This document shows positions 1 to 64,000 of a stretch of 64,000 bases of DNA, piece by piece; position 1 is the first letter of the stretch; every line of letters begins with the position of its first letter. The notes below the pieces were generated by a model, which saw nothing but the letters and a program-made list of their open reading frames with translations, made no database searches and had not been told where the DNA came from. The DNA comes from Slackia exigua ATCC 700122 (GTDB taxonomy: Bacteria; Actinomycetota; Coriobacteriia; Coriobacteriales; Eggerthellaceae), in assembly GCF_000162875.1 (NCBI RefSeq), contig NZ_GG700630.1, forward strand, positions 884,015 to 948,014, written 5' to 3'. Position numbers and translations under genes: made by a program.

Positions 1-1204
<1,204 letters not shown>

Positions 1205-1230
1205 GCGCGAACTCCTCCGTCGTGCGTCTG

Positions 1231-1253
1231 CCCGCCTGCACGGTGCAGGCGGG
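1231..1253 (-). terminator. GC-rich hairpin between coaE and uvrB
   Basis: The arms 1231-1239 and 1245-1253 are perfectly complementary (CCCGCCTGC) around a 5-nt loop. There is no T-run on either side. It could reduce read-through from coaE into uvrB or act as an mRNA-processing site; a true terminator is not certain. Confidence 0.35.
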
Positions 1254-1263
1254 GACGTTTCGG

Positions 1264-1908
1264 CTATCGTACGTCTGATGGAGATGCGCGGCGCGCACCA
1301 GGGGGAAAACCCGTCAGGACATCGACGAGACGGCGGACCTGCTTCTCGACGTCCTCGATGCGGCCGTCGTTCACGATCGCATAATCGGCCCATGCACGCA
1401 GCGTGGCCTCGTCCGGCTGGCGCGATGCCCGTGCACGGGCATCCTCTTCGCGTTGCCGGCCGCGCGCGACGACGCGGGCGATGCGGGTCTCGAGAGGGGC
1501 CACGACGGCGACGACGGCATCGGACCAGGGGTACCGTTCATGCGTGGCTTCCCCTGCGCTCACCTCGACCGCGACGAGAGGATGCGTAAGCGCAAGCGCC
1601 TCGGAACGTGCACGGGCAGCCTCGATGATGGCGGGATGCGTTATCCCGTTGAGCGTCTCGGTTCCTTCGGGCGTCGAGAACGCCGCACGCGCAAGCGCGG
1701 CAGCATCGACGCGTCCGTCGGAATCGACGACGTCCGGACCGAACGCATGCGCCAGGGCGGACGCGACGTCAGGATCGCGCAGGACGTCGCGCCCGATGGC
1801 GTCCAGATCGATGACCGCCGCTCCATAGTCGGACATGAGGCGCGCAACCAGGCTTTTTCCGGAACCGATCCCGCCTGCCACTATGACGATGGGCGCGCGT
1901 CCGCTCAT
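1264..1908 (-). CDS. coaE: Dephospho-CoA kinase
   Basis: CoaE catalyses the last step of coenzyme A synthesis, the ATP-dependent phosphorylation of the 3'-hydroxyl of dephospho-CoA, in the cytoplasm. The 214-residue protein has the P-loop GGIGSGKS at residues 12-19, the DxD-type [11 protein letters not shown] near residue 33, and the HPAIIEAAR lid-region motif, all typical of the family; the length is usual (about 200). The ATG at 1908 has the ribosome binding site GGAG about 8 nt upstream. The gene lies between rpsA and uvrB on the same strand, but two hairpins separate it from rpsA. A TAGTAT box at 1955-1960 could be its own -10 element. Confidence 0.95.
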
Positions 1909-1976
1909 GCGCCGACTCCTTTCGATGCGCCGTGCATCTCTTCCTCGGTACGCGATACTACCTCATCTACGCATAC

Positions 1977-2017
1977 GAAGAACCCGACGCCCATGATGCA
2001 CGGACGCCGGGTTCTTC
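1977..2017 (-). terminator. Second hairpin of a tandem terminator after rpsA
   Basis: The 10-bp arms 1977-1986 and 2008-2017 (GAAGAACCCG and its complement) are perfect around a 21-nt loop. No strong T-run follows. Together with the hairpin at 2020-2054 it forms a tandem structure in the rpsA-coaE gap. Confidence 0.5.
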
Positions 2018-2019
2018 AA

Positions 2020-2054
2020 GACCGGACCGCCTTGCTTGATGAGACGGTCCGGTC
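2020..2054 (-). terminator. First hairpin after rpsA
   Basis: The arms 2020-2029 and 2045-2054 (GACCGGACCG) are fully complementary with a 15-nt loop, and the structure lies about 20 nt past the rpsA stop codon. It is followed by TTGAAGAA rather than a T-run, a form often seen in high-GC genomes. Confidence 0.55.
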
Positions 2055-2072
2055 GATGGGTGCGAGGGGTGC

Positions 2073-3272
2073 TTACTCCGCAGCGGCTTCGGACTCTTCG
2101 TCCTTGCGGTCCTTCTTGCGGGGCTGGCGAGGCTCGGCCTGGACGGTCTCGTCGATTTCGATTTCGATGCCCAGCTCTTCGGCGGCGGCCTTCATCGACA
2201 GGGAGATGCGGCGACGGTCGGGGTTGACCTCCATGACCTTCACCTTGACCTCCTGGCCGACCTTGACGACCTGAGCCGGGGTCTCGATGCGGCGAGGAGC
2301 CATCTCGGAGATGTGGACCAGGCCTTCGACATTGCTGCCGAGTTCGACGAATGCTCCGAACGGAACGATCTTGGTGACCTTGCCGTCGATGACGGAGCCG
2401 ACCGGATAGGACTCGACGAGCTTGATCCACGGATCAGGCGTGGTCTGCTTGAGGCCGAGGGAGATGCGCTCGCGGCTCAGATCGACGTCCAGAACCTCGA
2501 CCTCCACTTCCTGGCCGACCTTGACGACCTCGGAGGGATGGTTGACGTGGTTCCAGGAAAGCTCGGAGATGTGGACCAGGCCGTCGATGCCGCCGAGATC
2601 CACGAATGCGCCGAAGTCGACGATCGAGGAGACGGTGCCCTTGAGGCGCATGCCCTTGGTGAGCTTGCTGAGGATTTCGGCGCGCTCGTTCTTGCGGCCC
2701 TCTTCGAGGAGGACGCGGCGGGAGAGCACGACGTTGTTGCGGTTGCGGTCCATCTCGATGACGCGGGCCTCGAGCTCGGTGCCGAGATACATGTCGAGAT
2801 CCTTGACGCGACGCAGGTCGACGAGGGATGCAGGCAAAAAGCCGCGCAGTCCGATGTCGATGATCAGGCCGCCCTTGACGACTTCGATGACTTCGCCGGT
2901 GACGGCTTCGCCGGCCTTGAACTTCTCTTCGACGCTGATCCAGGCGCGTTCGTACTCGGCGCGCTTCTTGGACAGGATGAGACGGCCTTCCTTGTCTTCC
3001 TTCTGGAGGACGAGGGCCTCGATCTCGTCGCCGAGGGCGACGATCTCGGAGGGATCGGCATCCTTGCGGATGGAGAGCTCGCGGGAAGGAATGACGCCTT
3101 CGCTCTTGAACCCGATGTCGAGCAGAACCTCGTCATGCTCGATCTGCACGACGGTGCCCTTGACCAGATCGCCTTCGTCGAAGTCGGTCAGGGTGCCATC
3201 GATCATCGCGTTCATCTGCTCGTCGCTGATGTCCTCGAAATCGATGACGGACGTGTTCTTGATGTCGGTCAA
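2073..3272 (-). CDS. rpsA: 30S ribosomal protein S1
   Basis: S1 binds mRNA on the small ribosomal subunit and helps translation initiation. The 399-residue protein shows four S1 (OB-fold) repeats, starting near residues 35, 121, 206 and 293, with the typical VDFGAFVDLGGIDGLVHISE and VPFGAFVELGSNVEGLVHIS signatures in repeats 3 and 4. It ends in a charged tail (RKKDRKDEESEAAAE). Four repeats, against six in Escherichia coli, is the usual form in actinobacteria. The start codon is TTG, chosen because AAAGGGG sits 6 nt upstream and no ATG is available near the first domain. A possible -10 box (TACAAT, 3402-3407) gives a leader of about 125 nt, which could serve autoregulation. Confidence 0.95.
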   Translation of the reverse strand: MTDIKNTSVIDFEDISDEQMNAMIDGTLTDFDEGDLVKGTVVQIEHDEVLLDIGFKSEGVIPSRELSIRKDADPSEIVALGDEIEALVLQKEDKEGRLILSKKRAEYERAWISVEEKFKAGEAVTGEVIEVVKGGLIIDIGLRGFLPASLVDLRRVKDLDMYLGTELEARVIEMDRNRNNVVLSRRVLLEEGRKNERAEILSKLTKGMRLKGTVSSIVDFGAFVDLGGIDGLVHISELSWNHVNHPSEVVKVGQEVEVEVLDVDLSRERISLGLKQTTPDPWIKLVESYPVGSVIDGKVTKIVPFGAFVELGSNVEGLVHISEMAPRRIETPAQVVKVGQEVKVKVMEVNPDRRRISLSMKAAAEELGIEIEIDETVQAEPRQPRKKDRKDEESEAAAE

Positions 3273-3751
3273 AACGGACCCCTTTCAAGCACAGGGACCC
3301 TTCGCCATGGTGGTTGAATACAACATGTCTCGGGGGCCTACAGTTGCGGTTCCCGCGTGCTTTTGCATGCGGGGCCTGCCATCTCTCAGACAAGCCGTTG
3401 CATTGTACCATAGCCCCCATGCGCTCCCACCCTCGAAGAGACCTTCCCCAAACCCTCCGAAATTCCTGCTGAAACCCTGCTTTCTACCGCCGCGCATGCG
3501 CAAGGCATCGGACATCGCCGTATGGAATCGCCTGCGTCATCCGCCTGAGGGCGCGCGCAGCCTGAACCGAACACGCGCACGGTGGCGGGCGCCGAGAGGC
3601 ATCCGCCGCTCCGAGCAGCATATCCGCGCGCAGTCGAGGCGGCTCTCGCGCATACTCGCCGACGGCTGCACGTCGCAGGCGTATCCGGCGTAATCCGCGC
3701 GCAGCCGGGCCGGTCATGGTCGCAGGCTCGGTCCCGATGCTCGCTCGAAAC
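3273..3751. other. 479-bp intergenic region upstream of rpsA
   Basis: It holds the likely rpsA promoter and leader (TACAAT on the minus strand at 3402-3407) and, in its left-hand part next to the DUF523 gene, a set of short direct repeats. No convincing coding region or RNA gene was seen. Confidence 0.5.
3402..3407 (-). promoter_or_regulatory. Candidate -10 box for rpsA
   Basis: TACAAT reads on the minus strand about 130 nt before the rpsA TTG. The -35 region is poor (GTGGGA at the right distance). The assignment rests on position and the -10 match alone. Confidence 0.35.
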
Positions 3752-3776
3752 CTATCCGCGCGCAGTCGAGGCGGCT
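3621..3776. repeat. Short direct repeats at the 3' end of the DUF523 gene
   Basis: A 24-bp unit beginning TATCCGCGCGCAG occurs identically at 3621-3644 and 3753-3776. A diverged copy (18 of 22 positions) lies at 3692-3713. The copy at 3753-3776 contains the last codons and part of the stop codon of the DUF523 gene, so the other two look like duplicated remnants of that gene end. Confidence 0.7.
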
Positions 3777-4216
3777 TCGATCAGCATGCGCGCCTTCGTA
3801 TCCGGAAAGACCTCGATCCCCGCCTTCTTGAAGAGCGCGGCCGTTATGCCGTCGCCGGCGACGAGCCGGCCCGAGAAGGTCCCGTCGTAGACGCTCCCGC
3901 ATCCGCACGACGGGCTCTTGCCTTTGAGAAGGGCATGCGTGCAGCCGGCATCGAGCGCATACGCAAGGCAGGACCCGGCCCCGCGGACGAACGCGTCGGT
4001 CACATCCTCGCCCGCGCACGACATGACCCGTCCGCCGCTGATTTCAGCGGGGTCACGCGGCACGGGCAGCCCGCCTGCCGTCTCGGGGCAGAAGGGCACC
4101 AGGTCGAACGCGGCCTCGAGCTGCGCGAGGCAATCCAGGCGATGGTGGCCTCCCCGATACGTGCACGGCTCCCCCATCAGGCAGGCGCTGATGGCAAGCT
4201 TCGGTTTCGGCGGCAC
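3752..4216 (-). CDS. DUF523 family protein
   Basis: A 154-residue protein of the DUF523 family (YbbK-like), whose biochemical role is not established. Family marks are the N-terminal AISACLMGEPCTYRGG, the FCPETAGGLPVPR stretch with a conserved cysteine, and KGKSPSCGCG around residue 101. The conserved cysteines at residues 12, 18, 43, 104 and 106 suggest a metal or redox site; this is inference. The length is typical. It is monocistronic, divergent from mscS, with its last codons inside a repeated 24-bp element. Confidence 0.85.
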   Translation of the reverse strand: MPPKPKLAISACLMGEPCTYRGGHHRLDCLAQLEAAFDLVPFCPETAGGLPVPRDPAEISGGRVMSCAGEDVTDAFVRGAGSCLAYALDAGCTHALLKGKSPSCGCGSVYDGTFSGRLVAGDGITAALFKKAGIEVFPDTKARMLIEAASTARG

Positions 4217-4418
4217 GGCGGCTCCTTAAGGATCGATGGCGGTCCGTTCGCCCCTATCTTACGCGAACCTTGCCAATCGCTGATTCGACCGAGCGATTCC
4301 GACATGATATGTTGGCACGGCCCGACGGCGCGAATACGGCGAAGCGCGCTTCCCCTACGGCGCCGGGCCGCATCTCGCCCATCTCTCCGCCCACGGGCGG
4401 CTTTTCGGAAGGCAGGCC

Positions 4419-5213
4419 ATGACCCAGTTCCTCGCGACATTAGGCATCTCGTCGGAAAGCGAGTTCGCACGCGACCTTCTCATGGCCGTCGTCATCGTCA
4501 TCGTCACGGCGGCGCTCGCCCACGTCGCCGCCAAGGCTCTGCGCCACCTGTTGGACAAAGACGCGACGCCCCTGCCGTCCACAAGCCTCATCGTCAATGT
4601 CGTGCGCGGTGCCATCTGGGCTATCGGCATCAGCGTGATGCTCGATGCCTGCTTCGACGTGAACGTGAACGCGCTCGTGACCGCCCTAGGCGTCGGAGGC
4701 GTCGCCCTATCGCTCGGGCTGAAGGACACGCTCTCCAACTTCATCGGCGGCCTTCAGATGACGCTCATGGGCATCGTCGTGCCGGGCGACCACATCGAAG
4801 TCGGCGGAGATGCCGGCGTGGTGCAGGACGTGAACTGGCGCCATACCACCATTTCGAACCGTCTCGGCGAAACGGTGGTCATACCGAACTCGGTCATCGC
4901 GACGACCGCCCTCGTCCAGCTCCCCCCGGCGGAACGCGTCTCGGTGCCCTTCGCCGTGACGGGCGACGCGCATGATATGCGTGCCGTGAAGCGGGACATC
5001 GAAGCATCCGCCAAACAGGCCGCCGAATCCGTATGCCCCATCACGGAGGGGCCTCATGCCTCCTTCTCCGAAATCACCGAATACGGATTCAAGGGCAAGC
5101 TCGCCCTGAGCATCGACGACCCTGCGCATGCGAACGACGTCATCGACGCTGTGATCACGGCCATCGCGCCCATGACGCGCCGCGAGACGCATGCGGGCGA
5201 AGGCGCCGAGTAG
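4419..5213 (+). CDS. Small-conductance mechanosensitive channel (MscS family)
   Basis: This membrane channel opens under high membrane tension and releases solutes during osmotic downshock. The 264-residue protein has three membrane segments (about residues 21-40, 56-78 and 84-105). The pore-lining third helix reads VTALGVGGVALSLGLKD and is followed by the beta domain with GDHIEVGGDAGVVQDVNWRH and NRLGETVVIPNSVI, which match the MscS signature. The C-terminal alpha/beta domain is present. The start is supported by GGAAGGCAGG just upstream. It lies ahead of a symporter gene on the same strand, but the 135-nt gap suggests separate expression. Confidence 0.9.
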   Translation: MTQFLATLGISSESEFARDLLMAVVIVIVTAALAHVAAKALRHLLDKDATPLPSTSLIVNVVRGAIWAIGISVMLDACFDVNVNALVTALGVGGVALSLGLKDTLSNFIGGLQMTLMGIVVPGDHIEVGGDAGVVQDVNWRHTTISNRLGETVVIPNSVIATTALVQLPPAERVSVPFAVTGDAHDMRAVKRDIEASAKQAAESVCPITEGPHASFSEITEYGFKGKLALSIDDPAHANDVIDAVITAIAPMTRRETHAGEGAE

Positions 5214-5348
5214 CGTCTCTGCCGCAGCAGCCCCGCCATCCTCCTCCGCTCGTCGCGCTCTCGAACGTTCCTGCCGATGAAACTGGTACATTTATGCACC
5301 GATCCGCGGGCCGCAGGGAGACGGCACGCCCGTCACGGAAAGCATGCC

Positions 5349-6542
5349 ATGAAGAAGATAGTCACGAGCCTGCCCTTCATCCTTCTCGTATCCGTCGTCG
5401 TCGGCATCGTCCTCGGGCTCGTCTCGAACGAATCCGTCATGAACGTCGTGGTCACCGTCAAATACGTGCTGAGCCAGATCATCATGTTCTGCGTGCCGCT
5501 CATCATCATCGGATTCATCGCGCCGTCCATCACCAAGCTCGGCTCGAACGTTTCGCGCGTCTTAGGGGTCGCCGTCGTCATCGCCTACCTATCGTCCATC
5601 GGCGCCGCGCTCTTCTCGACCGTCGCCGGATACGCGATCATCCCCCACCTCTCCATCGCCACGACGGTCGACGGCCTCAAGGAGCTTCCGAACGTCGTCT
5701 TCCAGCTCGATATTCCTCAGATCATGCCGGTCATGAGCGCGCTCGTGCTGGCCATCCTGCTCGGCTTGGCCACCGTCTGGACGCGCGGCGAGACCATGGC
5801 GAAGCTGCTCGACGAATTCCAGAAGATCGTGCTCGCCATCGTGACGAAGATCGTCATCCCGCTGCTGCCCGTCTTCATCGCCTCGACGTTCTGGTGCCTG
5901 TCGTACGAAGGAACCATCACCAAGCAGCTGCCTGTCTTCCTCGCGGTCATTCTCATCGTCATCGTCGGGCACTACCTCTGGCTTGCGCTGATCTACGGTG
6001 TGGCCGGCGCGTATTCGGGCAAGAACCCGCTGAACGTGCTGAGGCGGTACGGACCCGCGTACCTGACGGCCATCGGCACGATGTCTTCCGCCGCGACGCT
6101 CGCCGTGTCGCTCCAGTGCGCCGAGAAGGCCGAGCCGCTGCGCAAGGACATGGTGCGCTTCGGCATTCCCCTGTTCGCGAACATCCACCTGTGCGGCTCC
6201 GTCCTGACCGAGGTGTTCTTCTGCATGACCATCTCCCAGATGCTCTACGGATTCATCCCGAACATCGCGACGATGGTGCTCTTCTGCCTTCTGCTCGGAA
6301 TCTTCGCCCTCGGGGCGCCCGGCGTTCCCGGCGGCACGGTCATGGCATCCTTGGGCTTGGTTGCAGGCGTGCTCGGATTCGATGCGACCGGCACGGCGCT
6401 GATCCTCACCATCTTCGCGCTGCAGGACAGCTTCGGAACCGCCTGCAACGTGACGGGCGACGGCGCGCTCACGCTGTTTTTGAGCGGATATGCCGACAAG
6501 AAGGGCATCGCCGAGGTCACCGAGTCGGGAAATATCTTCTAA
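5349..6542 (+). CDS. Dicarboxylate/amino acid:cation symporter (DAACS family)
   Basis: A secondary transporter that takes up a carboxylate or amino acid with Na+ or H+. The 397-residue protein is hydrophobic throughout and keeps the family core: a serine-rich turn (MSSAATLAVSL) and the C-terminal AxGVPGGTVMAS hairpin followed by DSFGTACNVTGDGALTLF. The second motif carries the Asp and Asn residues that in GltPh-type transporters bind Na+ and the substrate amino group. Substrate cannot be told from sequence. The ATG at 5349 (MKKIVTS) is preferred over 5277 because it has GGAAAG upstream and begins just before the first helix. The gene converges on the Fur-family gene. Confidence 0.9.
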   Translation: MKKIVTSLPFILLVSVVVGIVLGLVSNESVMNVVVTVKYVLSQIIMFCVPLIIIGFIAPSITKLGSNVSRVLGVAVVIAYLSSIGAALFSTVAGYAIIPHLSIATTVDGLKELPNVVFQLDIPQIMPVMSALVLAILLGLATVWTRGETMAKLLDEFQKIVLAIVTKIVIPLLPVFIASTFWCLSYEGTITKQLPVFLAVILIVIVGHYLWLALIYGVAGAYSGKNPLNVLRRYGPAYLTAIGTMSSAATLAVSLQCAEKAEPLRKDMVRFGIPLFANIHLCGSVLTEVFFCMTISQMLYGFIPNIATMVLFCLLLGIFALGAPGVPGGTVMASLGLVAGVLGFDATGTALILTIFALQDSFGTACNVTGDGALTLFLSGYADKKGIAEVTESGNIF

Positions 6543-6586
6543 GTGCGAACCCGTGCGGCCGAGCGCATGCGCCGGGTACCCGCATC

Positions 6587-6991
6587 CTAGAGCGAATTCG
6601 ATTCTTGGCCTCGGCATTCGTCGCAGATGCCCGAGAATACGACCGTGAACGAATCGATGTCCATCGGCGCGTCGCCGCGAACGAGGGATGGAATCGAGAT
6701 GCCGTCGTTCAATTCCACGTCGACCACCTTCCCGCAGCGCACGCAGATTCCATGCCCGTGCGCATCGAGGCGCCAGTCGAAGCGATCCGCGGCATCGGGC
6801 ACGCTGATCCGCTGGATACGCCCTGCATCGGCGAGAACGTTCAGGTTGCGATAGACGGTCGCGCGGGAGATGGACGGGTGCTTCCCGCGCACGGTCTCGA
6901 AGACGTCGATGGCGGTCGGATGGTCGTTCGATGCGCGAACGGCCTCGAGAACGAGCGAACGCTGAACGGTTTGACGGGTATCAGGACGCAT
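6587..6991 (-). CDS. Fur/PerR-family metalloregulator
   Basis: A transcriptional repressor of the Fur superfamily that senses metal or peroxide. The 134-residue protein has the winged-helix recognition segment SISRATVYRNLNVLADAG (about residues 40-57), the metal site DAHGHGICVRC and a second Cys pair in CDEC near the C-terminus, giving the structural CxxC...CxxC zinc site. The short length and lack of a His-rich insert look more PerR-like than Fur-like, but this cannot be decided here. Its ATG lies 11 nt inside the end of the DUF1385 gene, so the two are probably translationally coupled. Confidence 0.9.
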   Translation of the reverse strand: MRPDTRQTVQRSLVLEAVRASNDHPTAIDVFETVRGKHPSISRATVYRNLNVLADAGRIQRISVPDAADRFDWRLDAHGHGICVRCGKVVDVELNDGISIPSLVRGDAPMDIDSFTVVFSGICDECRGQESNSL

Positions 6992-8186
6992 GGGCCGCGC
7001 CTTCCTCCCGTTCCTCGCGTTCGAGCACGAGTCGCATGGCCGCGATGGCGCATTCGATCTGACCGTCGTCAGGTTCGTTCGTCGTCAGATACTGCATCTG
7101 CATGCCGGGCCATAAGATGACTTTGACCAGCGGATTATCGGGATGGCTGCCCGCCCACTTCACCGTGATCTCGTAGCTTAGGCCCGCGATGAGGGGCATG
7201 AGCAGGATCCGCACGACGATGACCAGCGCAAGCTTCGGAGCGCCGTCGGGAACGCCCCAGGCGGAGATGAGCGCGTTCAAGGGCGTGAGGGTATACACGA
7301 TGATCGCGATGATCATGACCATGATGAGGAACGCGGTGCCGCATCGCACGTGCAGTCGCGGAAACGACCGCGCGTTCTCGGCGGTCAGCGGAAGCCCGTG
7401 TTCGAAGCAGTGGATGGTCTTGTGCTCGGCGCCGTGATAGCCGAACATGTCGCGGACGTCCTTCATATGGCCGATGAGCCAGATATAGAACACGAAGATG
7501 GCGACGCGTACGATGCCGTCGACGATATTCCATGCGAACGTATGCGCATCGTACTCGCCGACGATGGCGTTCGCGAGGAACGCAGGCAGCACGACGAAGA
7601 GCACGACGCCCAGTATAAGGCCGATGACCAGGGAGATGGTGACTTCTTTGCCGCCGAAGCCGCCGTCGCCCGAACGCTTTCCGGCCTTCGTGGACGGAGT
7701 CTCTTTCGAGGCTGCGAGCACGCCACAGGCATCGGACGTGCCGGAGGCGTCGGGGACATCCGCGCAAGGCGTCGTCGACGGGGATGCCGGCATATCGGCA
7801 AGAGCCGCGTCGCCGGCGCCGGCGCACGCGATGGAAGCGGGTGTCGACAAGGAGGATGGTTCCCCGTCGGCATCTTCGGTGAATTCCGCGAAGGCATGCT
7901 CCGCCGCGATGCCCGAGGCCTTGTAGCTGAGCGCGAGGCTTTCGACGAACGCACGGCATCCGCGCACGACGGGCCAATGCATCCAGGAGTTCCTGCGACG
8001 GCCGCTTGCAAGGTCATGTTCCTCGGTATAGATGGAACCATCGGACTCGCGCACGGCCACGGACCAGTTGTATTTCCCGCGCATCATGATGCCGCCCAGC
8101 AGGGCTTGCCCGCCCACATGCGTCTTCAGCGGACCGTCTTCGGCGAAGGCCCTGTTCAAATCGCTTTCGATGCGGGCTTTCGGCAT
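6981..8186 (-). CDS. DUF1385 family membrane protein
   Basis: A 401-residue member of DUF1385, a conserved membrane family of unknown function common in Firmicutes and actinobacteria. It has the family motifs GGQALLGGIMMRG near the N-terminus and YHGAEHKTIHCFE about residue 252, several membrane helices (about residues 183-210, 218-240, 285-310 and 323-345), and a cytosolic Ser/Ala-rich insert (about 105-175) that is poorly conserved in character. The start ATG is 3 nt after the thyX stop with GAGG upstream. Its end overlaps the Fur-type gene. Confidence 0.88.
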   Translation of the reverse strand: MPKARIESDLNRAFAEDGPLKTHVGGQALLGGIMMRGKYNWSVAVRESDGSIYTEEHDLASGRRRNSWMHWPVVRGCRAFVESLALSYKASGIAAEHAFAEFTEDADGEPSSLSTPASIACAGAGDAALADMPASPSTTPCADVPDASGTSDACGVLAASKETPSTKAGKRSGDGGFGGKEVTISLVIGLILGVVLFVVLPAFLANAIVGEYDAHTFAWNIVDGIVRVAIFVFYIWLIGHMKDVRDMFGYHGAEHKTIHCFEHGLPLTAENARSFPRLHVRCGTAFLIMVMIIAIIVYTLTPLNALISAWGVPDGAPKLALVIVVRILLMPLIAGLSYEITVKWAGSHPDNPLVKVILWPGMQMQYLTTNEPDDGQIECAIAAMRLVLEREEREEGAAHAS

Positions 8187-8189
8187 AGG

Positions 8190-8870
8190 TTACGGCCTCA
8201 CGATCTTAGGATACGGGTTCTTGCAGGTCATCTTCCCCTCGTGGCAGCCCTCGCGCACGCACGACGGACCCGCGTCCATGAAGATGAACGGTGCGGTCGG
8301 ACGCGCGAGCTCGAGCATCTTCCATGCGAGCTCGCGAATTTCCCATTGCGCGCGATTGCAGCAGCGCAGCGAGAAGAAATTGAGCAGAGAGCGAACGTTC
8401 ATCGTGATGACGATCTTGGATTCCGTCGCATTCGGAAGCAGGTAGCGCGCATCTTCTGCGGGGACGCCCGCAGCGAGGAGCTTCTCGTAGGCCTGCACGG
8501 CCGCATCGACGGCCGCATCGAAGACGCGCGAGAGCTCAGGGTCGGACGATACGGAATCGGGCGTCACGTATGGGACGCCTTCTTTGAACTTGACGTAGCG
8601 CTGCGACTGCTGATTGAAGCTTGCGATGCGATGACGCACCAGCTGGTGCGTCAAGGCGCGCGAGACGCCTTCGACCGCGAACGTATAGCTCGCATGTTCG
8701 AGCGTCGAATGGTGGCCGCTTTTCAGAATCGTTGAAAGCACGCTGGTCACACGCTCTGCAGGCATGGTCTCCATCAGCTCGGCAGCACCGACGGGCGCAT
8801 AGCACAGGCGTGCGGCCGTGGCGATGGCGCGCTCGGGTTCGGGCGTATGGTACAGCAGCTCTACGTGCAT
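8190..8870 (-). CDS. thyX: Flavin-dependent thymidylate synthase
   Basis: ThyX makes dTMP from dUMP using methylene-tetrahydrofolate, NADPH and FAD. The 226-residue protein carries the diagnostic motif RHRIASFNQQSQRY (RHRx7S) near residue 74, followed by residues of the FAD/dUMP site in LLNFFSLRCCNRAQWEIR. The ATG at 8870 (MHVELLYHT) is chosen over an upstream ATG at 8954 because AGAAGGA lies about 10 nt before it and the family starts there. It begins a thyX-DUF1385-fur gene run. Folate consumption links it to the folD/fhs and folP-folK genes elsewhere in the window. Confidence 0.95.
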   Translation of the reverse strand: MHVELLYHTPEPERAIATAARLCYAPVGAAELMETMPAERVTSVLSTILKSGHHSTLEHASYTFAVEGVSRALTHQLVRHRIASFNQQSQRYVKFKEGVPYVTPDSVSSDPELSRVFDAAVDAAVQAYEKLLAAGVPAEDARYLLPNATESKIVITMNVRSLLNFFSLRCCNRAQWEIRELAWKMLELARPTAPFIFMDAGPSCVREGCHEGKMTCKNPYPKIVRP

Positions 8871-8984
8871 GGGACGGCCATCCTTCTGTGCCTGGGAAGC
8901 GAGCGGAATGCATGCCACGATACAAGAAGGCGGCACCTGAAAGATGCCGCCCATAAGTAATTCGGAAAAACCGCAATGGAAGCG

Positions 8985-9413
8985 TCAGTTCTTCGATTCA
9001 AGCCCTTCGAAGAACGCTTCCCATTTCGCGAACGAATCGCGGCTGATGGTGTGTTCCATCTGGCATGCCTCGTAGTTCGCAAGCTCCGGTTCGATACCGA
9101 GCGTCTCGTTCAGGAACTTATAGAGCTTGTTATGCTTGCGCCAGATGTACGAGCCGTATTCCTCGCCCTCTTCGGTAAGCGTGACGTCACCGTAGTACGG
9201 CTGTTCCACATAGCTTTTCGCCTTGAGGGTCGTGAGGGCCTTGGAAACCGACGCCTTGGAGACGTCGAGCTTGTTGGCAAGGTCGACCGCGCGGATGGGC
9301 TTGCGCTCCGGCCCCGCAAGATCGACGATGGCTTCGAGGTAGTCTTCGAGCGAATGGCTCAGGACCTCGTCTTCGCGAGACTCGAGCATTGTTTCGGTGG
9401 GAGCGTTCGTCAT
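8985..9413 (-). CDS. DtxR/MntR-family metal-dependent regulator
   Basis: A metal-activated repressor that controls iron or manganese uptake. The 142-residue protein has the N-terminal winged helix with IRAVDLANKLDVSKASVSKA (recognition helix about residues 43-62) and the dimerization domain with metal ligands in NYEACQMEHTISRDSF (Glu, Cys/Met, Glu-His). It lacks the C-terminal SH3-like domain of DtxR/IdeR and is MntR-sized. It sits next to the feo operon on the same strand and is a candidate regulator of it. GGAAGGG precedes the ATG. Confidence 0.9.
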   Translation of the reverse strand: MTNAPTETMLESREDEVLSHSLEDYLEAIVDLAGPERKPIRAVDLANKLDVSKASVSKALTTLKAKSYVEQPYYGDVTLTEEGEEYGSYIWRKHNKLYKFLNETLGIEPELANYEACQMEHTISRDSFAKWEAFFEGLESKN

Positions 9414-9718
9414 GTCAGACCCTTCCTGCGTCCACGCATGCCTGCTTCACGCGAAATACGCGACTGCAAGGCCCCGTGGAGGCTCGGCGGCTCTCAGGTT
9501 CGAACCCTCGAGGCGCATCGGTGATACTGCACGATGGTGATACTGCTTGCATTCTAGCAAGAAATCCTTCCGCCAAGCTCCGCGTTTGCGAATGCCGGAC
9601 GGAAGAATACATTCTTCGAACGGAACATGCGGCCGAGGATTTCGACCCGTCATGACGCAACGACTCGAAGGCCCCTCCTGCACGCACGACGGGATCTCCG
9701 TCCCATTAAGCATTCCTG
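9414..9718 (-). other. 305-bp gap upstream of the DtxR-family gene
   Basis: It holds a candidate promoter (TAGAAT, minus strand, 9551-9556) and two direct repeats just downstream of it (9520-9530 and 9536-9546). The remaining part next to the Cys-rich gene shows only a weak hairpin around 9692-9706. No gene was seen. Confidence 0.5.
9520..9556 (-). promoter_or_regulatory. Candidate promoter and tandem operator of the DtxR-family gene
   Basis: GGTGATACTGC occurs twice on the plus strand at 9520-9530 and 9536-9546, exactly 16 bp apart. They lie directly downstream of a TAGAAT -10-like box (minus strand 9551-9556), so they would cover the transcription start. This fits an autorepressor site, but the binding protein is not known. 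Confidence 0.4.
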
Positions 9719-9919
9719 TCAAGAATGCGACTCAAGGTTGCGGCGGACGTCTTCCATCATCTTCTCCGCCGCGCTGCATTCCCCGGTGTATTCGGCGTTG
9801 CAATCCTGATGGCCGCACTTATCCTTATACCCGCACGTGCCCTTCTTCCGATAGTACCTGATAGACAGGGTCACAAGGCCGATGAGCACGAGCAGGATGA
9901 TGAATGTCGAGAAGTTCAT
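9719..9919 (-). CDS. FeoB-associated Cys-rich membrane protein
   Basis: A 66-residue peptide with one N-terminal membrane helix (about residues 4-22), a basic stop (RYYRKKG) and a cysteine cluster CGYKDKCGHQDCNAEYTGEC. This pattern matches the small FeoB-associated Cys-rich membrane proteins found after feoB in anaerobes; their exact role in ferrous iron uptake is not settled. It is 101 nt downstream of feoB with a strong ribosome binding site (AAAGGAGGATGAGG), so it is likely the last gene of the feo operon. Confidence 0.85.
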   Translation of the reverse strand: MNFSTFIILLVLIGLVTLSIRYYRKKGTCGYKDKCGHQDCNAEYTGECSAAEKMMEDVRRNLESHS

Positions 9920-10020
9920 GACCTCATCCTCCTTTCACAGGATCGTTCGTTTTCTCATCGCATAACGTACATCGGGCCCCGAACGCATGCGTCCAGGACC
10001 CGATAGAAGCAACGGAATCG

Positions 10021-12303
10021 CTACGCGTTCTCTACGACCGCTTCATCCTTCTTGTCCTCGAAATGAGGCATGGGACGGAAGAGCTGGAAGAGGATGCCTG
10101 CGAGGGCGATGACGGCGATGACGGTGCCGATGCCGAAGCCCTGGCCCGAGAGCAGCATGCCGAGCTGGTAGATGATCAGACCGACGACATACGCGAACCC
10201 GGTCATATACCCGATCGCGATCCACGTCCACTTGGCATTGCCCATCTGGCGCCAAATGGTGCCGATGGCGGCGAAGCACGGCGCGCACAGCAGGTTGAAC
10301 GCGCAGAACGCCATGATCGCGGGGGCTGATCCGCCGAACATGGCGGCGAAGGACGACCACAGCGACGGGTCGGTCTCGCCGACCTCGGATCCGAGACTCG
10401 TGAGAATGCCCATCGTGGCGACGACGTTCTCCTTGGCGACGAGTCCGGTGACGGTCGTGACGGTAGCCTGCCAGTCGCCGAAGCCGAGCGGGATGAAGAT
10501 CCAGGCAAGACCCTTGCCCAGGTACGCCATCAGGCTGGAATCCATCTGGGTTTCCTGATCGATGAGGCCGAACGATCCCTCGCCGAACCCGAAGTTGAGC
10601 AGGAACCAAATGACGATCGTGGACAGGAAGATGATGGTACCGGCTTTGATGCAGTAGCTCTTGATGCGATCCCACGAAGACTGCAGGACGAAACGCACCG
10701 TGGGAACGTGGTACTGGGGAAGCTCCATGACGAACGGCGTTGCCTCGCCGGCGAACAGGCGCGTCTTGCGCAGCATGATGCCGGAGACGATGATCGCCGT
10801 GACGCCCATGAAGTAGAACAGCGGAGCGACCCACCAGACCGTGCTGTCCTCGGCGCCGGCAAGGGCACCGAAGACCAGAGCGATGATCGGCAGCTTGGCC
10901 GAGCACGGAATCATGGTCGTGGTCATGATCGTCATATGACGATCCTTCTCGCTCTCGATCGTTTGAGTGGACATGACGGCGGGCACGCCGCAGCCGGAGG
11001 CGATGAGCATGGGGATGAAGCTCTTGCCCGACAGACCGAACTTGCGGAAGATGCGGTCCATGACGAACGCGACGCGCGACATGTAGCCGCATCCTTCGAG
11101 GAACGCCAGGAAGAGGAAGAGCACGAGCATCTGCGGGATGAAGCCGAGAACGGCGCCGACGCCCGCGATGATGCCGTCGATGATCAGCGACTGGAGCCAA
11201 GGAGCGGCGTCGACCGATTCAAGGGCGCCGGTCACCACGGTGGGGATGCCGTTGACCCAGGTTCCGAATTCGGACGGATCGGGAGCTTCCGCGCCCGCCT
11301 CTTCGGCGGCCGCCGTCGCCTCTTCGAAGCCGTCGCCTCCGGAAATGAAGAACCCATCGCCGAACAGGCTGTCGTTGACCCAGTCGGTCGCACCCGTGCC
11401 GACCGTGGAGATGGAGACGTAGTAGACGATGAACATGACCAGGATGAAGATCGGCAGGCCGAGCCAACGGCTCGTGACGATGCGGTCGATCTTCTGCGTG
11501 GCGGTCAGGGTCTTGCCGGAGCGCTTGACGGTCTCATCGACGATATGCGCGATGGCGTCGTAGCGTTCTGACGTGACGATGGACTCCGCGTCGTCGTCGA
11601 ACTGGCTCTCAAGGCCTTCTCGAACGGCCTTGGCCTTCGCGAGGACGTCCTTGCCCGGCTTGAGCGTCGCGATGGCGCGCTCCTCATGCTCGAAGAGCTT
11701 GATGGCGTACCAGCGACGGAGGTAATCCGGCGTGGCGGTCAGGGTCTTCTCGATTTCGGCGAGCGCGTCTTCGACGGCGGCGTCGAACCTGAAGGCGGGT
11801 TTGGCGGCCACGCCGGCGTTCGCCGCCTTGATCGCCTCGTCGAGAAGCTCGTCGAGGCCCTTGTTATGCAGGGCGCTCGTCGTGACGACGGGGCACCCCA
11901 GCGTCTTCGAGAGCTTCGCCAGGTCGATCTTGTCGCCGTTCTTCTCGAGGAGGTCGGCCATGTTCAGCGCGACCACCACGGGAAGGCCGAGGTTGACGAT
12001 CTGCGTGGTGAGATACAGGTTGCGCTCGAGGTTGGTCGCGTCGACCAGATTGACCACGCAGTCGGGACGTTCGTCGATGAGGTAATCGCGCGCGACGATC
12101 TCCTCGGGCGAGTACGGGGAGAGAGAGTAAATACCCGGCAAGTCCGTGATGGTCACGGTCTTGTCGCGTAGGTACTTTCCTTCTTTCTTCTCAACAGTGA
12201 CCCCGGGCCAGTTGCCAACGTATTGGTTCGCGCCCGTGAGCTTGTTGAACATTGTGGTCTTGCCGCAATTGGGATTGCCTGCAAGAGCAATGCGGATAGC
12301 CAT
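10021..12303 (-). CDS. feoB: Ferrous iron transport protein B
   Basis: FeoB is the membrane Fe2+ transporter with an N-terminal GTPase domain. The 760-residue protein has G1 GNPNCGKT (residues 9-16), the switch region with DLPGIYSLSPYSPEE, and G4 NMAD. A GDI-like helical linker follows, then two Gate regions with the conserved Cys motif GCGVPAV. Many transmembrane helices fill residues 280-740. An inserted Ala/Glu/Gly-rich loop (about residues 318-345) lies between helices. The ATG follows AAGGAAGGAATGAA. A terminator-like hairpin lies between the upstream feoA and this gene. Confidence 0.96.
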   Translation of the reverse strand: MAIRIALAGNPNCGKTTMFNKLTGANQYVGNWPGVTVEKKEGKYLRDKTVTITDLPGIYSLSPYSPEEIVARDYLIDERPDCVVNLVDATNLERNLYLTTQIVNLGLPVVVALNMADLLEKNGDKIDLAKLSKTLGCPVVTTSALHNKGLDELLDEAIKAANAGVAAKPAFRFDAAVEDALAEIEKTLTATPDYLRRWYAIKLFEHEERAIATLKPGKDVLAKAKAVREGLESQFDDDAESIVTSERYDAIAHIVDETVKRSGKTLTATQKIDRIVTSRWLGLPIFILVMFIVYYVSISTVGTGATDWVNDSLFGDGFFISGGDGFEEATAAAEEAGAEAPDPSEFGTWVNGIPTVVTGALESVDAAPWLQSLIIDGIIAGVGAVLGFIPQMLVLFLFLAFLEGCGYMSRVAFVMDRIFRKFGLSGKSFIPMLIASGCGVPAVMSTQTIESEKDRHMTIMTTTMIPCSAKLPIIALVFGALAGAEDSTVWWVAPLFYFMGVTAIIVSGIMLRKTRLFAGEATPFVMELPQYHVPTVRFVLQSSWDRIKSYCIKAGTIIFLSTIVIWFLLNFGFGEGSFGLIDQETQMDSSLMAYLGKGLAWIFIPLGFGDWQATVTTVTGLVAKENVVATMGILTSLGSEVGETDPSLWSSFAAMFGGSAPAIMAFCAFNLLCAPCFAAIGTIWRQMGNAKWTWIAIGYMTGFAYVVGLIIYQLGMLLSGQGFGIGTVIAVIALAGILFQLFRPMPHFEDKKDEAVVENA

Positions 12304-12354
12304 TTCATTCCTTCCTTACCTTATACGGTCAACTCTCGTTAACCCCGATGCCGT

Positions 12355-12374
12355 AAAAAACCGCTTGAAGCGGT
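12355..12374 (-). terminator. Terminator-like hairpin between feoA and feoB
   Basis: On the minus strand ACCGCT-TCA-AGCGGT is followed at once by TTTTTT, the classical intrinsic terminator form, although the stem is short (6 bp). It lies about 50 nt before the feoB start inside what should be one operon, so it may lower feoB relative to feoA or act as an attenuator. Confidence 0.6.
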
Positions 12375-12421
12375 CCTTGCCCATCGGCATCTTGTTTCAC
12401 GGCCGACGTCGTTCGCCGCCG

Positions 12422-12664
12422 CTACGCGAGCGGCTCGACGACGACGTTCTGAGCCTCGTCCTTGCGAAGCGAGAGCTCGTAGCCGCGCACGGTGTATTCG
12501 ACCGGATCGCCCATAGGAGCGACCTTGCGCACGAACACTTCCGCGCCCTTGGTGACGCCCATGTCCATGATGTGCTTCTTGACGGCGCCGGATCCCGTGA
12601 TCTTCAGGACCTTGGCCTTGCCGCCGACGGGAATCTCCTTGAGCGTGACCTGTTTCGTCTCCAT
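12422..12664 (-). CDS. feoA: FeoA-domain protein (second copy)
   Basis: FeoA is a small cytosolic SH3-like protein that supports FeoB-mediated Fe2+ uptake. This 80-residue copy has the typical pattern TLKEIPVGGKAKVLKI, KKHIMDMGVTKGAEV, and the C-terminal VEYTVRGYELSLRKDEAQNV. The start METKQVTL at 12664 is chosen because a GGGGAAG box lies just upstream and the FeoA fold begins there; an open frame extends farther up but adds no family sequence. It lies between the first feoA and feoB. Confidence 0.9.
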   Translation of the reverse strand: METKQVTLKEIPVGGKAKVLKITGSGAVKKHIMDMGVTKGAEVFVRKVAPMGDPVEYTVRGYELSLRKDEAQNVVVEPLA

Positions 12665-12750
12665 CGTTCTTCCCCCTTCCTTTTTCGATTGGATAGTGGC
12701 TATCGCAACGCCGCCCCCATTGCGGGAAGCGGCGTGCAATACGAGTTACG

Positions 12751-13026
12751 CTAGCCCACGATGATCTTGCGAGCCATGTTCTTATCGAGGCCGATGCTGG
12801 CGCCCTTCACCTGCACGATGATGTTGCCGGCATTCTGGGACGCGATCGTCACGGAAGCGCCCTCCACGAACCCCATGTTCTCAAGGTGGTGGTGGAGCTT
12901 CTCGTCCGCATGGATGCTCACGATGGTCGCGCTTTCGTTCACATGAAGAAACGAAAGCGGCATGCTCGGCATGCTGACGCCCGTCGATGCATTATGCGCG
13001 CCTGCGGAAAGAGCGGTATCTTCCAT
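12751..13026 (-). CDS. feoA: FeoA-domain protein (first copy)
   Basis: A 91-residue FeoA protein and the first gene of the feo operon. The core runs from about residue 22 (MPLSFLHVNESATIVSIH) through HHHLENMGFVEGASVTI to IGLDKNMARKIIVG. It is preceded by a Ser/Ala-rich extension of about 20 residues. It differs clearly from the second copy, so the two are old paralogues rather than a recent duplication. AAGGAGG lies upstream of the ATG. The promoter region carries two near-identical 13-bp repeats flanking a TATAAT box. Confidence 0.9.
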   Translation of the reverse strand: MEDTALSAGAHNASTGVSMPSMPLSFLHVNESATIVSIHADEKLHHHLENMGFVEGASVTIASQNAGNIIVQVKGASIGLDKNMARKIIVG

Positions 13027-13076
13027 GCCTGCACCTCCTTCTCATCATCCTTCGCACGAATGCCGTGCGAAGTAAA

Positions 13077-13117
13077 CTCGACAAACTAAGGCATTATAGT
13101 AATCCTCAACTAACTAA
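13077..13117 (-). promoter_or_regulatory. Candidate feo promoter with flanking direct repeats
   Basis: A perfect TATAAT reads on the minus strand at 13093-13098. The 13-mers CTCGACAAACTAA (13077-13089) and CTCAACTAACTAA (13105-13117), 11 of 13 identical and 28 bp apart on the plus strand, flank it. The AT-rich patch stands out against the GC-rich surroundings. A metal-responsive repressor such as the nearby DtxR-type or Fur-type protein is the likely binder (inference). Confidence 0.5.
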
Positions 13118-13163
13118 AAAGTAAACTACGGATATTTATTCCATACGGCTCGTCCCGAGATGC

Positions 13164-13487
13164 TCAAGAAGCCATGGGGCTGAGCGAGATCCTCACGACG
13201 AACGAAAGCTCTCCCGAAGCGGAACCGAGGTTCAACGACGATAGGGCGGGCGCGGCATGTTCCGGCCGCACATCCCCCTCCGGCGAACCCGGATCGCTCG
13301 GCGCATGAGATACCTGCCGAGAGGCGCTCCGTCGAAGCGCATGCGCCTCTTCGCCGCTTCCTGCTCCTGAGCCATCGACGCCCGATTCCACGGCACCGGC
13401 CTCGTCTCTCGTGAAATCATGCAGGCATCCGTAGCACCTATCCATGTCGTCGAAGCAACGCGAGCCGCATATAGGACACTCTTTCAT
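13164..13487 (-). CDS. Small zinc-ribbon protein at the end of the Tad locus
   Basis: A 107-residue protein that begins MKECPICGSRC and continues with CYGC at residues 18-21, giving a CxxCx3C...CxxC zinc ribbon of the rubredoxin-like type. The remaining 80 residues are Ser/Ala/Gly-rich with no clear fold. It has AAGGAG 6 nt before the ATG and lies 190 nt downstream of the DUF192 gene on the same strand. No function can be assigned; it could be a regulatory partner of the pilus genes. Confidence 0.65.
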   Translation of the reverse strand: MKECPICGSRCFDDMDRCYGCLHDFTRDEAGAVESGVDGSGAGSGEEAHALRRSASRQVSHAPSDPGSPEGDVRPEHAAPALSSLNLGSASGELSFVVRISLSPMAS

Positions 13488-13678
13488 TCATTTCTCCTTC
13501 ATCGATATGGGATCTTGAAAAACGGCTCGCGAAGCGCGAAGCCTTTCCCCGCCTGCGATCGCACGTGAAGGCGCACGCTGCGCGCATGACGTCCTCGGCC
13601 TTGTCGAGGCGCCTGCCCCTCAGCTGCCATCGCGCTTGAAGACGCACGGTCGAAACGGGCGCGATCCGCCCGCCCCGA

Positions 13679-14023
13679 TTACGGGGAATCGTCACCGGCC
13701 GCGCACGCGCAGCATCGGCCCTCGAAATCGCGAAATGCGCTCTGTCCCGGCAGGAACCAGGCCTTTTCCTCACGCGCGAATCGTTCGCATACGAATCGGG
13801 CGCCGCGCACCGCAAGACGCCGATTCGGCGGAACTCCTTGAAAGGAGGCGAGAGCCCTTCCTCGGGCGTCGAAGAATGCGACGTCTATCGAGGCGCGCAT
13901 GCCGAACGTGTGGATGCTCCCGCACGGCACGAGCACGACCATCGCATTCCACGACTGATCGCGCGCGATCAGTCCGCGCAGGCGCGCGGTCCAGCGGAAA
14001 AGAACGACCGCATCCCCGATCAC
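13679..14023 (-). CDS. DUF192 family protein
   Basis: A 114-residue protein with the DUF192 core: VPCGSIHTFGMRASIDVAFF (residues 32-51), RALASFQGVPPNRR, and the C-terminal hydrophobic pattern. The family is a small beta-rich domain of unknown function that often accompanies actinobacterial Tad loci. The start is GTG at 14023: its TGA-overlapping GTGA joins the end of the upstream TadE gene and AAAGGGGG lies upstream. A longer reading frame starting at 14203 would run through the TadE gene and is rejected. Confidence 0.75.
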   Translation of the reverse strand: MIGDAVVLFRWTARLRGLIARDQSWNAMVVLVPCGSIHTFGMRASIDVAFFDARGRALASFQGVPPNRRLAVRGARFVCERFAREEKAWFLPGQSAFRDFEGRCCACAAGDDSP

Positions 14024-14439
14024 ACGACCACCCCCTTTCTGTACGGGCTTACGACCAGGCTGCATTCGTGCGTGAGCATCGGCATCTCGATCCCGAAGAT
14101 GCTTGTGGGAACATGAAGCCCCACCAAGGAAGGATCGAACGAGAACGTGGCCGTATACCGCATGTGGCCGAGCCCCGTGCGCGACCGATCGACCGAGATG
14201 CACGATCGATCGATGCCCGTCGCAGCCGCTATGCGATCCGCGATTTCAGCCGATGCCGCGGCGTCGTTCCCGTCGTCTGCCTCAAGCCGCATAGCGTTCC
14301 TCGCCGCACCGTCGAACGATGCGCAGAACCCCATGTAGGCGACGCTAAGGCAGGCGATTGCCGCGATCATCGCGATGACGGGAAACGCGACGGCGAACTC
14401 AACGGTCATCTGACCCGCTATGCGCTTCTCCGATCTCAT
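14020..14439 (-). CDS. TadE-family pseudopilin
   Basis: A 139-residue minor pilin-like protein of the Tad (Flp) pilus. The N-terminus has the type IVb prepilin pattern AGQMTVEFAVAFPV: Gly at -1, Glu at +5 and Phe at +6, followed by a single membrane helix (about residues 13-37). The extracytoplasmic part has two cysteines (CISVDRS and HECSLVV) that may pair. The start ATGA overlaps the stop of the preceding TadG-like gene and its own stop overlaps DUF192, so the genes are coupled. Confidence 0.82.
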   Translation of the reverse strand: MRSEKRIAGQMTVEFAVAFPVIAMIAAIACLSVAYMGFCASFDGAARNAMRLEADDGNDAAASAEIADRIAAATGIDRSCISVDRSRTGLGHMRYTATFSFDPSLVGLHVPTSIFGIEMPMLTHECSLVVSPYRKGVVV

Positions 14440-16331
14440 GGCGCCACCTCCTTCACACGCATGATCGCTTCGGCCAAGGGACCGTCGACCCGGTCGAGCA
14501 CATGCCTCGTATTGATGACCACCGGTTTCGGAGCCCCCGTGCTTGCAGGCTCGAGGCCGATATCCCGAATGCGCCTCGTCAGCTCATCGGAGGCCCAGGT
14601 TCCAAGTCCGCTCGGTCCGATGAGGGGAATGCCGTTCAAGATCGATTCGATTCCGGATGCGAGCGCGTCCACGCCTCCCCCGTACGCATCGATCATCACG
14701 CCCCAGATCCCCAAAGCCACGTCTCCTCCCGCTACGAGCTCGGAGTCGACTTCCTCGCGCGCTCCGTCGAGCAAGGACGCCATGACGTTCTCGGATGGAT
14801 CTTCCACGCATGTGCTCGCCGAGATGGCCGTAAACGAGCCCAGATCGCCGGGCGCGGTGACGAACGCCGCCGGCGCTTCGGCGCTCGCATCGGCCGATAC
14901 GGCGACGACGACGCCGAACCTGCCGGGAGGAAACGCCTCGATTCGATACGAAACGGCATCGGCAAGCGCCCGGCCCAGCGCGTCGAACGTATTCGTGACG
15001 AGATCCTTCGCCTCGTTCGTCTTCTCGACTGCGGCCTTCTTGGACGACTCGTATTCCTCTGCGGCATCCGCGACGATGCGATAGTGGTATTCGAAGCCAT
15101 TATCGATCGAGGACGAAGCCGCCATGACCCTTCCCATGTACGACGCGTTCACGCCGCAATGCGGACATACCTCGAGCGTTCCCGCATCGATATGCGAGAG
15201 GGATCCCATGCCCGCCGAACCGGATTCCGCAAGAGACGGGCATCCCGACCAGGCGCAGAGGTATCGATGGGCACCGCCGCTCACTGGGAAGAGCGGGTCG
15301 GTGTACAGCGACGTGCGCTTCAACTCGTCGGCGTTCTTCGGCAGCAGCGGAAAATAGAGGTCGGGCTCCGACACGCCGTCGTCGTACGCCCTCCCGCGGG
15401 CGAGCTCGTCCATCGCGAAATCGTAGAACCTCTTGCGCAGCGCGCTGCGCACCTCTTCCTCCATGCTGGCCGAAGCAGGACGTTCCTGGTCGTAGCGGCA
15501 TCGGTAATATGCGCGCGCACGTTCGAGGGCGACGGAGAACGTCCAGGTCGCACTCGATTCATACAAAGGATTGTCGATCGGCGAGATAGTCGACAGGGTT
15601 TCGGCCCTCTCGCGCATGCATGCGCCTGGGTACGCCCCGCAATCCGCCTCGAACCCGCGCTCGAGCGCTTCGTTCGCGCGCGTCGACGCTTCGTCCGCCT
15701 CTTTGGCCAGCCGCTCGGCTTCTTCGGCGTTCGATTCGGCCGTATCGGAGGCGTCTTTGAGAGAAGCAGGGTCGGGCACGTCTATAGCCTCGCCTTTCCA
15801 GGGCACGACCTCCACGTATCCCAACAGATGCAGATCGTCCGAAGCGTTTTCCAGAATGACCGCCTCGGCGGATGCGACGGCGAGGGCGGGCAGCGCGGCC
15901 TGGGCCGCGTTCAGGGATTCCGAGAAGCGTTTCGCAACCGCGGAACGCTTCTCTATGACCTTCGCTCCCGCTTCCACGAGCCGTTCCCCCAGAGGAGCGG
16001 CTGCAGGAACGCAGCAGCAGACGGTGCCGACTCCCAGCAGGACGATTCCCGTCAGGGACATGCTCAGCAACGTGGCATCCGCCACCTTGACGACTCTATC
16101 GAACTCGGCGACCTCGTTCTCCGCCGCCAACGCCGCGGCGTCGGCAATCGACTGGATGGAAGACGTGCGCGATTGCGCCTCGTACGCCCAGGCCGACATG
16201 CACACGAGCGAGCACGTGAGAAGAACGGCCAGCGCCGCGCCGACCGTCGTGTAGCCATCCTCCCTGAAAAACAGGCCCATCGCCCCTTTTACGCGGCATC
16301 CTGCGCGCCGCTGCTTCGACCGGTGCTTCAC
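14436..16331 (-). CDS. Large TadG-like membrane-anchored pilus protein
   Basis: A 631-residue protein with an N-terminal prepilin-like segment (EDGYTTVGAALAVLLTCSLV, about residues 24-43), where the usual Glu at +5 is replaced by Gly. The start of an Ala-rich exported region follows (SIQSIADAAALAAENEVAEF), as in TadG/Tad-like proteins. The ectodomain has a Glu/Ala-rich coiled-coil stretch (about 190-230) and a CAWSGC...CPHCG cysteine set suggesting metal binding or disulfides. The start is GTG at 16331, with GGAGG 7 nt upstream and a GTGA overlap with the previous stop. It probably sits at the pilus base or tip; this is inference from position. Confidence 0.7.
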   Translation of the reverse strand: MKHRSKQRRAGCRVKGAMGLFFREDGYTTVGAALAVLLTCSLVCMSAWAYEAQSRTSSIQSIADAAALAAENEVAEFDRVVKVADATLLSMSLTGIVLLGVGTVCCCVPAAAPLGERLVEAGAKVIEKRSAVAKRFSESLNAAQAALPALAVASAEAVILENASDDLHLLGYVEVVPWKGEAIDVPDPASLKDASDTAESNAEEAERLAKEADEASTRANEALERGFEADCGAYPGACMRERAETLSTISPIDNPLYESSATWTFSVALERARAYYRCRYDQERPASASMEEEVRSALRKRFYDFAMDELARGRAYDDGVSEPDLYFPLLPKNADELKRTSLYTDPLFPVSGGAHRYLCAWSGCPSLAESGSAGMGSLSHIDAGTLEVCPHCGVNASYMGRVMAASSSIDNGFEYHYRIVADAAEEYESSKKAAVEKTNEAKDLVTNTFDALGRALADAVSYRIEAFPPGRFGVVVAVSADASAEAPAAFVTAPGDLGSFTAISASTCVEDPSENVMASLLDGAREEVDSELVAGGDVALGIWGVMIDAYGGGVDALASGIESILNGIPLIGPSGLGTWASDELTRRIRDIGLEPASTGAPKPVVINTRHVLDRVDGPLAEAIMRVKEVAP

Positions 16332-16846
16332 ACCTTCTCCTCCCAACGCGCTACCCAGACCGACGGCGCAAGCCCCGACTCGACCTCGGCCAGCCATTCG
16401 TCTTTCGTCAATGAATCCTCGACGCTCACTTCGCAGCATCCGTCCGCATCCGCGAACCCGGCCGCACCGGCCGCGAAGCCCAGCAAGGGCAGGAGCTTCA
16501 CGCGGTGCGCGATGCTCACATGCACGACGGAGGACGTCTCGTCCCCTTCGACCGCGATGTCCCACGGGCCTGCATGAAACGCCGGGACATCCGGCACTCC
16601 GGACAGCCGGTACGCTATGAAATCCTTCGCCCACGCCTCGTGGCCAGGTTCGAGGGTTTCGAGAACCCTGCACCCATCGGCTGCCGATGCCTGCATGGCG
16701 AGGCGTCCGAACAGGATGAACGAAGGTTGAAGGACAAGGAGGGCCGCAATGCAGAGCACCGGTATGAGAAGCGCCGCTTCAACGGTCGCCTGACCGAAGG
16801 CTCCGCCAGCAAGACAACGCAAACGCAGGTCAGAGCATCGCAGCAT
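16328..16846 (-). CDS. TadE-family pseudopilin (second)
   Basis: A 172-residue TadE-like protein. The segment AFGQATVEAALLIPVLCIAA has Gly at -1 and Glu at +5, then one membrane helix. The extracytoplasmic part is beta-rich with CCEVSVEDSL near residue 137. The ATG at 16846 is chosen because AGGAGG lies 8 nt upstream; the TTG two codons earlier is a weaker option. It overlaps the previous small pilin gene by 17 nt and its end overlaps the large TadG-like gene. Confidence 0.82.
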   Translation of the reverse strand: MLRCSDLRLRCLAGGAFGQATVEAALLIPVLCIAALLVLQPSFILFGRLAMQASAADGCRVLETLEPGHEAWAKDFIAYRLSGVPDVPAFHAGPWDIAVEGDETSSVVHVSIAHRVKLLPLLGFAAGAAGFADADGCCEVSVEDSLTKDEWLAEVESGLAPSVWVARWEEKV

Positions 16847-17093
16847 AGACAAGACCTCCTGGAATCCTGCTCATGAGGGATTCGACGATCCCTTGGGACA
16901 AACCCTCCCCTGAAGAGAATCTCCAGAAGACCCCGAGCGCGATGAAAATCGCCGTCGCGACGGAAAGGGCCACGGCGTATTCGACGGTGGATTGGCCCGC
17001 ATCCCCGACACGTGCCCGCCTGAAAAAGCCCATCGGATTGCGCGGCAAGCCCGTCGCGAGCCGCCGGCGCGCATCCGCACCGCACCGCTTCAT
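16830..17093 (-). CDS. Small Flp/TadE-like pilin
   Basis: An 87-residue protein with a basic leader of about 32 residues and DAGQSTVEYAVALSVATAIF, a good type IVb prepilin site (Gly/Gln cut, Glu at +5, Tyr at +6), then one hydrophobic helix. It is short like Flp but has a longer tail with the unusual GIVESLMSRIPGGLVYAAML end. The ATG forms an ATGA overlap with the flp stop codon. It is either a minor pilin or a short TadE-type protein. Confidence 0.75.
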   Translation of the reverse strand: MKRCGADARRRLATGLPRNPMGFFRRARVGDAGQSTVEYAVALSVATAIFIALGVFWRFSSGEGLSQGIVESLMSRIPGGLVYAAML

Positions 17094-17377
17094 AGCCCGT
17101 TTATGCCGCTCGCGATTGCATCCCAAAGTTCCTGGATCTTGGGCTTGAACACCGTGATCGCGAGGATGGCGATCACCACCAGGACGCCCACGAGGATCGC
17201 GTATTCCGTCGTGCCCTGCCCTTTCCTGCACGCAAGCTTCGCCTTCGCCGACGCGTGGAGACTCTGGGCAATGCGGATCGCACGCGTGCGTACACGGGCG
17301 GGCGACGGCGCCGAAACGCAGGATGCTCCATCGCGCGAGGCGGCAGGAGAGAGATAAGAGAGCTGGTTCTCATACAT
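17090..17377 (-). CDS. flp: Flp-type major pilin
   Basis: A 95-residue prepilin: a basic 53-residue leader, then KGQGTTEYAILVGVLVVIAI with the cleavage site after Gly53, Glu at +5 and Tyr at +6, and one hydrophobic helix followed by a short amphipathic tail (KPKIQELWDAIASGINGL). This is the hallmark of Flp, the main subunit of Tad pili. The leader is much longer than the usual 15-25 residues; MYENQLSYL at 17377 has AGGAT upstream, and no nearer start with a good site was seen. It follows tadC by 47 nt. Confidence 0.88.
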   Translation of the reverse strand: MYENQLSYLSPAASRDGASCVSAPSPARVRTRAIRIAQSLHASAKAKLACRKGQGTTEYAILVGVLVVIAILAITVFKPKIQELWDAIASGINGL

Positions 17378-17424
17378 GGGAAGATCCTTTCCTGAGAAAT
17401 TCGTGATGATGCATGACGCATACG

Positions 17425-18063
17425 TCATGCCAGGTCGAGAAGCACGGGGCCGAGAATCACGATGAGCATCGCGGGAAGTATGAGCGTCGCCGTCGGAATG
17501 AGCATTTCGATCGGCGCCTTTGCGACGCGCTCTTCGATCTTCGTGCGGTACGCGCCCGACGATTCCCGGGAGAGCGCGTCGAGCATGCGCCCCATGGGGC
17601 TTCCGAACCGGACATTTCTTTCCACATTCGCGGCGAAGCGCTCCAATGTGGGACTTCGGGCTTTCGACGCTATGGAAGCAAGCGCCTCGGCGCGGGTCAG
17701 CACGCCGGTCGACCATGCCCTGTGCGCATCCCGGCACACCCCTGCAAGCTCGTCGTCGAACCTCGTGCAATACAAGGCGAAGGCCGCATCGAAGGAAAGC
17801 CCTGCCCTCATGCCAAGGGAAACGGCATCGAACAGCTCCGATGCATGCCGCTCGATCCTGAGATCGGGCTTTCCGCCCGACGTGGGGACGAATGGCCGGA
17901 AGCGAAAGAGCGATCCTTCTTCGGCAGGACGCTCGGGAAGCGACGACGCGTGCAGCACGGAACGCTTGAGCTCTTTTCGCGCGCGAGAGCGCATCGCCTC
18001 CGTCGAGATGACGACCCCTCCTGCAGCGGCGAAGAGCACGGCTGCCATCGGAAGCACGTTCAT
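17425..18063 (-). CDS. tadC: Tad pilus inner-membrane platform protein TadC
   Basis: TadC, with TadB, forms the membrane platform on which the TadA ATPase acts. The 212-residue protein has an N-terminal helix, a cytosolic T2SF domain (about residues 70-175, with RSPTLERFAANVERNVRFGS, a GspF-type Gly/Leu-rich region) and two C-terminal helices (IPTATLILPAMLIVILGPVL). It is shorter than many TadC proteins (about 280) because the N-terminal helical part is reduced. AGGAGG lies before the ATG, 10 nt after the tadB stop. Confidence 0.88.
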   Translation of the reverse strand: MNVLPMAAVLFAAAGGVVISTEAMRSRARKELKRSVLHASSLPERPAEEGSLFRFRPFVPTSGGKPDLRIERHASELFDAVSLGMRAGLSFDAAFALYCTRFDDELAGVCRDAHRAWSTGVLTRAEALASIASKARSPTLERFAANVERNVRFGSPMGRMLDALSRESSGAYRTKIEERVAKAPIEMLIPTATLILPAMLIVILGPVLLDLA

Positions 18064-18073
18064 GGGATTCCTC

Positions 18074-19081
18074 CTATCCTATATCGACGTCAAGCACGCG
18101 CGACACGATCGCGATGCCGGCGATCTCCATAGCCGCAGCGCACACGAGCAGGGCGATGCCTGCGCCGCTTTCGAAAAACGGGTCCATGAAGCCGGGGTCT
18201 ATGCCCGACAGAACGACGAGCAGGGCGATCGGCATGATGCTGACGACTTGGGCGGACAGCTTCGCCTGCGCGGTCTGCACCCTGAGCGAACGCCTGAGTT
18301 CGATTCCCCTCTCCACGCTTTCCTGCGCGCTCTGCACGATTCGCGACGCATCGCCACCGCATGCATGCTGCACGTCAAGCGCCATGGCGACGAACGACAG
18401 CTCGGGAAGGCTCGACGCCCGTCGAAACCTTTCGAGCGCTTCATCGACCGACCTGCCCAGCTCCATGTCGTGAGAAACCATGGAGAACGCGTCGCGCAAA
18501 GGAGGCTTGGTTTCACGGGCGACCTCTGCGAACGCCTGGGGGACCGTAAGGCCTGCATGGAAGCAGGCTTCCATGCATCGCAGGGCGTCGGGAACGAGCT
18601 CGCGCATGCGCTGCAGCTCGGCATCCCTTCGACGAGACGCAGCCGCGAAGGTGCACGCGACGGCCAGGGCGCAGAGGCAAGCCGTGAAGATCACGGACCT
18701 CGCGGCGATCAAAGACACGGTTCCAAGCATGCACAGGAGCAGAAGGAATGCCTCGCAGACCCCTTCGACCGATGCGCCTCCGCATGATCGGGACACGATG
18801 TCCGCGACCCCTTCGAAGCGCCGCCTCGCGCGCGGGAAGGACAGGACCGCCCTTCGCGCCCACGAAAACGCCGGAACGCCGTTTCGCGTCACGTATCCGA
18901 CGATACGAAGCGCCCTGCCCGTGTCGCCGACGCCCGATCGATCTTCACCGCGAAAGGAATCCGCCTGCGCCCGTGCGCGCACGAGCACCCCTGAACCCCA
19001 GGCGAACGTGCGGGCCGCAACGATTCCGCAGGCTATGCCCGCCGCAAGACAGGCTCCGCCCAAGAGCACCTGCGCATCCAC
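18074..19081 (-). CDS. tadB: Tad pilus inner-membrane platform protein TadB
   Basis: A 335-residue T2SF-domain protein. It has an N-terminal membrane helix, two central helices (about 113-155), the cytosolic domain with VPDALRCMEACFHAGLTVPQ and HACGGDASRIVQSAQESV, and C-terminal helices (SIMPIALLVVLSG; GIALLVCAAAMEIAGIAIVS). TadB and TadC are adjacent and both GspF-like, as in all Tad systems. The GTG at 19081 has GGGGAGG 7 nt upstream and lies 49 nt inside tadA. Confidence 0.9.
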   Translation of the reverse strand: MDAQVLLGGACLAAGIACGIVAARTFAWGSGVLVRARAQADSFRGEDRSGVGDTGRALRIVGYVTRNGVPAFSWARRAVLSFPRARRRFEGVADIVSRSCGGASVEGVCEAFLLLLCMLGTVSLIAARSVIFTACLCALAVACTFAAASRRRDAELQRMRELVPDALRCMEACFHAGLTVPQAFAEVARETKPPLRDAFSMVSHDMELGRSVDEALERFRRASSLPELSFVAMALDVQHACGGDASRIVQSAQESVERGIELRRSLRVQTAQAKLSAQVVSIMPIALLVVLSGIDPGFMDPFFESGAGIALLVCAAAMEIAGIAIVSRVLDVDIG

Positions 19082-20376
19082 GCCTCCACCTCCCCTCCCA
19101 GGCTCTCATCCACGTGCGCGGCCTCGTCAAGCCATCGCGGCACGGCCCTCCATGCGCCCGGAGCATCCGGCGAGACCCTTTCATATGCGCGCACGACGCG
19201 ACAGCCTGCTCCATCGTCCGCAGAAAGGACGTCCGCGATCGAAGATACGAACCTGCGGCCGTCTCTCCAACGCGCCACCTGCACGACCACGTCAAGCGCA
19301 GACGCGATGATGCCCTCTATGACGTCGACCGGAAGGTCGGACCCGAAACGGACCATGGCCGCAAGACGCATCGTCATATCCTCAGGCGAATTCGCATGCA
19401 GGGTGGTCAGCGACCCATCGTGTCCGGTGTTCATCGCCTGAAGCATGTCGAGCGCTTCGTATCCGCGGCACTCCCCCACGACGATGCGGTCGGGCCGCAT
19501 GCGCAACGCATTTCTTACCAAGTCGCGAATGGTGACGGCGCCCGACCCCTCCGAGCTCGCCGGCCGCGCTTCCAGGCGCACGACGTGAGGATGCTCCAGG
19601 AATCGCAGTTCGGCGGAATCCTCGATGGTCACGATCCTCTCGTCCTGCGGAATGAGGCATGAAAGGGCGTTGAGCATCGTGGTCTTCCCGCTTCCCGTCC
19701 CGCCGCAGACCGCGATGTTCTTGCGCAGGGCGACGGCCCATTCCAGCATCGTCTGCTCCTCGCGGCCGAACGAACCCGAGCCTCGCATCTCATCGAGCGT
19801 CATGACGCGCACGGTGAACTTGCGGATGGTCATGCACGGACCGTCGACCGCTATGGGCGGAATGACCACGTTCACGCGATGACCGCTCGGAAGACGAGCG
19901 TCGACCATGGGAGACGACTCGTCCACACGACGGCCGAGCGGCGACAGAATCCTATCGATCAATGCTCTGACCTGCTTCTCGTCAAGATGCTGGGCAGCAC
20001 AGGGCTCAAGAACGCCCCGCCGCTCCACGAACACCTTTCTCCCCGCGTTCACCATCACCTCGGTTATATCCCCGTCGTCCATGAGAGGCTGGATCGCACC
20101 GAGGCCGAAGACGGTGTCGAGCAGCGCCTGGACGAGGCTTTCGTTCAGCGCCGTCGACCTGCCGTTCCAATCGGGACGCGCGAAGACGCGCCTGCACGCC
20201 TCCCTGATTTCGTTTCGCGCCTGCATGGGATTGTCGGACACCATGCGCGCGAGCTCGTCGGCATCGAGCAATCGAGACACGGCGGATCGAAGCAGGGCGA
20301 AGTCGACGGCGACGCCCTCGGCCGCCGAATCGGACGCGCATGAACGCGCCTCCTCGACCCGTTGCGCCAGGCTCAT
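19033..20376 (-). CDS. tadA: Tad pilus assembly ATPase TadA/CpaF
   Basis: The secretion ATPase that powers pilus assembly (GspE/VirB11 superfamily). The 447-residue protein has the N-terminal domain, the Arg-finger region SSPMVDARLPSGHRVNVVIP, Walker A GGTGSGKTT (about residue 238), the Asp box TIEDSAELRF, Walker B with RPDRIVVGECRG, and the His box GHDGSLTTLHANS. The ATG at 20376 has GGAGG 7 nt upstream and overlaps the tadZ stop (ATGA). A longer frame upstream is an overlap with tadZ and is discarded. Confidence 0.95.
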   Translation of the reverse strand: MSLAQRVEEARSCASDSAAEGVAVDFALLRSAVSRLLDADELARMVSDNPMQARNEIREACRRVFARPDWNGRSTALNESLVQALLDTVFGLGAIQPLMDDGDITEVMVNAGRKVFVERRGVLEPCAAQHLDEKQVRALIDRILSPLGRRVDESSPMVDARLPSGHRVNVVIPPIAVDGPCMTIRKFTVRVMTLDEMRGSGSFGREEQTMLEWAVALRKNIAVCGGTGSGKTTMLNALSCLIPQDERIVTIEDSAELRFLEHPHVVRLEARPASSEGSGAVTIRDLVRNALRMRPDRIVVGECRGYEALDMLQAMNTGHDGSLTTLHANSPEDMTMRLAAMVRFGSDLPVDVIEGIIASALDVVVQVARWRDGRRFVSSIADVLSADDGAGCRVVRAYERVSPDAPGAWRAVPRWLDEAAHVDESLGGEVEAWMRRCSWAEPVLRRA

Positions 20377-21677
20377 GCGCACGCCTCCTTCTTGCGAAGG
20401 AACCCGAACGGGCTCCACCGTTTCGCCTTTCCTTCCTGGGCGCCGCGAGGCTCGATGCCGGGAAGCAACGGATCGACGGCCTCGGCGAGCGCGTCGCACA
20501 GGGCGTTGCGTTCCCTCGTGAGCTCGATGAGGCATCCCGAGCTGAACAGCTCCTCGACCTCCCGACCCGCACGGGGAAGGGCACCGACGTGCGCACCGTG
20601 CAGCGCGCACGATGCATCCATAATCGTGATCAGGCCGGACTCCTCGTATCGATTGACGAGGAAGGAGAACGAGCTCGTAGCGGCGCCGAGCCTCCCGCAC
20701 AGCTCGACCGCCCGAACCGTCGACTTCAACGACGTCGAACGCTGGTCGAGAACGAAAACGACCGCATCCGTGCAATCCAGGATCGCTGCATGCACGTCCG
20801 TCCAGAACGAGCCGGTATTGACGACGACGACGTCGAACCGAGCCTTCAGTTTTCGAACAAGCGCAGGAAGGGCGATCGCCGCCGCCTCGGCATCCTCGAT
20901 CGAGGCAGGAGGCCCTACGACGGCCGGTGCGCCCTCGACCGAAGACGTGACCAGGTCAGGACGTCTCAGAGCCTCGTCCGCGGAAAGAGGGTCCTTCACG
21001 CCGAATGCGCACGCTATATCGCCGAACTGCAGGTCGGCATCTACGATCACCGCGCTCAAGCCGAGGTGGACGGCCCGGATGGCGCACAGGGCCGCGACGG
21101 TGCTCTTGCCCGAACCTCCGCTCGCCGACAGAATGCCTATAGCCTTGCCGCAAGCCTCGGCGGAATCGGGCGCATGCGAAAGCATGCGCGGCACCGAGGC
21201 TTCGAGCGAAGGCATCGCGCGCTCCTCAAGCGCGTCGCACGGATCGTCCTCGGCAAACTCCCCCACCGTCCGCACGCCTTCGCGCATCGGTCCTTCTGCG
21301 GCGACGAACCCTCGCATCATCGCCTTCCATGTGGCGAATTCCCGTTTGAACGCGCCCTCGTCGAGCACGCCGTCTATACTCGCCTGCGATGCGCGGCTCG
21401 AAAGCGATCCGTCGGGAGAGAAGGAGACCAGGGACACGTTTCGATCGGGATCGTCCCGCTTGAGCGCAGCCGCAAGGTTCACGGCATCCATGTCGTCGCA
21501 TGACACGATCCATACGCCGACCGAATCGGGAAGCGATTCCGCCGCGCTTCGGCATTCTTCGGCGCCATGCACGCACAAGACCCATTCGAGCGCATCGAGA
21601 CGCTCGCCTTCAAGCCCCATCATCTCCGGATGCGCGAGAACTTCCTCCTCGGCGCACAGAAGCCTGAGCCGCTTCAT
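20373..21677 (-). CDS. tadZ: Tad pilus localization protein TadZ/CpaE
   Basis: A 434-residue protein with an N-terminal receiver-like half (about residues 1-140) and a C-terminal ParA/MinD-type ATPase with the deviant Walker A SASGGSGKST (about residue 172), DADLQFGDIACAFG, and VVNTGSFWTD. TadZ marks the cell pole and recruits the Tad machine. AAGGAGGGG lies upstream of the ATG, which overlaps the cpaB stop. The order cpaB-tadZ-tadA-tadB-tadC is the canonical Tad core. Confidence 0.9.
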   Translation of the reverse strand: MKRLRLLCAEEEVLAHPEMMGLEGERLDALEWVLCVHGAEECRSAAESLPDSVGVWIVSCDDMDAVNLAAALKRDDPDRNVSLVSFSPDGSLSSRASQASIDGVLDEGAFKREFATWKAMMRGFVAAEGPMREGVRTVGEFAEDDPCDALEERAMPSLEASVPRMLSHAPDSAEACGKAIGILSASGGSGKSTVAALCAIRAVHLGLSAVIVDADLQFGDIACAFGVKDPLSADEALRRPDLVTSSVEGAPAVVGPPASIEDAEAAAIALPALVRKLKARFDVVVVNTGSFWTDVHAAILDCTDAVVFVLDQRSTSLKSTVRAVELCGRLGAATSSFSFLVNRYEESGLITIMDASCALHGAHVGALPRAGREVEELFSSGCLIELTRERNALCDALAEAVDPLLPGIEPRGAQEGKAKRWSPFGFLRKKEACA

Positions 21678-22501
21678 TTCCCCTCCTTGCCATCGGCGCG
21701 CGAGGCCTCGCCATCGGTCGATGCCGCCCCTGCGCTTCTTTCCGTACCTGCCGTCCCGGCCGACATGCCGGGCGAGCCTTCTTCCCGTTTCGCATCGGCA
21801 TCGGCCGATCCGCCGTCCTCGCCCTGCGCACCGCCCTCTTTGGATCCGCGAACGCCGGAAGCCGGCAGGGTGAAGTACAGCTCGGTCCTTTGGGCGGCGG
21901 CAACGAATTCCTCGACGCGATCGGGTGCCACCGCGAGAGTCACCCAGGAAAGAGGCGAGGACGCCGCAGGCGAAGCGGACGCCTGGCCCGATGCGCTCGT
22001 CGAAAGCACGAGCACGGACTGGGCGAGCAGATCGGTCGACGAACCCGACGAGGTATACACGTCGACGAGCGCCCCGGGGGCCACCGAACCGCCGACGCTT
22101 GCGAGGGTGTCGGCCGGAACGCTCACCGCGCACATGCCGTCGGGAACCTGCAGAGGCTTCTCCTCGGTCTCGTCGAAGCGCTGGGCGCACACGACCTCCC
22201 CTTCGAATATGGGCGTCGTGACGGAACGTCCCGCCACATCGCCCGCGTCTATGACGGCTTGATCGGGAAGGAGGGCGGAAAGCCAGAGCTGCGACGTCGA
22301 ATTCGCATCGCTCAGCCTCTCGCCGACCGCGATATCGCGCGTCGCGACGCGGACTTCCACCTGCTCGCCTCCGAACCTTTCGAGCATCTCCGCGCGCTCG
22401 TCGGCTACCGCGCTTTCGAGCTGGTTGCCATATGCCGCCATGCATGCGGCGCATATGACCCCGCATGCCGCGCCGAACGCCAGGGATCTTCGTTTCCTCA
22501 T
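21674..22501 (-). CDS. cpaB: Tad pilus assembly protein CpaB/RcpC
   Basis: A 275-residue membrane-anchored protein with an N-terminal helix (residues 7-24) and a SAF domain (EVRVATRDIAVGERLSD, about residues 47-110), then the CpaB-type domain with PGALVDVYTS and LAVAPDRVEEFVAAAQ. The C-terminus (about 225-275) is Gly/Ser/Ala/Glu-rich and disordered. In Gram-negatives CpaB works with the CpaC secretin; no secretin gene is present here, as expected for a monoderm. It is the first gene of the Tad operon; GAGGAGG lies upstream. Confidence 0.88.
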   Translation of the reverse strand: MRKRRSLAFGAACGVICAACMAAYGNQLESAVADERAEMLERFGGEQVEVRVATRDIAVGERLSDANSTSQLWLSALLPDQAVIDAGDVAGRSVTTPIFEGEVVCAQRFDETEEKPLQVPDGMCAVSVPADTLASVGGSVAPGALVDVYTSSGSSTDLLAQSVLVLSTSASGQASASPAASSPLSWVTLAVAPDRVEEFVAAAQRTELYFTLPASGVRGSKEGGAQGEDGGSADADAKREEGSPGMSAGTAGTERSAGAASTDGEASRADGKEGK

Positions 22502-22669
22502 CGCTTCCTCCTCGCCTGTTGCGTGGAAGAGACGGTAGCGCGACGACCTTGCGCCGCCCTATCCGAAGCCTTGCCGAAAGCACGAGGGGATACGCCGCGC
22601 GATGCGATCCCTTCTTGCGGAGAAGGCCGTCGGATCCGATGCGCTTCTCATCACGTTCCGAGAAAAGCC

Positions 22670-22698
22670 ATGACACGAACGTCGGGATGTGTGAAAAT
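22670..22698 (+). promoter_or_regulatory. Candidate tRNA-Val promoter
   Basis: ATGACA (22670-22675) and GAAAAT (22693-22698) are 17 bp apart, with TG just before the -10 box, and end 12 nt before the mature tRNA 5' end. Confidence 0.5.
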
Positions 22699-22710
22699 GG
22701 ATTGCCTTAT

Positions 22711-22785
22711 GGGCGATTGGCGCAGCGGGAGCGCAGGTGCTTTACACGCACAAGGTCGGGGGTTCGAACCCCTCATCGCCCACCA
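22711..22785 (+). tRNA. tRNA-Val (anticodon UAC)
   Basis: A full cloverleaf: acceptor stem GGGCGAT/ATCGCCC, D arm GCGC/GCGC, anticodon loop TTTACAC giving UAC, T arm GGGGG-TTCGAAC-CCCTC, discriminator A and an encoded CCA. The first anticodon-stem pair is a G-A mismatch. It is flanked by a promoter-like sequence and a strong terminator, so it is expressed alone. Confidence 0.95.
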
Positions 22786-22794
22786 TGCATGCAC

Positions 22795-22831
22795 AACGGC
22801 CTCGGACGATTCCGAGGCCGTTCTCCTTTTC
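22795..22831 (+). terminator. Intrinsic terminator after tRNA-Val
   Basis: AACGGCCTCGGA-CGAT-TCCGAGGCCGTT is a perfect 12-bp stem with a 4-nt loop, followed by CTCCTTTTC. Confidence 0.9.
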
Positions 22832-23167
22832 ATGCTGGGCCTATGGCTATGGCCCTTATGCTTCGGATGCACGCCGGACGCCTTCGATGCATCGCATACG
22901 CTCTGAACGGACCATTCGATGCATTCGGATCGTCGATGGGCCCTGGGCGCGCATTCTCACCTATAGCCCGAGATGGAATGTTCAATGCATGCGACCATGC
23001 CGAAGAAATCGAACGCATCCGCACACAAGAAGAGGACCTTGCTTCCCCTCCTATGAGCAAGGTCCTCAAACTTACCGAAGCTTGCGCCTCTGTAAACGAG
23101 GATTATTCTACAACGTTTCTACACATCAGGCAAGGCTTCGCCCCGAGCGAAATCGCGAACGCGTCCG
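22832..23167. other. Non-coding gap between tRNA-Val and recR
   Basis: Apart from the hairpin at 23032-23067 nothing with a coding signature or RNA structure was seen. Short open frames here lack ribosome binding sites and family resemblance. Confidence 0.5.
23032..23067 (-). terminator. Terminator-like hairpin after recR
   Basis: The 12-bp arms 23032-23043 and 23056-23067 (GAGGACCTTGCT) are perfect around a 12-nt loop. On the minus strand TTCTTG follows, so it probably ends the dnaX-ybaB-recR transcript, about 100 nt past recR. Confidence 0.65.
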
Positions 23168-23764
23168 TCATAGCGCGCGGCGCGCTTCGATCGCCCGCCC
23201 CAACGTGACCTCATCGGCGAATTCAAGGTCCCCTCCGACCGGAAGGCCGCTCGCGAGGCGCGAGACCTCGATGCCCAACGGCTTGATGAGGCGCGCAAGG
23301 TACGTCGCCGTCGTCTCGCCTTCGACATCGGGGTTCGTGGCGATAAGAACCTCCGTCACATCTTCGACGGCAAGGCGCGCCATGAGCTCCGCGACCTTGA
23401 GATCGTCGGGACCGATGCCGTCCATGGGAGACAGGGCCCCGCCGAGCACATGGTACAGACCCTTGTACACCGCCGTGCGTTCGATGGCCGCGATGTCCCG
23501 AGGCTCGCTCACCACGCAGATCGTATGCGCATCGCGATTCGCAGACCCGCAGATATCGCAGACATCGCCTTGCGCGTAGTTGAAGCAGCGCGGGCAGAAA
23601 TGCACGGAGCTCTTCACATCGAGCACGGCCTGCGCGAGACGTTCGGCCGTCGCTCTATCGGAATTCAGGATCCAATACGCGATGCGCTGGGCGCTCTTAG
23701 GACCGACGCCTGGCATGCGCTCGAGCTCGTCGAGCAACGTCTGTATGGCAGGAGCGGCCTCCAC
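23168..23764 (-). CDS. recR: Recombination mediator protein RecR
   Basis: RecR works with RecF/RecO to load RecA on gapped DNA. The 198-residue protein has the helix-hairpin-helix segment MPGVGPKSAQRIAYW, the zinc finger CPRCFNYAQGDVCDIC (about residues 57-72), the Toprim domain ICVVSEPRDIAAIE, and the C-terminal Walker-B-like region. The length is standard. It follows ybaB by 15 nt in the conserved dnaX-ybaB-recR order. Confidence 0.96.
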   Translation of the reverse strand: MEAAPAIQTLLDELERMPGVGPKSAQRIAYWILNSDRATAERLAQAVLDVKSSVHFCPRCFNYAQGDVCDICGSANRDAHTICVVSEPRDIAAIERTAVYKGLYHVLGGALSPMDGIGPDDLKVAELMARLAVEDVTEVLIATNPDVEGETTATYLARLIKPLGIEVSRLASGLPVGGDLEFADEVTLGRAIEARRAL

Positions 23765-23779
23765 TGGTCGGCCGCCTTC

Positions 23780-24091
23780 CTACATAAGGCCGGGAATATG
23801 CATCCCGCCTGCGACCATGCTCATACGGGCCTCGCCTTTGGCGGTGACGGCGCGCAACGCTTCGTTGCAGGCCGCGAGGACCATGTCCTGCAGCATGTCG
23901 ACATCTTCGGGATCGACGGCGGCCGGATCGATGACGAGCTCGCGGATCGACATATCGCCGCCCGCGACGGCCCTGACCATGCCGCCGCCCGCGGTCGCCT
24001 CGGCGGTCATGTCCTTGATCTCGTCCTGAACGGCTGCGATTTGGGCCTGCATCTTCTGGGCCTGACGCATCATCTGCTTCATATCGGGCAT
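23780..24091 (-). CDS. ybaB: YbaB/EbfC nucleoid-associated protein
   Basis: A 103-residue DNA-binding protein of the YbaB/EbfC family, usually co-transcribed with dnaX and recR. It begins MPDMKQMMRQAQKMQAQI (Met/Gln-rich helix), continues with GGGMVRAVAGGD, and has the helix LQDMVLAACNEALRAV. The ATG at 24091 has AAGGAG about 8 nt upstream; a longer open frame above it is not supported. Confidence 0.93.
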   Translation of the reverse strand: MPDMKQMMRQAQKMQAQIAAVQDEIKDMTAEATAGGGMVRAVAGGDMSIRELVIDPAAVDPEDVDMLQDMVLAACNEALRAVTAKGEARMSMVAGGMHIPGLM

Positions 24092-24221
24092 GGGAATGCT
24101 CCTTCGTCTCGATCCAAGGCTGCGACGCCGACGGGCGCCGCAGCGGATTATCTCATATCGTTCGTCGTCCGACGGCAATCGCGCCACGACGCGCGGCGGC
24201 AGCCACGCCGCCGCGACGGAC

Positions 24222-26810
24222 CTACGAGCTTTCCTGCACGTCGTCGAGGGAAACGCCGAGCGCGCTGAAGATGCTCGCGGCATCCATCCCCGCATCCTGC
24301 GCAGGCTCAGGCGCCGGCGCGGGCGGTCGAGGGCGACTCTTGGTCCGAGGCTCCGAATCGGACGGTCGAGGGCGGCCTCCGGCCTGCTGCCCCGAAACGC
24401 CGGGCGCCGCCGGGTCGGAATCGGCCGAAGCAGAGGCGGACGCGGACGATGCCGGCGCCTTCCTCGCAGGCATCGCAGACGGATGCGGCGCACGCTTCGC
24501 CGAAGGTTCCGGGACGGATGCCTTTTCCTGTGCAGGGTTCGACGTCCCGGCAGCATCTTCAGGCATCGGCCATCCGGCGAGAGGAGGCATCTCCTCGCTG
24601 CGCGCGGGAACCATGGAATCGAATCCGAGACGCCTGCCCGCCTCGGCGGGATCGACGGGCTTCGCACCGTCGACGGTCAGGACGGCGTGCGCGGCAGCCT
24701 CGTCGGCGTAGGATTCCGCGTCGGCATCCGAATACGGGACGGCATCTCCGTCGGGCGGCGCAGCCGCCTCCGCGACGGCCGGCCGAAGCGCAGAGGACGG
24801 AATCGGCATCGGACGCGTCGTCGCACGGTCGAACGCGGGTGCGACGGATGCGTCCATATCCCCGCGCGCACGGGCCGCTTCCATAGCGGCGCGCGCGCGT
24901 TCGGCAGCGCTCATCCCCGCACGTCCCGAAGAACGCGACTGATCAGGCACCGAAGCGGACGAAGCCGAATCGCCGCCCTTCGTGCGCGACGATCCTTGGG
25001 GACGGCCGCCTCCCTGCGTGAATTCGAAGGGCACCTCTCCTCCGAACGCATGCGCGAGCGCGGCGGAGACCATCTCGGACACTTCGGGCTTCTGCACGGC
25101 CGAGAACGCGAAAGAATTCTCATGCGAGAATTCGACGGCCAAGCCCGACGCGCCCTGAACGGGCGACACGCTTGCGGACAGGAGCAACGCGCCATATGCC
25201 GTCCTCAGGTTCTTGACCTCGGCGACGGCCGCCTGCCATCCTCTCTGCAGGGCAGCGGGATTCGAAAGCTTCGCGCGGACGGCTTCGGAAGGCTCCGCGG
25301 ACGAGAAGGCCAGCTTCGGCTCAGACGCCGACGGAGAATCCGCCGCAGGCGCCGGCGAGGAATCGAGCCCCGATTGCACGGCGGGAATGCGTTCTGCAGA
25401 CGCAACCGCAGCCGCGCCGGAAGATGCGTCGGATCCCGACGCATCGGACGCAGCCGATGCCGGGGCGCCGGTATCGACGACAGGTACGGACGACGGAGCC
25501 CCTCCCCCCTTGATCGCGCGCGCCGCCGCGATCACCGAAGGTGAGAGGCCGGATGCGGAAGGCGCATCCGCAGCTGCGGACGCAGCCATCGGCACGTCGG
25601 CGACCGACGTCGAGTCGAACATCGAAGCCGCAACACGAACGGCAGGCGCATCCACGGGACGGGCGCCCTGCGCGCACGCGCGCTCGAGCTCTTCGACGCG
25701 CGCCGCCAGCGATGCGAGCGTCAGATCGCTTTCAGGGCGCGCCATGCGCGTCAGCGCGATTTCGAACGACAGGCGCGGATTGGCCGATGAGCGCAGCTCG
25801 GCGCACACATCGCCCAGAATCGAAAGGACATGCGCGAGCCGATCGGGACCGAACAGCCCCGCCTGAGCCGCAAGCTGCTCGTTCGTCGCCGACGACCGAG
25901 GCTCCAGCGCCCCGTCGGTCAGGATGAACGCATACAGATCCCGCACGTACGATGCCAGGTCGCGTGCGAACTGCGCAAGGTCGGCACCGGTTTCGACATA
26001 TTCCGCCACCCATGTGAAGCATGCGGCCGCATCGCGTCGGGCGATGCGCGCGACGATGTCCGTCATGTCGTTCGAATCGAGTGCCCCCAGGACGTCGAGA
26101 GCGACCTGCATCGTGACGCGGCCCTCGCCGAACGCGATGAGCTGCTCGAGCGTCGTCAGCGCGTCGCGCATCCCGCCTTGGGCGCGCTTGGCCGCGAGCT
26201 CGAGCGCCTCCGCCTCGAACTCCACGCCTTCGGAGGCGCAGACGGCGCCGAGGCGCGCGATGATCTCCTCGTTCGCAAGACGATGGAAGTCGAAGCGCTG
26301 GCAGCGCGAATGGATGGTCGCCGGAACCTTGTGCGGATCGGTCGTGCAGAGGATGAAGACCACATGGCTCGGAGGTTCCTCGAGCGTCTTCAGCAAAGCA
26401 TTGAAGGCGGCCGTGGACAGCATGTGGACCTCGTCGATAATATAGATCTTGTAGCGTCCGCGGACCGGGGCGAACTGAACGCGGCCGATGATTTCCTCGC
26501 GGACGTTCTCGACGCCCGTGCGGCTGGCCGCGTCCATCTCGTTGACGTCGGGGTGCGTGCCCTCGGCGATGGCGAGGCACTGCTCGCATTCGCCGTCGGG
26601 CGCGGGCGTCGGACCTTTCTCGCACAGGAGCGCCTTCGCCAGCAGGCGCGCCATCGTGGTCTTTCCCGTGCCGCGCGGGCCGCAGAAGAGATAGGCGTGG
26701 CTCACGCGATCGGATTCGAGCGCGTTCTTGATCGTGCGTTCGATATGGATCTGGCCCACGACGTCGTCGAACGTCTGCGGGCGATACTTCCTATAGAGCG
26801 CCTCTGTCAT
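24222..26810 (-). CDS. dnaX: DNA polymerase III subunits gamma/tau
   Basis: The clamp-loader ATPase. The 862-residue protein has Walker A GPRGTGKTT (residues 45-53), the zinc module from CEKGPTPAPDGECEQC, Walker B region YIIDEVHML, sensor 1 ILCTTDPHKVPATIHSRCQR, then clamp-loader domain III to about residue 380. The rest, about 480 residues, is Ala/Ser/Pro-rich and disordered with one ordered island (about 530-600: AALQRGWQAAVAEVKNLRTA) that resembles the tau domain contacting polymerase. No A-rich slippery sequence for making gamma was seen. The order dnaX-ybaB-recR supports the call. Confidence 0.96.
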   Translation of the reverse strand: MTEALYRKYRPQTFDDVVGQIHIERTIKNALESDRVSHAYLFCGPRGTGKTTMARLLAKALLCEKGPTPAPDGECEQCLAIAEGTHPDVNEMDAASRTGVENVREEIIGRVQFAPVRGRYKIYIIDEVHMLSTAAFNALLKTLEEPPSHVVFILCTTDPHKVPATIHSRCQRFDFHRLANEEIIARLGAVCASEGVEFEAEALELAAKRAQGGMRDALTTLEQLIAFGEGRVTMQVALDVLGALDSNDMTDIVARIARRDAAACFTWVAEYVETGADLAQFARDLASYVRDLYAFILTDGALEPRSSATNEQLAAQAGLFGPDRLAHVLSILGDVCAELRSSANPRLSFEIALTRMARPESDLTLASLAARVEELERACAQGARPVDAPAVRVAASMFDSTSVADVPMAASAAADAPSASGLSPSVIAAARAIKGGGAPSSVPVVDTGAPASAASDASGSDASSGAAAVASAERIPAVQSGLDSSPAPAADSPSASEPKLAFSSAEPSEAVRAKLSNPAALQRGWQAAVAEVKNLRTAYGALLLSASVSPVQGASGLAVEFSHENSFAFSAVQKPEVSEMVSAALAHAFGGEVPFEFTQGGGRPQGSSRTKGGDSASSASVPDQSRSSGRAGMSAAERARAAMEAARARGDMDASVAPAFDRATTRPMPIPSSALRPAVAEAAAPPDGDAVPYSDADAESYADEAAAHAVLTVDGAKPVDPAEAGRRLGFDSMVPARSEEMPPLAGWPMPEDAAGTSNPAQEKASVPEPSAKRAPHPSAMPARKAPASSASASASADSDPAAPGVSGQQAGGRPRPSDSEPRTKSRPRPPAPAPEPAQDAGMDAASIFSALGVSLDDVQESS

Positions 26811-26880
26811 AGAAACCTGCCTTCGCCATGAACCTCCGGAACGTCATCTTCGCACGTCCCGCATCTGAAAACACCGTCGG

Positions 26881-27537
26881 CTATCGCTTCTTCCGAGATG
26901 CGAGCGCAGACCGTGCCGCGCCGACGACCGCCGGCGCGGCCGACACCGCCACGATACCCAAAAGGATGGCCTCGAAATGGGCCTGGACGAGCGGAATCCC
27001 GCCGAAGAAATATCCTGACAGCACGAACAGACTGACCCATGATACGCCGCCTATGGCGTTGAAAAGCGTGAACGTCGCGAATCCCATGTGTCCCATGCCC
27101 GCCACGAACGGCGCGAACGTGCGGAAGAAGGGCATGAACCGCGTGATCACGATCGTGAGCCCGCCGTATGTCGCGAAGAACCCGTCCAGTTTGGCGACAC
27201 GCTCGGGCGTCAGGGCCTTGACCCGGCCGGAATCGACGATGCGCGATCCGAAGAACCGTGCGATCCAGTAGTTGGACGTGTTGCCGAGAATGGCCGCCGT
27301 CCAGAAGACGACGAGCGTCGCGACGATATTGAGCCCGCCGCCGTCGGCGCTGAAGACGCCTGCGGCGAACAGGAGGGAATCGCCGGGAAGGAACGGAAAG
27401 AAGACGAGCCCCGTCTCAACGAACACGACGAGGAAGAGCGGAGCGTAGACGAGCGCCGGGCCCAATGACACGATCCATCCCGCGATGGCCGTGCGAGGGT
27501 CGCTCAGCAGATTGATGAAGAATCGGATGATGCCCAC
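26881..27537 (-). CDS. DedA-family membrane protein
   Basis: DedA/SNARE-associated family proteins are thought to flip polyprenyl-phosphate or phospholipid carriers. The predicted 218-residue protein has the family pattern FVETGLVFFPFLPGDSLLF, GNTSNYWIARFFG, the conserved Arg motif ITRFMPFFRTFAPFVAGM, and FNAIGGVSWVSLFVLSGYFF, with about five membrane segments. The start is probably GTG at 27537; an upstream ATG at 27618 would place the first codons inside the SRP RNA gene. The ribosome binding site is weak (AGGCAGG). It lies between the SRP RNA and dnaX. Confidence 0.85.
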   Translation of the reverse strand: MGIIRFFINLLSDPRTAIAGWIVSLGPALVYAPLFLVVFVETGLVFFPFLPGDSLLFAAGVFSADGGGLNIVATLVVFWTAAILGNTSNYWIARFFGSRIVDSGRVKALTPERVAKLDGFFATYGGLTIVITRFMPFFRTFAPFVAGMGHMGFATFTLFNAIGGVSWVSLFVLSGYFFGGIPLVQAHFEAILLGIVAVSAAPAVVGAARSALASRKKR

Positions 27538-27598
27538 GTTCGCCTGCCTGTGTCGGATGGCCTCGGATGCCACCGCACCGCGGGCGAGGCCGAGAAAC

Positions 27599-27709
27599 GC
27601 AGTGCCTTGGACAGGCAAGGGCGCTCGTCAGAGGTTCCTTATGGCTGCTTCCTCCCGGACCTGACCAGGTTCGAAACATATCGCCGCCCATGCCCGTCCA
27701 AGGCACTGC
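27599..27709 (-). ncRNA. ffs: Signal recognition particle RNA (small bacterial 4.5S type)
   Basis: The minus strand holds the conserved apical hairpin GGTCAGGTCCGGGAGGAAGC followed by AGCC, with the GGAA-type tetraloop region as GGGA-GGAA. The ends pair as GCAGTGCCTTGGA (27599-27611) with its complement at 27697-27709, closing a single long hairpin of about 111 nt. It binds Ffh and directs membrane protein targeting. A TATACT box lies just upstream, and a GC-rich hairpin (27559-27591) downstream may end it. Confidence 0.93.
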
Positions 27710-27722
27710 ATGAACTCGGTTC

Positions 27723-27728
27723 AGTATA
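27723..27728 (-). promoter_or_regulatory. Candidate -10 box of the SRP RNA gene
   Basis: TATACT on the minus strand lies 14 nt before the first paired base of the SRP RNA. The -35 match is poor. Confidence 0.5.
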
Positions 27729-27850
27729 CCCGATACGGCCGAGCGCGATGCGCTCTGCCACCAAACGGCCATAGCCGAAAGGGCGCCCGAGCCGCATCGG
27801 CCCGAACGCCCTCCGTTTCCCGATTTCAGACGCCATGCGCGCCCGGGCGG

Positions 27851-28096
27851 CTATTCCTCTTCGGCGAGACGGTTGATCAGCGCGCAGAGGGACTGGGCGC
27901 TGTTGAAGTTCGCGGGAACGATGTCCTTCGCGGGAACCGAAAGGTCGAACTCGTCGTCGATCGCGGAGATGATCGCAAGGATATCGAACGAGTCGATCTC
28001 GCGATTGTCCACGAGCGCGGTGGCGTTGCGGTAGTCGACGCCTTCCTTGACGTCTTCGAGCATTTCGATGACCGCATCAAGCGTGATTTCTTCCAT
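27851..28096 (-). CDS. Acyl carrier protein of a dlt-like operon (DltC-like)
   Basis: An 81-residue carrier with the phosphopantetheine attachment serine in EIDSFDILAIISAIDDEF (Ser36). The rest fits DltC-type carriers: short and acidic, with the FDLSVPAKDIVP loop. It lies downstream of the adenylation and PLP genes and is probably loaded by the DltA-like enzyme. It is the last gene of the five-gene operon, 18 nt after the PLP gene stop. A GC-rich inverted repeat at about 27780-27815 may end transcription. It could serve another acyl chain, but position favours the dlt role. Confidence 0.85.
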   Translation of the reverse strand: MEEITLDAVIEMLEDVKEGVDYRNATALVDNREIDSFDILAIISAIDDEFDLSVPAKDIVPANFNSAQSLCALINRLAEEE

Positions 28097-28114
28097 GGAT
28101 GCTTCTTTCCTTCG

Positions 28115-29305
28115 CTACTGCTGGATCCAATTGAGGGTGCTCGTCTCGATGAAATCGCGCACGAGCGCCACGCTCCCGTCATCATAGCGCACGACGATGC
28201 GCGGCATGGTGCGACTCAGGAAAAGATGGATTCCCTCCGTGACGGAATAGGCTCCCACGTTGAAGAACGCGAGCACATCGCCCGGACGGAAGTCCTCGAG
28301 CTCGACCGCGCGCGTCAGAATGTCGTTGATCGTGCAGAGGCTGCCGCACAGGCACCATTCCGCGACGTTGCCGGCATCGACCGTGCGATCGAGGTGCGAA
28401 AGGTTCGCGATCTGCGGAACGTGCATGCCCATCATCTGGCCGAAATAGGTCAGATGGTTCATGCCGCCATCGAGGATGCAGTAATTGGTGCCCTTGTTGG
28501 ACTTCATGTCCATCGCGCGCGTGACGTACGCGCCGCAGGGAGCCGCGAAGAAGCGGCCCATCTCGATCGTGAGCTCCGCCTTGGTCGCCACGCGCTTCAG
28601 CACGTCGGCCATCTCTTTGAGCGGCGCGAGGTCGTCGGAGAAATCGTCGTCCATGAAATACGGGACAGCCAGGCCGGGGCCGTATTCGAGCCGCTCGACG
28701 ACGAAATCGTGCTCGGATGCGAGCTCGTCGATGAACGCTTCGATCTTCTCGAGCTCCTTGATCTGGTGCGTGAGCTTCTTGCGCTGCGTGCCCACGAAAT
28801 AATGGATGCCGACCACACGGATGCCGGGCCAGGCACCCAGGTCGTCCACGACGGACACGAGGTCTTCCTTGGACATGCCGAACTGGCTGCCCGCATTGAG
28901 ACGCAGCAGCACGTCGACGACCAGGCCTTTTTCGAGCGCAACCTGATTGATGTAACGCACATGCAGAAGCGATTCGGCGGTCAATACGCCGCAGCCGTAG
29001 TCGATGGCGTCCCCGATGTCTTCCGGCAGCTTGTTCACGCCGGAATAGACGATCTTCGCCGGATCGATGGCGGCGCGCTTGCAGATGTCGAGTTCGCCGG
29101 GGCTGCAGACCTCGAGGCGGTCGGCGGCATGGGCGGCCGGGCGCACGAAGAAGGGGTTGGCCTTCATCGCGTAGCATAGGCCGACGGTCTCGCCGACGAT
29201 ATCCCTGCATGCCGCGATGCGGCGCTCGAGGGCGCCTGCATCGAACACGAATGCGGGCGTGCCGTAATCGGCGACGACGGCTGAAAGCTCTTCGTTCGTC
29301 ATCAT
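28115..29305 (-). CDS. PLP-dependent decarboxylase, LysA/ornithine-decarboxylase fold type III
   Basis: A 396-residue fold-III PLP enzyme of the diaminopimelate/ornithine/arginine decarboxylase group. It shows the Schiff-base lysine in YAMKANP (Lys47), LEVCSPGELDICKRA, IHYFVGTQ, the phosphate-binding turn YGPGLAVPYF, the catalytic EMGRFFAAPCGAY, and CGSLCTINDIL with the second-subunit cysteine. It lacks the LGGGLGIPY form of housekeeping LysA. The start overlaps the adenylation gene stop as TAATG. In this context it probably makes or alters the amino acid used by the DltA-like enzyme; substrate is unknown. A lone LysA copy cannot be ruled out. Confidence 0.8.
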   Translation of the reverse strand: MMTNEELSAVVADYGTPAFVFDAGALERRIAACRDIVGETVGLCYAMKANPFFVRPAAHAADRLEVCSPGELDICKRAAIDPAKIVYSGVNKLPEDIGDAIDYGCGVLTAESLLHVRYINQVALEKGLVVDVLLRLNAGSQFGMSKEDLVSVVDDLGAWPGIRVVGIHYFVGTQRKKLTHQIKELEKIEAFIDELASEHDFVVERLEYGPGLAVPYFMDDDFSDDLAPLKEMADVLKRVATKAELTIEMGRFFAAPCGAYVTRAMDMKSNKGTNYCILDGGMNHLTYFGQMMGMHVPQIANLSHLDRTVDAGNVAEWCLCGSLCTINDILTRAVELEDFRPGDVLAFFNVGAYSVTEGIHLFLSRTMPRIVVRYDDGSVALVRDFIETSTLNWIQQ

Positions 29306-30822
29306 TATCTGACGCCTCCCATCTCCGCCAGGACCTTGCGGTCGATCTTGCCGTTCTTGGTCATGGGCATGCTTTCGACCTCGAAGACCTTGCTCGGGAC
29401 CATATACTGCGGAAGCCTGGACTTCAGCTCCTCGAGCAGCGCGTCCTTGTCGATGCCGCCCGTGTAGAAGAGCAGGATGCGCTTCTTCTTCGCATTATAG
29501 ATGCAGCAGGCGCGTTCGACGTCGTCGACCGCCTGGGCGCCCGCTTCGATCTCGCCGAGTTCGATGCGCTGGCCGAGATGCTTGATCTGATGGTCCTTGC
29601 GCCCGACGTAGACAAGGTTGCCCGCCTCGTCCCACATGCCGATGTCCCCCGTGCGGTACATCATCTCGAGCGTGCGCGCGTTCAGGGGATTCTGCATGAA
29701 TGCCTCGGCCGTGCGCGCCGGGTCGTTATAGTACCCGAGCGCAAGGGCGGTTCCGCTCACGCACACTTCGCCGTGCTCCCCCGCACCGACGACTTCGGCA
29801 TCGTCCTCGTCGAGCAGGAAGACCTTCTCGTTGGGAAACGCGCGACCTGCAGGAATGACCTCGTCGCGCGCGAACTCGCGGTCGATGACGTAGTAGGTGC
29901 AGTTGCAGGTGATCTCCGTCGGGCCGTACACGTTGACGTACGTGGCGTGCGGCAGATGCGCGCGCCAGACGTTGAGCTGCTTGACCGGCATGACCTCGCC
30001 GCTGAAGATGACCTTGTTCACCGTCTCGGGAACCTTGTAGTCGAAGCCGCCCATGATCGAGACGAAGCACATGGCGCTTACCGCCCAGGTGCAGGTCGTG
30101 ATCTTACGTTCCACCAGGTAATCCATCAGCTTCGCCGGCTGGCTGAAGTAATCGCGCGGAATCATGTGTACCGTCGCGCCCGTCAGAAGGCCGCTGTAGA
30201 TGTCCTTGACGGACACGTCGAAATCGAACGGAGCCTGATTGCCGATCTCGTCATGCGCAGTGAAGCCGAAAAGGCTCGTGAAGTGCGTGATGAAATCGAT
30301 GACGGAACGGTGGCACACGGCGACGCCCTTGGGAGTGCCGGTCGAACCGCTCGTGAAGTTGATATAGAGCGGATCGACGTCGAGCGCCGACGCGCGGAGA
30401 GCGGCGATGGCATCGGCATCGGCCGCGGTGCCGAGGATGCCTTCCAGCTCGACCACATCGAGCGACGTGCCTTCGAATGCCTCGCGCGCGGCATCGGCAT
30501 AGGCGGCGTCGGTCAGGACGATGCCCGGCTCGAGCGTTCCGACGATGCCGAGCAGACGTTCGCGAGGCTGGCGGACGTCGAGCACGGAATACGGGCAGCG
30601 CGCGTACGTGGCGCCCAGCATGCCGCAGATGGCCGTGGTGCTCTTCTCGAGGAACAGCGCGACCGGCGTGCATGGCGCCTGCCGCGCGGCGAGGTAGGTT
30701 CCCACGCCCTGCGCACGCGCCACGAGCTCGGCGAAGCCCACCGTCGAATCGGGATCGGCGAATGCCGTCTTGTCAGGGGAGACGGCGGCCGTGGACTCCA
30801 GCCACTCAAGTACGTTTCTCAT
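29305..30822 (-). CDS. DltA-like amino acid adenylation enzyme
   Basis: A stand-alone ANL-superfamily adenylating enzyme of 505 residues, the DltA length. Visible core motifs are FTSGSTGTPKG (residues 156-166), NQAPFDFDVSVKDIY, YGPTEIT (299-305), YRTGD, GRKDHQIKHLGQRIELGEIE and NGKIDR with the catalytic lysine. It should activate an amino acid as AMP ester and load it on the carrier. The residue in GEVMP-preceding IFSGE is Ser274, where D-alanine-specific DltA has a Cys (LFCGE in Bacillus). Start ATG at 30822 with GGAGAAGG. It lies between SGNH and PLP genes. Confidence 0.85.
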   Translation of the reverse strand: MRNVLEWLESTAAVSPDKTAFADPDSTVGFAELVARAQGVGTYLAARQAPCTPVALFLEKSTTAICGMLGATYARCPYSVLDVRQPRERLLGIVGTLEPGIVLTDAAYADAAREAFEGTSLDVVELEGILGTAADADAIAALRASALDVDPLYINFTSGSTGTPKGVAVCHRSVIDFITHFTSLFGFTAHDEIGNQAPFDFDVSVKDIYSGLLTGATVHMIPRDYFSQPAKLMDYLVERKITTCTWAVSAMCFVSIMGGFDYKVPETVNKVIFSGEVMPVKQLNVWRAHLPHATYVNVYGPTEITCNCTYYVIDREFARDEVIPAGRAFPNEKVFLLDEDDAEVVGAGEHGEVCVSGTALALGYYNDPARTAEAFMQNPLNARTLEMMYRTGDIGMWDEAGNLVYVGRKDHQIKHLGQRIELGEIEAGAQAVDDVERACCIYNAKKKRILLFYTGGIDKDALLEELKSRLPQYMVPSKVFEVESMPMTKNGKIDRKVLAEMGGVR

Positions 30823-30835
30823 GCCTTCTCCTATC

Positions 30836-32176
30836 TTATTTCGTGATGGAAAACGTCCTGCAGCGCTCGTATTCGGCGGTCGATCCGACCTTGCGCGCAT
30901 TGACGCAGACGCGGTACGTGCCGGGCTTGTCGGGGTCGAAGGTGTAGCTCGACTCATCGGAGTAATCCTGCAGCACGTCCCACTTGCCCGTGTCCTTGTT
31001 CTTCACGAGGAACTGGTATTCGGCCTGGACGCCTTCGCCGGCAAGCACGCTGGCGTCGATCTTGGTGCTGCCGTCGTCGTTGTTCTTGGTCTTGTAGGTG
31101 ACCATGTCGATATAGTCGATGTGCGAGGCGTAGTCCTCCGGCGCATAGAAGAGGCCGTCCACGTCGTCGCCCGCATCGATATGCTGGAACAGCTTCGCGA
31201 CGCCTTCGCTGAAGATCCTGCCGCCCTCGGTGTTCATATGCTGATAGTCGGCGAAATACTCCGGCTTCTGATCGAAAAGCTCGGGGCGCGCCAGGTTGAA
31301 GTCGTAGTAGTGCGCGCCATGCTCTTCGACGAGGCTTTTGATGCCGACCAGCTTGTCGAAATAGCCGTCGTACTCGAGGATGTCGTAAGCGGGCAGGGGC
31401 GTGCAGATGACGTCGAGCTCGATGTCGTGATCGGCGCAATAGTCGCAGATATCGGCAAGCGTCTGCATCTTGCGGTCGTTCGGCTTGCTCTTGCCGTAGG
31501 TATCCAGGTAGCTGCGATAGACCTTGGGATTGTAGTCGTAGACCCTGTCGTAGTTGCCGTAGCCCTTGCCGTAGTAGGTCCAGCCCTTCTCGTTTTCCAT
31601 GGCCGCATCGGCGATCGAGGTGCCGTCGAGCTTCATCTTGATGTTGCGATACAGCTTCTGCGGCTTCGCGTCGACATGATTGATCACCCAAGGGAACATC
31701 CAGTTGATCGAATCCTTCTTGCCATAGAAGCGATCGTCGGTCAGGCACGGGAGCGCGTCTTTGGCGAACTGCAGCGGCTTGCCGCGGTCTTTGTTGCGGA
31801 TATAGGCGCCGCCCGGGCTCGGAGAGTCCTCGCTCTGCACGAGCGACACCTCGAAGCTCAGAACCACGCGCTTGATATGATGATCCTTGTACGCCTGCTT
31901 GATGCCGAGAAACGACTCCTCTATCAGCTGGCTGGGAGTGCACATGTTGTACGAGGACGTGCCGCATTCCTTGTCGATGACCGCGGGATCGAAGCCGCGC
32001 TCGCCCTGGGACGTGCCCACATAGACGGTGTCGATATCGGATTGCTCGTAGTAGTCATGCCACATGACCTGGCTCTTGGAGCCGGTCGGCTCGATCACGA
32101 ACGTCAAGCCCCAGTTCACGAGGACGATGAAGAGGAGAACGGCGACGATCTTCGCCCCTGCCTTAAAAATTCGCAT
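30836..32176 (-). CDS. DltD-like SGNH protein with a C-terminal beta-sandwich
   Basis: A 446-residue membrane-anchored protein: one N-terminal helix (residues 6-27), then an SGNH/DltD-type ectodomain with the catalytic Ser56 in YVGTSQG and the Asp310-xx-His313 pair in FADYQHMN. After residue 345 there is an extra beta-rich domain of about 100 residues (TYRVCVNARK...), an Ig- or three-Tyr-like module not usual in DltD. It likely completes transfer of the amino acid to the surface polymer. The ATG lies 13 nt inside the MBOAT gene end; GAGGATT precedes it. Confidence 0.75.
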   Translation of the reverse strand: MRIFKAGAKIVAVLLFIVLVNWGLTFVIEPTGSKSQVMWHDYYEQSDIDTVYVGTSQGERGFDPAVIDKECGTSSYNMCTPSQLIEESFLGIKQAYKDHHIKRVVLSFEVSLVQSEDSPSPGGAYIRNKDRGKPLQFAKDALPCLTDDRFYGKKDSINWMFPWVINHVDAKPQKLYRNIKMKLDGTSIADAAMENEKGWTYYGKGYGNYDRVYDYNPKVYRSYLDTYGKSKPNDRKMQTLADICDYCADHDIELDVICTPLPAYDILEYDGYFDKLVGIKSLVEEHGAHYYDFNLARPELFDQKPEYFADYQHMNTEGGRIFSEGVAKLFQHIDAGDDVDGLFYAPEDYASHIDYIDMVTYKTKNNDDGSTKIDASVLAGEGVQAEYQFLVKNKDTGKWDVLQDYSDESSYTFDPDKPGTYRVCVNARKVGSTAEYERCRTFSITK

Positions 32177-33737
32177 AGATGAATCCTCCTGCGCTCGGCG
32201 CATACGCGAACGATCCGATGGTCAGCACGAGCACGAACGTATAGATCGCGAAGCGAGCGACGACGTTGAGCTTCAGGATCTCGCCGGCCACATCCACCTT
32301 GCGTTCGCGCAGGACGCTCACGACGAAAATGATGAGGCATCCGATGATGGCGATACGCAAGGACATGCCGATGTAATTGACGCTGTAGCTTTTCAGCACC
32401 GACATGAACAGATCGGCCCTGAAGTTGAAGATGGTGTTGTAGAAGCCGGTGAGCACGTCGCCGAAATCCTCGATGCGGTCGAAGTACCAGCCGATGTTGA
32501 CGACGATGAACGTACGCAGGATGCGCCAGACGTGCCAGAACGCGGTTTCGGTATTCACCCTGAATAGCTTGATCATGCGTTCGAACAGAGGCGATGCGAG
32601 GTCGGCCGCCGCGATGACGATGCCGTTGTACAGGCCCCACCAGATGAAGTGGGCGTCGGCGCCGTGCCAGAGGCCCACGAGGAAGAACACGAGGATGTTC
32701 GCGATGGATGCCGGCAGCGTGCGGCCCCAGTGACGGCCGAGCTTGTCGCCGGACCATTTGCCCAGCTTCTGCATCGAGGGACGCAGCGCGAACGGATAGA
32801 AGACGTAGTCGCGCATCCACGCGCCCAGCGTGATGTGCCAGCGACGCCAGAAGTCGCCGAGCGAGATGGAGAAATACGGCTGACGGAAGTTCTCGGCGAG
32901 CTTGACGCCGAAGAGCTGGGAGACGCCGCGCACCATGTCGATGCCGCCGGAGAAGTCGGCATACTGCTGGGCCGAGTAGAGCAGGATGCCGAACACCACG
33001 ATGGAGCCCGGCGTGGAGCCGTCGATGTGGTTCAGGCAGCCATTGATCGAACGTACGAGCAGGTCCGCGATCGCGAACTTCTTCATCATGCCGAAGCCGA
33101 TGAGCAGAAGCGCGCGCTTGGCGTTGTCCGCGTCGAACGAATGGCGCTCGTACAGCTGGTGGGCGAGCGCGTCGAAGCGGTTGATGGGACCTTGGATAAG
33201 CTGCGGGAAGTACGAAACGAACAGGAGATACTTCGCGAAATTGCGTTCGGGTTCGCCCTTGCCGTTGTAGGTGTCGATCAGGTATCCGACGGACTGGAAC
33301 GTGTAGAACGAGATGCCGAGCGGCAGAAGCAGGCTGGATGCCAGGAAGCTGTCGCCCGCGCCCACGGTGTCGAGGAACGTGTTCCAGTATTTGATGTAGG
33401 AAAGCACGCCGAAGTTCAAGATGAGAGCTGCGAGCAGGAAGTACCACTTGCGGCGGGCGAACTTCGCCTTGATCTTCTTCTTCTCGGACTTCTCCGCGGC
33501 TTTGCGCAATTCCTTGCAGCGCGCGTCGAGCTTGCCGAACGCCAGGCCGACGAGCCAGGTGGAACCGGCCGTCAGCAGGATGAAGAAGAGGTGCTGCCAG
33601 CCCGTGGCCGTGTAGAACCCGAGCGATCCGATGAGAAGCACGATCCATTGACCGCGTCCGAACAGCCGTCCGACGGCGAAATATGCGACGAGCAGCGTGC
33701 AGAGAAAGCAGACGAACTCGAGCGAATACAGTTGCAT
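32163..33737 (-). CDS. MBOAT O-acyltransferase (DltB/AlgI type)
   Basis: A 524-residue membrane-bound O-acyltransferase with about 11 helices. It has the family segments GISFYTFQSVGYLIDTYNG, SYFPQLIQGPINRFDA, FWRRWHITLGAWMRDY with His301, and GLWHGADAHF with the catalytic His358. In Dlt systems DltB moves the aminoacyl group across the membrane from the carrier; AlgI-type proteins O-acetylate polysaccharides. It is the first gene of the operon; its stop overlaps the SGNH gene. The ribosome binding site is weak. Being first, not between DltA and DltC, sets this apart from the dltABCD order. Confidence 0.88.
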   Translation of the reverse strand: MQLYSLEFVCFLCTLLVAYFAVGRLFGRGQWIVLLIGSLGFYTATGWQHLFFILLTAGSTWLVGLAFGKLDARCKELRKAAEKSEKKKIKAKFARRKWYFLLAALILNFGVLSYIKYWNTFLDTVGAGDSFLASSLLLPLGISFYTFQSVGYLIDTYNGKGEPERNFAKYLLFVSYFPQLIQGPINRFDALAHQLYERHSFDADNAKRALLLIGFGMMKKFAIADLLVRSINGCLNHIDGSTPGSIVVFGILLYSAQQYADFSGGIDMVRGVSQLFGVKLAENFRQPYFSISLGDFWRRWHITLGAWMRDYVFYPFALRPSMQKLGKWSGDKLGRHWGRTLPASIANILVFFLVGLWHGADAHFIWWGLYNGIVIAAADLASPLFERMIKLFRVNTETAFWHVWRILRTFIVVNIGWYFDRIEDFGDVLTGFYNTIFNFRADLFMSVLKSYSVNYIGMSLRIAIIGCLIIFVVSVLRERKVDVAGEILKLNVVARFAIYTFVLVLTIGSFAYAPSAGGFIYANF

Positions 33738-34005
33738 GTCCTAGCCTAACTCCCCTAGCGTCCTTCCGGGGACGACGCGATCCGAGACGCACGACCGGCA
33801 TCTTGGAACGACGCGATCCGCCTTCGTCCTGCCACTTCCTCTTTCGATGCGCGGACGCGCCCCGCTGCGGGACGGCATCCGGCTTCTCGCACGTCATACC
33901 ATGAAATCGCCCGAGAAATGCGCATGTGCGAAAAGCATACCCGCTTTCCCCTGAGGGAATTCGATATGGTTTTCTTTTCGTAAACTCTTCGCATACCCTG
34001 CATCC

Positions 34006-34011
34006 TACAAT
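34006..34011 (+). promoter_or_regulatory. Candidate -10 box of apbE
   Basis: TACAAT lies 7 nt before the apbE ATG, which would place the transcription start at or next to the start codon. The -35 region has no good match. Confidence 0.4.
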
Positions 34012-34017
34012 GGACGC

Positions 34018-35028
34018 ATGGACACCAACGACACCGCACTTGACATAATCCCGCGCGAAGAGGACTGGCGCTTCAAGGAAGCATCCGCGGACGATCCGCA
34101 TCGCTACCATGAAGCGAATTTCTACGCCTTCAACACCATCGTCACCTTCAAGGCATCAGGCGACCGAGACGCCGTCGAGGCGGCGTTTCTCGCCGGCCGC
34201 GATGCGTGCCGAACGTACGAGCGCCTCTTCTCGCGATTCCTTCCCCACAGCGACATCGCGCGCATCAATGAATCGCGCGGCGCAAGCGTCGTCATCGCGC
34301 GCGATACCTACGACGTGCTGGCGCACAGCCTGCGCTATTGCGAGCTGTCTGAGGGTATGCTCGACATCACGATGGGCTCGGTCACGCGGCTCTGGGATTT
34401 CCATCGGGGCATCATCCCCGATCAGGAATCCCTCGACGAAGCCGTCGCGCACGTGGGATGGCAGAAGCTGAAGCTTCTGGACGGCGACGACGTCTGCATC
34501 GCGACGCTTTCCGACCCCGAGGCCTCGATCGACGTGGGCGGCACGGCGAAGGGCTGGATCGCGGACCGGCTGATCGATCTCATGACATCCCAAGGGCTCG
34601 AGCATCTCTTCGTCAACTTGGGCGGAAATGTTGCCGTTCATGGCGGGCGCCCCGACGGCACGCCGTTCCGCATCGGTGTGAAGGATCCGCGCGACGCTTC
34701 GCAGATCCTCGGCGCCGTATCCATCGCGAACGGCTCGGTGGTCACGAGCGGCCTGTACGAGCGCATGTTCGAGAAGGACGGGCGCAGGTTCGCGCACATC
34801 CTGAACCCGCAGACCGGCATGCCCGTCGAAACCGATGTCGAAGGCGTGACGGTCGTCGGCCCCCGCAGCGTCGACTGCGAGGGATTCTCCACGACGCTCT
34901 GCGCGCTCGGCATCGAATACGGCATGGACTATGCCCGGTCAAGGCCGGAAATCACGACGGCGGTCTTCATCGACCGCGACAATGTCGCGCACGTCGTCGA
35001 CAAGACCGTCCCAAGCGCTTCGAAATAG
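34018..35028 (+). CDS. apbE: FAD:protein FMN transferase (ApbE)
   Basis: ApbE covalently attaches FMN to a threonine of an extracytoplasmic target protein, using FAD. The 336-residue protein has the N-terminal FNTIVTF segment, DITMGSVTRLWDFHRG, DVGGTAKGWIADRLID (the Mg/FAD-binding GGxAKG), GGNVAVHGGRPDGTPFRIGV, HILNPQTGMPVETD, and the C-terminal VTVVGPRSVDCEGFSTTLCA. It has no signal peptide, so it may act before export, or use an unusual one. Its likely substrate, the small lipoprotein, is next door. There is no ribosome binding site and the -10 box is nearly on the start, hinting at leaderless translation. Confidence 0.92.
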   Translation: MDTNDTALDIIPREEDWRFKEASADDPHRYHEANFYAFNTIVTFKASGDRDAVEAAFLAGRDACRTYERLFSRFLPHSDIARINESRGASVVIARDTYDVLAHSLRYCELSEGMLDITMGSVTRLWDFHRGIIPDQESLDEAVAHVGWQKLKLLDGDDVCIATLSDPEASIDVGGTAKGWIADRLIDLMTSQGLEHLFVNLGGNVAVHGGRPDGTPFRIGVKDPRDASQILGAVSIANGSVVTSGLYERMFEKDGRRFAHILNPQTGMPVETDVEGVTVVGPRSVDCEGFSTTLCALGIEYGMDYARSRPEITTAVFIDRDNVAHVVDKTVPSASK

Positions 35029-35180
35029 CTTTTTCACCTGGTTGCATAGAGAAATTATCTGCGGGTGATGCCTTTTCATCCATAATTGTCGAGATTTCGT
35101 CCTTTTCAGAACGCACCTTGGCAACGATGCTATACACTTGCCCGCATCCTACTGTTGGCGATTCGAAAGAAGGATCTAGG

Positions 35181-35537
35181 ATGAAGATTACGAAGATTGC
35201 TGCATCCGCTGCCGTCGTGAGCTGCCTCGCCCTTACCGCCTGCGGCGGTGGCTCGGGCGCTGCCGACGGTCAGACCGCAACCGGCACCGGCCAGGGCAAG
35301 GGCGGCGAGATCACCGTCACCCTCGCGAAGGCTTCCGACGGCACCATCACCGTTTCCGAGATCAAGGGCGACAACGAGACCCAGGGCATCGGCGGCTATG
35401 AGGCCATCCAGGACGGCACCTACAAGGCCCAGATCGAAAAGGCCCAGGGTTCCGACATCGAGGGCGTTTCCGGCGCGACCATCACCACCGACGGCGTCAA
35501 GGCCGCTGTGGACGACGCTCTCTCCCAGCTCAAGTAA
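35181..35537 (+). CDS. FMN-binding lipoprotein, short form
   Basis: A 118-residue exported lipoprotein: signal sequence, lipobox LTAC (Cys21), a Gly/Thr-rich linker, and an FMN-binding domain with EGVSGATITTDGVKAAVDDA, where Thr100 of SGAT is the expected flavinylation site. Similar proteins serve as electron carriers for extracellular or membrane reductases in anaerobes. It is preceded by ApbE. The ribosome binding site GAAGGA is 8 nt upstream. It is short (a single minimal domain), so it may pass electrons between larger flavoproteins encoded elsewhere. Confidence 0.9.
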   Translation: MKITKIAASAAVVSCLALTACGGGSGAADGQTATGTGQGKGGEITVTLAKASDGTITVSEIKGDNETQGIGGYEAIQDGTYKAQIEKAQGSDIEGVSGATITTDGVKAAVDDALSQLK

Positions 35538-35560
35538 CTTCGATCTCATCCGAGATTGCG

Positions 35561-35597
35561 AAGGGGCCCGCTCGATCGAGCGGGTCCCTTCTTCTTT
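35561..35597 (+). terminator. Intrinsic terminator after the FMN lipoprotein
   Basis: AGGGGCCCGCTCG pairs with CGAGCGGGTCCCT-type sequence, ending in TTCTTCTTTT. The hairpin starts 24 nt after the stop codon. Confidence 0.85.
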
Positions 35598-35665
35598 TGA
35601 CCAAATGGCGGAAGATCTGATGCGAGGCGATAGGCCGTGGCATCAGATTGACATGGCGGACGCGC

Positions 35666-38089
35666 CTAATACGCCTCATCGAGCGGAGCATGGGCCTTCA
35701 CGTCGAGCGTGAAATCGGCGAGCTTGCCCTGCGCGAAGCGGTCGAGCGCGACCTCCGCGATCATGGCGGCGTTGTCGCCGCAGGCCGACAGCGGAGGCAT
35801 GACCAGACGGAACCCGTTCTTCGCGCACATCTTCTCGTAGGCCGCACGCAAGGCGGGATTGGCGGCGACGCCGCCGCCCAGACAGAACGTGCGCGAACCG
35901 GTCTCGATAAGCGCTGTACGGGCTTTCGCCACCTGGACGTCCACAACCGCCTGCTGGAAGCTGGCCGCGATGTCCGGGATGTTCAGCGGCATGCCCGCCT
36001 CCTGCTGCTTGTGGATATAGGTGATGACCGCGGTCTTCAGGCCGGACAGGCTGAAGCGCAGATCGCCCGAATGCATGAGCGCGCGGGGGAAATCGATGGC
36101 GCGTGGATTGCCTTTCGCTGCGTATCTGCTGATAATAGGGCCGCCCGGATACCCGAGGCCGAGCGCCTTGGAAACCTTGTCGAACGCTTCCCCCGCCGCA
36201 TCGTCGATCGTCGAGCCGAGCGTTTCGTAGTTCGCCCAGTCCTTCACGTGCACGAGCATCGTGTGTCCGCCGCTCACGAGCGAAACGACCATCGGAGGAG
36301 CGATCGCGGGATCGGCGATCTTGTTGGCGTACAGATGGCCTTCGAGATGGTTGACCGCGACGAGAGGAACCTCTGATCCCCAGGCAAGGCCCTTGGCGAA
36401 GGAGACGCCCACGACGAGCGCCCCGACAAGCCCCGGCGCATAGGTGACGGCGATCGCGTCCAGATCACGCCAGCGCAAAGACGGACGCCCGAGCGCGACT
36501 GCCGCACGCTCGAGGCATTCGTCCGCGACACCGCAGATGGCTTCGATATGCTTGCGACTCGCGATTTCGGGAACCACCCCGCCGAACCGTGCGTGGAAAT
36601 CGACCTGGGACGCCACGACATCCGAAAGGATCGTGCCGTCTCCTGCGATGATCGATGAGGCCGTTTCGTCGCATGAGCTTTCGAATGCGCAGATGAGAGG
36701 AGTAGAAACGGGTACGGTCGCAGGCACTGCGGCATCTGCGGCCGAATCGGTTTCCGAGACGTCGCCGTTCGAAGCGCCCGCATGCCCCGCAGGAGAGATC
36801 TCGTCGATCTTAAGCGACATGCCGGCGACATCGCGCGCGACCATCGGAAGCGGCCCCGTCATGATGACGGCATCCTCGCGATCGGAATAATAGCAGGGAC
36901 GGACCCCGATGCGCTCGATCCCGAGCGCCCCATAGAAGCGCTGCGCGCCTTCGTTCGATGCACGCACCTCAAGCGTCATCTCGATCGCGCCGAGGTCGCG
37001 CGCATCGGAAGCCACGAGGCCGATCAGGTGCCGCGCGATTCCCCGACGGCGCATATCGTCTTCGACGGCGATCTTCAGCACCTGGACCTGGCCGTCTACG
37101 ACAAGACCGCCGCAATATCCGACGAGCCGCTCCCCTACGAACGCGGCCCACCAGGTACGATCCTTGCGCGGAAGCTCATCGAGCACGGACGCCTCGCTCC
37201 AGGCGTCCGTGCCCATCGCGCGGGATTCGAGCGACGCGACATCGGGCGCATGCGCCGCATCGAGGGGACGGAACGTGAGCGCGCCCTCGGCTTGCACGCC
37301 CGACGCGAGGTTGCGCACCTCCGGCGCGGAAAGCCTTACCCGCTCGTTTTCCTCCGCATCGGACAGCCGCGTGTATACCGGAAGCAGCGTCGCCGCGTCG
37401 CCTCCGATGCGGCGGGCGCGCAGAAGGCCTTCGGGGCTCGGAGCCCAGAGGGCATCGTCGGCGACGGGAAAACCCGCTTCGGCGAAGGAACCCCGATACT
37501 TCGCGAGCGCATCGCCGCAGACGAGCACGTCGGAGCGAGCAGGCGTCGCATCGGGAAGCGCGACGGCGAGAGCCTCGTCGATCCAGTCCTGCACCGCGCG
37601 CGCGGACACGACGGCGTCGGACGTCAGGCGGTGCGCGCCTGCGCCATCGATCATGAAGAGCGCCGGATAGACCTCCTTGCGCATCGCATCGGCAGCGACG
37701 ATCATCGCTCCCCGGTACCCCGATTCCCACACGCCCCAAGCCACGGCATCAAGCGTCGAAACGCCGAACAGCGGGACCTCGAGACCCGACGCGATTCCCT
37801 TGGCGGCGGCCATGCAGATGCGCACGCCCGTGAAGCTGCCCGGACCGCGGCCGCACACGACGGCGGCGATGTCGTCCTTCTCGATGTTCTCCCCGGCCAT
37901 CAGCTCATCGATCATAGGGATGAGCACGGTGTTGCTCGCGCGATGGGCGGCGCGCGCCTCTCCGGCAACGAGGCGCGCAGGGGCCTCCTTCAACACGATG
38001 CGACCCGCTTCTGCTCCATCCGCATCGACGGATCCTATGCCGACGACGACGGCCTCGTTCGCCGTATCGAATGCGAGGACGTATCCCAT
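35666..38089 (-). CDS. Fused TsaB-RimI-TsaD, tRNA t6A synthesis and N-acetyltransferase
   Basis: An 807-residue protein with three domains. Residues 1-250 are TsaB (MGYVLAFDTANEAVVVGI, GRGPGSFTGVR). Residues 270-415 are a RimI-type GNAT acetyltransferase (LKIAVEDDMRRRGIARHLI, NEGAQRFYGALGI). Residues 465-807 are TsaD (FESSCDETASSI, metal motif HLEGH, VSGGHTMLV, GEAFDKVSKALGLGYPGGP). A Ser/Ala/Pro-rich linker (415-465) joins the parts. TsaB and TsaD form the threonylcarbamoyl-transfer core for t6A37; RimI acetylates ribosomal protein S18 in E. coli. All three keep their key motifs. The ATG has GGAAGG upstream. Confidence 0.94.
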   Translation of the reverse strand: MGYVLAFDTANEAVVVGIGSVDADGAEAGRIVLKEAPARLVAGEARAAHRASNTVLIPMIDELMAGENIEKDDIAAVVCGRGPGSFTGVRICMAAAKGIASGLEVPLFGVSTLDAVAWGVWESGYRGAMIVAADAMRKEVYPALFMIDGAGAHRLTSDAVVSARAVQDWIDEALAVALPDATPARSDVLVCGDALAKYRGSFAEAGFPVADDALWAPSPEGLLRARRIGGDAATLLPVYTRLSDAEENERVRLSAPEVRNLASGVQAEGALTFRPLDAAHAPDVASLESRAMGTDAWSEASVLDELPRKDRTWWAAFVGERLVGYCGGLVVDGQVQVLKIAVEDDMRRRGIARHLIGLVASDARDLGAIEMTLEVRASNEGAQRFYGALGIERIGVRPCYYSDREDAVIMTGPLPMVARDVAGMSLKIDEISPAGHAGASNGDVSETDSAADAAVPATVPVSTPLICAFESSCDETASSIIAGDGTILSDVVASQVDFHARFGGVVPEIASRKHIEAICGVADECLERAAVALGRPSLRWRDLDAIAVTYAPGLVGALVVGVSFAKGLAWGSEVPLVAVNHLEGHLYANKIADPAIAPPMVVSLVSGGHTMLVHVKDWANYETLGSTIDDAAGEAFDKVSKALGLGYPGGPIISRYAAKGNPRAIDFPRALMHSGDLRFSLSGLKTAVITYIHKQQEAGMPLNIPDIAASFQQAVVDVQVAKARTALIETGSRTFCLGGGVAANPALRAAYEKMCAKNGFRLVMPPLSACGDNAAMIAEVALDRFAQGKLADFTLDVKAHAPLDEAY

Positions 38090-38135
38090 GATGTTTCGCC
38101 TTCCCTCATATGAACGCTGCCATAGTAGCAGCGAA

Positions 38136-38159
38136 AACGCCCGGGCACGCCCGGGCGTT
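38136..38159 (-). terminator. Terminator after bioY
   Basis: AACGCCCGGG-CACG-CCCGGGCGTT is a perfect 10-bp stem with a 4-nt loop; on the minus strand TTTTCGC follows the stem. It lies about 70 nt past bioY and close before the fused tsa gene start. Confidence 0.75.
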
Positions 38160-38188
38160 CGTCAAGTCACTCACAAAGAGGATATCCG

Positions 38189-38221
38189 CCTCGTAACGCA
38201 TGGCACGCATGCGTTACGAGG
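38189..38221 (-). terminator. Stable hairpin directly after bioY
   Basis: The 13-bp arms 38189-38201 and 38209-38221 are perfect (CCTCGTAACGCAT) with a 7-nt loop, 11 nt after the bioY stop. There is no T-run, so it may block 3' exonucleases rather than end transcription. Confidence 0.55.
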
Positions 38222-38231
38222 GATTCGCAGC

Positions 38232-38789
38232 TCAAGCCCTTGCTTTGCGCAGCTCCGGAACCGCCTGGCGCACCGAATGGGCAAGCGCGACGCCGATCGC
38301 AAGCTTGATGGCGTCGAGCAGGATGAACGGCGCGATGCCGGCAAGGAACGCCGCGGCGGGACCCAGGTCTGCAACGGCCATGAGCTGCACCCATCCGCAC
38401 AGGTATGAAACGGCGAGGAACGCGACGGCCGCCACGCCTTCCCGCGCGTATGACGCCGCTTTGGAAGAAGGCTCGGGCCAGAATCGGAGGACAGCGACGG
38501 CGAGCAGGGCGCCCAAGGCGAACCCGTAGATGAATCCGCCCGACGTGCCCAGCATGACCCCCATGCCGCCGCGCATGCCCGAGAACACGGGAATGCCGAG
38601 CGCACCGATGGCGACATATGCGAATATGCTGATGAGCGCTTCACGCGACGGCAGCAGGAGCAGCACGAAGACCATCATCATGGTCTGGAGCGTGAACGGC
38701 ACGGGGCCGAGCGGCACCGTGACCCATGCGCCTACCGCGAGCAGCGCGATGGAAAGTCCGCAGAATGCGACGGAACGGCTTCGAGACAT
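38232..38789 (-). CDS. bioY: Biotin transporter BioY
   Basis: BioY is the substrate-binding membrane subunit (S component) of biotin ECF transporters. The 185-residue protein has six membrane segments and the motifs VPFTLQTMMMVFVLLLLPSR, IPVFSGMRGGMGVMLGTSGG and GGFIYGFALGAL that line the biotin site. No EcfA or EcfT genes are nearby, so it works alone or with shared ECF modules. AAAGGACC precedes the ATG. A biotin ligase gene (BirA-like) is elsewhere in the window, consistent with biotin uptake rather than synthesis. Confidence 0.93.
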   Translation of the reverse strand: MSRSRSVAFCGLSIALLAVGAWVTVPLGPVPFTLQTMMMVFVLLLLPSREALISIFAYVAIGALGIPVFSGMRGGMGVMLGTSGGFIYGFALGALLAVAVLRFWPEPSSKAASYAREGVAAVAFLAVSYLCGWVQLMAVADLGPAAAFLAGIAPFILLDAIKLAIGVALAHSVRQAVPELRKARA

Positions 38790-38887
38790 GGAGGTCCTTT
38801 CCGGAAGCGCGCGAGGCGAACGCTCCCTTGAACAGAAACGACCCCTCGACGAGGGGCCGCGAACGGCACGATGCCGTTTGAGACGGA

Positions 38888-38973
38888 TGGTGCCCGAGAC
38901 GAGATTCGAACTCGTACATCTGTGAAGATAGCGGTTTTTGAGACCGCCGCGTCTGCCATTCCGCCACTCGGGC
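38888..38973 (-). tRNA. tRNA-Leu (anticodon CAA)
   Basis: Minus strand; acceptor stem GCCCGAG/CTCGGGC, anticodon stem-loop GCGGT-CTCAAAA-ACCGC giving CAA, the long variable arm of class II tRNAs (TATCTTCACAGATGT), T arm ending TTCGAAT, discriminator A and encoded CCA. It lies about 100 nt upstream of bioY. Confidence 0.96.
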
Positions 38974-38983
38974 GCAGTGGCGA

Positions 38984-38989
38984 ATTATA
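38984..38989 (-). promoter_or_regulatory. -10 box of tRNA-Leu
   Basis: Perfect TATAAT on the minus strand, 11 nt before the tRNA 5' end. The -35 box is unclear. Confidence 0.6.
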
Positions 38990-39094
38990 CCTGAACGCCC
39001 GAGTCCTTCCAAGATGGCGAAGGGGCATGCCCGTCTGCTATCGTAGGCGGCGTTCCGCACCCGTTCCTGCCTACGAGCCAAGGAGGCCGACGCC

Positions 39095-40540
39095 ATGGCC
39101 GCATACGTCCCCGACGTTTCGATCCTGCAAGAAGCCGACGCATTCATCGATGCCCATTGGGAAGAGATCGTCGAAGAGATCGGGCGGCTCATCGCCGTGC
39201 CGAGCGTCGTCGACTTCGATGCCGCGACGCCCGAGCATCCGAGCGGAAAAAAGGCCCACGACGGTCTGAATGCCGCTGTCGATTTGGCCCGCCGCCTGGG
39301 CTTCGAGGCAACCGATAACGACGGCAACGTCGGCGTCGCCGTGCTGCCGGGAGAGCGCCCCGAGACACTCGCGATGATCTGCCATGCCGACGTCGTGCAG
39401 CCAGGCATCGGCTGGACGGTCGACCCCTGGACGCTCGTGCGGCGCGACGGCTTTCTCATCGGGCGCGGCGTCGTCGACGACAAGGGCCCGCTCGCGATAT
39501 CCCTGTACTGCATGAAGTTCTTCGCCGACCGCGGCATTCGCCTGCCCTATACGATGCATATGATCATGGGTGCGAACGAAGAGGTCGGCACGATGCAGGA
39601 CGTCGCCTTCTATCTGGAGAAATACGGAGCTCCCGCATTCACGTTCACGCCTGACGACATGTTCCCCGTCTGCTATGGGGAAAAGGGCTGCGTCAACGCC
39701 GAAATCGTCTCGCCGGCCTTCGAGGACGGCGCGATCGTCGATTTCACGACCGGCGAATCGTCTCTGAATGCCGTGCCCAGCATGGCCGCGCTCGTGGTGA
39801 GGCACGAGGGAAGCGGCCTGCCCGATACCGACCGCGTGACCGTGACCGAGGAAAACGTGGACGGCATCCCCTGCGCGCGCATCGTCGCGCACGGAAGGGG
39901 CGGGCACGCATCCATGCCTGAAGGCACCGTCAACGCCATCGGGCTCGCCTGCGACTACGCGCTTGAACATAGGCTCGTCGACGGCGCCGAGGCCGATTTC
40001 CTTCGGCTCGTATCGGCGCTCGCGGCATCCACCGACGGCGCCGCCGCGGGCATCGATTGCTCCGATGCGCACTTCGATCCGTTGACCGGCGTCATCGGAA
40101 CCGTCCGCACGGAAGGAGCGCGCGTCGTGGCGACGCTCGACATCCGCTTCCCCACCGCCACCACGGCCGATGCGATCATGGAATCGCTTCGGTCCGTCGC
40201 AGCGGCCGCAGGCGCCGATGCGCGCTTCGTCAGCGGGCGCGATCCTTTCGTCCTCGATCCCGAAAGCCCGGTCGTGCGCACGCTCGCGCAGGCGTACCGC
40301 GACGCCACGGGACTGGAAGGCGAACCCTTCACGATCGGCGGCGGAACCTATGCACGCGCCTTCCCCTGCGCCGCGAGCTTCGGCGTGCTGGATCCGCACG
40401 ACGACTACCCCGATTGGGTCGGCCAGATGCACGGCGCCGACGAAGGCGTTGCGGAAGAAACGCTCAAGCGCGCGATGCGCGTCTACATCCTGACCATCGA
40501 CCGCCTGATGGGAATGGATCTGAACGACCTGTCCGCATAG
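39095..40540 (+). CDS. M20-family dipeptidase (PepV/Sapep-like)
   Basis: A zinc- or manganese-dependent dipeptidase, 481 residues. It has the M20 catalytic motifs: MICHADVV with the first metal-ligand His and catalytic Asp, GRGVVDDKGP with the bridging Asp, GANEEVGTMQD with the catalytic and metal Glu pair, and a C-terminal metal His in GQMHGADEGV. The dimerization lid domain lies between (about 200-330). It likely releases amino acids from dipeptides inside the cell. AAGGAGG precedes the ATG. It is monocistronic and converges on folD. Confidence 0.92.
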   Translation: MAAYVPDVSILQEADAFIDAHWEEIVEEIGRLIAVPSVVDFDAATPEHPSGKKAHDGLNAAVDLARRLGFEATDNDGNVGVAVLPGERPETLAMICHADVVQPGIGWTVDPWTLVRRDGFLIGRGVVDDKGPLAISLYCMKFFADRGIRLPYTMHMIMGANEEVGTMQDVAFYLEKYGAPAFTFTPDDMFPVCYGEKGCVNAEIVSPAFEDGAIVDFTTGESSLNAVPSMAALVVRHEGSGLPDTDRVTVTEENVDGIPCARIVAHGRGGHASMPEGTVNAIGLACDYALEHRLVDGAEADFLRLVSALAASTDGAAAGIDCSDAHFDPLTGVIGTVRTEGARVVATLDIRFPTATTADAIMESLRSVAAAAGADARFVSGRDPFVLDPESPVVRTLAQAYRDATGLEGEPFTIGGGTYARAFPCAASFGVLDPHDDYPDWVGQMHGADEGVAEETLKRAMRVYILTIDRLMGMDLNDLSA

Positions 40541-40622
40541 TCCGGGAATACGAGATGGCGGGTGCGCCCCGTCGGACGCGCCCGCCGTTCGTCATCTTAT
40601 TCGAGACAGAAAGCGCTCCCGG

Positions 40623-41474
40623 CTACGCCGTCGCCTTGAGCGCAGCCTGGACCACGTGATCGAGCAGAACCTGCGTCGTGACGCCTCCCACGCCGCGCGG
40701 AACAGGCGTGATAGCATCGACGATGGGCTCGACGGCCGCGAAGTCGACATCGCCGCAGAGCGCCCCCGCCTCGTCGACGTTCATGCCGACGTCGATCACG
40801 ACCTGGCCGGGTGCGAAGCATGCGGCTCCATACGCCTTCGCACGTCCCGTAGCACAGACGACCACATCGGCCGCGCGCATCTTCGCAGGTAAGTCGCGTG
40901 TATGCGAATGGCAGACGGTCACGGTCGCATTGCGGGAAAGGATCAATGCCGCCACGGGCCGCCCGATCACCAGGCTTCGTCCCACGACGACCGCATCCGC
41001 ACCGTCGAGCGGCACCTCGTAATGATCGAGCATCTCGATGCAGGCCTGCGCGGTGCACGGCGCGAATCCGACGCCCGATTCCGTGAACACCCCGGAAAGC
41101 GAGGCTTCTCCCGCCGCGTCGACATCCTTTTCGGGAGCGAGCGCAGCGCAGACCGCCCTCTCATCCACGCCGGCAGGCATGGGACGAAACATCAGGCATC
41201 CGTGGATCGTCGGATCGCCGTTGACCGCATGCACGGCCTTCAGCACCTCATCGGTTCCGACGTCGGCCGGAAGGACGACCTGGCGCACGCTGACGCCGAG
41301 AGCTTCCGCGCGCTTGACCGCCGTGCGTTCGTAGGCCAGATCATCGGGGCGTTCCCCGATGCGCAGAATCGCGAGCGTCGGCACGACGCCGCGCACCGCA
41401 AGCTCGGCCACGCCTTCGCGCGCACGCGCGGCGATGCGGGCCGATACGTCTTTCCCCACAAGAAGGCGTCCCAT
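40623..41474 (-). CDS. folD: FolD-type methylene-tetrahydrofolate dehydrogenase with altered cyclohydrolase site
   Basis: A 283-residue FolD-family protein, usual length. It has the substrate-domain pattern AILRIGERPDDLAY and the Rossmann segment VVVGRSLVIGRPVAALIL with PEKDVDA kept. The catalytic lysine of the YxxxK motif is Ala52 here (YERTAVKRAE, only Lys54 is kept), and the conserved Gln of VQLPLP is Phe96 (LMFRPMP). Both are required for cyclohydrolase activity in known enzymes. It probably acts only as a dehydrogenase, with FchA upstream doing the cyclohydrolase step. It is the third gene after fhs and fchA, 86 nt after fchA. Confidence 0.88.
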   Translation of the reverse strand: MGRLLVGKDVSARIAARAREGVAELAVRGVVPTLAILRIGERPDDLAYERTAVKRAEALGVSVRQVVLPADVGTDEVLKAVHAVNGDPTIHGCLMFRPMPAGVDERAVCAALAPEKDVDAAGEASLSGVFTESGVGFAPCTAQACIEMLDHYEVPLDGADAVVVGRSLVIGRPVAALILSRNATVTVCHSHTRDLPAKMRAADVVVCATGRAKAYGAACFAPGQVVIDVGMNVDEAGALCGDVDFAAVEPIVDAITPVPRGVGGVTTQVLLDHVVQAALKATA

Positions 41475-41560
41475 GGAACTCCTTATCTGATCGAAACCCT
41501 CTTCCAGTGGCGCGCGAAACCCCCTTGTGCGGGAACGGGCGCGGCGCCGGAAGACGCTTC

Positions 41561-42178
41561 CTACACGTTGTCTTTCACGAAGTCGTACACGACCTGGGCG
41601 GAATACTCGAACGTACGGATCATGTCGTCGACTTCGCCGAGATAGGCCTGCGCTGCATCGGCGTCCTTCATGTACGCCGCGTTGACGCGCACGTTGAGCG
41701 CGGCCGCCTTCATGGCGCCGAGGGCGATGATGACCGAGGCACCCACGTCGGACAGGATCATCCTGTCCACAAGCCCGATCAGGTCGTGATCGATCTCGAT
41801 CACCTTCGCGCAGATGCGCATGATCTGCATGGGCACCTCGCAGGCGCCGACGAGCGCTTCCTGCTGGGCTTCGCTCTTCCGCACGCGTTCTTCCGGCGTC
41901 GATTTGGGCATCTTCCAGGTGGCCGCGAGGGCACCGAATGCAACGGCGTCCTCTTCGACGAGCCCGACCAGCGCCTCGCGGCAGGATGCGAGCATATCGG
42001 TCTGCTCCTGCAGCTTGCCGGCGATGCTCTCGTAGGCGCGCTTGCGTCCGGCGATCGCGATCACCATGCTCGCAAGGGCGGCCGAAAGGGCCCCGACGTA
42101 CGCCGAGGCCCCGCCCCCGCCTGGCGCGGGGGCGTCGGATGCAAGTTCGTTGAGGAATGTTTCGTCGATGGCAGGCAT
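41561..42178 (-). CDS. fchA: Methenyl-THF cyclohydrolase / formimino-THF cyclodeaminase family (FchA)
   Basis: A 205-residue helical protein of the cyclodeaminase/cyclohydrolase family. It has the start FLNELASDAPAPGGGGASAY, with the Gly-rich turn, and the conserved helices through MKAAALNVRVNAAYMKD. FchA converts methenyl-THF to formyl-THF; the same fold also releases ammonia from formimino-THF. The ATG overlaps the fhs stop by 1 nt (TAATG). With no hut or purine-fermentation genes nearby, the role with Fhs and FolD favours cyclohydrolase activity. Confidence 0.92.
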   Translation of the reverse strand: MPAIDETFLNELASDAPAPGGGGASAYVGALSAALASMVIAIAGRKRAYESIAGKLQEQTDMLASCREALVGLVEEDAVAFGALAATWKMPKSTPEERVRKSEAQQEALVGACEVPMQIMRICAKVIEIDHDLIGLVDRMILSDVGASVIIALGAMKAAALNVRVNAAYMKDADAAQAYLGEVDDMIRTFEYSAQVVYDFVKDNV

Positions 42179-43845
42179 TAGAACAGTCCCGTGATCCTTC
42201 CCGTTTCGTCGACGTCGATGCGCTCGGCCGCAGGATGCTTCGGCAAACCGGGCATCGTCATGATATCGCCCGTCAAGGCGACCACGAAGCCCGCGCCCGC
42301 CGCCACGCGCAGGTTGCGGACGGTGATCGTGAAGCCGCGCGGAGCGCCGAGGCGCTTCGGGTCGTCGGAGAAGCTGTACTGGGTCTTGGCCATGCAGACC
42401 GGCATCCCGTCGAATCCCTGCGCCTTGAGGCGCGCAAGCTGCTTCGCGGCGGCCGGCGTGAATTCGACCCCGTCGGCGCGGTAGACGCGCGCGGCGATGG
42501 AGCCGAGTGCCTCTTCGACCGGAGCGCCGCCTTCATAGCAGAAATCGAAATCGTTCGGCTGCTCGCACAGGCGCACGACCTCTTCGGCCAGCGCGGTCCC
42601 GCCCGCGCCGCCGCGCGCCCAGACCTCGGACAGAGCGACGTTCACGCCGAGCTCCTTGCAGGTTTCCTCCACGAGGGCGAGCTCCGCCTCCGTGTCGGTC
42701 GGGAAGCGGTTGATGGCCACGACGCAGGGCAGATGGTAGACCTGCGTGATGTTCTCGACATGCTGCAGCAGGTTCGGCAGGCCCGCCTTGAGGGCGTCGA
42801 GGTTCTCTTCGCCCAGATCGGCCTTCGCCACGCCTCCATGGTTCTTGAGCGCGCGCACCGTGGCCACGACGACGACCGCGTCGGGCGCAAGGCCCGCCAG
42901 GCGGCATTTGATGTCAAGGAACTTCTCGGCTCCCAGATCGGCGCCGAAGCCGGCTTCGGTGACGCAGTAGTCGCCCAGCGCGAGGGCCATGCGCGTGGAT
43001 ATGAGCGAGTTGCAGCCATGCGCGATATTGGCGAAGGGGCCGCCATGCACGAACGCCGGCGTGCCTTCGAGCGTCTGCACCAGATTGGGCTTGAGCGCAT
43101 CCTTGAGCAACGCGCACATGGCGCCTTCCGCATGCAGCTCGCCCGCCGTGATCGGGGTGTCGGCGGCGGTGTATCCCACGACGATGCGCGCCAGGCGCGA
43201 CTTGAGGTCCGACACATCGGTCGCCAGGCAGAACACGGCCATGACCTCGGATGCGACCGTGATGTCGAAGCCGTCTTCGCGCGGGACGCCGTGCGCCGGG
43301 CCGCCTAAGCCGTCCACGATGCTGCGCAGCTGGCGGTCGTTCATGTCCACGACGCGCTTCCAGGCGATCTTGCGCACATCGAAGCCGAGCGCGTTGCCTT
43401 GCTTGATGTGGTTGTCGATCATCGCGGCGAGAAGGTTGTTGGCGGCTCCTATGGCGTGGAAGTCGCCCGTGAAATGCAGATTGATGTCTTCCATAGGAAT
43501 GACCTGGGCATACCCGCCGCCCGCAGCGCCGCCCTTGATGCCGAAGACAGGACCGAGCGAAGGCTCGCGCAATGCGACGAGCGCATTCTTGCCGATGCGG
43601 CGCATGGCATCCGCGAGGCCGACCGTCGTCGTGGTCTTGCCTTCGCCGGCAGGCGTCGGATTGATGGCCGTCACGAGCACGAGCTTGCCGGCTTCGCGCG
43701 GCTTGTCGCGCAGGAGGTTGTAGTCGACCTTGGCCTTGCTGCCGCCGTACTGCTCCAGGTATTCCTCGGGAATGCCCGCCGCACGGGCTATCTCGGTGAT
43801 GCGCCGAGGCGTCACGGACTGGGCGATTTCGATATCGGACAGCAT
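42178..43845 (-). CDS. fhs: Formate-tetrahydrofolate ligase
   Basis: Fhs makes 10-formyl-THF from formate, THF and ATP. The 555-residue protein has the P-loop [17 protein letters not shown] (about residues 63-79), [21 protein letters not shown]-type region in two parts (residues 93-112), [17 protein letters not shown], and [13 protein letters not shown]. The ATG at 43845 has GGAAGG upstream; the frame farther upstream is not family sequence. It opens the fhs-fchA-folD operon, which carries C1 units between formate and methylene-THF, as in the methyl branch of acetogenesis or in formate-fed purine and thymidylate synthesis. Confidence 0.96.
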
Positions 43846-43913
43846 GGGCCTTCCCTTCCTTCGTCGCGCACGTCCGAAGAGGCGCGCATGGTTCATGCGG
43901 GGTATGAAGCAGA

Positions 43914-43919
43914 ATTATA
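43914..43919 (-). promoter_or_regulatory. Candidate -10 box of fhs
   Basis: TATAAT on the minus strand, about 70 nt before the fhs ATG. No clear -35. Confidence 0.5.
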
Positions 43920-44028
43920 CGGAGCGCGTCCGATGCGGCGGAGCACTCATCCCCATGCGGCGCGAATCGATTGTTGACGGGAAGGAATCAGCGGAACGGA
44001 GCCATCCAGAGGTCGGATGCGCACGTGC

Positions 44029-44034
44029 TAGAAT
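44029..44034 (+). promoter_or_regulatory. Candidate extended -10 of the two-component operon
   Basis: TGCTAGAAT has TGn before TAGAAT, a good extended -10, 86 nt before the response-regulator ATG. Confidence 0.45.
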
Positions 44035-44119
44035 ACGAACGAAAGCCACGTCAGGCGCACGTCCGCATGCTGCGCGGCGGCGCCGGCGCGAATCGTCCCC
44101 GAGGAATTCCGAGGCCACC

Positions 44120-44812
44120 ATGAGCGATGCTCCCGAATCCATCCTGATCGTCGACGACGAGCAGTCCATCACCGACTTCGTTTCGTACAGCCTGAAGAAA
44201 GAGGGCTTCTCCGTCGATACCGCCGCGAACGGCGAAGAGGGCCTGGCCGCGGCCATGCGCAAAGACTACGACCTGTTCATCCTCGACATCATGCTTCCGG
44301 GCATGGACGGCTACGAGCTCTGCCGCCGCCTGCGCGCGCGCACCGCATCGCCCGTCCTCTTCCTGTCCGCCCGCGACACCGAGCTCGACAAGGTGGTCGG
44401 ATTGGAAATCGGCGGCGACGACTACCTGGCGAAGCCCTTCGGCGTACGCGAGCTCATCGCGCGCGTCCGCGCGCTGCTGCGTCGCGGCCGCCTGGAGGAT
44501 TCCCCGACCGACCAGTCCATCTCCGCGGGCGGCGTGACCTTGAACGAAGGCCGCCATTCCGCCGACGGCCCCAACGGCCCGATCGACCTCACGCCGCGCG
44601 AATTCGAGCTGCTCGCCGCCCTTATGAAGGTGGCCGGCAAGGTGGCCACGCGCGAAGAGCTCCTGAGAGAAGCCTGGGACTGGGAATACATCACCGAGAC
44701 CAAGACCGTCGACACGCATATCAAGCGTCTGCGCGACAAGCTGTCCGCCGCCGGCATAGACCAGAACGTCATCGAGACGGTCCGCGGCTACGGGTACCGT
44801 TTCAAGGCGTAA
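44120..44812 (+). CDS. OmpR/PhoB-family response regulator
   Basis: A 230-residue regulator. The receiver domain has the acidic pocket in LIVDDEQ, the phosphorylation site Asp56 in ILDIMLPGMDG, the Thr/Ser position LFLSARD, and Lys in LAKPFG. A winged helix of the OmpR type follows, with TPREFELLAAL and VDTHIKRLRDKL. It lies 6 nt before its histidine kinase gene. The target genes are unknown; the family covers phosphate and cell-envelope stress. Confidence 0.94.
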   Translation: MSDAPESILIVDDEQSITDFVSYSLKKEGFSVDTAANGEEGLAAAMRKDYDLFILDIMLPGMDGYELCRRLRARTASPVLFLSARDTELDKVVGLEIGGDDYLAKPFGVRELIARVRALLRRGRLEDSPTDQSISAGGVTLNEGRHSADGPNGPIDLTPREFELLAALMKVAGKVATREELLREAWDWEYITETKTVDTHIKRLRDKLSAAGIDQNVIETVRGYGYRFKA

Positions 44813-44818
44813 ACGCGC

Positions 44819-45844
44819 GTGCCCAAGCGCCTTCAGACATACTTCGCTATCCTGACGGTCATCTTCGCGACGACGGGCGCCCTGCTCACAGGCATGCTCG
44901 TGCTGGTCAACGCGTTCGGGCCCGTGCCCGTGTTCTGGATGGCGACCTCCGGCACGCTCATCACGTTCTCGGTCAGCCTCGTGATCGGCTACTACATCGC
45001 CGAACCCCTGAAAGACCTGCATGGCAAAGCGCAGGCGCTCCTGCGCGGAGAACCGGACGCCGAGGTTGCCCCCGACGGGCGCCTCTATGAGGCCGACCTG
45101 CTCGCCCATGATTTCGCGACGCTGTTCAAGAAATCGAAATCCCAGTTCGGCGATCTGTACATCCAGCAGAAACGCCAGACGAAATTCATCAGCGACGTCG
45201 CCCACGAGCTGCGCACGCCGCTCACGGCCATCCATGGAAGCGCCGAAACCATGCTCGACCCCGATATGCCGCCCGAGATGCGCGCCCGATTCTGCCAGAC
45301 CATCATGAGCGAATCCGAGCGCCTCACGCGCCTTGCGAACGACCTGCTCACATTGCAGCACATCGAAGACGGCACCGACAGCGCCACGCTCGAGCGCATC
45401 GATCTGCATCGCGTGGCGAACGAGGTCGCCGACGCGCTCGAACCCCTGATCGACGAGCGGGGCGGCACGATCGAAGTGATCGGCGAAGCCCCCGACGTGC
45501 TCGGCAATCCCGACCGTCTCTACCAGGTCGTCTACAACCTGGCGGCGAACGCCTGCCGCTTCATCGGCCAGGAAGGGCACGTCGTCATCAGGCTCGAAGG
45601 ATTCGCCGACCGCTCGATCGTAAGCGTCGTGGACGACGGGCCCGGATTCGGCGATATCGACCCGAAACTCCTGTTCACGCGCTTTTATCGCGGCGATAAC
45701 TCCCGCGCGCGCACGACCGGCGGGTCCGGGCTGGGACTCGCCATCGCCAAGAGCATCGTCGATGCGCACGACGGCACCATCGAAGCCTACAACGTCCCTC
45801 GGGGCGGCGCCTGCTTCAGCGTCTCCCTGCCTAGCGTGCACTGA
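44819..45844 (+). CDS. PhoR-like sensor histidine kinase with two membrane helices
   Basis: A 341-residue kinase with two N-terminal helices (about residues 8-30 and 37-60) joined by a loop of only a few residues. There is no extracytoplasmic sensor, so it probably senses within the membrane. The kinase core has the H box FISDVAHELRTPLTAIHGS (His129), N box NLAANACRF, G1 VDDGPGFG, and G2 GGSGLGLAIAKSIV. It starts with GTG at 44819, 6 nt after the response-regulator stop, and the ribosome binding site is weak (AAGGCG), so coupling is likely. Confidence 0.92.
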   Translation: MPKRLQTYFAILTVIFATTGALLTGMLVLVNAFGPVPVFWMATSGTLITFSVSLVIGYYIAEPLKDLHGKAQALLRGEPDAEVAPDGRLYEADLLAHDFATLFKKSKSQFGDLYIQQKRQTKFISDVAHELRTPLTAIHGSAETMLDPDMPPEMRARFCQTIMSESERLTRLANDLLTLQHIEDGTDSATLERIDLHRVANEVADALEPLIDERGGTIEVIGEAPDVLGNPDRLYQVVYNLAANACRFIGQEGHVVIRLEGFADRSIVSVVDDGPGFGDIDPKLLFTRFYRGDNSRARTTGGSGLGLAIAKSIVDAHDGTIEAYNVPRGGACFSVSLPSVH

Positions 45845-46015
45845 CGAGGATCCGAAACGCCTGCCCTATCGCATGCATGCGGCAGGGAGGATATCGACCG
45901 CGCCCGACGGAAGACGGGCGCAAGACCATGGGACGGGGCACCGAATCGGCATCCCGAACGACGGCTTACGGAAGCCAGCCATGGCCTGCAGGAATTCGCG
46001 TGCGATACGCGTCGG

Positions 46016-46768
46016 CTACGCCGGCCTCCTCCAACGCGTCAAACGGCGCTCGGCCACGTCGAACAGCTCGTAGAGGATCACGCCCAGCACGGCCATCGCG
46101 ATGATGCCCGCGAACATGCGCGGGTAATCGAGCAACGCCCAGGAATTCACGATGAAGTACCCGAGGCCCGTCGAGCCGGCGAGGCTTTCGGCGAAGAACA
46201 GGATGGCGACCGCCGTGCCCGATGAGATGCGCAATGCGGTGAAGAGCTCGGGCAGCGTGGCCGGCACGACCACGTGGCGATAGACGTCAAGACGCCCGGC
46301 GCCGAGCGAACGCACCGATTCTATGCTGTCCTCGGGAACCGCCTTCGCTGCATCGCGCACGGTGACCAGCACCTGGAAGAAGATCGTGAGCGCGATGAGC
46401 GCGATCTTGGGCGCGTCGGCAAGGCCCATGAGCACGATGAGCACCGGAAGCAGGACCACCTTCGGAAGCGGGTAGAGGAAATAGAGCACCGGCGCGAAGA
46501 CGGCGTCGAGGCGCGGAGAGCGCCCGCAGACAAGGCCGAGGGGTATGGCGAGCACCGTGCCTGCGAACATGGCGATGACGACGCGATAGAGGCTCGTGCC
46601 GAACGCGGGCAGGATCTCATCCCCGTAGGCGATGAGCTGCCGCACGGCCGGAAGCGGCTCGGGCAGGGCGGGACTTCCCACGAGCATCGCCGTGATATGC
46701 CATCCGGCGAATATGAACGCGATCGCAAGCGCGTATCCTGCGATCTTGCGCACGGCTTCTCTATGCAT
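46016..46768 (-). CDS. ABC transporter permease (SsuC/TauC/ThiX-type)
   Basis: A 250-residue membrane permease with six helices and the EAA loop AKAVPEDSIESVRSLGAGRL of nitrate/sulfonate/taurine-type importers; FFAESLAGSTGLGYFIVNS is another family mark. It works with the ATPase gene upstream, which it overlaps by 8 nt. GGGAGGGGGG precedes the ATG. No periplasmic/lipoprotein binding protein is next to it, so the substrate cannot be told; aliphatic sulfonates, taurine or a thiamine precursor are family options. Confidence 0.88.
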   Translation of the reverse strand: MHREAVRKIAGYALAIAFIFAGWHITAMLVGSPALPEPLPAVRQLIAYGDEILPAFGTSLYRVVIAMFAGTVLAIPLGLVCGRSPRLDAVFAPVLYFLYPLPKVVLLPVLIVLMGLADAPKIALIALTIFFQVLVTVRDAAKAVPEDSIESVRSLGAGRLDVYRHVVVPATLPELFTALRISSGTAVAILFFAESLAGSTGLGYFIVNSWALLDYPRMFAGIIAMAVLGVILYELFDVAERRLTRWRRPA

Positions 46769-47531
46769 GGTTCCCCCTCCCATGCAGCACGGCGCGCAGC
46801 GTGCGGCACCGCTCGAAGAAGAGATCGGAATCGCGCCAGGCCGCATCCGTCATCTCGGAGTTTTCGAGCGCATAGACGATGCGTCCGGGACGCGGCGAGA
46901 CGACGACGACGCGCTGCCCGAGGAAGACCGCCTCTTCGACCGAATGCGTGACGATGACCTGGGAATACCCTTCCTTTTCCCACGTGCCTTTCAGCATGGA
47001 CTGCATCTCCTCGCGCAGGAAGGCATCGAGCGCCGACAGAGGCTCGTCCATGAGAAGGACGTCGGTATCGCAGGTCAACGCCCGCGCCATGGCAAGGCGC
47101 TGGCGCATGCCGCCCGACAGCTCGGACGGGTACGCATCGGCGAAGTCGGCAAGCCCGACCGTCGCAAGCGCCTGCGCGACGCGCTCCCGACGCACGGACG
47201 CGGACGCATGGCGGATCTGCAGTCCCAGGCCCGCGTTCTGCGCGACCGTCTTCCACGGCAGCAGGCCGAAATCCTGCAGGATGAGCGCCGTCGCACGGCG
47301 CGGCGATGCGATCGGCCGCCCGTTCACCGCGACGGAGCCGGACGTGGGCGCCGCAAGCCCGCTCGCGATGCGCAGCGCCGTCGACTTCCCGCATCCGGAC
47401 GGCCCGAGCACGGCGACCGATTCGCCGGGACCCACATCGAGCGTGAAGCCGTCGAGGGCCTGCGTCGCGCCCTGGGCGCCTTCGTAGACCTTGCAGACGT
47501 TCGACCAAGAAAGGCCGGCTCCTTCGGGCAT
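46761..47531 (-). CDS. ABC transporter ATP-binding protein (SsuB/TauB-type)
   Basis: A 256-residue ATPase with Walker A GPSGCGKST (about residue 47), Q loop ILQDFGLLPWKTV, the signature LSGGMRQRLAMARAL, Walker B VLLMDEPLSALD and H loop VIVTHSVEEAV. The pattern FGLLPWKT is typical of the nitrate/sulfonate/taurine group. The start could be ATG at 47540, which overlaps the MATE stop (ATGA), or ATG at 47531 with AGGAGG 10 nt upstream; the second is listed. It couples the transporter to MATE. Confidence 0.9.
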   Translation of the reverse strand: MPEGAGLSWSNVCKVYEGAQGATQALDGFTLDVGPGESVAVLGPSGCGKSTALRIASGLAAPTSGSVAVNGRPIASPRRATALILQDFGLLPWKTVAQNAGLGLQIRHASASVRRERVAQALATVGLADFADAYPSELSGGMRQRLAMARALTCDTDVLLMDEPLSALDAFLREEMQSMLKGTWEKEGYSQVIVTHSVEEAVFLGQRVVVVSPRPGRIVYALENSEMTDAAWRDSDLFFERCRTLRAVLHGRGNHA

Positions 47532-47536
47532 ACGCC

Positions 47537-48982
47537 TCATGCCTCCTGTTCCTGAGCGGAGATACGACGATTCAAACGGCGCATCTCGACGATGACGAAG
47601 ATGCCGACCGTGAAGACGGCAAGGAAGTCGGACAGAGGCCACGAGAAGAAGATCGAACGGAGCGGCGTCATGCCGTCGAAGACGAGCGGCATGACGAGAG
47701 GCAGCCCCACCTGCGCCGGAACGAGGAAGAGGATCTGGCGCGAGAGGGACAGGACGATGCTCTTCGCCGGCTGGCCCGTCGCCTGGAAATAGTTCGATCC
47801 CATGATCTGGAATCCTATGAACGGGAGCAGCACCAGATTGATGCGCAGGGCGCGCACCGTGAAATCCACGAGCTCGGGGCTGTCGATGCCGAAGAAGACG
47901 ACGATCTCGCGTGCGAAGACCATGAGCAACGCCCACATGACCGTGGCGGTGGCGGTCGCGCCGACGACGCCCGTGCGGAAGGTCTCGCGCACGCGGCTCC
48001 AGAGCTTGGCGCCGTAGTTGTATCCGAGGATCGGCTGCACGGCGATCGCCATGCCGACGAGCGGAAGAATGACGAACATCCCCACGCGGCTGACGACGCC
48101 GATCGTCGCAAGCGCCCCGTCGGCGCCGATCGGATCGGCCGATCCGTACGTCACCAGGACATAGTTCGTGACGAAGCTCACGAGCGCCGCTCCGGCCTGG
48201 ACCGCGAACGATGCGGCGCCGAGAGACAGGATGGCGCCGACGATCTTCGCCTTCAACGGGAAATGACGCACGCGCAAACGGATGGGCACGTCCGGGGTCT
48301 TCAGGAAGTACCACAGCACGCTTGCGGCGGAAAGCGCGGTGCCGGCGACCGTCGCGAGCGCGCTGCCGTGGACGCCCCAGCCGAAGCCGGCCACGAACAG
48401 CGCGTTGAACGCCGTGCAACCGACCGCGCCGATCACCATGGTCCACAGCGCGCGGTTCGGCGCGCCCGTCGTGCGGATGAAATTATTAAGACCGGCCCCG
48501 ACCAGCTGGAATACGCTCCCTACGCAAAGGATCTGAATGAACGCGCGTGCATAGGGTCGCGTCTCGTCGGTCGCGGAGGACAGGTCGAGCAGGAATTCGA
48601 TCACCGGCGGGCAGAGCGAAAGCGCGCCGAGCGCGACGGCCACGACAAGCCCGAGAACGAAGGTGTTGCCGAAGACGCGCTCGGCCTCCTCGTGCCGTCC
48701 TTCACCGAGACGCAGCGCGCACAGGGCGTTGCCGCCGGCGCCAACGAAGATCGACAGCGCCATCGTAATCAGCATGACGGGCGATGCGACGGTGATCGCC
48801 GAAAGAGCCAGATCCTCGGCGAAATTGCCCAGGAACACCGAATCGATCAGGTTGTAGGCGCCGTTGACGATCATGCCTGCGACAGCGGGGACGGCGAATT
48901 CCACCACGAGCGCTCGGATATCGCCCGTGCCGAGACGGGAGATCCGGGCCGCTTCCCCGTGTTCGTCATGCCGTTGCGCCAT
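47537..48982 (-). CDS. MATE-family efflux transporter
   Basis: A 481-residue multidrug/cation antiporter of the MATE family with two six-helix halves. Marks are VEFAVPAVAGMIVNGAYNLI, SVFLGNFAEDLALSAITVAS and, in the second half, GVVSRVGMFVILPLVGMAIA, QPILGYNYGA. The start MAQRHDEHG at 48982 fits the family start; GAAGGAG lies 11 nt upstream. The stop codon overlaps one possible start of the ABC ATPase gene, so the three genes are probably co-expressed. The exported compound is unknown. Confidence 0.88.
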   Translation of the reverse strand: MAQRHDEHGEAARISRLGTGDIRALVVEFAVPAVAGMIVNGAYNLIDSVFLGNFAEDLALSAITVASPVMLITMALSIFVGAGGNALCALRLGEGRHEEAERVFGNTFVLGLVVAVALGALSLCPPVIEFLLDLSSATDETRPYARAFIQILCVGSVFQLVGAGLNNFIRTTGAPNRALWTMVIGAVGCTAFNALFVAGFGWGVHGSALATVAGTALSAASVLWYFLKTPDVPIRLRVRHFPLKAKIVGAILSLGAASFAVQAGAALVSFVTNYVLVTYGSADPIGADGALATIGVVSRVGMFVILPLVGMAIAVQPILGYNYGAKLWSRVRETFRTGVVGATATATVMWALLMVFAREIVVFFGIDSPELVDFTVRALRINLVLLPFIGFQIMGSNYFQATGQPAKSIVLSLSRQILFLVPAQVGLPLVMPLVFDGMTPLRSIFFSWPLSDFLAVFTVGIFVIVEMRRLNRRISAQEQEA

Positions 48983-49068
48983 ATGGTTCGCCGCTCCTTC
49001 GACCCCCGTGCAGCGGAGGCCCGCCATCAACCTTAGCCCTCGCATGCGAGGGCTATCGCCACACCGTT

Positions 49069-49644
49069 CTAAAACACGTCGGACCGCACGTCAATGAGCC
49101 GCCCGATCGCCGAGAGATAGGCATCCAGCAAGCCTTCGATCGTCTCTTCCGAAAACGGCCCCAGCGTCCCGCGCGCCCCTTGGACGCAGAGGTCTTCCAG
49201 ATACGCGGGCACGTTGCGCCCATCGGTCCGGATGCCGCCTTCGGGCTTGAACACATTCGTGCCGCAGCCGACGTTCAGACAGCCGTCGCGCGCCTCGAGC
49301 GATATGCCGGCGAGCTTGCCCGCATCGCAGACGACGTCGTTTTTCGGCTTCACGCGCACGATGCCGTCAGCCACGCCGCAGAAGTCACGTATGACCTGGG
49401 CGCAGGTCTGAGCGAGCAGGATGCTCGACTCGGGCCAGATGGCTTGGGGCGTGCGCGGCCGCAGCAGGAAGGAGAAGTACAGCCCGCCGCGCGGACTCTC
49501 CCACACGCGCTTCCACGTGCCCCGCCCCGATTCCTGCGCGAACGAAGCGACGCAGGCGCCTGCCGGCTCGCCTGCGCGCGCGAGCGCCCAGACATCATCG
49601 TTCGTGGAAGCGGTCGTGCCCTTCCATGTCACCCTAAAGCGCAT
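49069..49644 (-). CDS. Biotin-[acetyl-CoA carboxylase] ligase, short form
   Basis: A 191-residue biotin protein ligase catalytic domain without the DNA-binding N-terminus of BirA. It has STNDDVWALA, ESGRGTWKRVWESPRGGLYF (biotinyl-AMP loop, GRGxxxRxW), KPKNDV (the KWPND form), and KLAGISLEARDGCLNVGCG with the nucleotide-binding Lys. It transfers biotin to carrier subunits such as carboxylases or decarboxylases. It lies 11 nt inside the end of the folP-folK gene. BioY imports the biotin; no biotin synthesis gene is in the window. Confidence 0.88.
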   Translation of the reverse strand: MRFRVTWKGTTASTNDDVWALARAGEPAGACVASFAQESGRGTWKRVWESPRGGLYFSFLLRPRTPQAIWPESSILLAQTCAQVIRDFCGVADGIVRVKPKNDVVCDAGKLAGISLEARDGCLNVGCGTNVFKPEGGIRTDGRNVPAYLEDLCVQGARGTLGPFSEETIEGLLDAYLSAIGRLIDVRSDVF

Positions 49645-50941
49645 GGGCCGCCCCGTATTTCACCTGATCGGAAGTCATGGTCGTGCCATCGGCCAGAACG
49701 TGCGTCGGCGCAAGCTCCATCAGAGGCTTCACGACGAAATCCCGTTCGAGGATCCGCGGATGCGGGAGCGTCAGCGCATCGGAGCCGATCACATGCATCT
49801 GATAGTCGAGGATGTCGATATCGCAGGTGCGCGGCCCGTTTTCGATCTCGCGCACACGTCCGAGGCTGCGCTCGATCGCATGCAGGTAGCCGAGGAGCTC
49901 CTTCGGCGCGATGCCGGTTCGCGCAAGCACCACGGCGTTCACGAACGGATCCTGATCCTCGAGATACGCGGGCTCGCTTTCATAGAAGCGGGAGATGTCG
50001 ACGATCTGGGTGTCGGGAAGCGTGCAGAGCGCGCTTATGGCCTGATTGAGGTTCGCGATCTTGCCCTCGGTCTCTTCGCCGGGATGCGCGACCAGGGGCA
50101 CATTGGCGCCGAGCCCGAGGAACACGTACGGACGCAGGCCCTTGAGCGCCTCCATCGTGGTCGCGACGTTATGCATGCGCAGCACCGTGGCGCCCAGCTC
50201 GCAGCCGAGCAGCGCCTCGGCGGCGGAAGCCTCGTCGCGCTCGGACGGCTCGTCGATGCCGTAGGCGCGGCCTACGTAGCTCTTGCGCGAGGGAGCGCAC
50301 ATGACCGGATAGCCGAGCCGCGCGAATTCCTGGAGATTGCGCATCATGACGAGCGTCTCCTCGGGCGACTTCCCGAATCCAGGACCTGGATCGATGCAGA
50401 TGCGTGCACGATCGATGCCATGGGATTCCAGCAGCGCGGCCTGGCGGGACAGGTAGTCTTTCACCTCGGCGACGATGTCGTCGTAGGCGGTGTTCCGCTG
50501 CATGGTCGCGGGAGTGCCGCGCATATGCATGACGACGCAGCCGCAATCCGCATCGGCAGCCACGCGCACCATGGCGGGATCGGAAAAGCCCGAGACGTCG
50601 TTGATGATCGAGGCGCCCGCATCGACGCAGGCTTGGGCGACCGGGGCATGGCGCGTATCGATGCTGACGCAGATTCCCTGGTCGGCAAGACGACGAACGA
50701 CATCCACGACGCGCGCACGCTCTTCTTCGCAGGAAACCTCCGCCGCGCCGGGACGCGTGGATTCGCCGCCGACGTCGACGATCTGCGCGCCATCGTCGAT
50801 CAGGGCACGTGCGTGCGCGAGGGCCGAATCGAGGTCGGCATGCGCGCCGCCGTCCGAAAACGAGTCGGGCGTCACGTTGAGCACGCCCATGACGATGGGC
50901 GTCCGGGGGTCGAACGCATATGATCCGCAGCGCCATTCCAT
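49634..50941 (-). CDS. Fused dihydropteroate synthase and HPPK (FolP-FolK)
   Basis: A 435-residue bifunctional folate enzyme. Residues 1-265 are dihydropteroate synthase (GVLNVTPDSFSDGG, GGESTRPGA, SIDTRHAPVAQACVDAGA, MHMRGTPATMQRN, IDPGPGFGK). Residues 271-435 are 6-hydroxymethyl-dihydropterin pyrophosphokinase (YVFLGLGANV, ESEPAYLEDQDPFVNAV, RTCDIDIL, HPRILERDFVVKPLMELAP). The separate FolB aldolase, often between the two, is absent. GAAGGAG lies 10 nt upstream of the ATG. It follows ftsH, with a terminator hairpin between them. Confidence 0.94.
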   Translation of the reverse strand: MEWRCGSYAFDPRTPIVMGVLNVTPDSFSDGGAHADLDSALAHARALIDDGAQIVDVGGESTRPGAAEVSCEEERARVVDVVRRLADQGICVSIDTRHAPVAQACVDAGASIINDVSGFSDPAMVRVAADADCGCVVMHMRGTPATMQRNTAYDDIVAEVKDYLSRQAALLESHGIDRARICIDPGPGFGKSPEETLVMMRNLQEFARLGYPVMCAPSRKSYVGRAYGIDEPSERDEASAAEALLGCELGATVLRMHNVATTMEALKGLRPYVFLGLGANVPLVAHPGEETEGKIANLNQAISALCTLPDTQIVDISRFYESEPAYLEDQDPFVNAVVLARTGIAPKELLGYLHAIERSLGRVREIENGPRTCDIDILDYQMHVIGSDALTLPHPRILERDFVVKPLMELAPTHVLADGTTMTSDQVKYGAAHAL

Positions 50942-50975
50942 GGCCGCACGCTCCTTCGATCCTTATGAAACGAAC

Positions 50976-50999
50976 GGGACCGCGCCGAAGCGCGGTCCC
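50976..50999 (-). terminator. Terminator after ftsH
   Basis: GGGACCGCGC-CGAA-GCGCGGTCCC is a perfect 10-bp stem with a tetraloop; on the minus strand GTTCGTTTCAT follows. It lies 30 nt past ftsH and before the folP-folK start. Confidence 0.7.
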
Positions 51000-51028
51000 A
51001 TCCATGGTACTCGCAAAACGTCTGCCGC

Positions 51029-53413
51029 TCAGGCGTCGCGGCCTTCTTGGGAAGAATCCCCATCGACGCGCTTCAGGACATCCTCCGTCGCGCGCTCGGA
51101 TGCCGTCTCGGCCGCACCGGCCGAAGCGGGGGCCTCGACGGCGGGGGAATCTTGCCCGGATGCCGAGCCCGCATCGACGATCTCGGCGAAAACGCCTTCG
51201 CCGGCGATGAGCCCGGCTTTCTCCTTCTCGAGGTATTCGTCCCACGTGCCGTCCAGCAGGGCATCGCACGCAGGCCCGTCGACCGTCTCGCGTTCGAGCA
51301 GAACGGACGCCATCAGGTGCATCTGGTCCGCGTGTGCGGAGAGCACCTCTTTTGCCGTGTCGTAGGCCTGCTTCATCAGGCGCGCGACCTCGGCGTCGAT
51401 GGCCTGGGCCGTCTTCTCGGAGTAATCGGCGGAATTGCCGTAGTCGCGTCCGAGGAAGACCTCGTGATTCGGCTCGCCGAACGTCTGGTGCCCCAGTTCG
51501 TCGGACATGCCGTAGTTCACGATCATCTTGCGCGCCTGCTTGGTCGCGCGCTCCAGGTCGTTCGAGGCGCCCGTGGTGATATCGCCGCAGAACAGCTCTT
51601 CGGCGACGCGACCGCCCAGGAACACCGCCAGATCGTCGATCATGGCAGCGCGGCTGACGAGGAACTTGTCCTCGTCAGGAACGGACATCGTGTAGCCGAG
51701 CGCCATGCCGCGCGGCACGATCGTGATCTTATGGACCGGATCGGCATGCTCGAGCAGATGCCCGACCAGCGCATGGCCGGATTCATGGTACGCGATGGTG
51801 CGGCGCGTCTCCTCGGTCAGGACGCGGTTCTTGCGCTCAGGTCCTGCCATCAGGCGTTCCAACGATTCATTGACCTCGGACATGCCGATGGAATCCTTGT
51901 TGCGGCGAGCCGTGAGGAGCGCGGCCTCGTTCATGAGGTTCATGAGATCGGCGCCGGTCATGCCGCTCGTCAGCTTGGCGATGCGCACAAGGTCGACGTC
52001 GGAGCCGAGCGGCTTGTTCTTGGCGTGCACCTCGAGGATCTTCTCGCGTCCGCGCACATCGGGCGCATCGACGACGACCTGGCGGTCGAAGCGGCCGGGG
52101 CGCAGCAACGCCGGGTCGAGCACGTCGACGCGGTTCGTCGCCGCGATCAGCACGACGGCGTCGTTCTTCTCGAAACCGTCCATCTCGACGAGCAGCTGGT
52201 TCAGCGTCTGCTCGCGTTCGTCGTGGCCGCCGCCCAAACCGGTGCCCCTCTGGCGGCCGACGGCATCGATCTCGTCGATGAAGATGATGGCCGGCGCCGC
52301 ATCCTTCGCCTGCTCGAAAAGGCTGCGCACGCGGCTCGCGCCCACGCCGACGAACATCTCGACGAACTCGGAGCCGGAAATGCTGAAGAACGGGACCTTG
52401 GCTTCGCCGGCGACCGCGCGCGCAAGCAGCGTCTTGCCCGTGCCCGGAGGTCCGACGAGCAGGCAGCCGCGCGGGATCTTCGCGCCGAGCTTCTGGTACT
52501 TGCCCGGATCCATCAGGAAGTCTTTGATCTCCTGAAGCTCCTCGACCGCCTCGTCCTCGCCGGCGACGTCGGAGAAACGCACGTCGGGGCGTTCTTCCAC
52601 GGTCTTTTTCGCCTTGGCGCGACCGAACGACATCTGGGAGTTGTTCGCCTTGGAGAACTGGACGAAGAAGAAGATCATGAGCGCCGCGAGCACGAGCATC
52701 GGCACCAGGCTCAGAAGCGCATTGGCAATGCCGCTCGGAAGTTTGACCTGGTATTCGATCTCAGGATGCTCCTTCATGAGCTGCATGAGGGAATCCTGGC
52801 CCACATAGGTGGACACGTAGGACGACTTCGCGCCCAGCGTCTTCTCGTCAAGGGCCTTCGTCTTCACGCCGAGCGCCGTCGGATCGGACGGCGAAAGGAG
52901 CGCACCGAGCTTGACGTTGATGGATTCGAACGCCGTGTTGTAGGCATCGGCCGCGGACGATCCTGCGGTCGCAGCCGGATAGTACGAGCCCGAAACGGTG
53001 TACTTCCCCGCATCGTAAACGACGTTTTCCACGCGGCCCTGCTCGACCGCCTGGACGAATTCCGAGGTGACAAGCTTATCGGGCTGTTCGGAGCTGCCCA
53101 TCATCGTCATCATCTGGCTACCGACGAAGAAGGCGAACAGGAACAGGATCAGGGCGGTGAGCATGGACGTGCGGCGAGGCGGGCGCCCTTGAGGGCCGCC
53201 ATCGGACGACGACCCGCCGAGCTCGTCGAAGGGATTCGTCCACGAAGGGCGGTCGTCGCGCGAAGGACGGCCTTCGTCCGACCGCGCAGGCGGACGGTAG
53301 TCGGGACGCTCGCCGCCGAACGAGGGCGGGGGGACGGGACGGCCGCCGTCGCGGCGGTCGTCGTCGCGACGGTTGTCGTTGCTGTTCGATTCGTTGTTGG
53401 ATTGGTCGCTCAT
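51029..53413 (-). CDS. ftsH: ATP-dependent zinc metalloprotease FtsH
   Basis: A membrane AAA+ protease that degrades short-lived and misfolded membrane proteins. The 794-residue protein has a long Asp/Arg/Pro-rich cytosolic N-tail (about 80 residues), two membrane helices (about 83-103 and 232-252) with an extracytoplasmic domain, Walker A GPPGTGKT, Walker [12 protein letters not shown], the second-region motif [20 protein letters not shown] and the zinc site HESGH. The Ala/Ser-rich C-tail is typical of high-GC species. The ATG overlaps the hpt stop (ATGA). A longer frame at 53518 overlaps hpt and is not used. Confidence 0.96.
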
Positions 53414-54030
53414 GAGTTTCCTTGGTAGACCTCGGGCTTCAGCACGCCGATATAGGGAAGGTTGCGATAGTTCTCCGCGTAGTCCAACCCATAGCCGACG
53501 ATGAATTCGTTCGGACATTCGAACCCTACGTACGCGCAGTCGACCGGAGCCTGGACCTCGGTCTTCTTGCGCAGCAACGTAGCGATCTGGATGGACGCGG
53601 GCTTGCGCGACTCGAGGACGCGCATGAGGTACTTGAGGGTCAGGCCGGAATCGAGGATGTCTTCGGCGATGATGACGTGGCGGCCCTCGACGTTCGTGGA
53701 CAGATCCTTCAGGATGCGCACGATGCCCGAGCTCTTGACTCCGCTGCCGTACGACGACACGGCCATATAGTCCATCTCGAGGGGCAGGTTTATCGACCGG
53801 ACCAGATCGGACATGTAGATGGCGGCGCCGCGCAGCACGCTGATGACCAGCACGGCCGGCGATCCATCGTGCGTCGGCTCGTATGCCTTGTCAGCATAAT
53901 CCCTGGTGATGGCCTGTCCGATTTCTCGAACGCGCGCCTGGATCAAATCAGGCGAATAGAGCACTTCGGCGATATCGTCGTCTCCGTACCATGACGATTC
54001 CGACGAATCCCGCGTCTGCATCTCGCTCAT
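53410..54030 (-). CDS. hpt: Hypoxanthine phosphoribosyltransferase
   Basis: A purine-salvage enzyme making IMP (and GMP) from PRPP. The 206-residue protein has the loop LRGAAIYMSDLVRSI, the flexible-loop segment SSYGSGVKSSG, the PRPP-binding motif VIIAEDILDSGLTL, and the purine-site segment FIVGYGLDYAENYRNLPYIG. A short acidic tail of about 20 residues precedes the enzyme core. The hpt-ftsH order is widespread in Gram-positives. AGAGGG lies upstream of the ATG. Confidence 0.94.
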   Translation of the reverse strand: MSEMQTRDSSESSWYGDDDIAEVLYSPDLIQARVREIGQAITRDYADKAYEPTHDGSPAVLVISVLRGAAIYMSDLVRSINLPLEMDYMAVSSYGSGVKSSGIVRILKDLSTNVEGRHVIIAEDILDSGLTLKYLMRVLESRKPASIQIATLLRKKTEVQAPVDCAYVGFECPNEFIVGYGLDYAENYRNLPYIGVLKPEVYQGNS

Positions 54031-54135
54031 GTTGACTGCCCTCTTTCAAACGATGCGTACGAACGTGCAGTGTACCATCACTTCGCACCTCGCCTGCAGA
54101 TTCGGTCACCGCGCATCGGGAATACACGTCCTGCG

Positions 54136-54771
54136 CTAATACCATTCCCCGTCATACAGCATATCGTCATCGTAGAGCATGTCCCCGTCGTACGGACCGC
54201 CGTACCCGTAGCCGTACCCGTATCCAGGCCCGTAATAGTAGCCCGGATCGTACGGAACCGGGCCGAGCATCGCGGAGATGAGCCCGGCGAACAGGCATGT
54301 GACCAGGAACAGGCCGACTGCGATCCCGAAGCCGACGAACGACCACGTGATCGACTGGCTGCGCGCCTTCTTCCAGTTGGCATGCCCGGTCAAGACGGCG
54401 ATGAGCGCGGCGAACGGCCCGAAGAAGAAGCCGAGCACGAGCCACCCGAACTTCTGGCCCCCCGAAAGCTCGCGCAGCGGCTGGCCGGGTGCGTTGTCGT
54501 CGAGGGGCATCTGCTGCGCATAGGGCGCGTTCGCAGGACCGTTCGCGTACGGCGCGCCCGGTGCTGCAGGGCCGTTCCGCCATCCGTCGCCATGGAATGC
54601 CTGCGGTTGGAACGGCGCCGCGCCGTCCTGGGCTGTGCCGTTCGCCTGGAACCGATCGAAAGGCTGGGTCGGCGACGAGGTCGCGGGATCCGCGCCTTCA
54701 GCCGACGGGACGAGAGGGGTCGTAGGCTGCGCCGACGTGCCCTGCTCATGATTGAACGTCTGATTCGTCAT
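54136..54771 (-). CDS. Membrane protein with Tyr/Gly-rich tail, function unknown
   Basis: A 211-residue protein with a disordered Gln/Pro/Ala/Gly-rich N-terminus (about 1-100), two membrane helices (about 108-128 and 143-168) and a C-terminal tail rich in Tyr and Gly (YYYGPGYGYGYGYGGPY) ending in Asp-Tyr repeats. The tail could be extracytoplasmic and sticky, but no function is known. GAGG lies 7 nt before the ATG and a TATAAT box at 54817-54822 is upstream. No close family was recognised. Confidence 0.7.
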   Translation of the reverse strand: MTNQTFNHEQGTSAQPTTPLVPSAEGADPATSSPTQPFDRFQANGTAQDGAAPFQPQAFHGDGWRNGPAAPGAPYANGPANAPYAQQMPLDDNAPGQPLRELSGGQKFGWLVLGFFFGPFAALIAVLTGHANWKKARSQSITWSFVGFGIAVGLFLVTCLFAGLISAMLGPVPYDPGYYYGPGYGYGYGYGGPYDGDMLYDDDMLYDGEWY

Positions 54772-54816
54772 AAGGTGGCCTCGATTCGCATATCGTATGC
54801 CTCTTGTCAGACCACG

Positions 54817-54822
54817 ATTATA
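54817..54822 (-). promoter_or_regulatory. -10 box of the Tyr/Gly-rich membrane protein gene
   Basis: Perfect TATAAT on the minus strand, 46 nt before the ATG at 54771. The -35 is weak. Confidence 0.5.
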
Positions 54823-55019
54823 CGTGGATGGCGGGCGGCACGGCCGTGCGCCTTCGCTTGACCACGCGGCCGTTGCCGTACCGACATACTCGCACTGCCC
54901 GAAAGGCGCGGCAAATCCCGCATGCCTCCGATCGACCGCGACCGCGGCGCACCGTATGGAGCGCCTGCGGAAGGCATTCCTTTCATGCCGTGCACGCGCG
55001 ACGGATCGGCTGGAAACGC

Positions 55020-56594
55020 CTAGTCGTTGAAATCGCTTCCGACGATGACGAGGTACGACGACGAGAACGATCCGAAGCTGCCGTCGTCGCGCATGGCGGT
55101 TCCCACGCCCAGCCTCTTGACGATGGCCTGCGCCACCTGCTCGTTGCCCGACTCTCCGTAGACGACGAGCGTCGTGCCGTGATCGAACGACGAGGCGGAG
55201 CCCGTGGAGACCACCTTCGCCCCCGAAGGCGTGAGCATCGACGACGCGCGGGCCGCGGCGCCGTCCACTCCGTTGCCGTTGAGCACGGTCACGGTCGCTC
55301 CGGAAATCGACGCGCCCGACGAGGCCGACGACGAATCCGCCTCGGACATGAGCTGCTGGATGACGTATTCCGAATTGAGCGTGCCATCGGTGACGCCGCC
55401 GTCGTTGGTCGTGTCGGCCTCGTTAGGCAGGGGCGAGAGCCCCTGATCCACGCGCTTCATCATGGCCGCCCACGCGTCCTGATTGCTGTATTCGTACCAC
55501 ACGCCCCCTTCGTAGGCGGAGGTGGTCGGGTTCATCGCGGAATAGATGTCGGTTTCGACGTCGATGCCCTTCATATTGACGGCCAGGCCCGCGATGTCGG
55601 TCGCGCTCATGTCGGTCTCGATGTACTGGCTAAGCGTCGATATGGTCGAGAGGATCGTCGAAGGATCGGATTGCAGAACCTTGTCCGCGATGGCTCCGAT
55701 GACCATGCGCTGGTTCGCGGCACGATACGCGTCGCCGTCGCCCACGTCGTCGTAGGAATGGCGCGAACGGCACAGGATGAGCGCCTGTTCACCATCGAGG
55801 GTCTGCTGGCCTGCGGAAAGCGAGCCGCCGGCACGATCGTCGTCGATGTCCCGCGGGACGTTGACGTCGATGCCGCCGACGCTGTCCACGACGGCTTCCA
55901 AACCGTCGAAGTCGACGATCGCGTAATGGGAGATCGGCACGCCCGCGAACTTGGAAACCGTGGATATGGCCAGCTGGGCGCCGCCGAACGCATAGGCGGC
56001 GTTTATCTTGCCGGGACCGTGGCCTTCGATGTTGACATAGGTGTCTCGGTAGATGGATACGAGCGTGACCTTCTTGTTCTTAGGGTCGACGCGCGTGAGG
56101 ATCAGCGTGTCGCTGCGATACGCCCCGTCGTATTCGTTGGTTTCCTCGCGGTACTCGGAACGATCGATGCCGATGAGCAGCATGTAGAAGGGATCCTGCG
56201 CCGAAGCCTTCTCGGTCAAGGCGCTCGAGGCGTTCGGATCGGCGCTGGAATGCAGGTTCGAATTCACCTGCCAGAGATATGCGGCCGCCGCGACCCCTAC
56301 GGCGACGAGCGCGAGGGCGAACGTCGACGCGACGCCGATGAGCACCTTGCGCATGCGTGATCCGCGCTTGCGCTTCTTGCTGTATTCGGCCTGCGTGGAA
56401 CGCCGAGAGAATTGATCCACAGGATTCGGTTCGTCGACGCGATCCTGCGCCCCGCCGCGATAGGACTGGGAGCTTTCCCGGTAGTATTGGGAGTTGGCGC
56501 GAGAATAGTCCTGTGCGCTGCGGGCACCGCTGATATGGACGTCGAGCCCGCGAGAATCAGGCTGCGACGTGGGTTCTCGTCGGTTTCGTGCCAT
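55020..56594 (-). CDS. LytR-CpsA-Psr (LCP) family protein with LytR C-terminal domain
   Basis: LCP enzymes attach wall polymers such as teichoic or capsular chains to peptidoglycan from undecaprenyl carriers. The 524-residue protein has a basic cytosolic N-tail (about 80), one membrane helix (about 82-110) and an LCP domain with LLIGIDRSEYRE, RSDTLILTRVDPKNKKVTLV, SIYRDTYVNIEG, the Asp/Arg core and DGEQALILCRSRH. A LytR_C domain with TVTVLNGNGVDGAAARAS lies near residue 440. AAGGAGAA precedes the ATG. It is close to a second LCP gene. Confidence 0.93.
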   Translation of the reverse strand: MARNRREPTSQPDSRGLDVHISGARSAQDYSRANSQYYRESSQSYRGGAQDRVDEPNPVDQFSRRSTQAEYSKKRKRGSRMRKVLIGVASTFALALVAVGVAAAAYLWQVNSNLHSSADPNASSALTEKASAQDPFYMLLIGIDRSEYREETNEYDGAYRSDTLILTRVDPKNKKVTLVSIYRDTYVNIEGHGPGKINAAYAFGGAQLAISTVSKFAGVPISHYAIVDFDGLEAVVDSVGGIDVNVPRDIDDDRAGGSLSAGQQTLDGEQALILCRSRHSYDDVGDGDAYRAANQRMVIGAIADKVLQSDPSTILSTISTLSQYIETDMSATDIAGLAVNMKGIDVETDIYSAMNPTTSAYEGGVWYEYSNQDAWAAMMKRVDQGLSPLPNEADTTNDGGVTDGTLNSEYVIQQLMSEADSSSASSGASISGATVTVLNGNGVDGAAARASSMLTPSGAKVVSTGSASSFDHGTTLVVYGESGNEQVAQAIVKRLGVGTAMRDDGSFGSFSSSYLVIVGSDFND

Positions 56595-56840
56595 TCGGCA
56601 TTCTCCTTGTGAATGGGCCGCCCCTGCATATGGACGACGATGCCCGGCCCGGCGCGCTCACGGCGCGCGACGGCCGCTCGATCTTCTATATGCGGCTCGC
56701 ATCATACAACAAGACGCCGTACGGAGCTTCCCTATCAGCCAAATGAACATCGCCGCGTTACCCCGAGGATATGCGCCGACGCGGTGCGGAACGCCTCGAA
56801 CCGCCTTCTGAAATGGGTGGGAATGCGCGAGTACGCGCGC

Positions 56841-58130
56841 CTATCGCCCACCCGCCGCGGAACCCCGGGCGTTTCCGGATGCGCCCGTGCGGGATCCGCC
56901 CGCGTCCTCTTCGGTTTCGTCGCCTTCGCCGGATGCCTCCGATCGGGCCGTCTGGTCGGCGGTCGCCCCCAAATAGCTTCTCGCCGAACCGACGATGCCG
57001 CCGTCATTGGAGTTCTGCGCCTTGTCTTCGTAGGGAGGAAGCCCCGCGTCGACGCGGGTCATGAGCTTGCGCCATGCCGCAAGGTCGCAATACTGGTACC
57101 AGATGCCATCGATCTGCGCGCCGTAGGTCGGGTTCATGGCGGAATAGATGCCGTTGTCCATATCCATGCCGCGCATCGATTCGGCCACCTTGATGAGGTC
57201 CTCCACCGACATGTCGGTGGTGATGTAGCCGGACATCGCGTTGATGGTCTCGGCCATGGTGGCCACGTCGGAGCTCAGCACCTTTTCGGCAATGGCGCCC
57301 ATGACCAGGCGCTGGTTCGCCATGCGATAGAAATCTCCCGTCCCGTAGGAATCGTAGGCGTGGCGCGAGCGGCACAGGATGAGCGCCTGCTCGCCGTCGA
57401 GGGTCTGCTCGCCTGCGGAAAGCGAGCCGCCGGCGCGATCGTCGTCGATATCGATGGGAACGTCGACGTCGATGCCGCCGAGCGCGTCGACCGCCGCCTC
57501 GAAGCCGTCGAAGTCGACTTCCATATAGTGGGATATGGGCACGCCCGCGAATTCGGAGACCGTCGATACGACCAGATCGGCACCGCCGTATGCAGCGGCT
57601 GCGTTGATCTTGTCGGCCCCGACGCCGTCGATGTTGACGTAGGTGTCGCGCTCGATGGAGACGAGCGTCGCCGTCTTCTGGCGCGGATCGACGCGCACGA
57701 GGATCATCGAGTCGCTGCGGAACTTGTCGTCGCCGGTGCTTTCGCGGTATTCGGAACGGTCGACGCCCATGACCAACATGTAGAACGGTTCTCCGGGGTC
57801 GGTCGAACCCTGTTCGCTCAGCGAATCCATCAGATCGTCGTCGACGCCCGCGCGAAGCTTCTGATTGATCGAATCGGTGTAGAGGTACAGCGCGACGGCC
57901 GCGATGGCGCCGACGAAGACCAGGGCGGCGATGACGATGCCGACGATGCGCGCGATGCGCCCGCGCTTCCTATCGGGCATGACGGAGCTCACATCGCTTA
58001 CATACGCCCCGGAAGACGCCTGGCGGGAATCGAACTTCGAGGAATAGGACGCCGGCCTCACCGTCGATGCGGGAACGAAGCCCCCTGCGTTGCCCGAGGA
58101 CCCGTGCTTGCCGCTCTTCTTCAATCCCAT
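56841..58130 (-). CDS. LytR-CpsA-Psr (LCP) family protein, shorter form
   Basis: A 429-residue LCP protein with a Ser/Gly-rich N-tail, one membrane helix (about 62-85), and an LCP domain closely like the neighbour: LVMGVDRSEYREST, SIERDTYVNIDGVG, and DDRAGGSLSAGEQTLDGEQA, the last nearly identical in both. It lacks the LytR_C domain and ends in a charged, Gly/Ser-rich tail. The ATG (MGLKKSGKHG) at 58130 has no clear ribosome binding site. It is separated from the other LCP gene by 246 nt, so each may be expressed alone. Confidence 0.92.
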   Translation of the reverse strand: MGLKKSGKHGSSGNAGGFVPASTVRPASYSSKFDSRQASSGAYVSDVSSVMPDRKRGRIARIVGIVIAALVFVGAIAAVALYLYTDSINQKLRAGVDDDLMDSLSEQGSTDPGEPFYMLVMGVDRSEYRESTGDDKFRSDSMILVRVDPRQKTATLVSIERDTYVNIDGVGADKINAAAAYGGADLVVSTVSEFAGVPISHYMEVDFDGFEAAVDALGGIDVDVPIDIDDDRAGGSLSAGEQTLDGEQALILCRSRHAYDSYGTGDFYRMANQRLVMGAIAEKVLSSDVATMAETINAMSGYITTDMSVEDLIKVAESMRGMDMDNGIYSAMNPTYGAQIDGIWYQYCDLAAWRKLMTRVDAGLPPYEDKAQNSNDGGIVGSARSYLGATADQTARSEASGEGDETEEDAGGSRTGASGNARGSAAGGR

Positions 58131-58312
58131 ATAGGTACCGTTCGCGTCAGAGCAACCCCATGGGGGGCTGCGAGGAGTGCATGCCGCGCGCGTGCAGCCG
58201 CGATTTCGGAAAGATCCGTCCGGGCGCACGCACGCGTCACAACATACCACGCGCGCCCGCGATGCTCCGCATGCGTAAACGTAACGTAGGGAATCTTTCA
58301 ATATCACCAGAC

Positions 58313-58334
58313 ATCTTCGCCGCGAAGATATAAT
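58313..58334 (+). promoter_or_regulatory. Candidate promoter and palindrome of the deacetylase gene
   Basis: TATAAT on the plus strand (58329-58334) is overlapped by ATCTTCG-CCG-CGAAGAT (58313-58329), a perfect 7-bp palindrome with a 3-bp spacer. This could be a repressor operator on the deacetylase promoter. Confidence 0.4.
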
Positions 58335-58415
58335 GGCGCGCAACCCTGACGATACGATCGCGGCCCGCCCGAGCCGTGCGTCATGCACCCGCTCGCGGGC
58401 ACCGAGGAGCACACC

Positions 58416-59888
58416 ATGCAAGAGCGTCCGTCCGTACACGATTCCCGCCGCGCCCATGCGCATGCATCGAAGCCGACGTCCGCAGGGTCGCACGCGCCTC
58501 GCCTGGGCGAGGACCGCACGCGCGTCCGCGCCGACGGCCCGGCGCGCTCCTCCCGTGCCTCCCGTGCCTCCCGCCGGCCCACGCCCGCCCACGACCATGC
58601 GAGGACGCCGTCGCGGGCGACGGCGCGCAGCGGACGCGAAGGATACGTCCGCGCGTCGGTCAGCACGCCGCATTCCACCCATGAGAGCGCCCTGCGCCGG
58701 GAATTCCGCATCCGCAAGCTCTTCACGAGGGCGCTTCCCCTCGCCCTCGTGCTCATCGCCATCGTCGCGGGATTTTCGGCCTGGTCGGCGCACCGTCCGA
58801 TCACGGTCACGATCAACGATGCGAAGGTCCAGCTCAAAGATGACAGAACCATCGATGCAGCCTTCGATCTGAGCGGCGTCAAGGTCAAGCCCGGCGACCT
58901 CGTGGATGTCGAGGGGGATGTGCTGACGGAAGGAGGCGGTACGCGCTACACCGCCACGGTCGACGGCGCGGCCGTCGACGATCCGGATCGCACGCTTAAG
59001 AACGGCGCCGTCGTCCAGGTATCCGACGGCACGAACGTCGAAGAGGATTCCACGATCGACGAGAACGCGGCGCTCCCGAGCAAGCGGGTCGCCAAGGGGT
59101 CGGGACCGCTGTGCGTCAAGCAGGACGGGCATGACGGCGTCGCATCCATCAAGACCGGCTCGGTTTCGGGCAAGCAGGTGGTCGAAGAGGTCAAGCAGGA
59201 CCCGGTCGACACCACGTACCTGCGCTACTATCCCGAAGTCGGCAACGACAAGGTGATCGCGCTGACCTTCGACGACGGCCCGGTGGCCAAACAGACCGAG
59301 GAGCTGCTCGACGTGCTCGCCGACAACGGCGCGAAGGCCACGTTCTTCACCATCGGGGCGCAGATCACCGGAACGGCGGCCGACGACGTCGTGCGCGAAG
59401 AGAAGGACGGCCATCAGGTCGCCACCCACACCTGGGACCATGCGGCGGGAAGCGGGCAGGGCGTGAACCTCTCGTATATGACCGCCGACGAACAGCGCGA
59501 CGAGATCACCAAGGGGCTTTCCGGCATCGCGGGCGCGCTCGGCCACGAGGTCTCGCCCGTGCTGCGCGCGCCAGGCGGCAATTTCCCCACCGACTCCGTC
59601 TGGGTCAACGTCGACGACCTCATCACCGCGCAGATCGGATGGAACATCGACACGATGGACTGGTCGCGCCCCGGCGTCGACCACATCGTCTCCCAGATCG
59701 AATCGGCGAGACCCGGCGACGTCATCCTCATGCACGACGGGGGCGGCGACCGCTCTCAGACCATCGAGGCGCTCAAGACGGCGCTGCCCTACCTCAAGGA
59801 ACAGGGATATCGCTTCATCACGATCGACGAGCTGCTCAAATATCCCCCTGCAGACGAACCCGGAGCCAAGGTCGAGGACGTCTCGTAA
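58416..59888 (+). CDS. Membrane-anchored polysaccharide deacetylase (NodB domain)
   Basis: A wall-modifying enzyme that removes N-acetyl groups from peptidoglycan or another surface glycan. The 490-residue protein has a basic, low-complexity cytosolic tail of about 105 residues, one membrane helix (about 108-130), a small beta-rich domain (about 134-235: TVTINDAKVQLKDDRTID), and a NodB domain with TFDDGP, HTWDH (HxxxH metal pair), RAPGGNF and ILMHDGGG. All catalytic residues are present. GAGGAG lies before the ATG at 58416. It is divergent from the LCP gene. Confidence 0.94.
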   Translation: MQERPSVHDSRRAHAHASKPTSAGSHAPRLGEDRTRVRADGPARSSRASRASRRPTPAHDHARTPSRATARSGREGYVRASVSTPHSTHESALRREFRIRKLFTRALPLALVLIAIVAGFSAWSAHRPITVTINDAKVQLKDDRTIDAAFDLSGVKVKPGDLVDVEGDVLTEGGGTRYTATVDGAAVDDPDRTLKNGAVVQVSDGTNVEEDSTIDENAALPSKRVAKGSGPLCVKQDGHDGVASIKTGSVSGKQVVEEVKQDPVDTTYLRYYPEVGNDKVIALTFDDGPVAKQTEELLDVLADNGAKATFFTIGAQITGTAADDVVREEKDGHQVATHTWDHAAGSGQGVNLSYMTADEQRDEITKGLSGIAGALGHEVSPVLRAPGGNFPTDSVWVNVDDLITAQIGWNIDTMDWSRPGVDHIVSQIESARPGDVILMHDGGGDRSQTIEALKTALPYLKEQGYRFITIDELLKYPPADEPGAKVEDVS

Positions 59889-60222
59889 GGCAAACATGAA
59901 GAAACCGTGCGAGGAGGCGCGCCGTCCCCGTCGCCCGCCGCGCACGCGCCTATAATCCGAACAACTCGAATACATGCGACGACAGGGCAATAGGAACGAA
60001 TCCTTCTCCTGAAAGCAGGCGGTGAGCAAGCCTGCGTTGGACGGCTCCGAAACTCCCTCGAGCAGCGCGCTTGAACGCGCGTCGCGCCAGGAGCGATCCT
60101 CCTCGGCCGCGACGGGTCACTATGGCGGGCCGGCAGCCACCGTTATCGGCGTCCAGAGAGGCTTATGCTCCTGCTCGCATTCTTTTGAGGTTCGTCAAAA
60201 AGAGGGAAAGCGAGACACTGGA
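59889..60222 (+). promoter_or_regulatory. Promoter and long leader of the ilv operon
   Basis: A 334-bp gap. TATAAT at 59951-59956 suggests transcription starting near 59963 and a leader of about 260 nt before ilvD. The leader has GC-rich inverted repeats (GCAGGC/GCCTGC near 60015-60034) and a tiny open frame, MLLLAFF, at 60165-60188 with GAGAGG upstream. No T-box core (GGGUGGNACCGCG) and no T-run terminator were seen. Confidence 0.5.
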
Positions 60223-61887
60223 ATGCAGCTTCGAAGCGACGCGATAAAGAAGGGCGTGGCGCGCGCGCCCCACCGCAGCCTTCTCAAGGCCGACGGACTC
60301 ACCGACGAAGAGCTGGAGCGTCCGCTCATCGCCGTCATCTCGTCTCAGAACGAAATCATCCCCGGCCACCTGCATCTCAACACCATCGCCGAAGCCGTGA
60401 AGGCGGGCATCCGTATGGCAGGCGGCACGCCGCTGCAGGCCACCACGATCGGCGTATGCGACGGCATCGCGATGAACCACGAAGGCATGAAGTACTCCCT
60501 CACGAGCCGCGAGGTCATCGCCGACAGCGTTGAGTGCGTCGTGAACGGGCACGCCTTCGACGGCATGGTCATCATCCCGTCCTGCGACAAGGTAGTTCCC
60601 GGCATGCTCATCGCGGCCTGCCGCATCAACATCCCCACCGTCATGATCTCGGGCGGCCCGATGCTCGCCGGCCACGACAGGCACGGATGCCAGACCGACC
60701 TGAATACTTTGTTCGATGCCGCAGGCCAGGTCACCGCCGGCACCATGACCGAGGAGGAGATGAATTACCTCGAGAACACCGCCTGCCCCACCTGCGGCAG
60801 CTGCTCGGGCATGTTCACCGCTAATTCAATCCAATGCCTCTCCGAGGCCCTGGGCATCGCGCTTCCCGGCAACGGCACCGTTCCCGCGGTCTATTCCGAG
60901 CGCATCCGCATGGCCAAGCGGGCCGGCATGAAGGTCATGGAGATGCTCGAGAGGGACATCCGCCCGCGCGACCTGATCACGCCCGCATCCATTCATAACG
61001 GCATGGTGCTCGACATGGCCTTCGGCGGTTCCACCAACACGATGCTCCACCTGACCGCCATCGCGCATGCAGCCGACTGCCCCATCACGATGGACGACTG
61101 GGACCGCGTCTCGGACGTGACCCCGAACCTCACGCGCATCGCGCCCGCCGGGCCGCTGCATATCGAAGACCTCGACGCCGCGGGCGGCATCTCCGCCATC
61201 CTGGGCGAGCTCGGCCGCGCGGGACTCCTCGACGAGACGGCGCTCACGTGCCACGGCACGATGGCCGAATGGCTGGCCCAATGCCCGCCTGTCGACGGCG
61301 AGGTCGTACGCACCAAAGAGAACGCCTACATGCAGACCGGCGGCCTGAAAGTCATGCGCGGGAACATCGCGCCCGACTGCGGCGTCGTGAAGAAGTCGGC
61401 CGTCGACGAAGGCATGCGCAGGCATTCCGGACCGGCGCGCGTCTTCGATAGCGAGGATGCGGCCTGCGAGGCCATCTTCGGCGGCGCGATCAACCCCGGC
61501 GACGTCGTCGTCATCCGCTACGAAGGCCCCTCGGGCGGCCCCGGCATGCGCGAGATGCTCACCCCGACGAGCGCCATCTGCGGCATGGGGCTGGACACGT
61601 CGGTCGCGCTCATCACCGACGGGCGCTTCTCCGGCGCCACCAAAGGCCCGGCCATCGGGCACGTAAGCCCCGAAGCCGCCGCGGGCGGCCCCATCGCCCT
61701 CATCCATGAAGGAGACATCATCGACATCGACATCGAGGCGGGCACGCTCGATGCGCGCATCTCCGACGAAGAGCTCGATCGCCGGCGCGCCGCGTGGCAG
61801 GCGCCGGCGCCGAAATACACGACGGGAGTCCTTTCCCGCTATGCAAAGCTTGTGACCAGCGCAGACAAGGGAGCATACCTCGCATGA
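60223..61887 (+). CDS. ilvD: Dihydroxy-acid dehydratase
   Basis: IlvD makes the 2-keto acids of the valine and isoleucine pathways. The 554-residue protein has the Fe-S cysteines in [10 protein letters not shown] (Cys76), the SCDKVVPGM motif (Cys117), and [14 protein letters not shown] (about 186-199), plus the catalytic-Ser region [16 protein letters not shown] near the C-terminus. Start at ATG 60223 ([11 protein letters not shown]) matches the family start; a GC-rich leader with a short upstream peptide lies before it. It begins an ilvD-ilvB-ilvN operon; its stop overlaps the ilvB start. Confidence 0.96.
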
Positions 61888-63737
61888 TGAATCTGACCGA
61901 AGAGCTCGAGCTCAAACGCGCCGCCGTCGCCGGCGCGCCGCTCGGACCCGGGACCGCGACCCCGTACGAGGGGAAGAAGATGACCGGCGCGCGCGCCATC
62001 GTCGCTTCCCTCGAGGCCGAGGGCGTCGACGTGATCTTCGGGTATCCCGGCGGCACCGTCATCAAAATCTACGACGCGCTCTACGATTCGCCCATCCGCC
62101 ACATCCTCGCGCGCCACGAGCAGGGCGCGGCCCATATGGCCGACGGCTACGCGCGCGTGACCGGGCGACCCGGCGTCTGCCTCGTGACGAGCGGGCCGGG
62201 CGCCACGAACGTCGTCACCGCCATCGCCACCGCCTATATGGACAGCGTGCCCATGGTCGTGATCACCGGCCAGGTGCAGCGCGCCGTCATCGGCACCGAC
62301 GCATTCCAGGAAGCCGACATCGTGGGCATCACGATGCCCGTCGTCAAGCACAGCTTCCTGCTGCAATCCACCGATGACTTGACCGCCACCGTGCGCGAGG
62401 CGTTCTACATCGCCTCTACCGGACGCCCCGGCCCCGTCCTCATCGACGTGCCGGCCGACATCTCCGGCTCCGAGATGGCCTTCCATTACCCAGGCGGCGT
62501 GAACCTGCCCAGCTACCGGCCGACCTACAAGGGCAACGCCAAGCAGATCCGCCAGGCCGTGAACGCGTTGAAGCGTTCCCGACGGCCGCTGCTCTACGTC
62601 GGCGGCGGCGCCGTGCGCTCGCTTGCGGAGGCCGAAGTGCTCACGCTGGCCCATACCCAGCAGATCCCCGTGGTCACCACGCTCATGGGAAAGGGCGTCA
62701 TAGAGGCCGACGACCCGCTGAACCTCGGCAACGTCGGCATGCACGGATCGAAGTACGCCAACAAGGCCATGAGCGAATGCGACCTGCTCATCTGCGTGGG
62801 CGCGCGCTTCTCCGACCGCGTGACCGGCAACCTGGCCACCTTCGCGCCCGACGCGACCGTCATCCATATCGACGTGGACCCGGCCGAGATCGGCAAGATC
62901 CGCGACCCGCAGATCCCCATCGTCGGCGATGCGCAGATCGTGCTCGCCGGCATCAACGAGCAGGCGGCGAAGGCGAAGCTCTGCGACATCGGCAGCGCCT
63001 GGGCCGCGACGTGCGCCGCATGGCGCGATCGCTGGCCCCTGTACGGCGCGGGCATCGAGGCGCAGGAACAGCCCGGCACCATCGTTCCGGAAATCGCGAT
63101 GAAGCACCTGTCCGACCGCCTCGACCAGGATGCGTCCGTCGTCGCCACCGACGTGGGGCAGCACCAGATGTGGGCGCTGCAGCACATCGACCGCAGCCAT
63201 CCCGGTTCGTTTCTCACCTCAGGCGGCCTGGGCACGATGGGCTTCGGCCTGCCCGCCGCCATCGGCGCGCAGATCGCGGCCCCCGATTGCAAGGTCGTGC
63301 TCGTCACGGGCGACGGAAGCTTCCAGATGTGCAGCCAGGAAATGGCCACCGCGGCCATCCAGAAGGCGCCGGTCAAGGTCATGATCTTCGACAACCGCGC
63401 GCTCGGCATGGTGCACCAGTGGCAGAAGCTCTTCTACGACGGCCGCTTCAGCGAGACCGTGCTCGATCCGGTGCCCGATTTCGTGAAGCTTGCGGACGCC
63501 TACGGCTGGCAGGCCGCGCGCGTGTCCGATCCATCGAAGATCGACGGCGCCATCGACGAGATGCTCGCCGCTGACGGCCCGTTTTTGCTGGACGTGGCCA
63601 TCTCCGAAAACCAGAACGTCTTCCCGATGGTCCCTGCCGGCGGAAACCTCGCTCGCCCGATCGGCGTCATCGATATGACGCGCGGAGGCGTGCGCGTCGA
63701 CGATGCCGGCGCAGACGAGGAAGGAGGCCGGGAATGA
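61884..63737 (+). CDS. ilvB: Acetolactate synthase, large subunit
   Basis: The thiamine-diphosphate enzyme that starts valine and leucine synthesis and, with 2-ketobutyrate, isoleucine synthesis. The 617-residue protein has the cofactor-activating Glu in [16 protein letters not shown], the central FAD-binding domain, and the ThDP/Mg motif [20 protein letters not shown] with [15 protein letters not shown]. It carries a 32-residue extension before the usual MTGARAIV start; ATG 61884 overlaps the ilvD stop as ATGA and is preferred. The stop overlaps ilvN. Confidence 0.95.
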
Positions 63738-64000
63738 ACCACATCCTCTCGGTTCTCGTAGAGAACAAGCCCAGCGTGCTTTCGCGCGTGACCGGGCTCA
63801 TCTCGCGCCGCGGCTTCAACATCGAGTCGCTGACCGTCGCCCCGACCGAAGACGCGACGATGTCGCGCATGACCATCATCGTCAAGGCCGATGCCGTGGC
63901 GTTCGAGCAGCTGACCAAGCAGCTTCACAAGCTCATCAGCGTGTATAAGATCGCCGATCTCACCGAGGGCGATGCCATCCAACGCGAGCTCGCGCTGTTC
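63734..64000 (+). CDS. ilvN: Acetolactate synthase, small subunit (cut by window end)
   Basis: The regulatory subunit that gives acetolactate synthase its valine feedback inhibition. The first 89 residues are in the window: an ACT domain with HILSVLVENKPSVLSRVTGL, FNIESLTVAPTEDATMSRMT, and KLISVYKIADLTEG, as in IlvN/IlvH. AAGGAGG lies just upstream and the ATGA overlap with ilvB indicates coupled translation. The C-terminal half is beyond the window. Confidence 0.95.
   Translation, partial: MNHILSVLVENKPSVLSRVTGLISRRGFNIESLTVAPTEDATMSRMTIIVKADAVAFEQLTKQLHKLISVYKIADLTEGDAIQRELALF

Follow-up and report, generated by a model that had tools for sequence, protein, structure and literature searches.

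A candidate carrier-fed MBOAT/SGNH surface acylation operon with a built-in PLP decarboxylase in Slackia exigua

In Gram-positive bacteria, D-alanylation determines surface charge and resistance to cationic peptides, and the Dlt operon combines genes for an adenylating enzyme, a carrier protein, a membrane-bound O-acyltransferase (MBOAT) and an SGNH protein. The two dlt operons that we read (loci L134 and L137) contain no PLP enzyme gene, and the shuttle tyrosine of the Dlt system resides on a separate protein, DltX, as described in one report (PMC12148441) and as also seen in L134. In the PatA/PatB and AlgI type, the MBOAT itself carries a C-terminal FxYxxF motif behind extra helices, accompanied by a separate SGNH protein with Ser, Asp and His; according to the same report, MBOAT/SGNH systems with a fused shuttle use an acyl-CoA donor and no carrier (PMC12148441). 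A stand-alone adenylating enzyme, a stand-alone carrier and a PLP decarboxylase for a carrier-bound amino diacid make up the VinN/VinL/VinO set of vicenistatin biosynthesis, a precedent for decarboxylation on the carrier (PMC11284099), and the BolO/BolC/BolN set of bolagladin biosynthesis, for which carrier-bound decarboxylation was proposed and a bolN deletion was not rescued by beta-alanine (PMC7756342); both sets feed polyketide or peptide synthases. In butirosin biosynthesis, BtrI/BtrK involve a PLP decarboxylase of a glutamyl-carrier (PMC7857480), and in the exosortase-A-associated type (TIGR03098/TIGR03099), an adjacent ligase and LCT-type decarboxylase are encoded among glycosyltransferase genes. 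Our literature search, which covered only a small part of the subscription journals, turned up no description of a PLP decarboxylase encoded within a dlt-like or MBOAT operon, which does not prove that none has been published.

The window analyzed here, a 64,000-nucleotide stretch of the Slackia exigua ATCC 700122 genome (contig NZ_GG700630.1), contains an operon of this composition within positions 27851-33737. The operon consists of five minus-strand genes, arranged as MBOAT (B), SGNH protein (D), adenylating enzyme (A), PLP enzyme (P) and carrier (C), and the tight packing asserted in a preceding sequence-only reading is confirmed: the genes are closely spaced, and they are conserved. The stop codon of A and the start codon of P share one base (TAATG). 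A promoter scan returned no candidate, with 1.8 expected by chance.

The stand-alone adenylating enzyme A (29305..30822, minus strand) has its most probable start codon at 30822, an ATG preceded by a purine-rich ribosome site, and not at the beginning of the longest open reading frame. In the profile search, it matched PF00501 (E 3e-55) and exceeded the TIGR01733 cut-off (319 vs 317.4 bits), by which it is classed as a general amino-acid adenylating enzyme. LgrA was discarded as the best solved relative, its 357 bits being the sum of two domains (170 and 185 bits) that are level with the other solved relatives (DltA 192, CmnG 197, GrsA 203 and tyrocidine synthase 1 215 bits). A scored 279 bits against the curated DltA cut-off of 560, which also misses the dltA of genome G119 (462 bits), a gene located next to dltB, dltC, dltD and dltX; none of the 27 genomes tested has a DltA above this cut-off. 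The substrate pocket of A, the positions of which we assigned to GrsA numbering by hand, reads D-V-K-x-x-S-x-C-N and, in the form DVK[TIVC]xS[LVI]CN, is nearly fixed across 95/95 copies adjoining P; seven adenylating enzymes located >300 bases from P (L075, L076, L089) fall outside this count and have different pockets. Compared with DltA 3fcc, the pocket differs at positions 236, 239, 301, 322, 330 and 331, and, given the cut-off and the pocket, A was rejected as a true DltA. Position 239 is Lys in all 95 copies, Met in 3fcc and Phe in the lone DltA of the S. exigua genome; we take Lys239 to be linked to acidic substrates. Asp235 is the only acidic residue of the pocket. Unlike VinN, A has C330/N331 and lacks the VinN-like K/R at 330-331. 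Three pocket specificity codes sought in the papers covered gave no match.

The carrier protein C (27851..28096, minus strand; 81 aa) produced weak matches to carrier families (best E 1.8e-5; DltC 6.2e-4), and its phosphopantetheine serine, Ser36, is present in 77/77 complete aligned relatives (complete genes, 77 of 99 hits). We consider it highly probable that A loads C.

The PLP enzyme P (28115..29305, minus strand) belongs to fold type III, matching PF02784 (E 8.6e-20) and PF00278 (E 7.7e-14), and falls below the curated LysA cut-off (TIGR01048, 187 vs 298 bits). Its best solved relatives, nearly tied, are a diaminopimelate decarboxylase (DAPDC; 2p3e) and BtrK (E 7.5e-32). Lys48, Cys324 and Asp328 are each present in all 90 aligned P rows, as is an LC[T/S] motif (LCT in 87, LCS in 3; T/S325 in 90/90) that is common to BtrK, VinO-like and exosortase-associated enzymes. 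With BtrK/VinO-type decarboxylases, P shares LC[T/S], the catalytic lysine and cysteine, and the linked adenylating enzyme and carrier. The 11 LysA rows compared all carry CE and not LC[T/S]. We take CE to be the subunit-interface active-site motif of LysA, the glutamate of which, together with an arginine/tyrosine region, presumably binds the far end of diaminopimelate (DAP); this glutamate and this region are both lost in P. A further invariant residue, Glu357 (90/90), is absent from the BtrK, VinO-like, exosortase-type and two LysA-type rows compared. In a phylogenetic tree including 100 of the 112 P hits (L002 was left out, along with 11 sequences that were incomplete, had a length beyond the range 381-469 aa or contained stops), the P rows form one clade (SH-aLRT 100) beside the VinO-like enzymes (94), a join between long branches that the program flagged as unsafe; BtrK and the exosortase type group on the side of LysA. 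The exosortase-A type differs further, with A at 192 bits against a cut-off of 592, P at 184 against 478, and another type of ligase pocket.

The MBOAT B (32163..33737, minus strand; 524 aa) matched PF03062 (E 8.4e-14) and remained below the DltB equivalog cut-off (TIGR04091, 156 vs 375 bits). The nearest solved fold to its AF2 model (pLDDT 89.1; <50 for the last four residues) is DltB 8jem (Z 27.1, 388 residues), which matches only model residues 1-430; past this part, the model contains helices 456-478, 483-489 and 492-509. H301, H358 (in WHG) and Y521 are invariant in the 28 aligned sequences. The protein ends with FIYANF (codons at 32166..32183, minus strand), a predicted acyl-shuttle hexapeptide containing Tyr521 and identical to that of Neisseria gonorrhoeae PatA (PMC12148441). 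A C-terminal Yxx[FY] is found in 76/76 complete B relatives >440 aa, and the exact FxYxxF in 55 of them (complete genes, 76 of 92 hits, including extra MBOAT genes of some loci). Motifs and predicted structure place B among the PatA-type MBOATs, in which the shuttle tyrosine is part of the same polypeptide.

The neighboring gene D (30836..32176, minus strand) encodes a predicted membrane-anchored, DltD/PatB-like SGNH protein with a C-terminal beta-sandwich; the start at 32176, which matches that of the D relative in genome G101, is preferred over 32203, the start of the longest open reading frame. The profile search of D yielded no SGNH family match, only a C-terminal Y_Y_Y match. For the AF2 model (pLDDT 89.4), the top Foldseek match was DltD 6pfx (E 6.6e-6), with a TM-score of just 0.34 over the whole model, and structure comparison retrieved PatB 8tlb (Z 12.2) and DltD 3bma (Z 12.1 over 243 residues). 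G63, S65, D319 and H322 (numbered from 32203) are invariant in 30/30 sequences, and alignment and model together assign D to the SGNH fold with Ser/Asp/His motifs. Relatives of D were collected partly by single linkage, and 26/78 cluster proteins have no direct match to D of the window. A relay from B through the tyrosine to D appears very likely from these motifs and models.

The gene order was examined in the best 80 of 294 stretches encoding some relative of P, originating from Bacillota, Coriobacteriia and one Treponema; the genera among the P relatives listed include Eubacterium, Blautia, Dorea, Lachnospira, Butyrivibrio and Olsenella. Because the loci were found through P, P is present in all 80 by construction, and the counts include near-duplicates (L002 and L003 both correspond to the window, and L011 and L033 carry identical P). 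The distance between A and P is at most 300 bases in 77/80 loci, A and C are both near P in 72/80, and all four partners are near P in 60/80, irrespective of flank length. Flanks of 6 kb or more on each side are available for 55 of these 80 loci, and 46 of the 55 have all four partners (A, B, C and D) close to P. The order of the operon is conserved far beyond chance, and the question raised in the sequence-only reading, whether it is kept in related species, is answered positively for related and distant species alike.

On balance, we favor the reading that this operon encodes a carrier-fed MBOAT/SGNH surface acylation system with built-in decarboxylation, a proposal that we hold with somewhat better than even confidence. 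A would use an amino diacid, with L-aspartate or glutamate as the likeliest candidates, adenylating its side-chain carboxylate and loading the residue onto the phosphopantetheine arm of C. P would then strip the free alpha-carboxylate, leaving a beta-alanyl- (or GABA-yl-) carrier. B would carry the aminoacyl group through the membrane, from the carrier to its own Tyr521 in FIYANF, and the catalytic serine of D (Ser65, from start 32203) would accept it and pass it on to form an ester with an envelope polymer, which would gain positive charge. Judging from its motif and the analogous enzymes, it is fairly likely that P acts on a carrier-bound substrate, and since this motif is common to decarboxylases acting on carrier-bound amino acids, decarboxylation probably follows loading, the reverse of the order implied previously, in which decarboxylation preceded adenylation. 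For Asp or Glu as the substrate, the sequence evidence gives slightly better than an even chance. Side-chain activation is something we infer and not something read from the pocket, because A has C330/N331 without the VinN-like K/R; an A that instead activated Asp or Glu through the alpha-carboxylate would leave P unable to act after loading. That B uses a carrier is suggested by the gene order and by DltB being its nearest solved fold. The locus differs from the PatA/AlgI type in that an adenylating enzyme, a carrier and a decarboxylase are encoded beside the MBOAT, and, given this carrier and its loading enzyme, the acyl-CoA donor and absence of a carrier probably do not apply here. The acceptor is probably a cell-envelope polymer: TagF-type PF04464 matches in the S. 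exigua genome count in favor of the proposal, and the absence of a PF00884 (LtaS-type) match in this genome counts against it. Among the neighbors (ORFs of at least 90 aa, some of them chance ORFs), no further family occurs in more than 8 loci, and none points to the acceptor. The earlier idea of an unusual amino acid on a surface polymer fits the anatomy found.

We put at about even the chance that the operon represents a third, so far unrecognized class of bacterial envelope acylation that is common among gut Bacillota and Coriobacteriia, uniting Dlt-style loading, VinO/BtrK-style decarboxylation on the carrier and a PatA-style fused shuttle, and producing beta-alanyl or GABA-yl, not D-alanyl, esters. 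Esters of beta- and gamma-amino acids are expected to be stabler than the alkali-labile alpha-aminoacyl esters. If the proposal is correct, a parallel system with another amino acid would form an unseen layer of surface chemistry in gut commensals, decarboxylation on the carrier would reach beyond antibiotic biosynthesis into construction of the cell envelope, and a carrier protein could feed a shuttle-fused MBOAT.

Alternatively, P might act first, on a free amino acid such as Asp or Glu, after which A would load beta-alanine or GABA onto C, with transfer by B and D as above. This reading, the nearest to the earlier one, predicts the linkage of A, P and C equally, and enzymes of the LysA fold (DAPDC and ornithine decarboxylase) act on free amino acids (PMC7857480); nevertheless, it appears unlikely given that P shares LC[T/S] with carrier-bound decarboxylases, that Lys239 of A would have no partner in beta-alanine or GABA, and that beta-alanine fails to rescue the bolagladin decarboxylase mutant (PMC7756342). 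If, instead, the loaded residue were a diamino diacid, for instance, meso-diaminopimelate, P could decarboxylate its free end on the carrier, and B and D would export a lysyl-like group. The family-specific Glu357 of P could bind a second amine and so may point to a diamino substrate, P retains its overall LysA likeness (187 bits), and Lys239 in the pocket of A offers a possible partner for the far carboxylate; however, two LysA features, the glutamate of CE and the arginine/tyrosine region, are lost in P, the pocket of A has no acidic residue except Asp235, and lysine would be at hand for direct loading, as all 27 genomes encode a separate LysA-like protein. We regard this possibility as quite doubtful.

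A diverged dlt operon, in which A would load D-alanine, B and D would attach it to teichoic acid, while P would have an unrelated or auxiliary role, is very improbable. The 279 bits of A to DltA, DltB as the nearest solved fold of B and DltD as the first Foldseek match of D agree with it, but the pocket of A differs from that of 3fcc at six positions, P accompanies A in 77 of the best 80 loci (a set found through P), and the shuttle is fused on B, with none of the 48 small ORFs (25-100 aa, positions 26801-34700) ending in FxYxxF and no DltX-like ORF among them; the same kind of scan recovered DltX, the positive control, in L134 (FVYNQF) and found none in the second dlt locus, L137. Furthermore, dlt genes coexist with the operon: G119 contains a full dltABCDX plus the operon described here, and of the 21 family genomes that encode P, 8 also encode a DltB scoring above the cut-off (6.5 expected if independent; many genomes are incomplete). 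The two systems therefore probably do different jobs, and replacement of dlt by the operon is not supported, the co-occurrence being near expectation and the DltA cut-off missing even the dltA of G119. The label 'dlt-like' is loose; the same four partner functions are encoded in one operon, but A and B fall under the DltA and DltB cut-offs, the shuttle is fused on B and the pocket is another one. It is hardly credible that P is the housekeeping diaminopimelate decarboxylase, duplicated or displaced into the operon: its LysA-like fold and 187 bits to TIGR01048 would suit this explanation, as would the sub-threshold score of the LysA-like protein elsewhere in the S. exigua genome (273 bits, cut-off 298), but 27/27 genomes with the operon have another LysA-like protein that scores higher (266-488 vs about 144-184 bits for P; 4/27 genomes have one above the curated cut-off and 23/27 have none), and P forms a separate clade without CE. 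On these grounds, P was rejected as the housekeeping LysA, and it is not, as the sequence-only reading had asked, the only LysA of its genome.

The A-P-C module is not tied to the acyltransferase in every locus. Among the 55 well-flanked loci of the best 80, 8 lack any MBOAT within 7 kb, 1 lacks A, and given these 8 loci, A-P-C can serve other ends. Plasmid relatives of A included nothing close (best 34%), and those of P include VinO-like enzymes adjoining a VinN-like ligase and a methylaspartate mutase.

The five-gene cassette noticed in the sequence-only reading was confirmed. In a genome of 2.1 Mb on two contigs, the operon runs on the minus strand from 33737 down to 27851 in the order MBOAT (B), SGNH protein (D), adenylating enzyme (A), PLP enzyme (P) and carrier protein (C). 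The genes are tightly packed: B shares 14 bases with D if the preferred D start is used, A begins 13 bases after D, A and P overlap within TAATG, and 18 bases separate P from C. Family searches back the identities of B, A and P; C is weakly recognized by family models, and its carrier serine is kept in 77/77 complete relatives. An ApbE-type flavin transferase gene (34018-35028, plus strand) diverges from the operon, the promoter of which presumably lies in the intergenic stretch 33738-34017, where a scan found no sigma-70-type match.

A scan of a collection with one genome per species (84,980 species) yielded 294 stretches that code for a P relative of some kind, and the best 80 of these, each with up to 10 kb per side, were compared. 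The close named relatives belong to Eggerthellales, Olsenella-type Coriobacteriia and Bacillota, and the taxa among the best 80, judged from record titles and tree labels, include Lachnospiraceae, Erysipelotrichaceae, Oscillospiraceae, Clostridiaceae, Olsenella-type Coriobacteriia and Treponema. Among these 80 loci, A is found no more than 300 bases from P in 77, no further neighbour family recurs in more than eight, and A, C, B and D all occur near P in 60 at any flank length and in 46 of the 55 that have 6 kb or more of sequence on each side. The commonest orders are APCBD (18/55) and BDAPC (10/55). No MBOAT was found within 7 kb in eight of the 55 well-flanked loci (L037, L064, L065, L067, L075, L076, L079 and L100), and A is missing beside P in one, the Butyrivibrio locus L042 (order BDPC), where the adenylating enzyme may be encoded elsewhere in the genome. 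Because P is patchy both in the family of the window (21/138 genomes at E 1e-70 or better) and in an evenly drawn sample of the class (18/197 at E 1e-60), the operon looks like an accessory rather than a housekeeping system.

P is not the sole LysA-like protein of its genome, and by two tested features it is not a LysA. The window genome encodes a second PF02784 protein with the LysA-type RPAIYGAYH and CENND, and in 27/27 operon genomes another LysA-like protein scores better against the LysA model (266-488 bits, versus about 144-184 for P); the curated cut-off (298) is exceeded by four of these proteins, and the other 23 are labelled LysA by rank below it (the window's own also by motif). When 90 P proteins are aligned with 11 LysA-like proteins and six others, the subunit-interface active-site motif is LCT in 87 P rows and LCS in three, whereas all 11 LysA-like rows have CE; LCT also occurs in BtrK, two VinO-like enzymes, one exosortase-associated enzyme and two others. 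As Lys48 (the PLP lysine), Cys324, Asp328, Glu248, Gly250 and Arg251 are invariant in 90/90 P proteins, P should be an active decarboxylase. In the tree, P forms one clade (SH-aLRT 100) adjoining the VinO-like enzymes (support 94, a join between long branches flagged by the program); the tree places BtrK and the exosortase type on the side of LysA. The VinO-like rows were named from their neighbours (AMP-binding protein, cobalamin-dependent protein, methylaspartate mutase and polyketide synthase).

A scores just above the cut-off of the general amino-acid adenylation model (319 against 317.4 bits) and reaches about half of the DltA cut-off. Hand-mapped to GrsA numbering, with pocket positions that we take to be those of GrsA, the pocket reads D-V-K-[TIVC]-x-S-[LVI]-C-N in 95/95 copies beside P, and the usual K517 is present in 94, the remaining copy ending short. 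One pocket kept over phyla points to a single substrate. In contrast to the D-V-K of A, DltA (3fcc) aligns with D, L and M at the first three positions, and with C at 301. The conserved D235 presumably binds the substrate amino group, and the lysine at 239, by comparison with glutamate- and aminoadipate-activating domains, may indicate that the substrate has a second carboxylate; no such specificity codes were found in the papers searched.

B ends in the hexapeptide FIYANF, which is the peptide reported for Neisseria gonorrhoeae PatA, a protein shown to acetylate the tyrosine of its C-terminal motif (PMC12148441). The same account places the motif of the Dlt system on the microprotein DltX, and describes shuttle-fused MBOATs as using an acyl-CoA donor and no carrier (PMC12148441). 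A Yxx[FY] terminus is present in 76/76 complete B relatives longer than 440 aa, a set that takes in additional MBOAT genes of some loci, with exact FxYxxF in 55. The B model (pLDDT 89) matches DltB (8jem) over residues 1-430 (Z 27.1, 388 residues, rmsd 3.3); the top structural match, 6bug (Z 27.3), is titled merely "a membrane protein". Beyond residue 430, the model has helices at 456-478, 483-489 and 492-509, followed by the motif, the last four residues being of low confidence, and this is the layout described for PatA (PMC12148441). None of 48 small ORFs in the operon region is DltX-like. In the D model (pLDDT 89), a beta-sandwich comes after the SGNH domain, and the first Foldseek match of the model is DltD (whole-model TM-score 0.34). 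PatB and DltD both reach Z 12 among many SGNH hydrolases with Z up to 13.7, so the predicted fold is clearly SGNH, and the Z scores do not single out the closest subfamily.

The interpretation as a dlt-like operon with its own decarboxylase was upheld in part: P is distinct from the housekeeping LysA, and by three tested features the operon does not belong to the Dlt family. One genome (G119) carries both the P operon, with an MBOAT ending in FMYANF, and a complete canonical dlt operon, comprising DltA, a DltB of 388 aa without terminal motif, DltC with LLDSMG, DltD, and a DltX of 54 aa ending in FVYNQF. DltB exceeds the cut-off in 43/138 genomes of the window's family and in eight of the 21 with P, close to the 6.5 expected under independence. 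Therefore, the two operons can occur side by side, and neither simply replaces the other. Another dlt locus (L137, of genome G053) showed A, B, C and D, and a small-ORF scan there found no DltX. The only MBOAT-family match of the window's own genome is B. Its second contig carries a lone DltA homologue (L123:6256-7797, minus strand; about 705256-706797 of the contig; 492 bits to TIGR01734 and 365 bits to DltA 3fcc), beside which no DltB, DltC or DltD was called, and, at 409000-424000 (L125), what appears by eye to be a compact NRPS-like cluster with two ABC-exporter-like genes, carrier proteins, and adenylation and condensation-type genes.

The Vin, Btr and Bol pathways share with A, C and P a set made up of an adenylating (or ligating) enzyme, a free carrier and a PLP decarboxylase, the BtrI/BtrK pathway having its own loading enzyme. 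In VinN/VinL/VinO, such a set is described, with decarboxylation on the carrier (PMC11284099), as also reported for BtrI/BtrK (PMC7857480); for BolO/BolC/BolN, on-carrier decarboxylation was proposed, and the deletion was reported not to be rescued by beta-alanine (PMC7756342). By the logic of these systems, A would load an amino diacid through its side-chain carboxylate, P would strip the alpha-carboxylate while the residue sits on C, and B and D would hand the product on to Tyr521 of FIYANF, then to the D serine, and finally to an envelope polymer. The anatomy of the operon supports the opening and closing parts of this scheme well, and the middle is inferred. The strongest counterpoints are the lack in A of the K/R that VinN-like ligases carry near 330-331, and the P-specific Glu357, which is invariant in 90/90 P proteins, absent from five comparison rows, and could bind a second amine. 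Taken together, the operon appears to work in the manner of an MBOAT/SGNH acylation system that is fed by a carrier and has a decarboxylase acting on that carrier, an arrangement of which no prior description was found in the literature searched. Since the window genome has no match to LtaS-type PF00884 (present in 10/14 control genomes) and its contig 1 carries matches to PF04464 (TagF-type), a TagF-type polymer is a possible acceptor.

Five Olsenella-type loci (L044, L046, L048, L050 and L052) have the order BDAPCBDD, in which A-P-C is flanked by a total of two MBOAT genes and three SGNH genes; it looks as though several acceptors were supplied by a single loaded carrier. In L075, L076 and L089, an A-P pair was found with no MBOAT nearby, the L089 DNA beginning just before P. 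The A pocket in L075 and L076 is the same as elsewhere beside P. Judged by eye, L075 also has a second adenylating enzyme, whose pocket is different, together with genes resembling acetyltransferases and one resembling a ketopantoate reductase. A stretch of plasmid pAMI5 of Paracoccus aminophilus (L132, 1316-7230) combines a trio of AMP-ligase, carrier and LCT-type PLP enzyme with genes for an SGNH protein, a GT61 glycosyltransferase and a serine acetyltransferase, and possibly represents a related surface-decoration cassette in Alphaproteobacteria.
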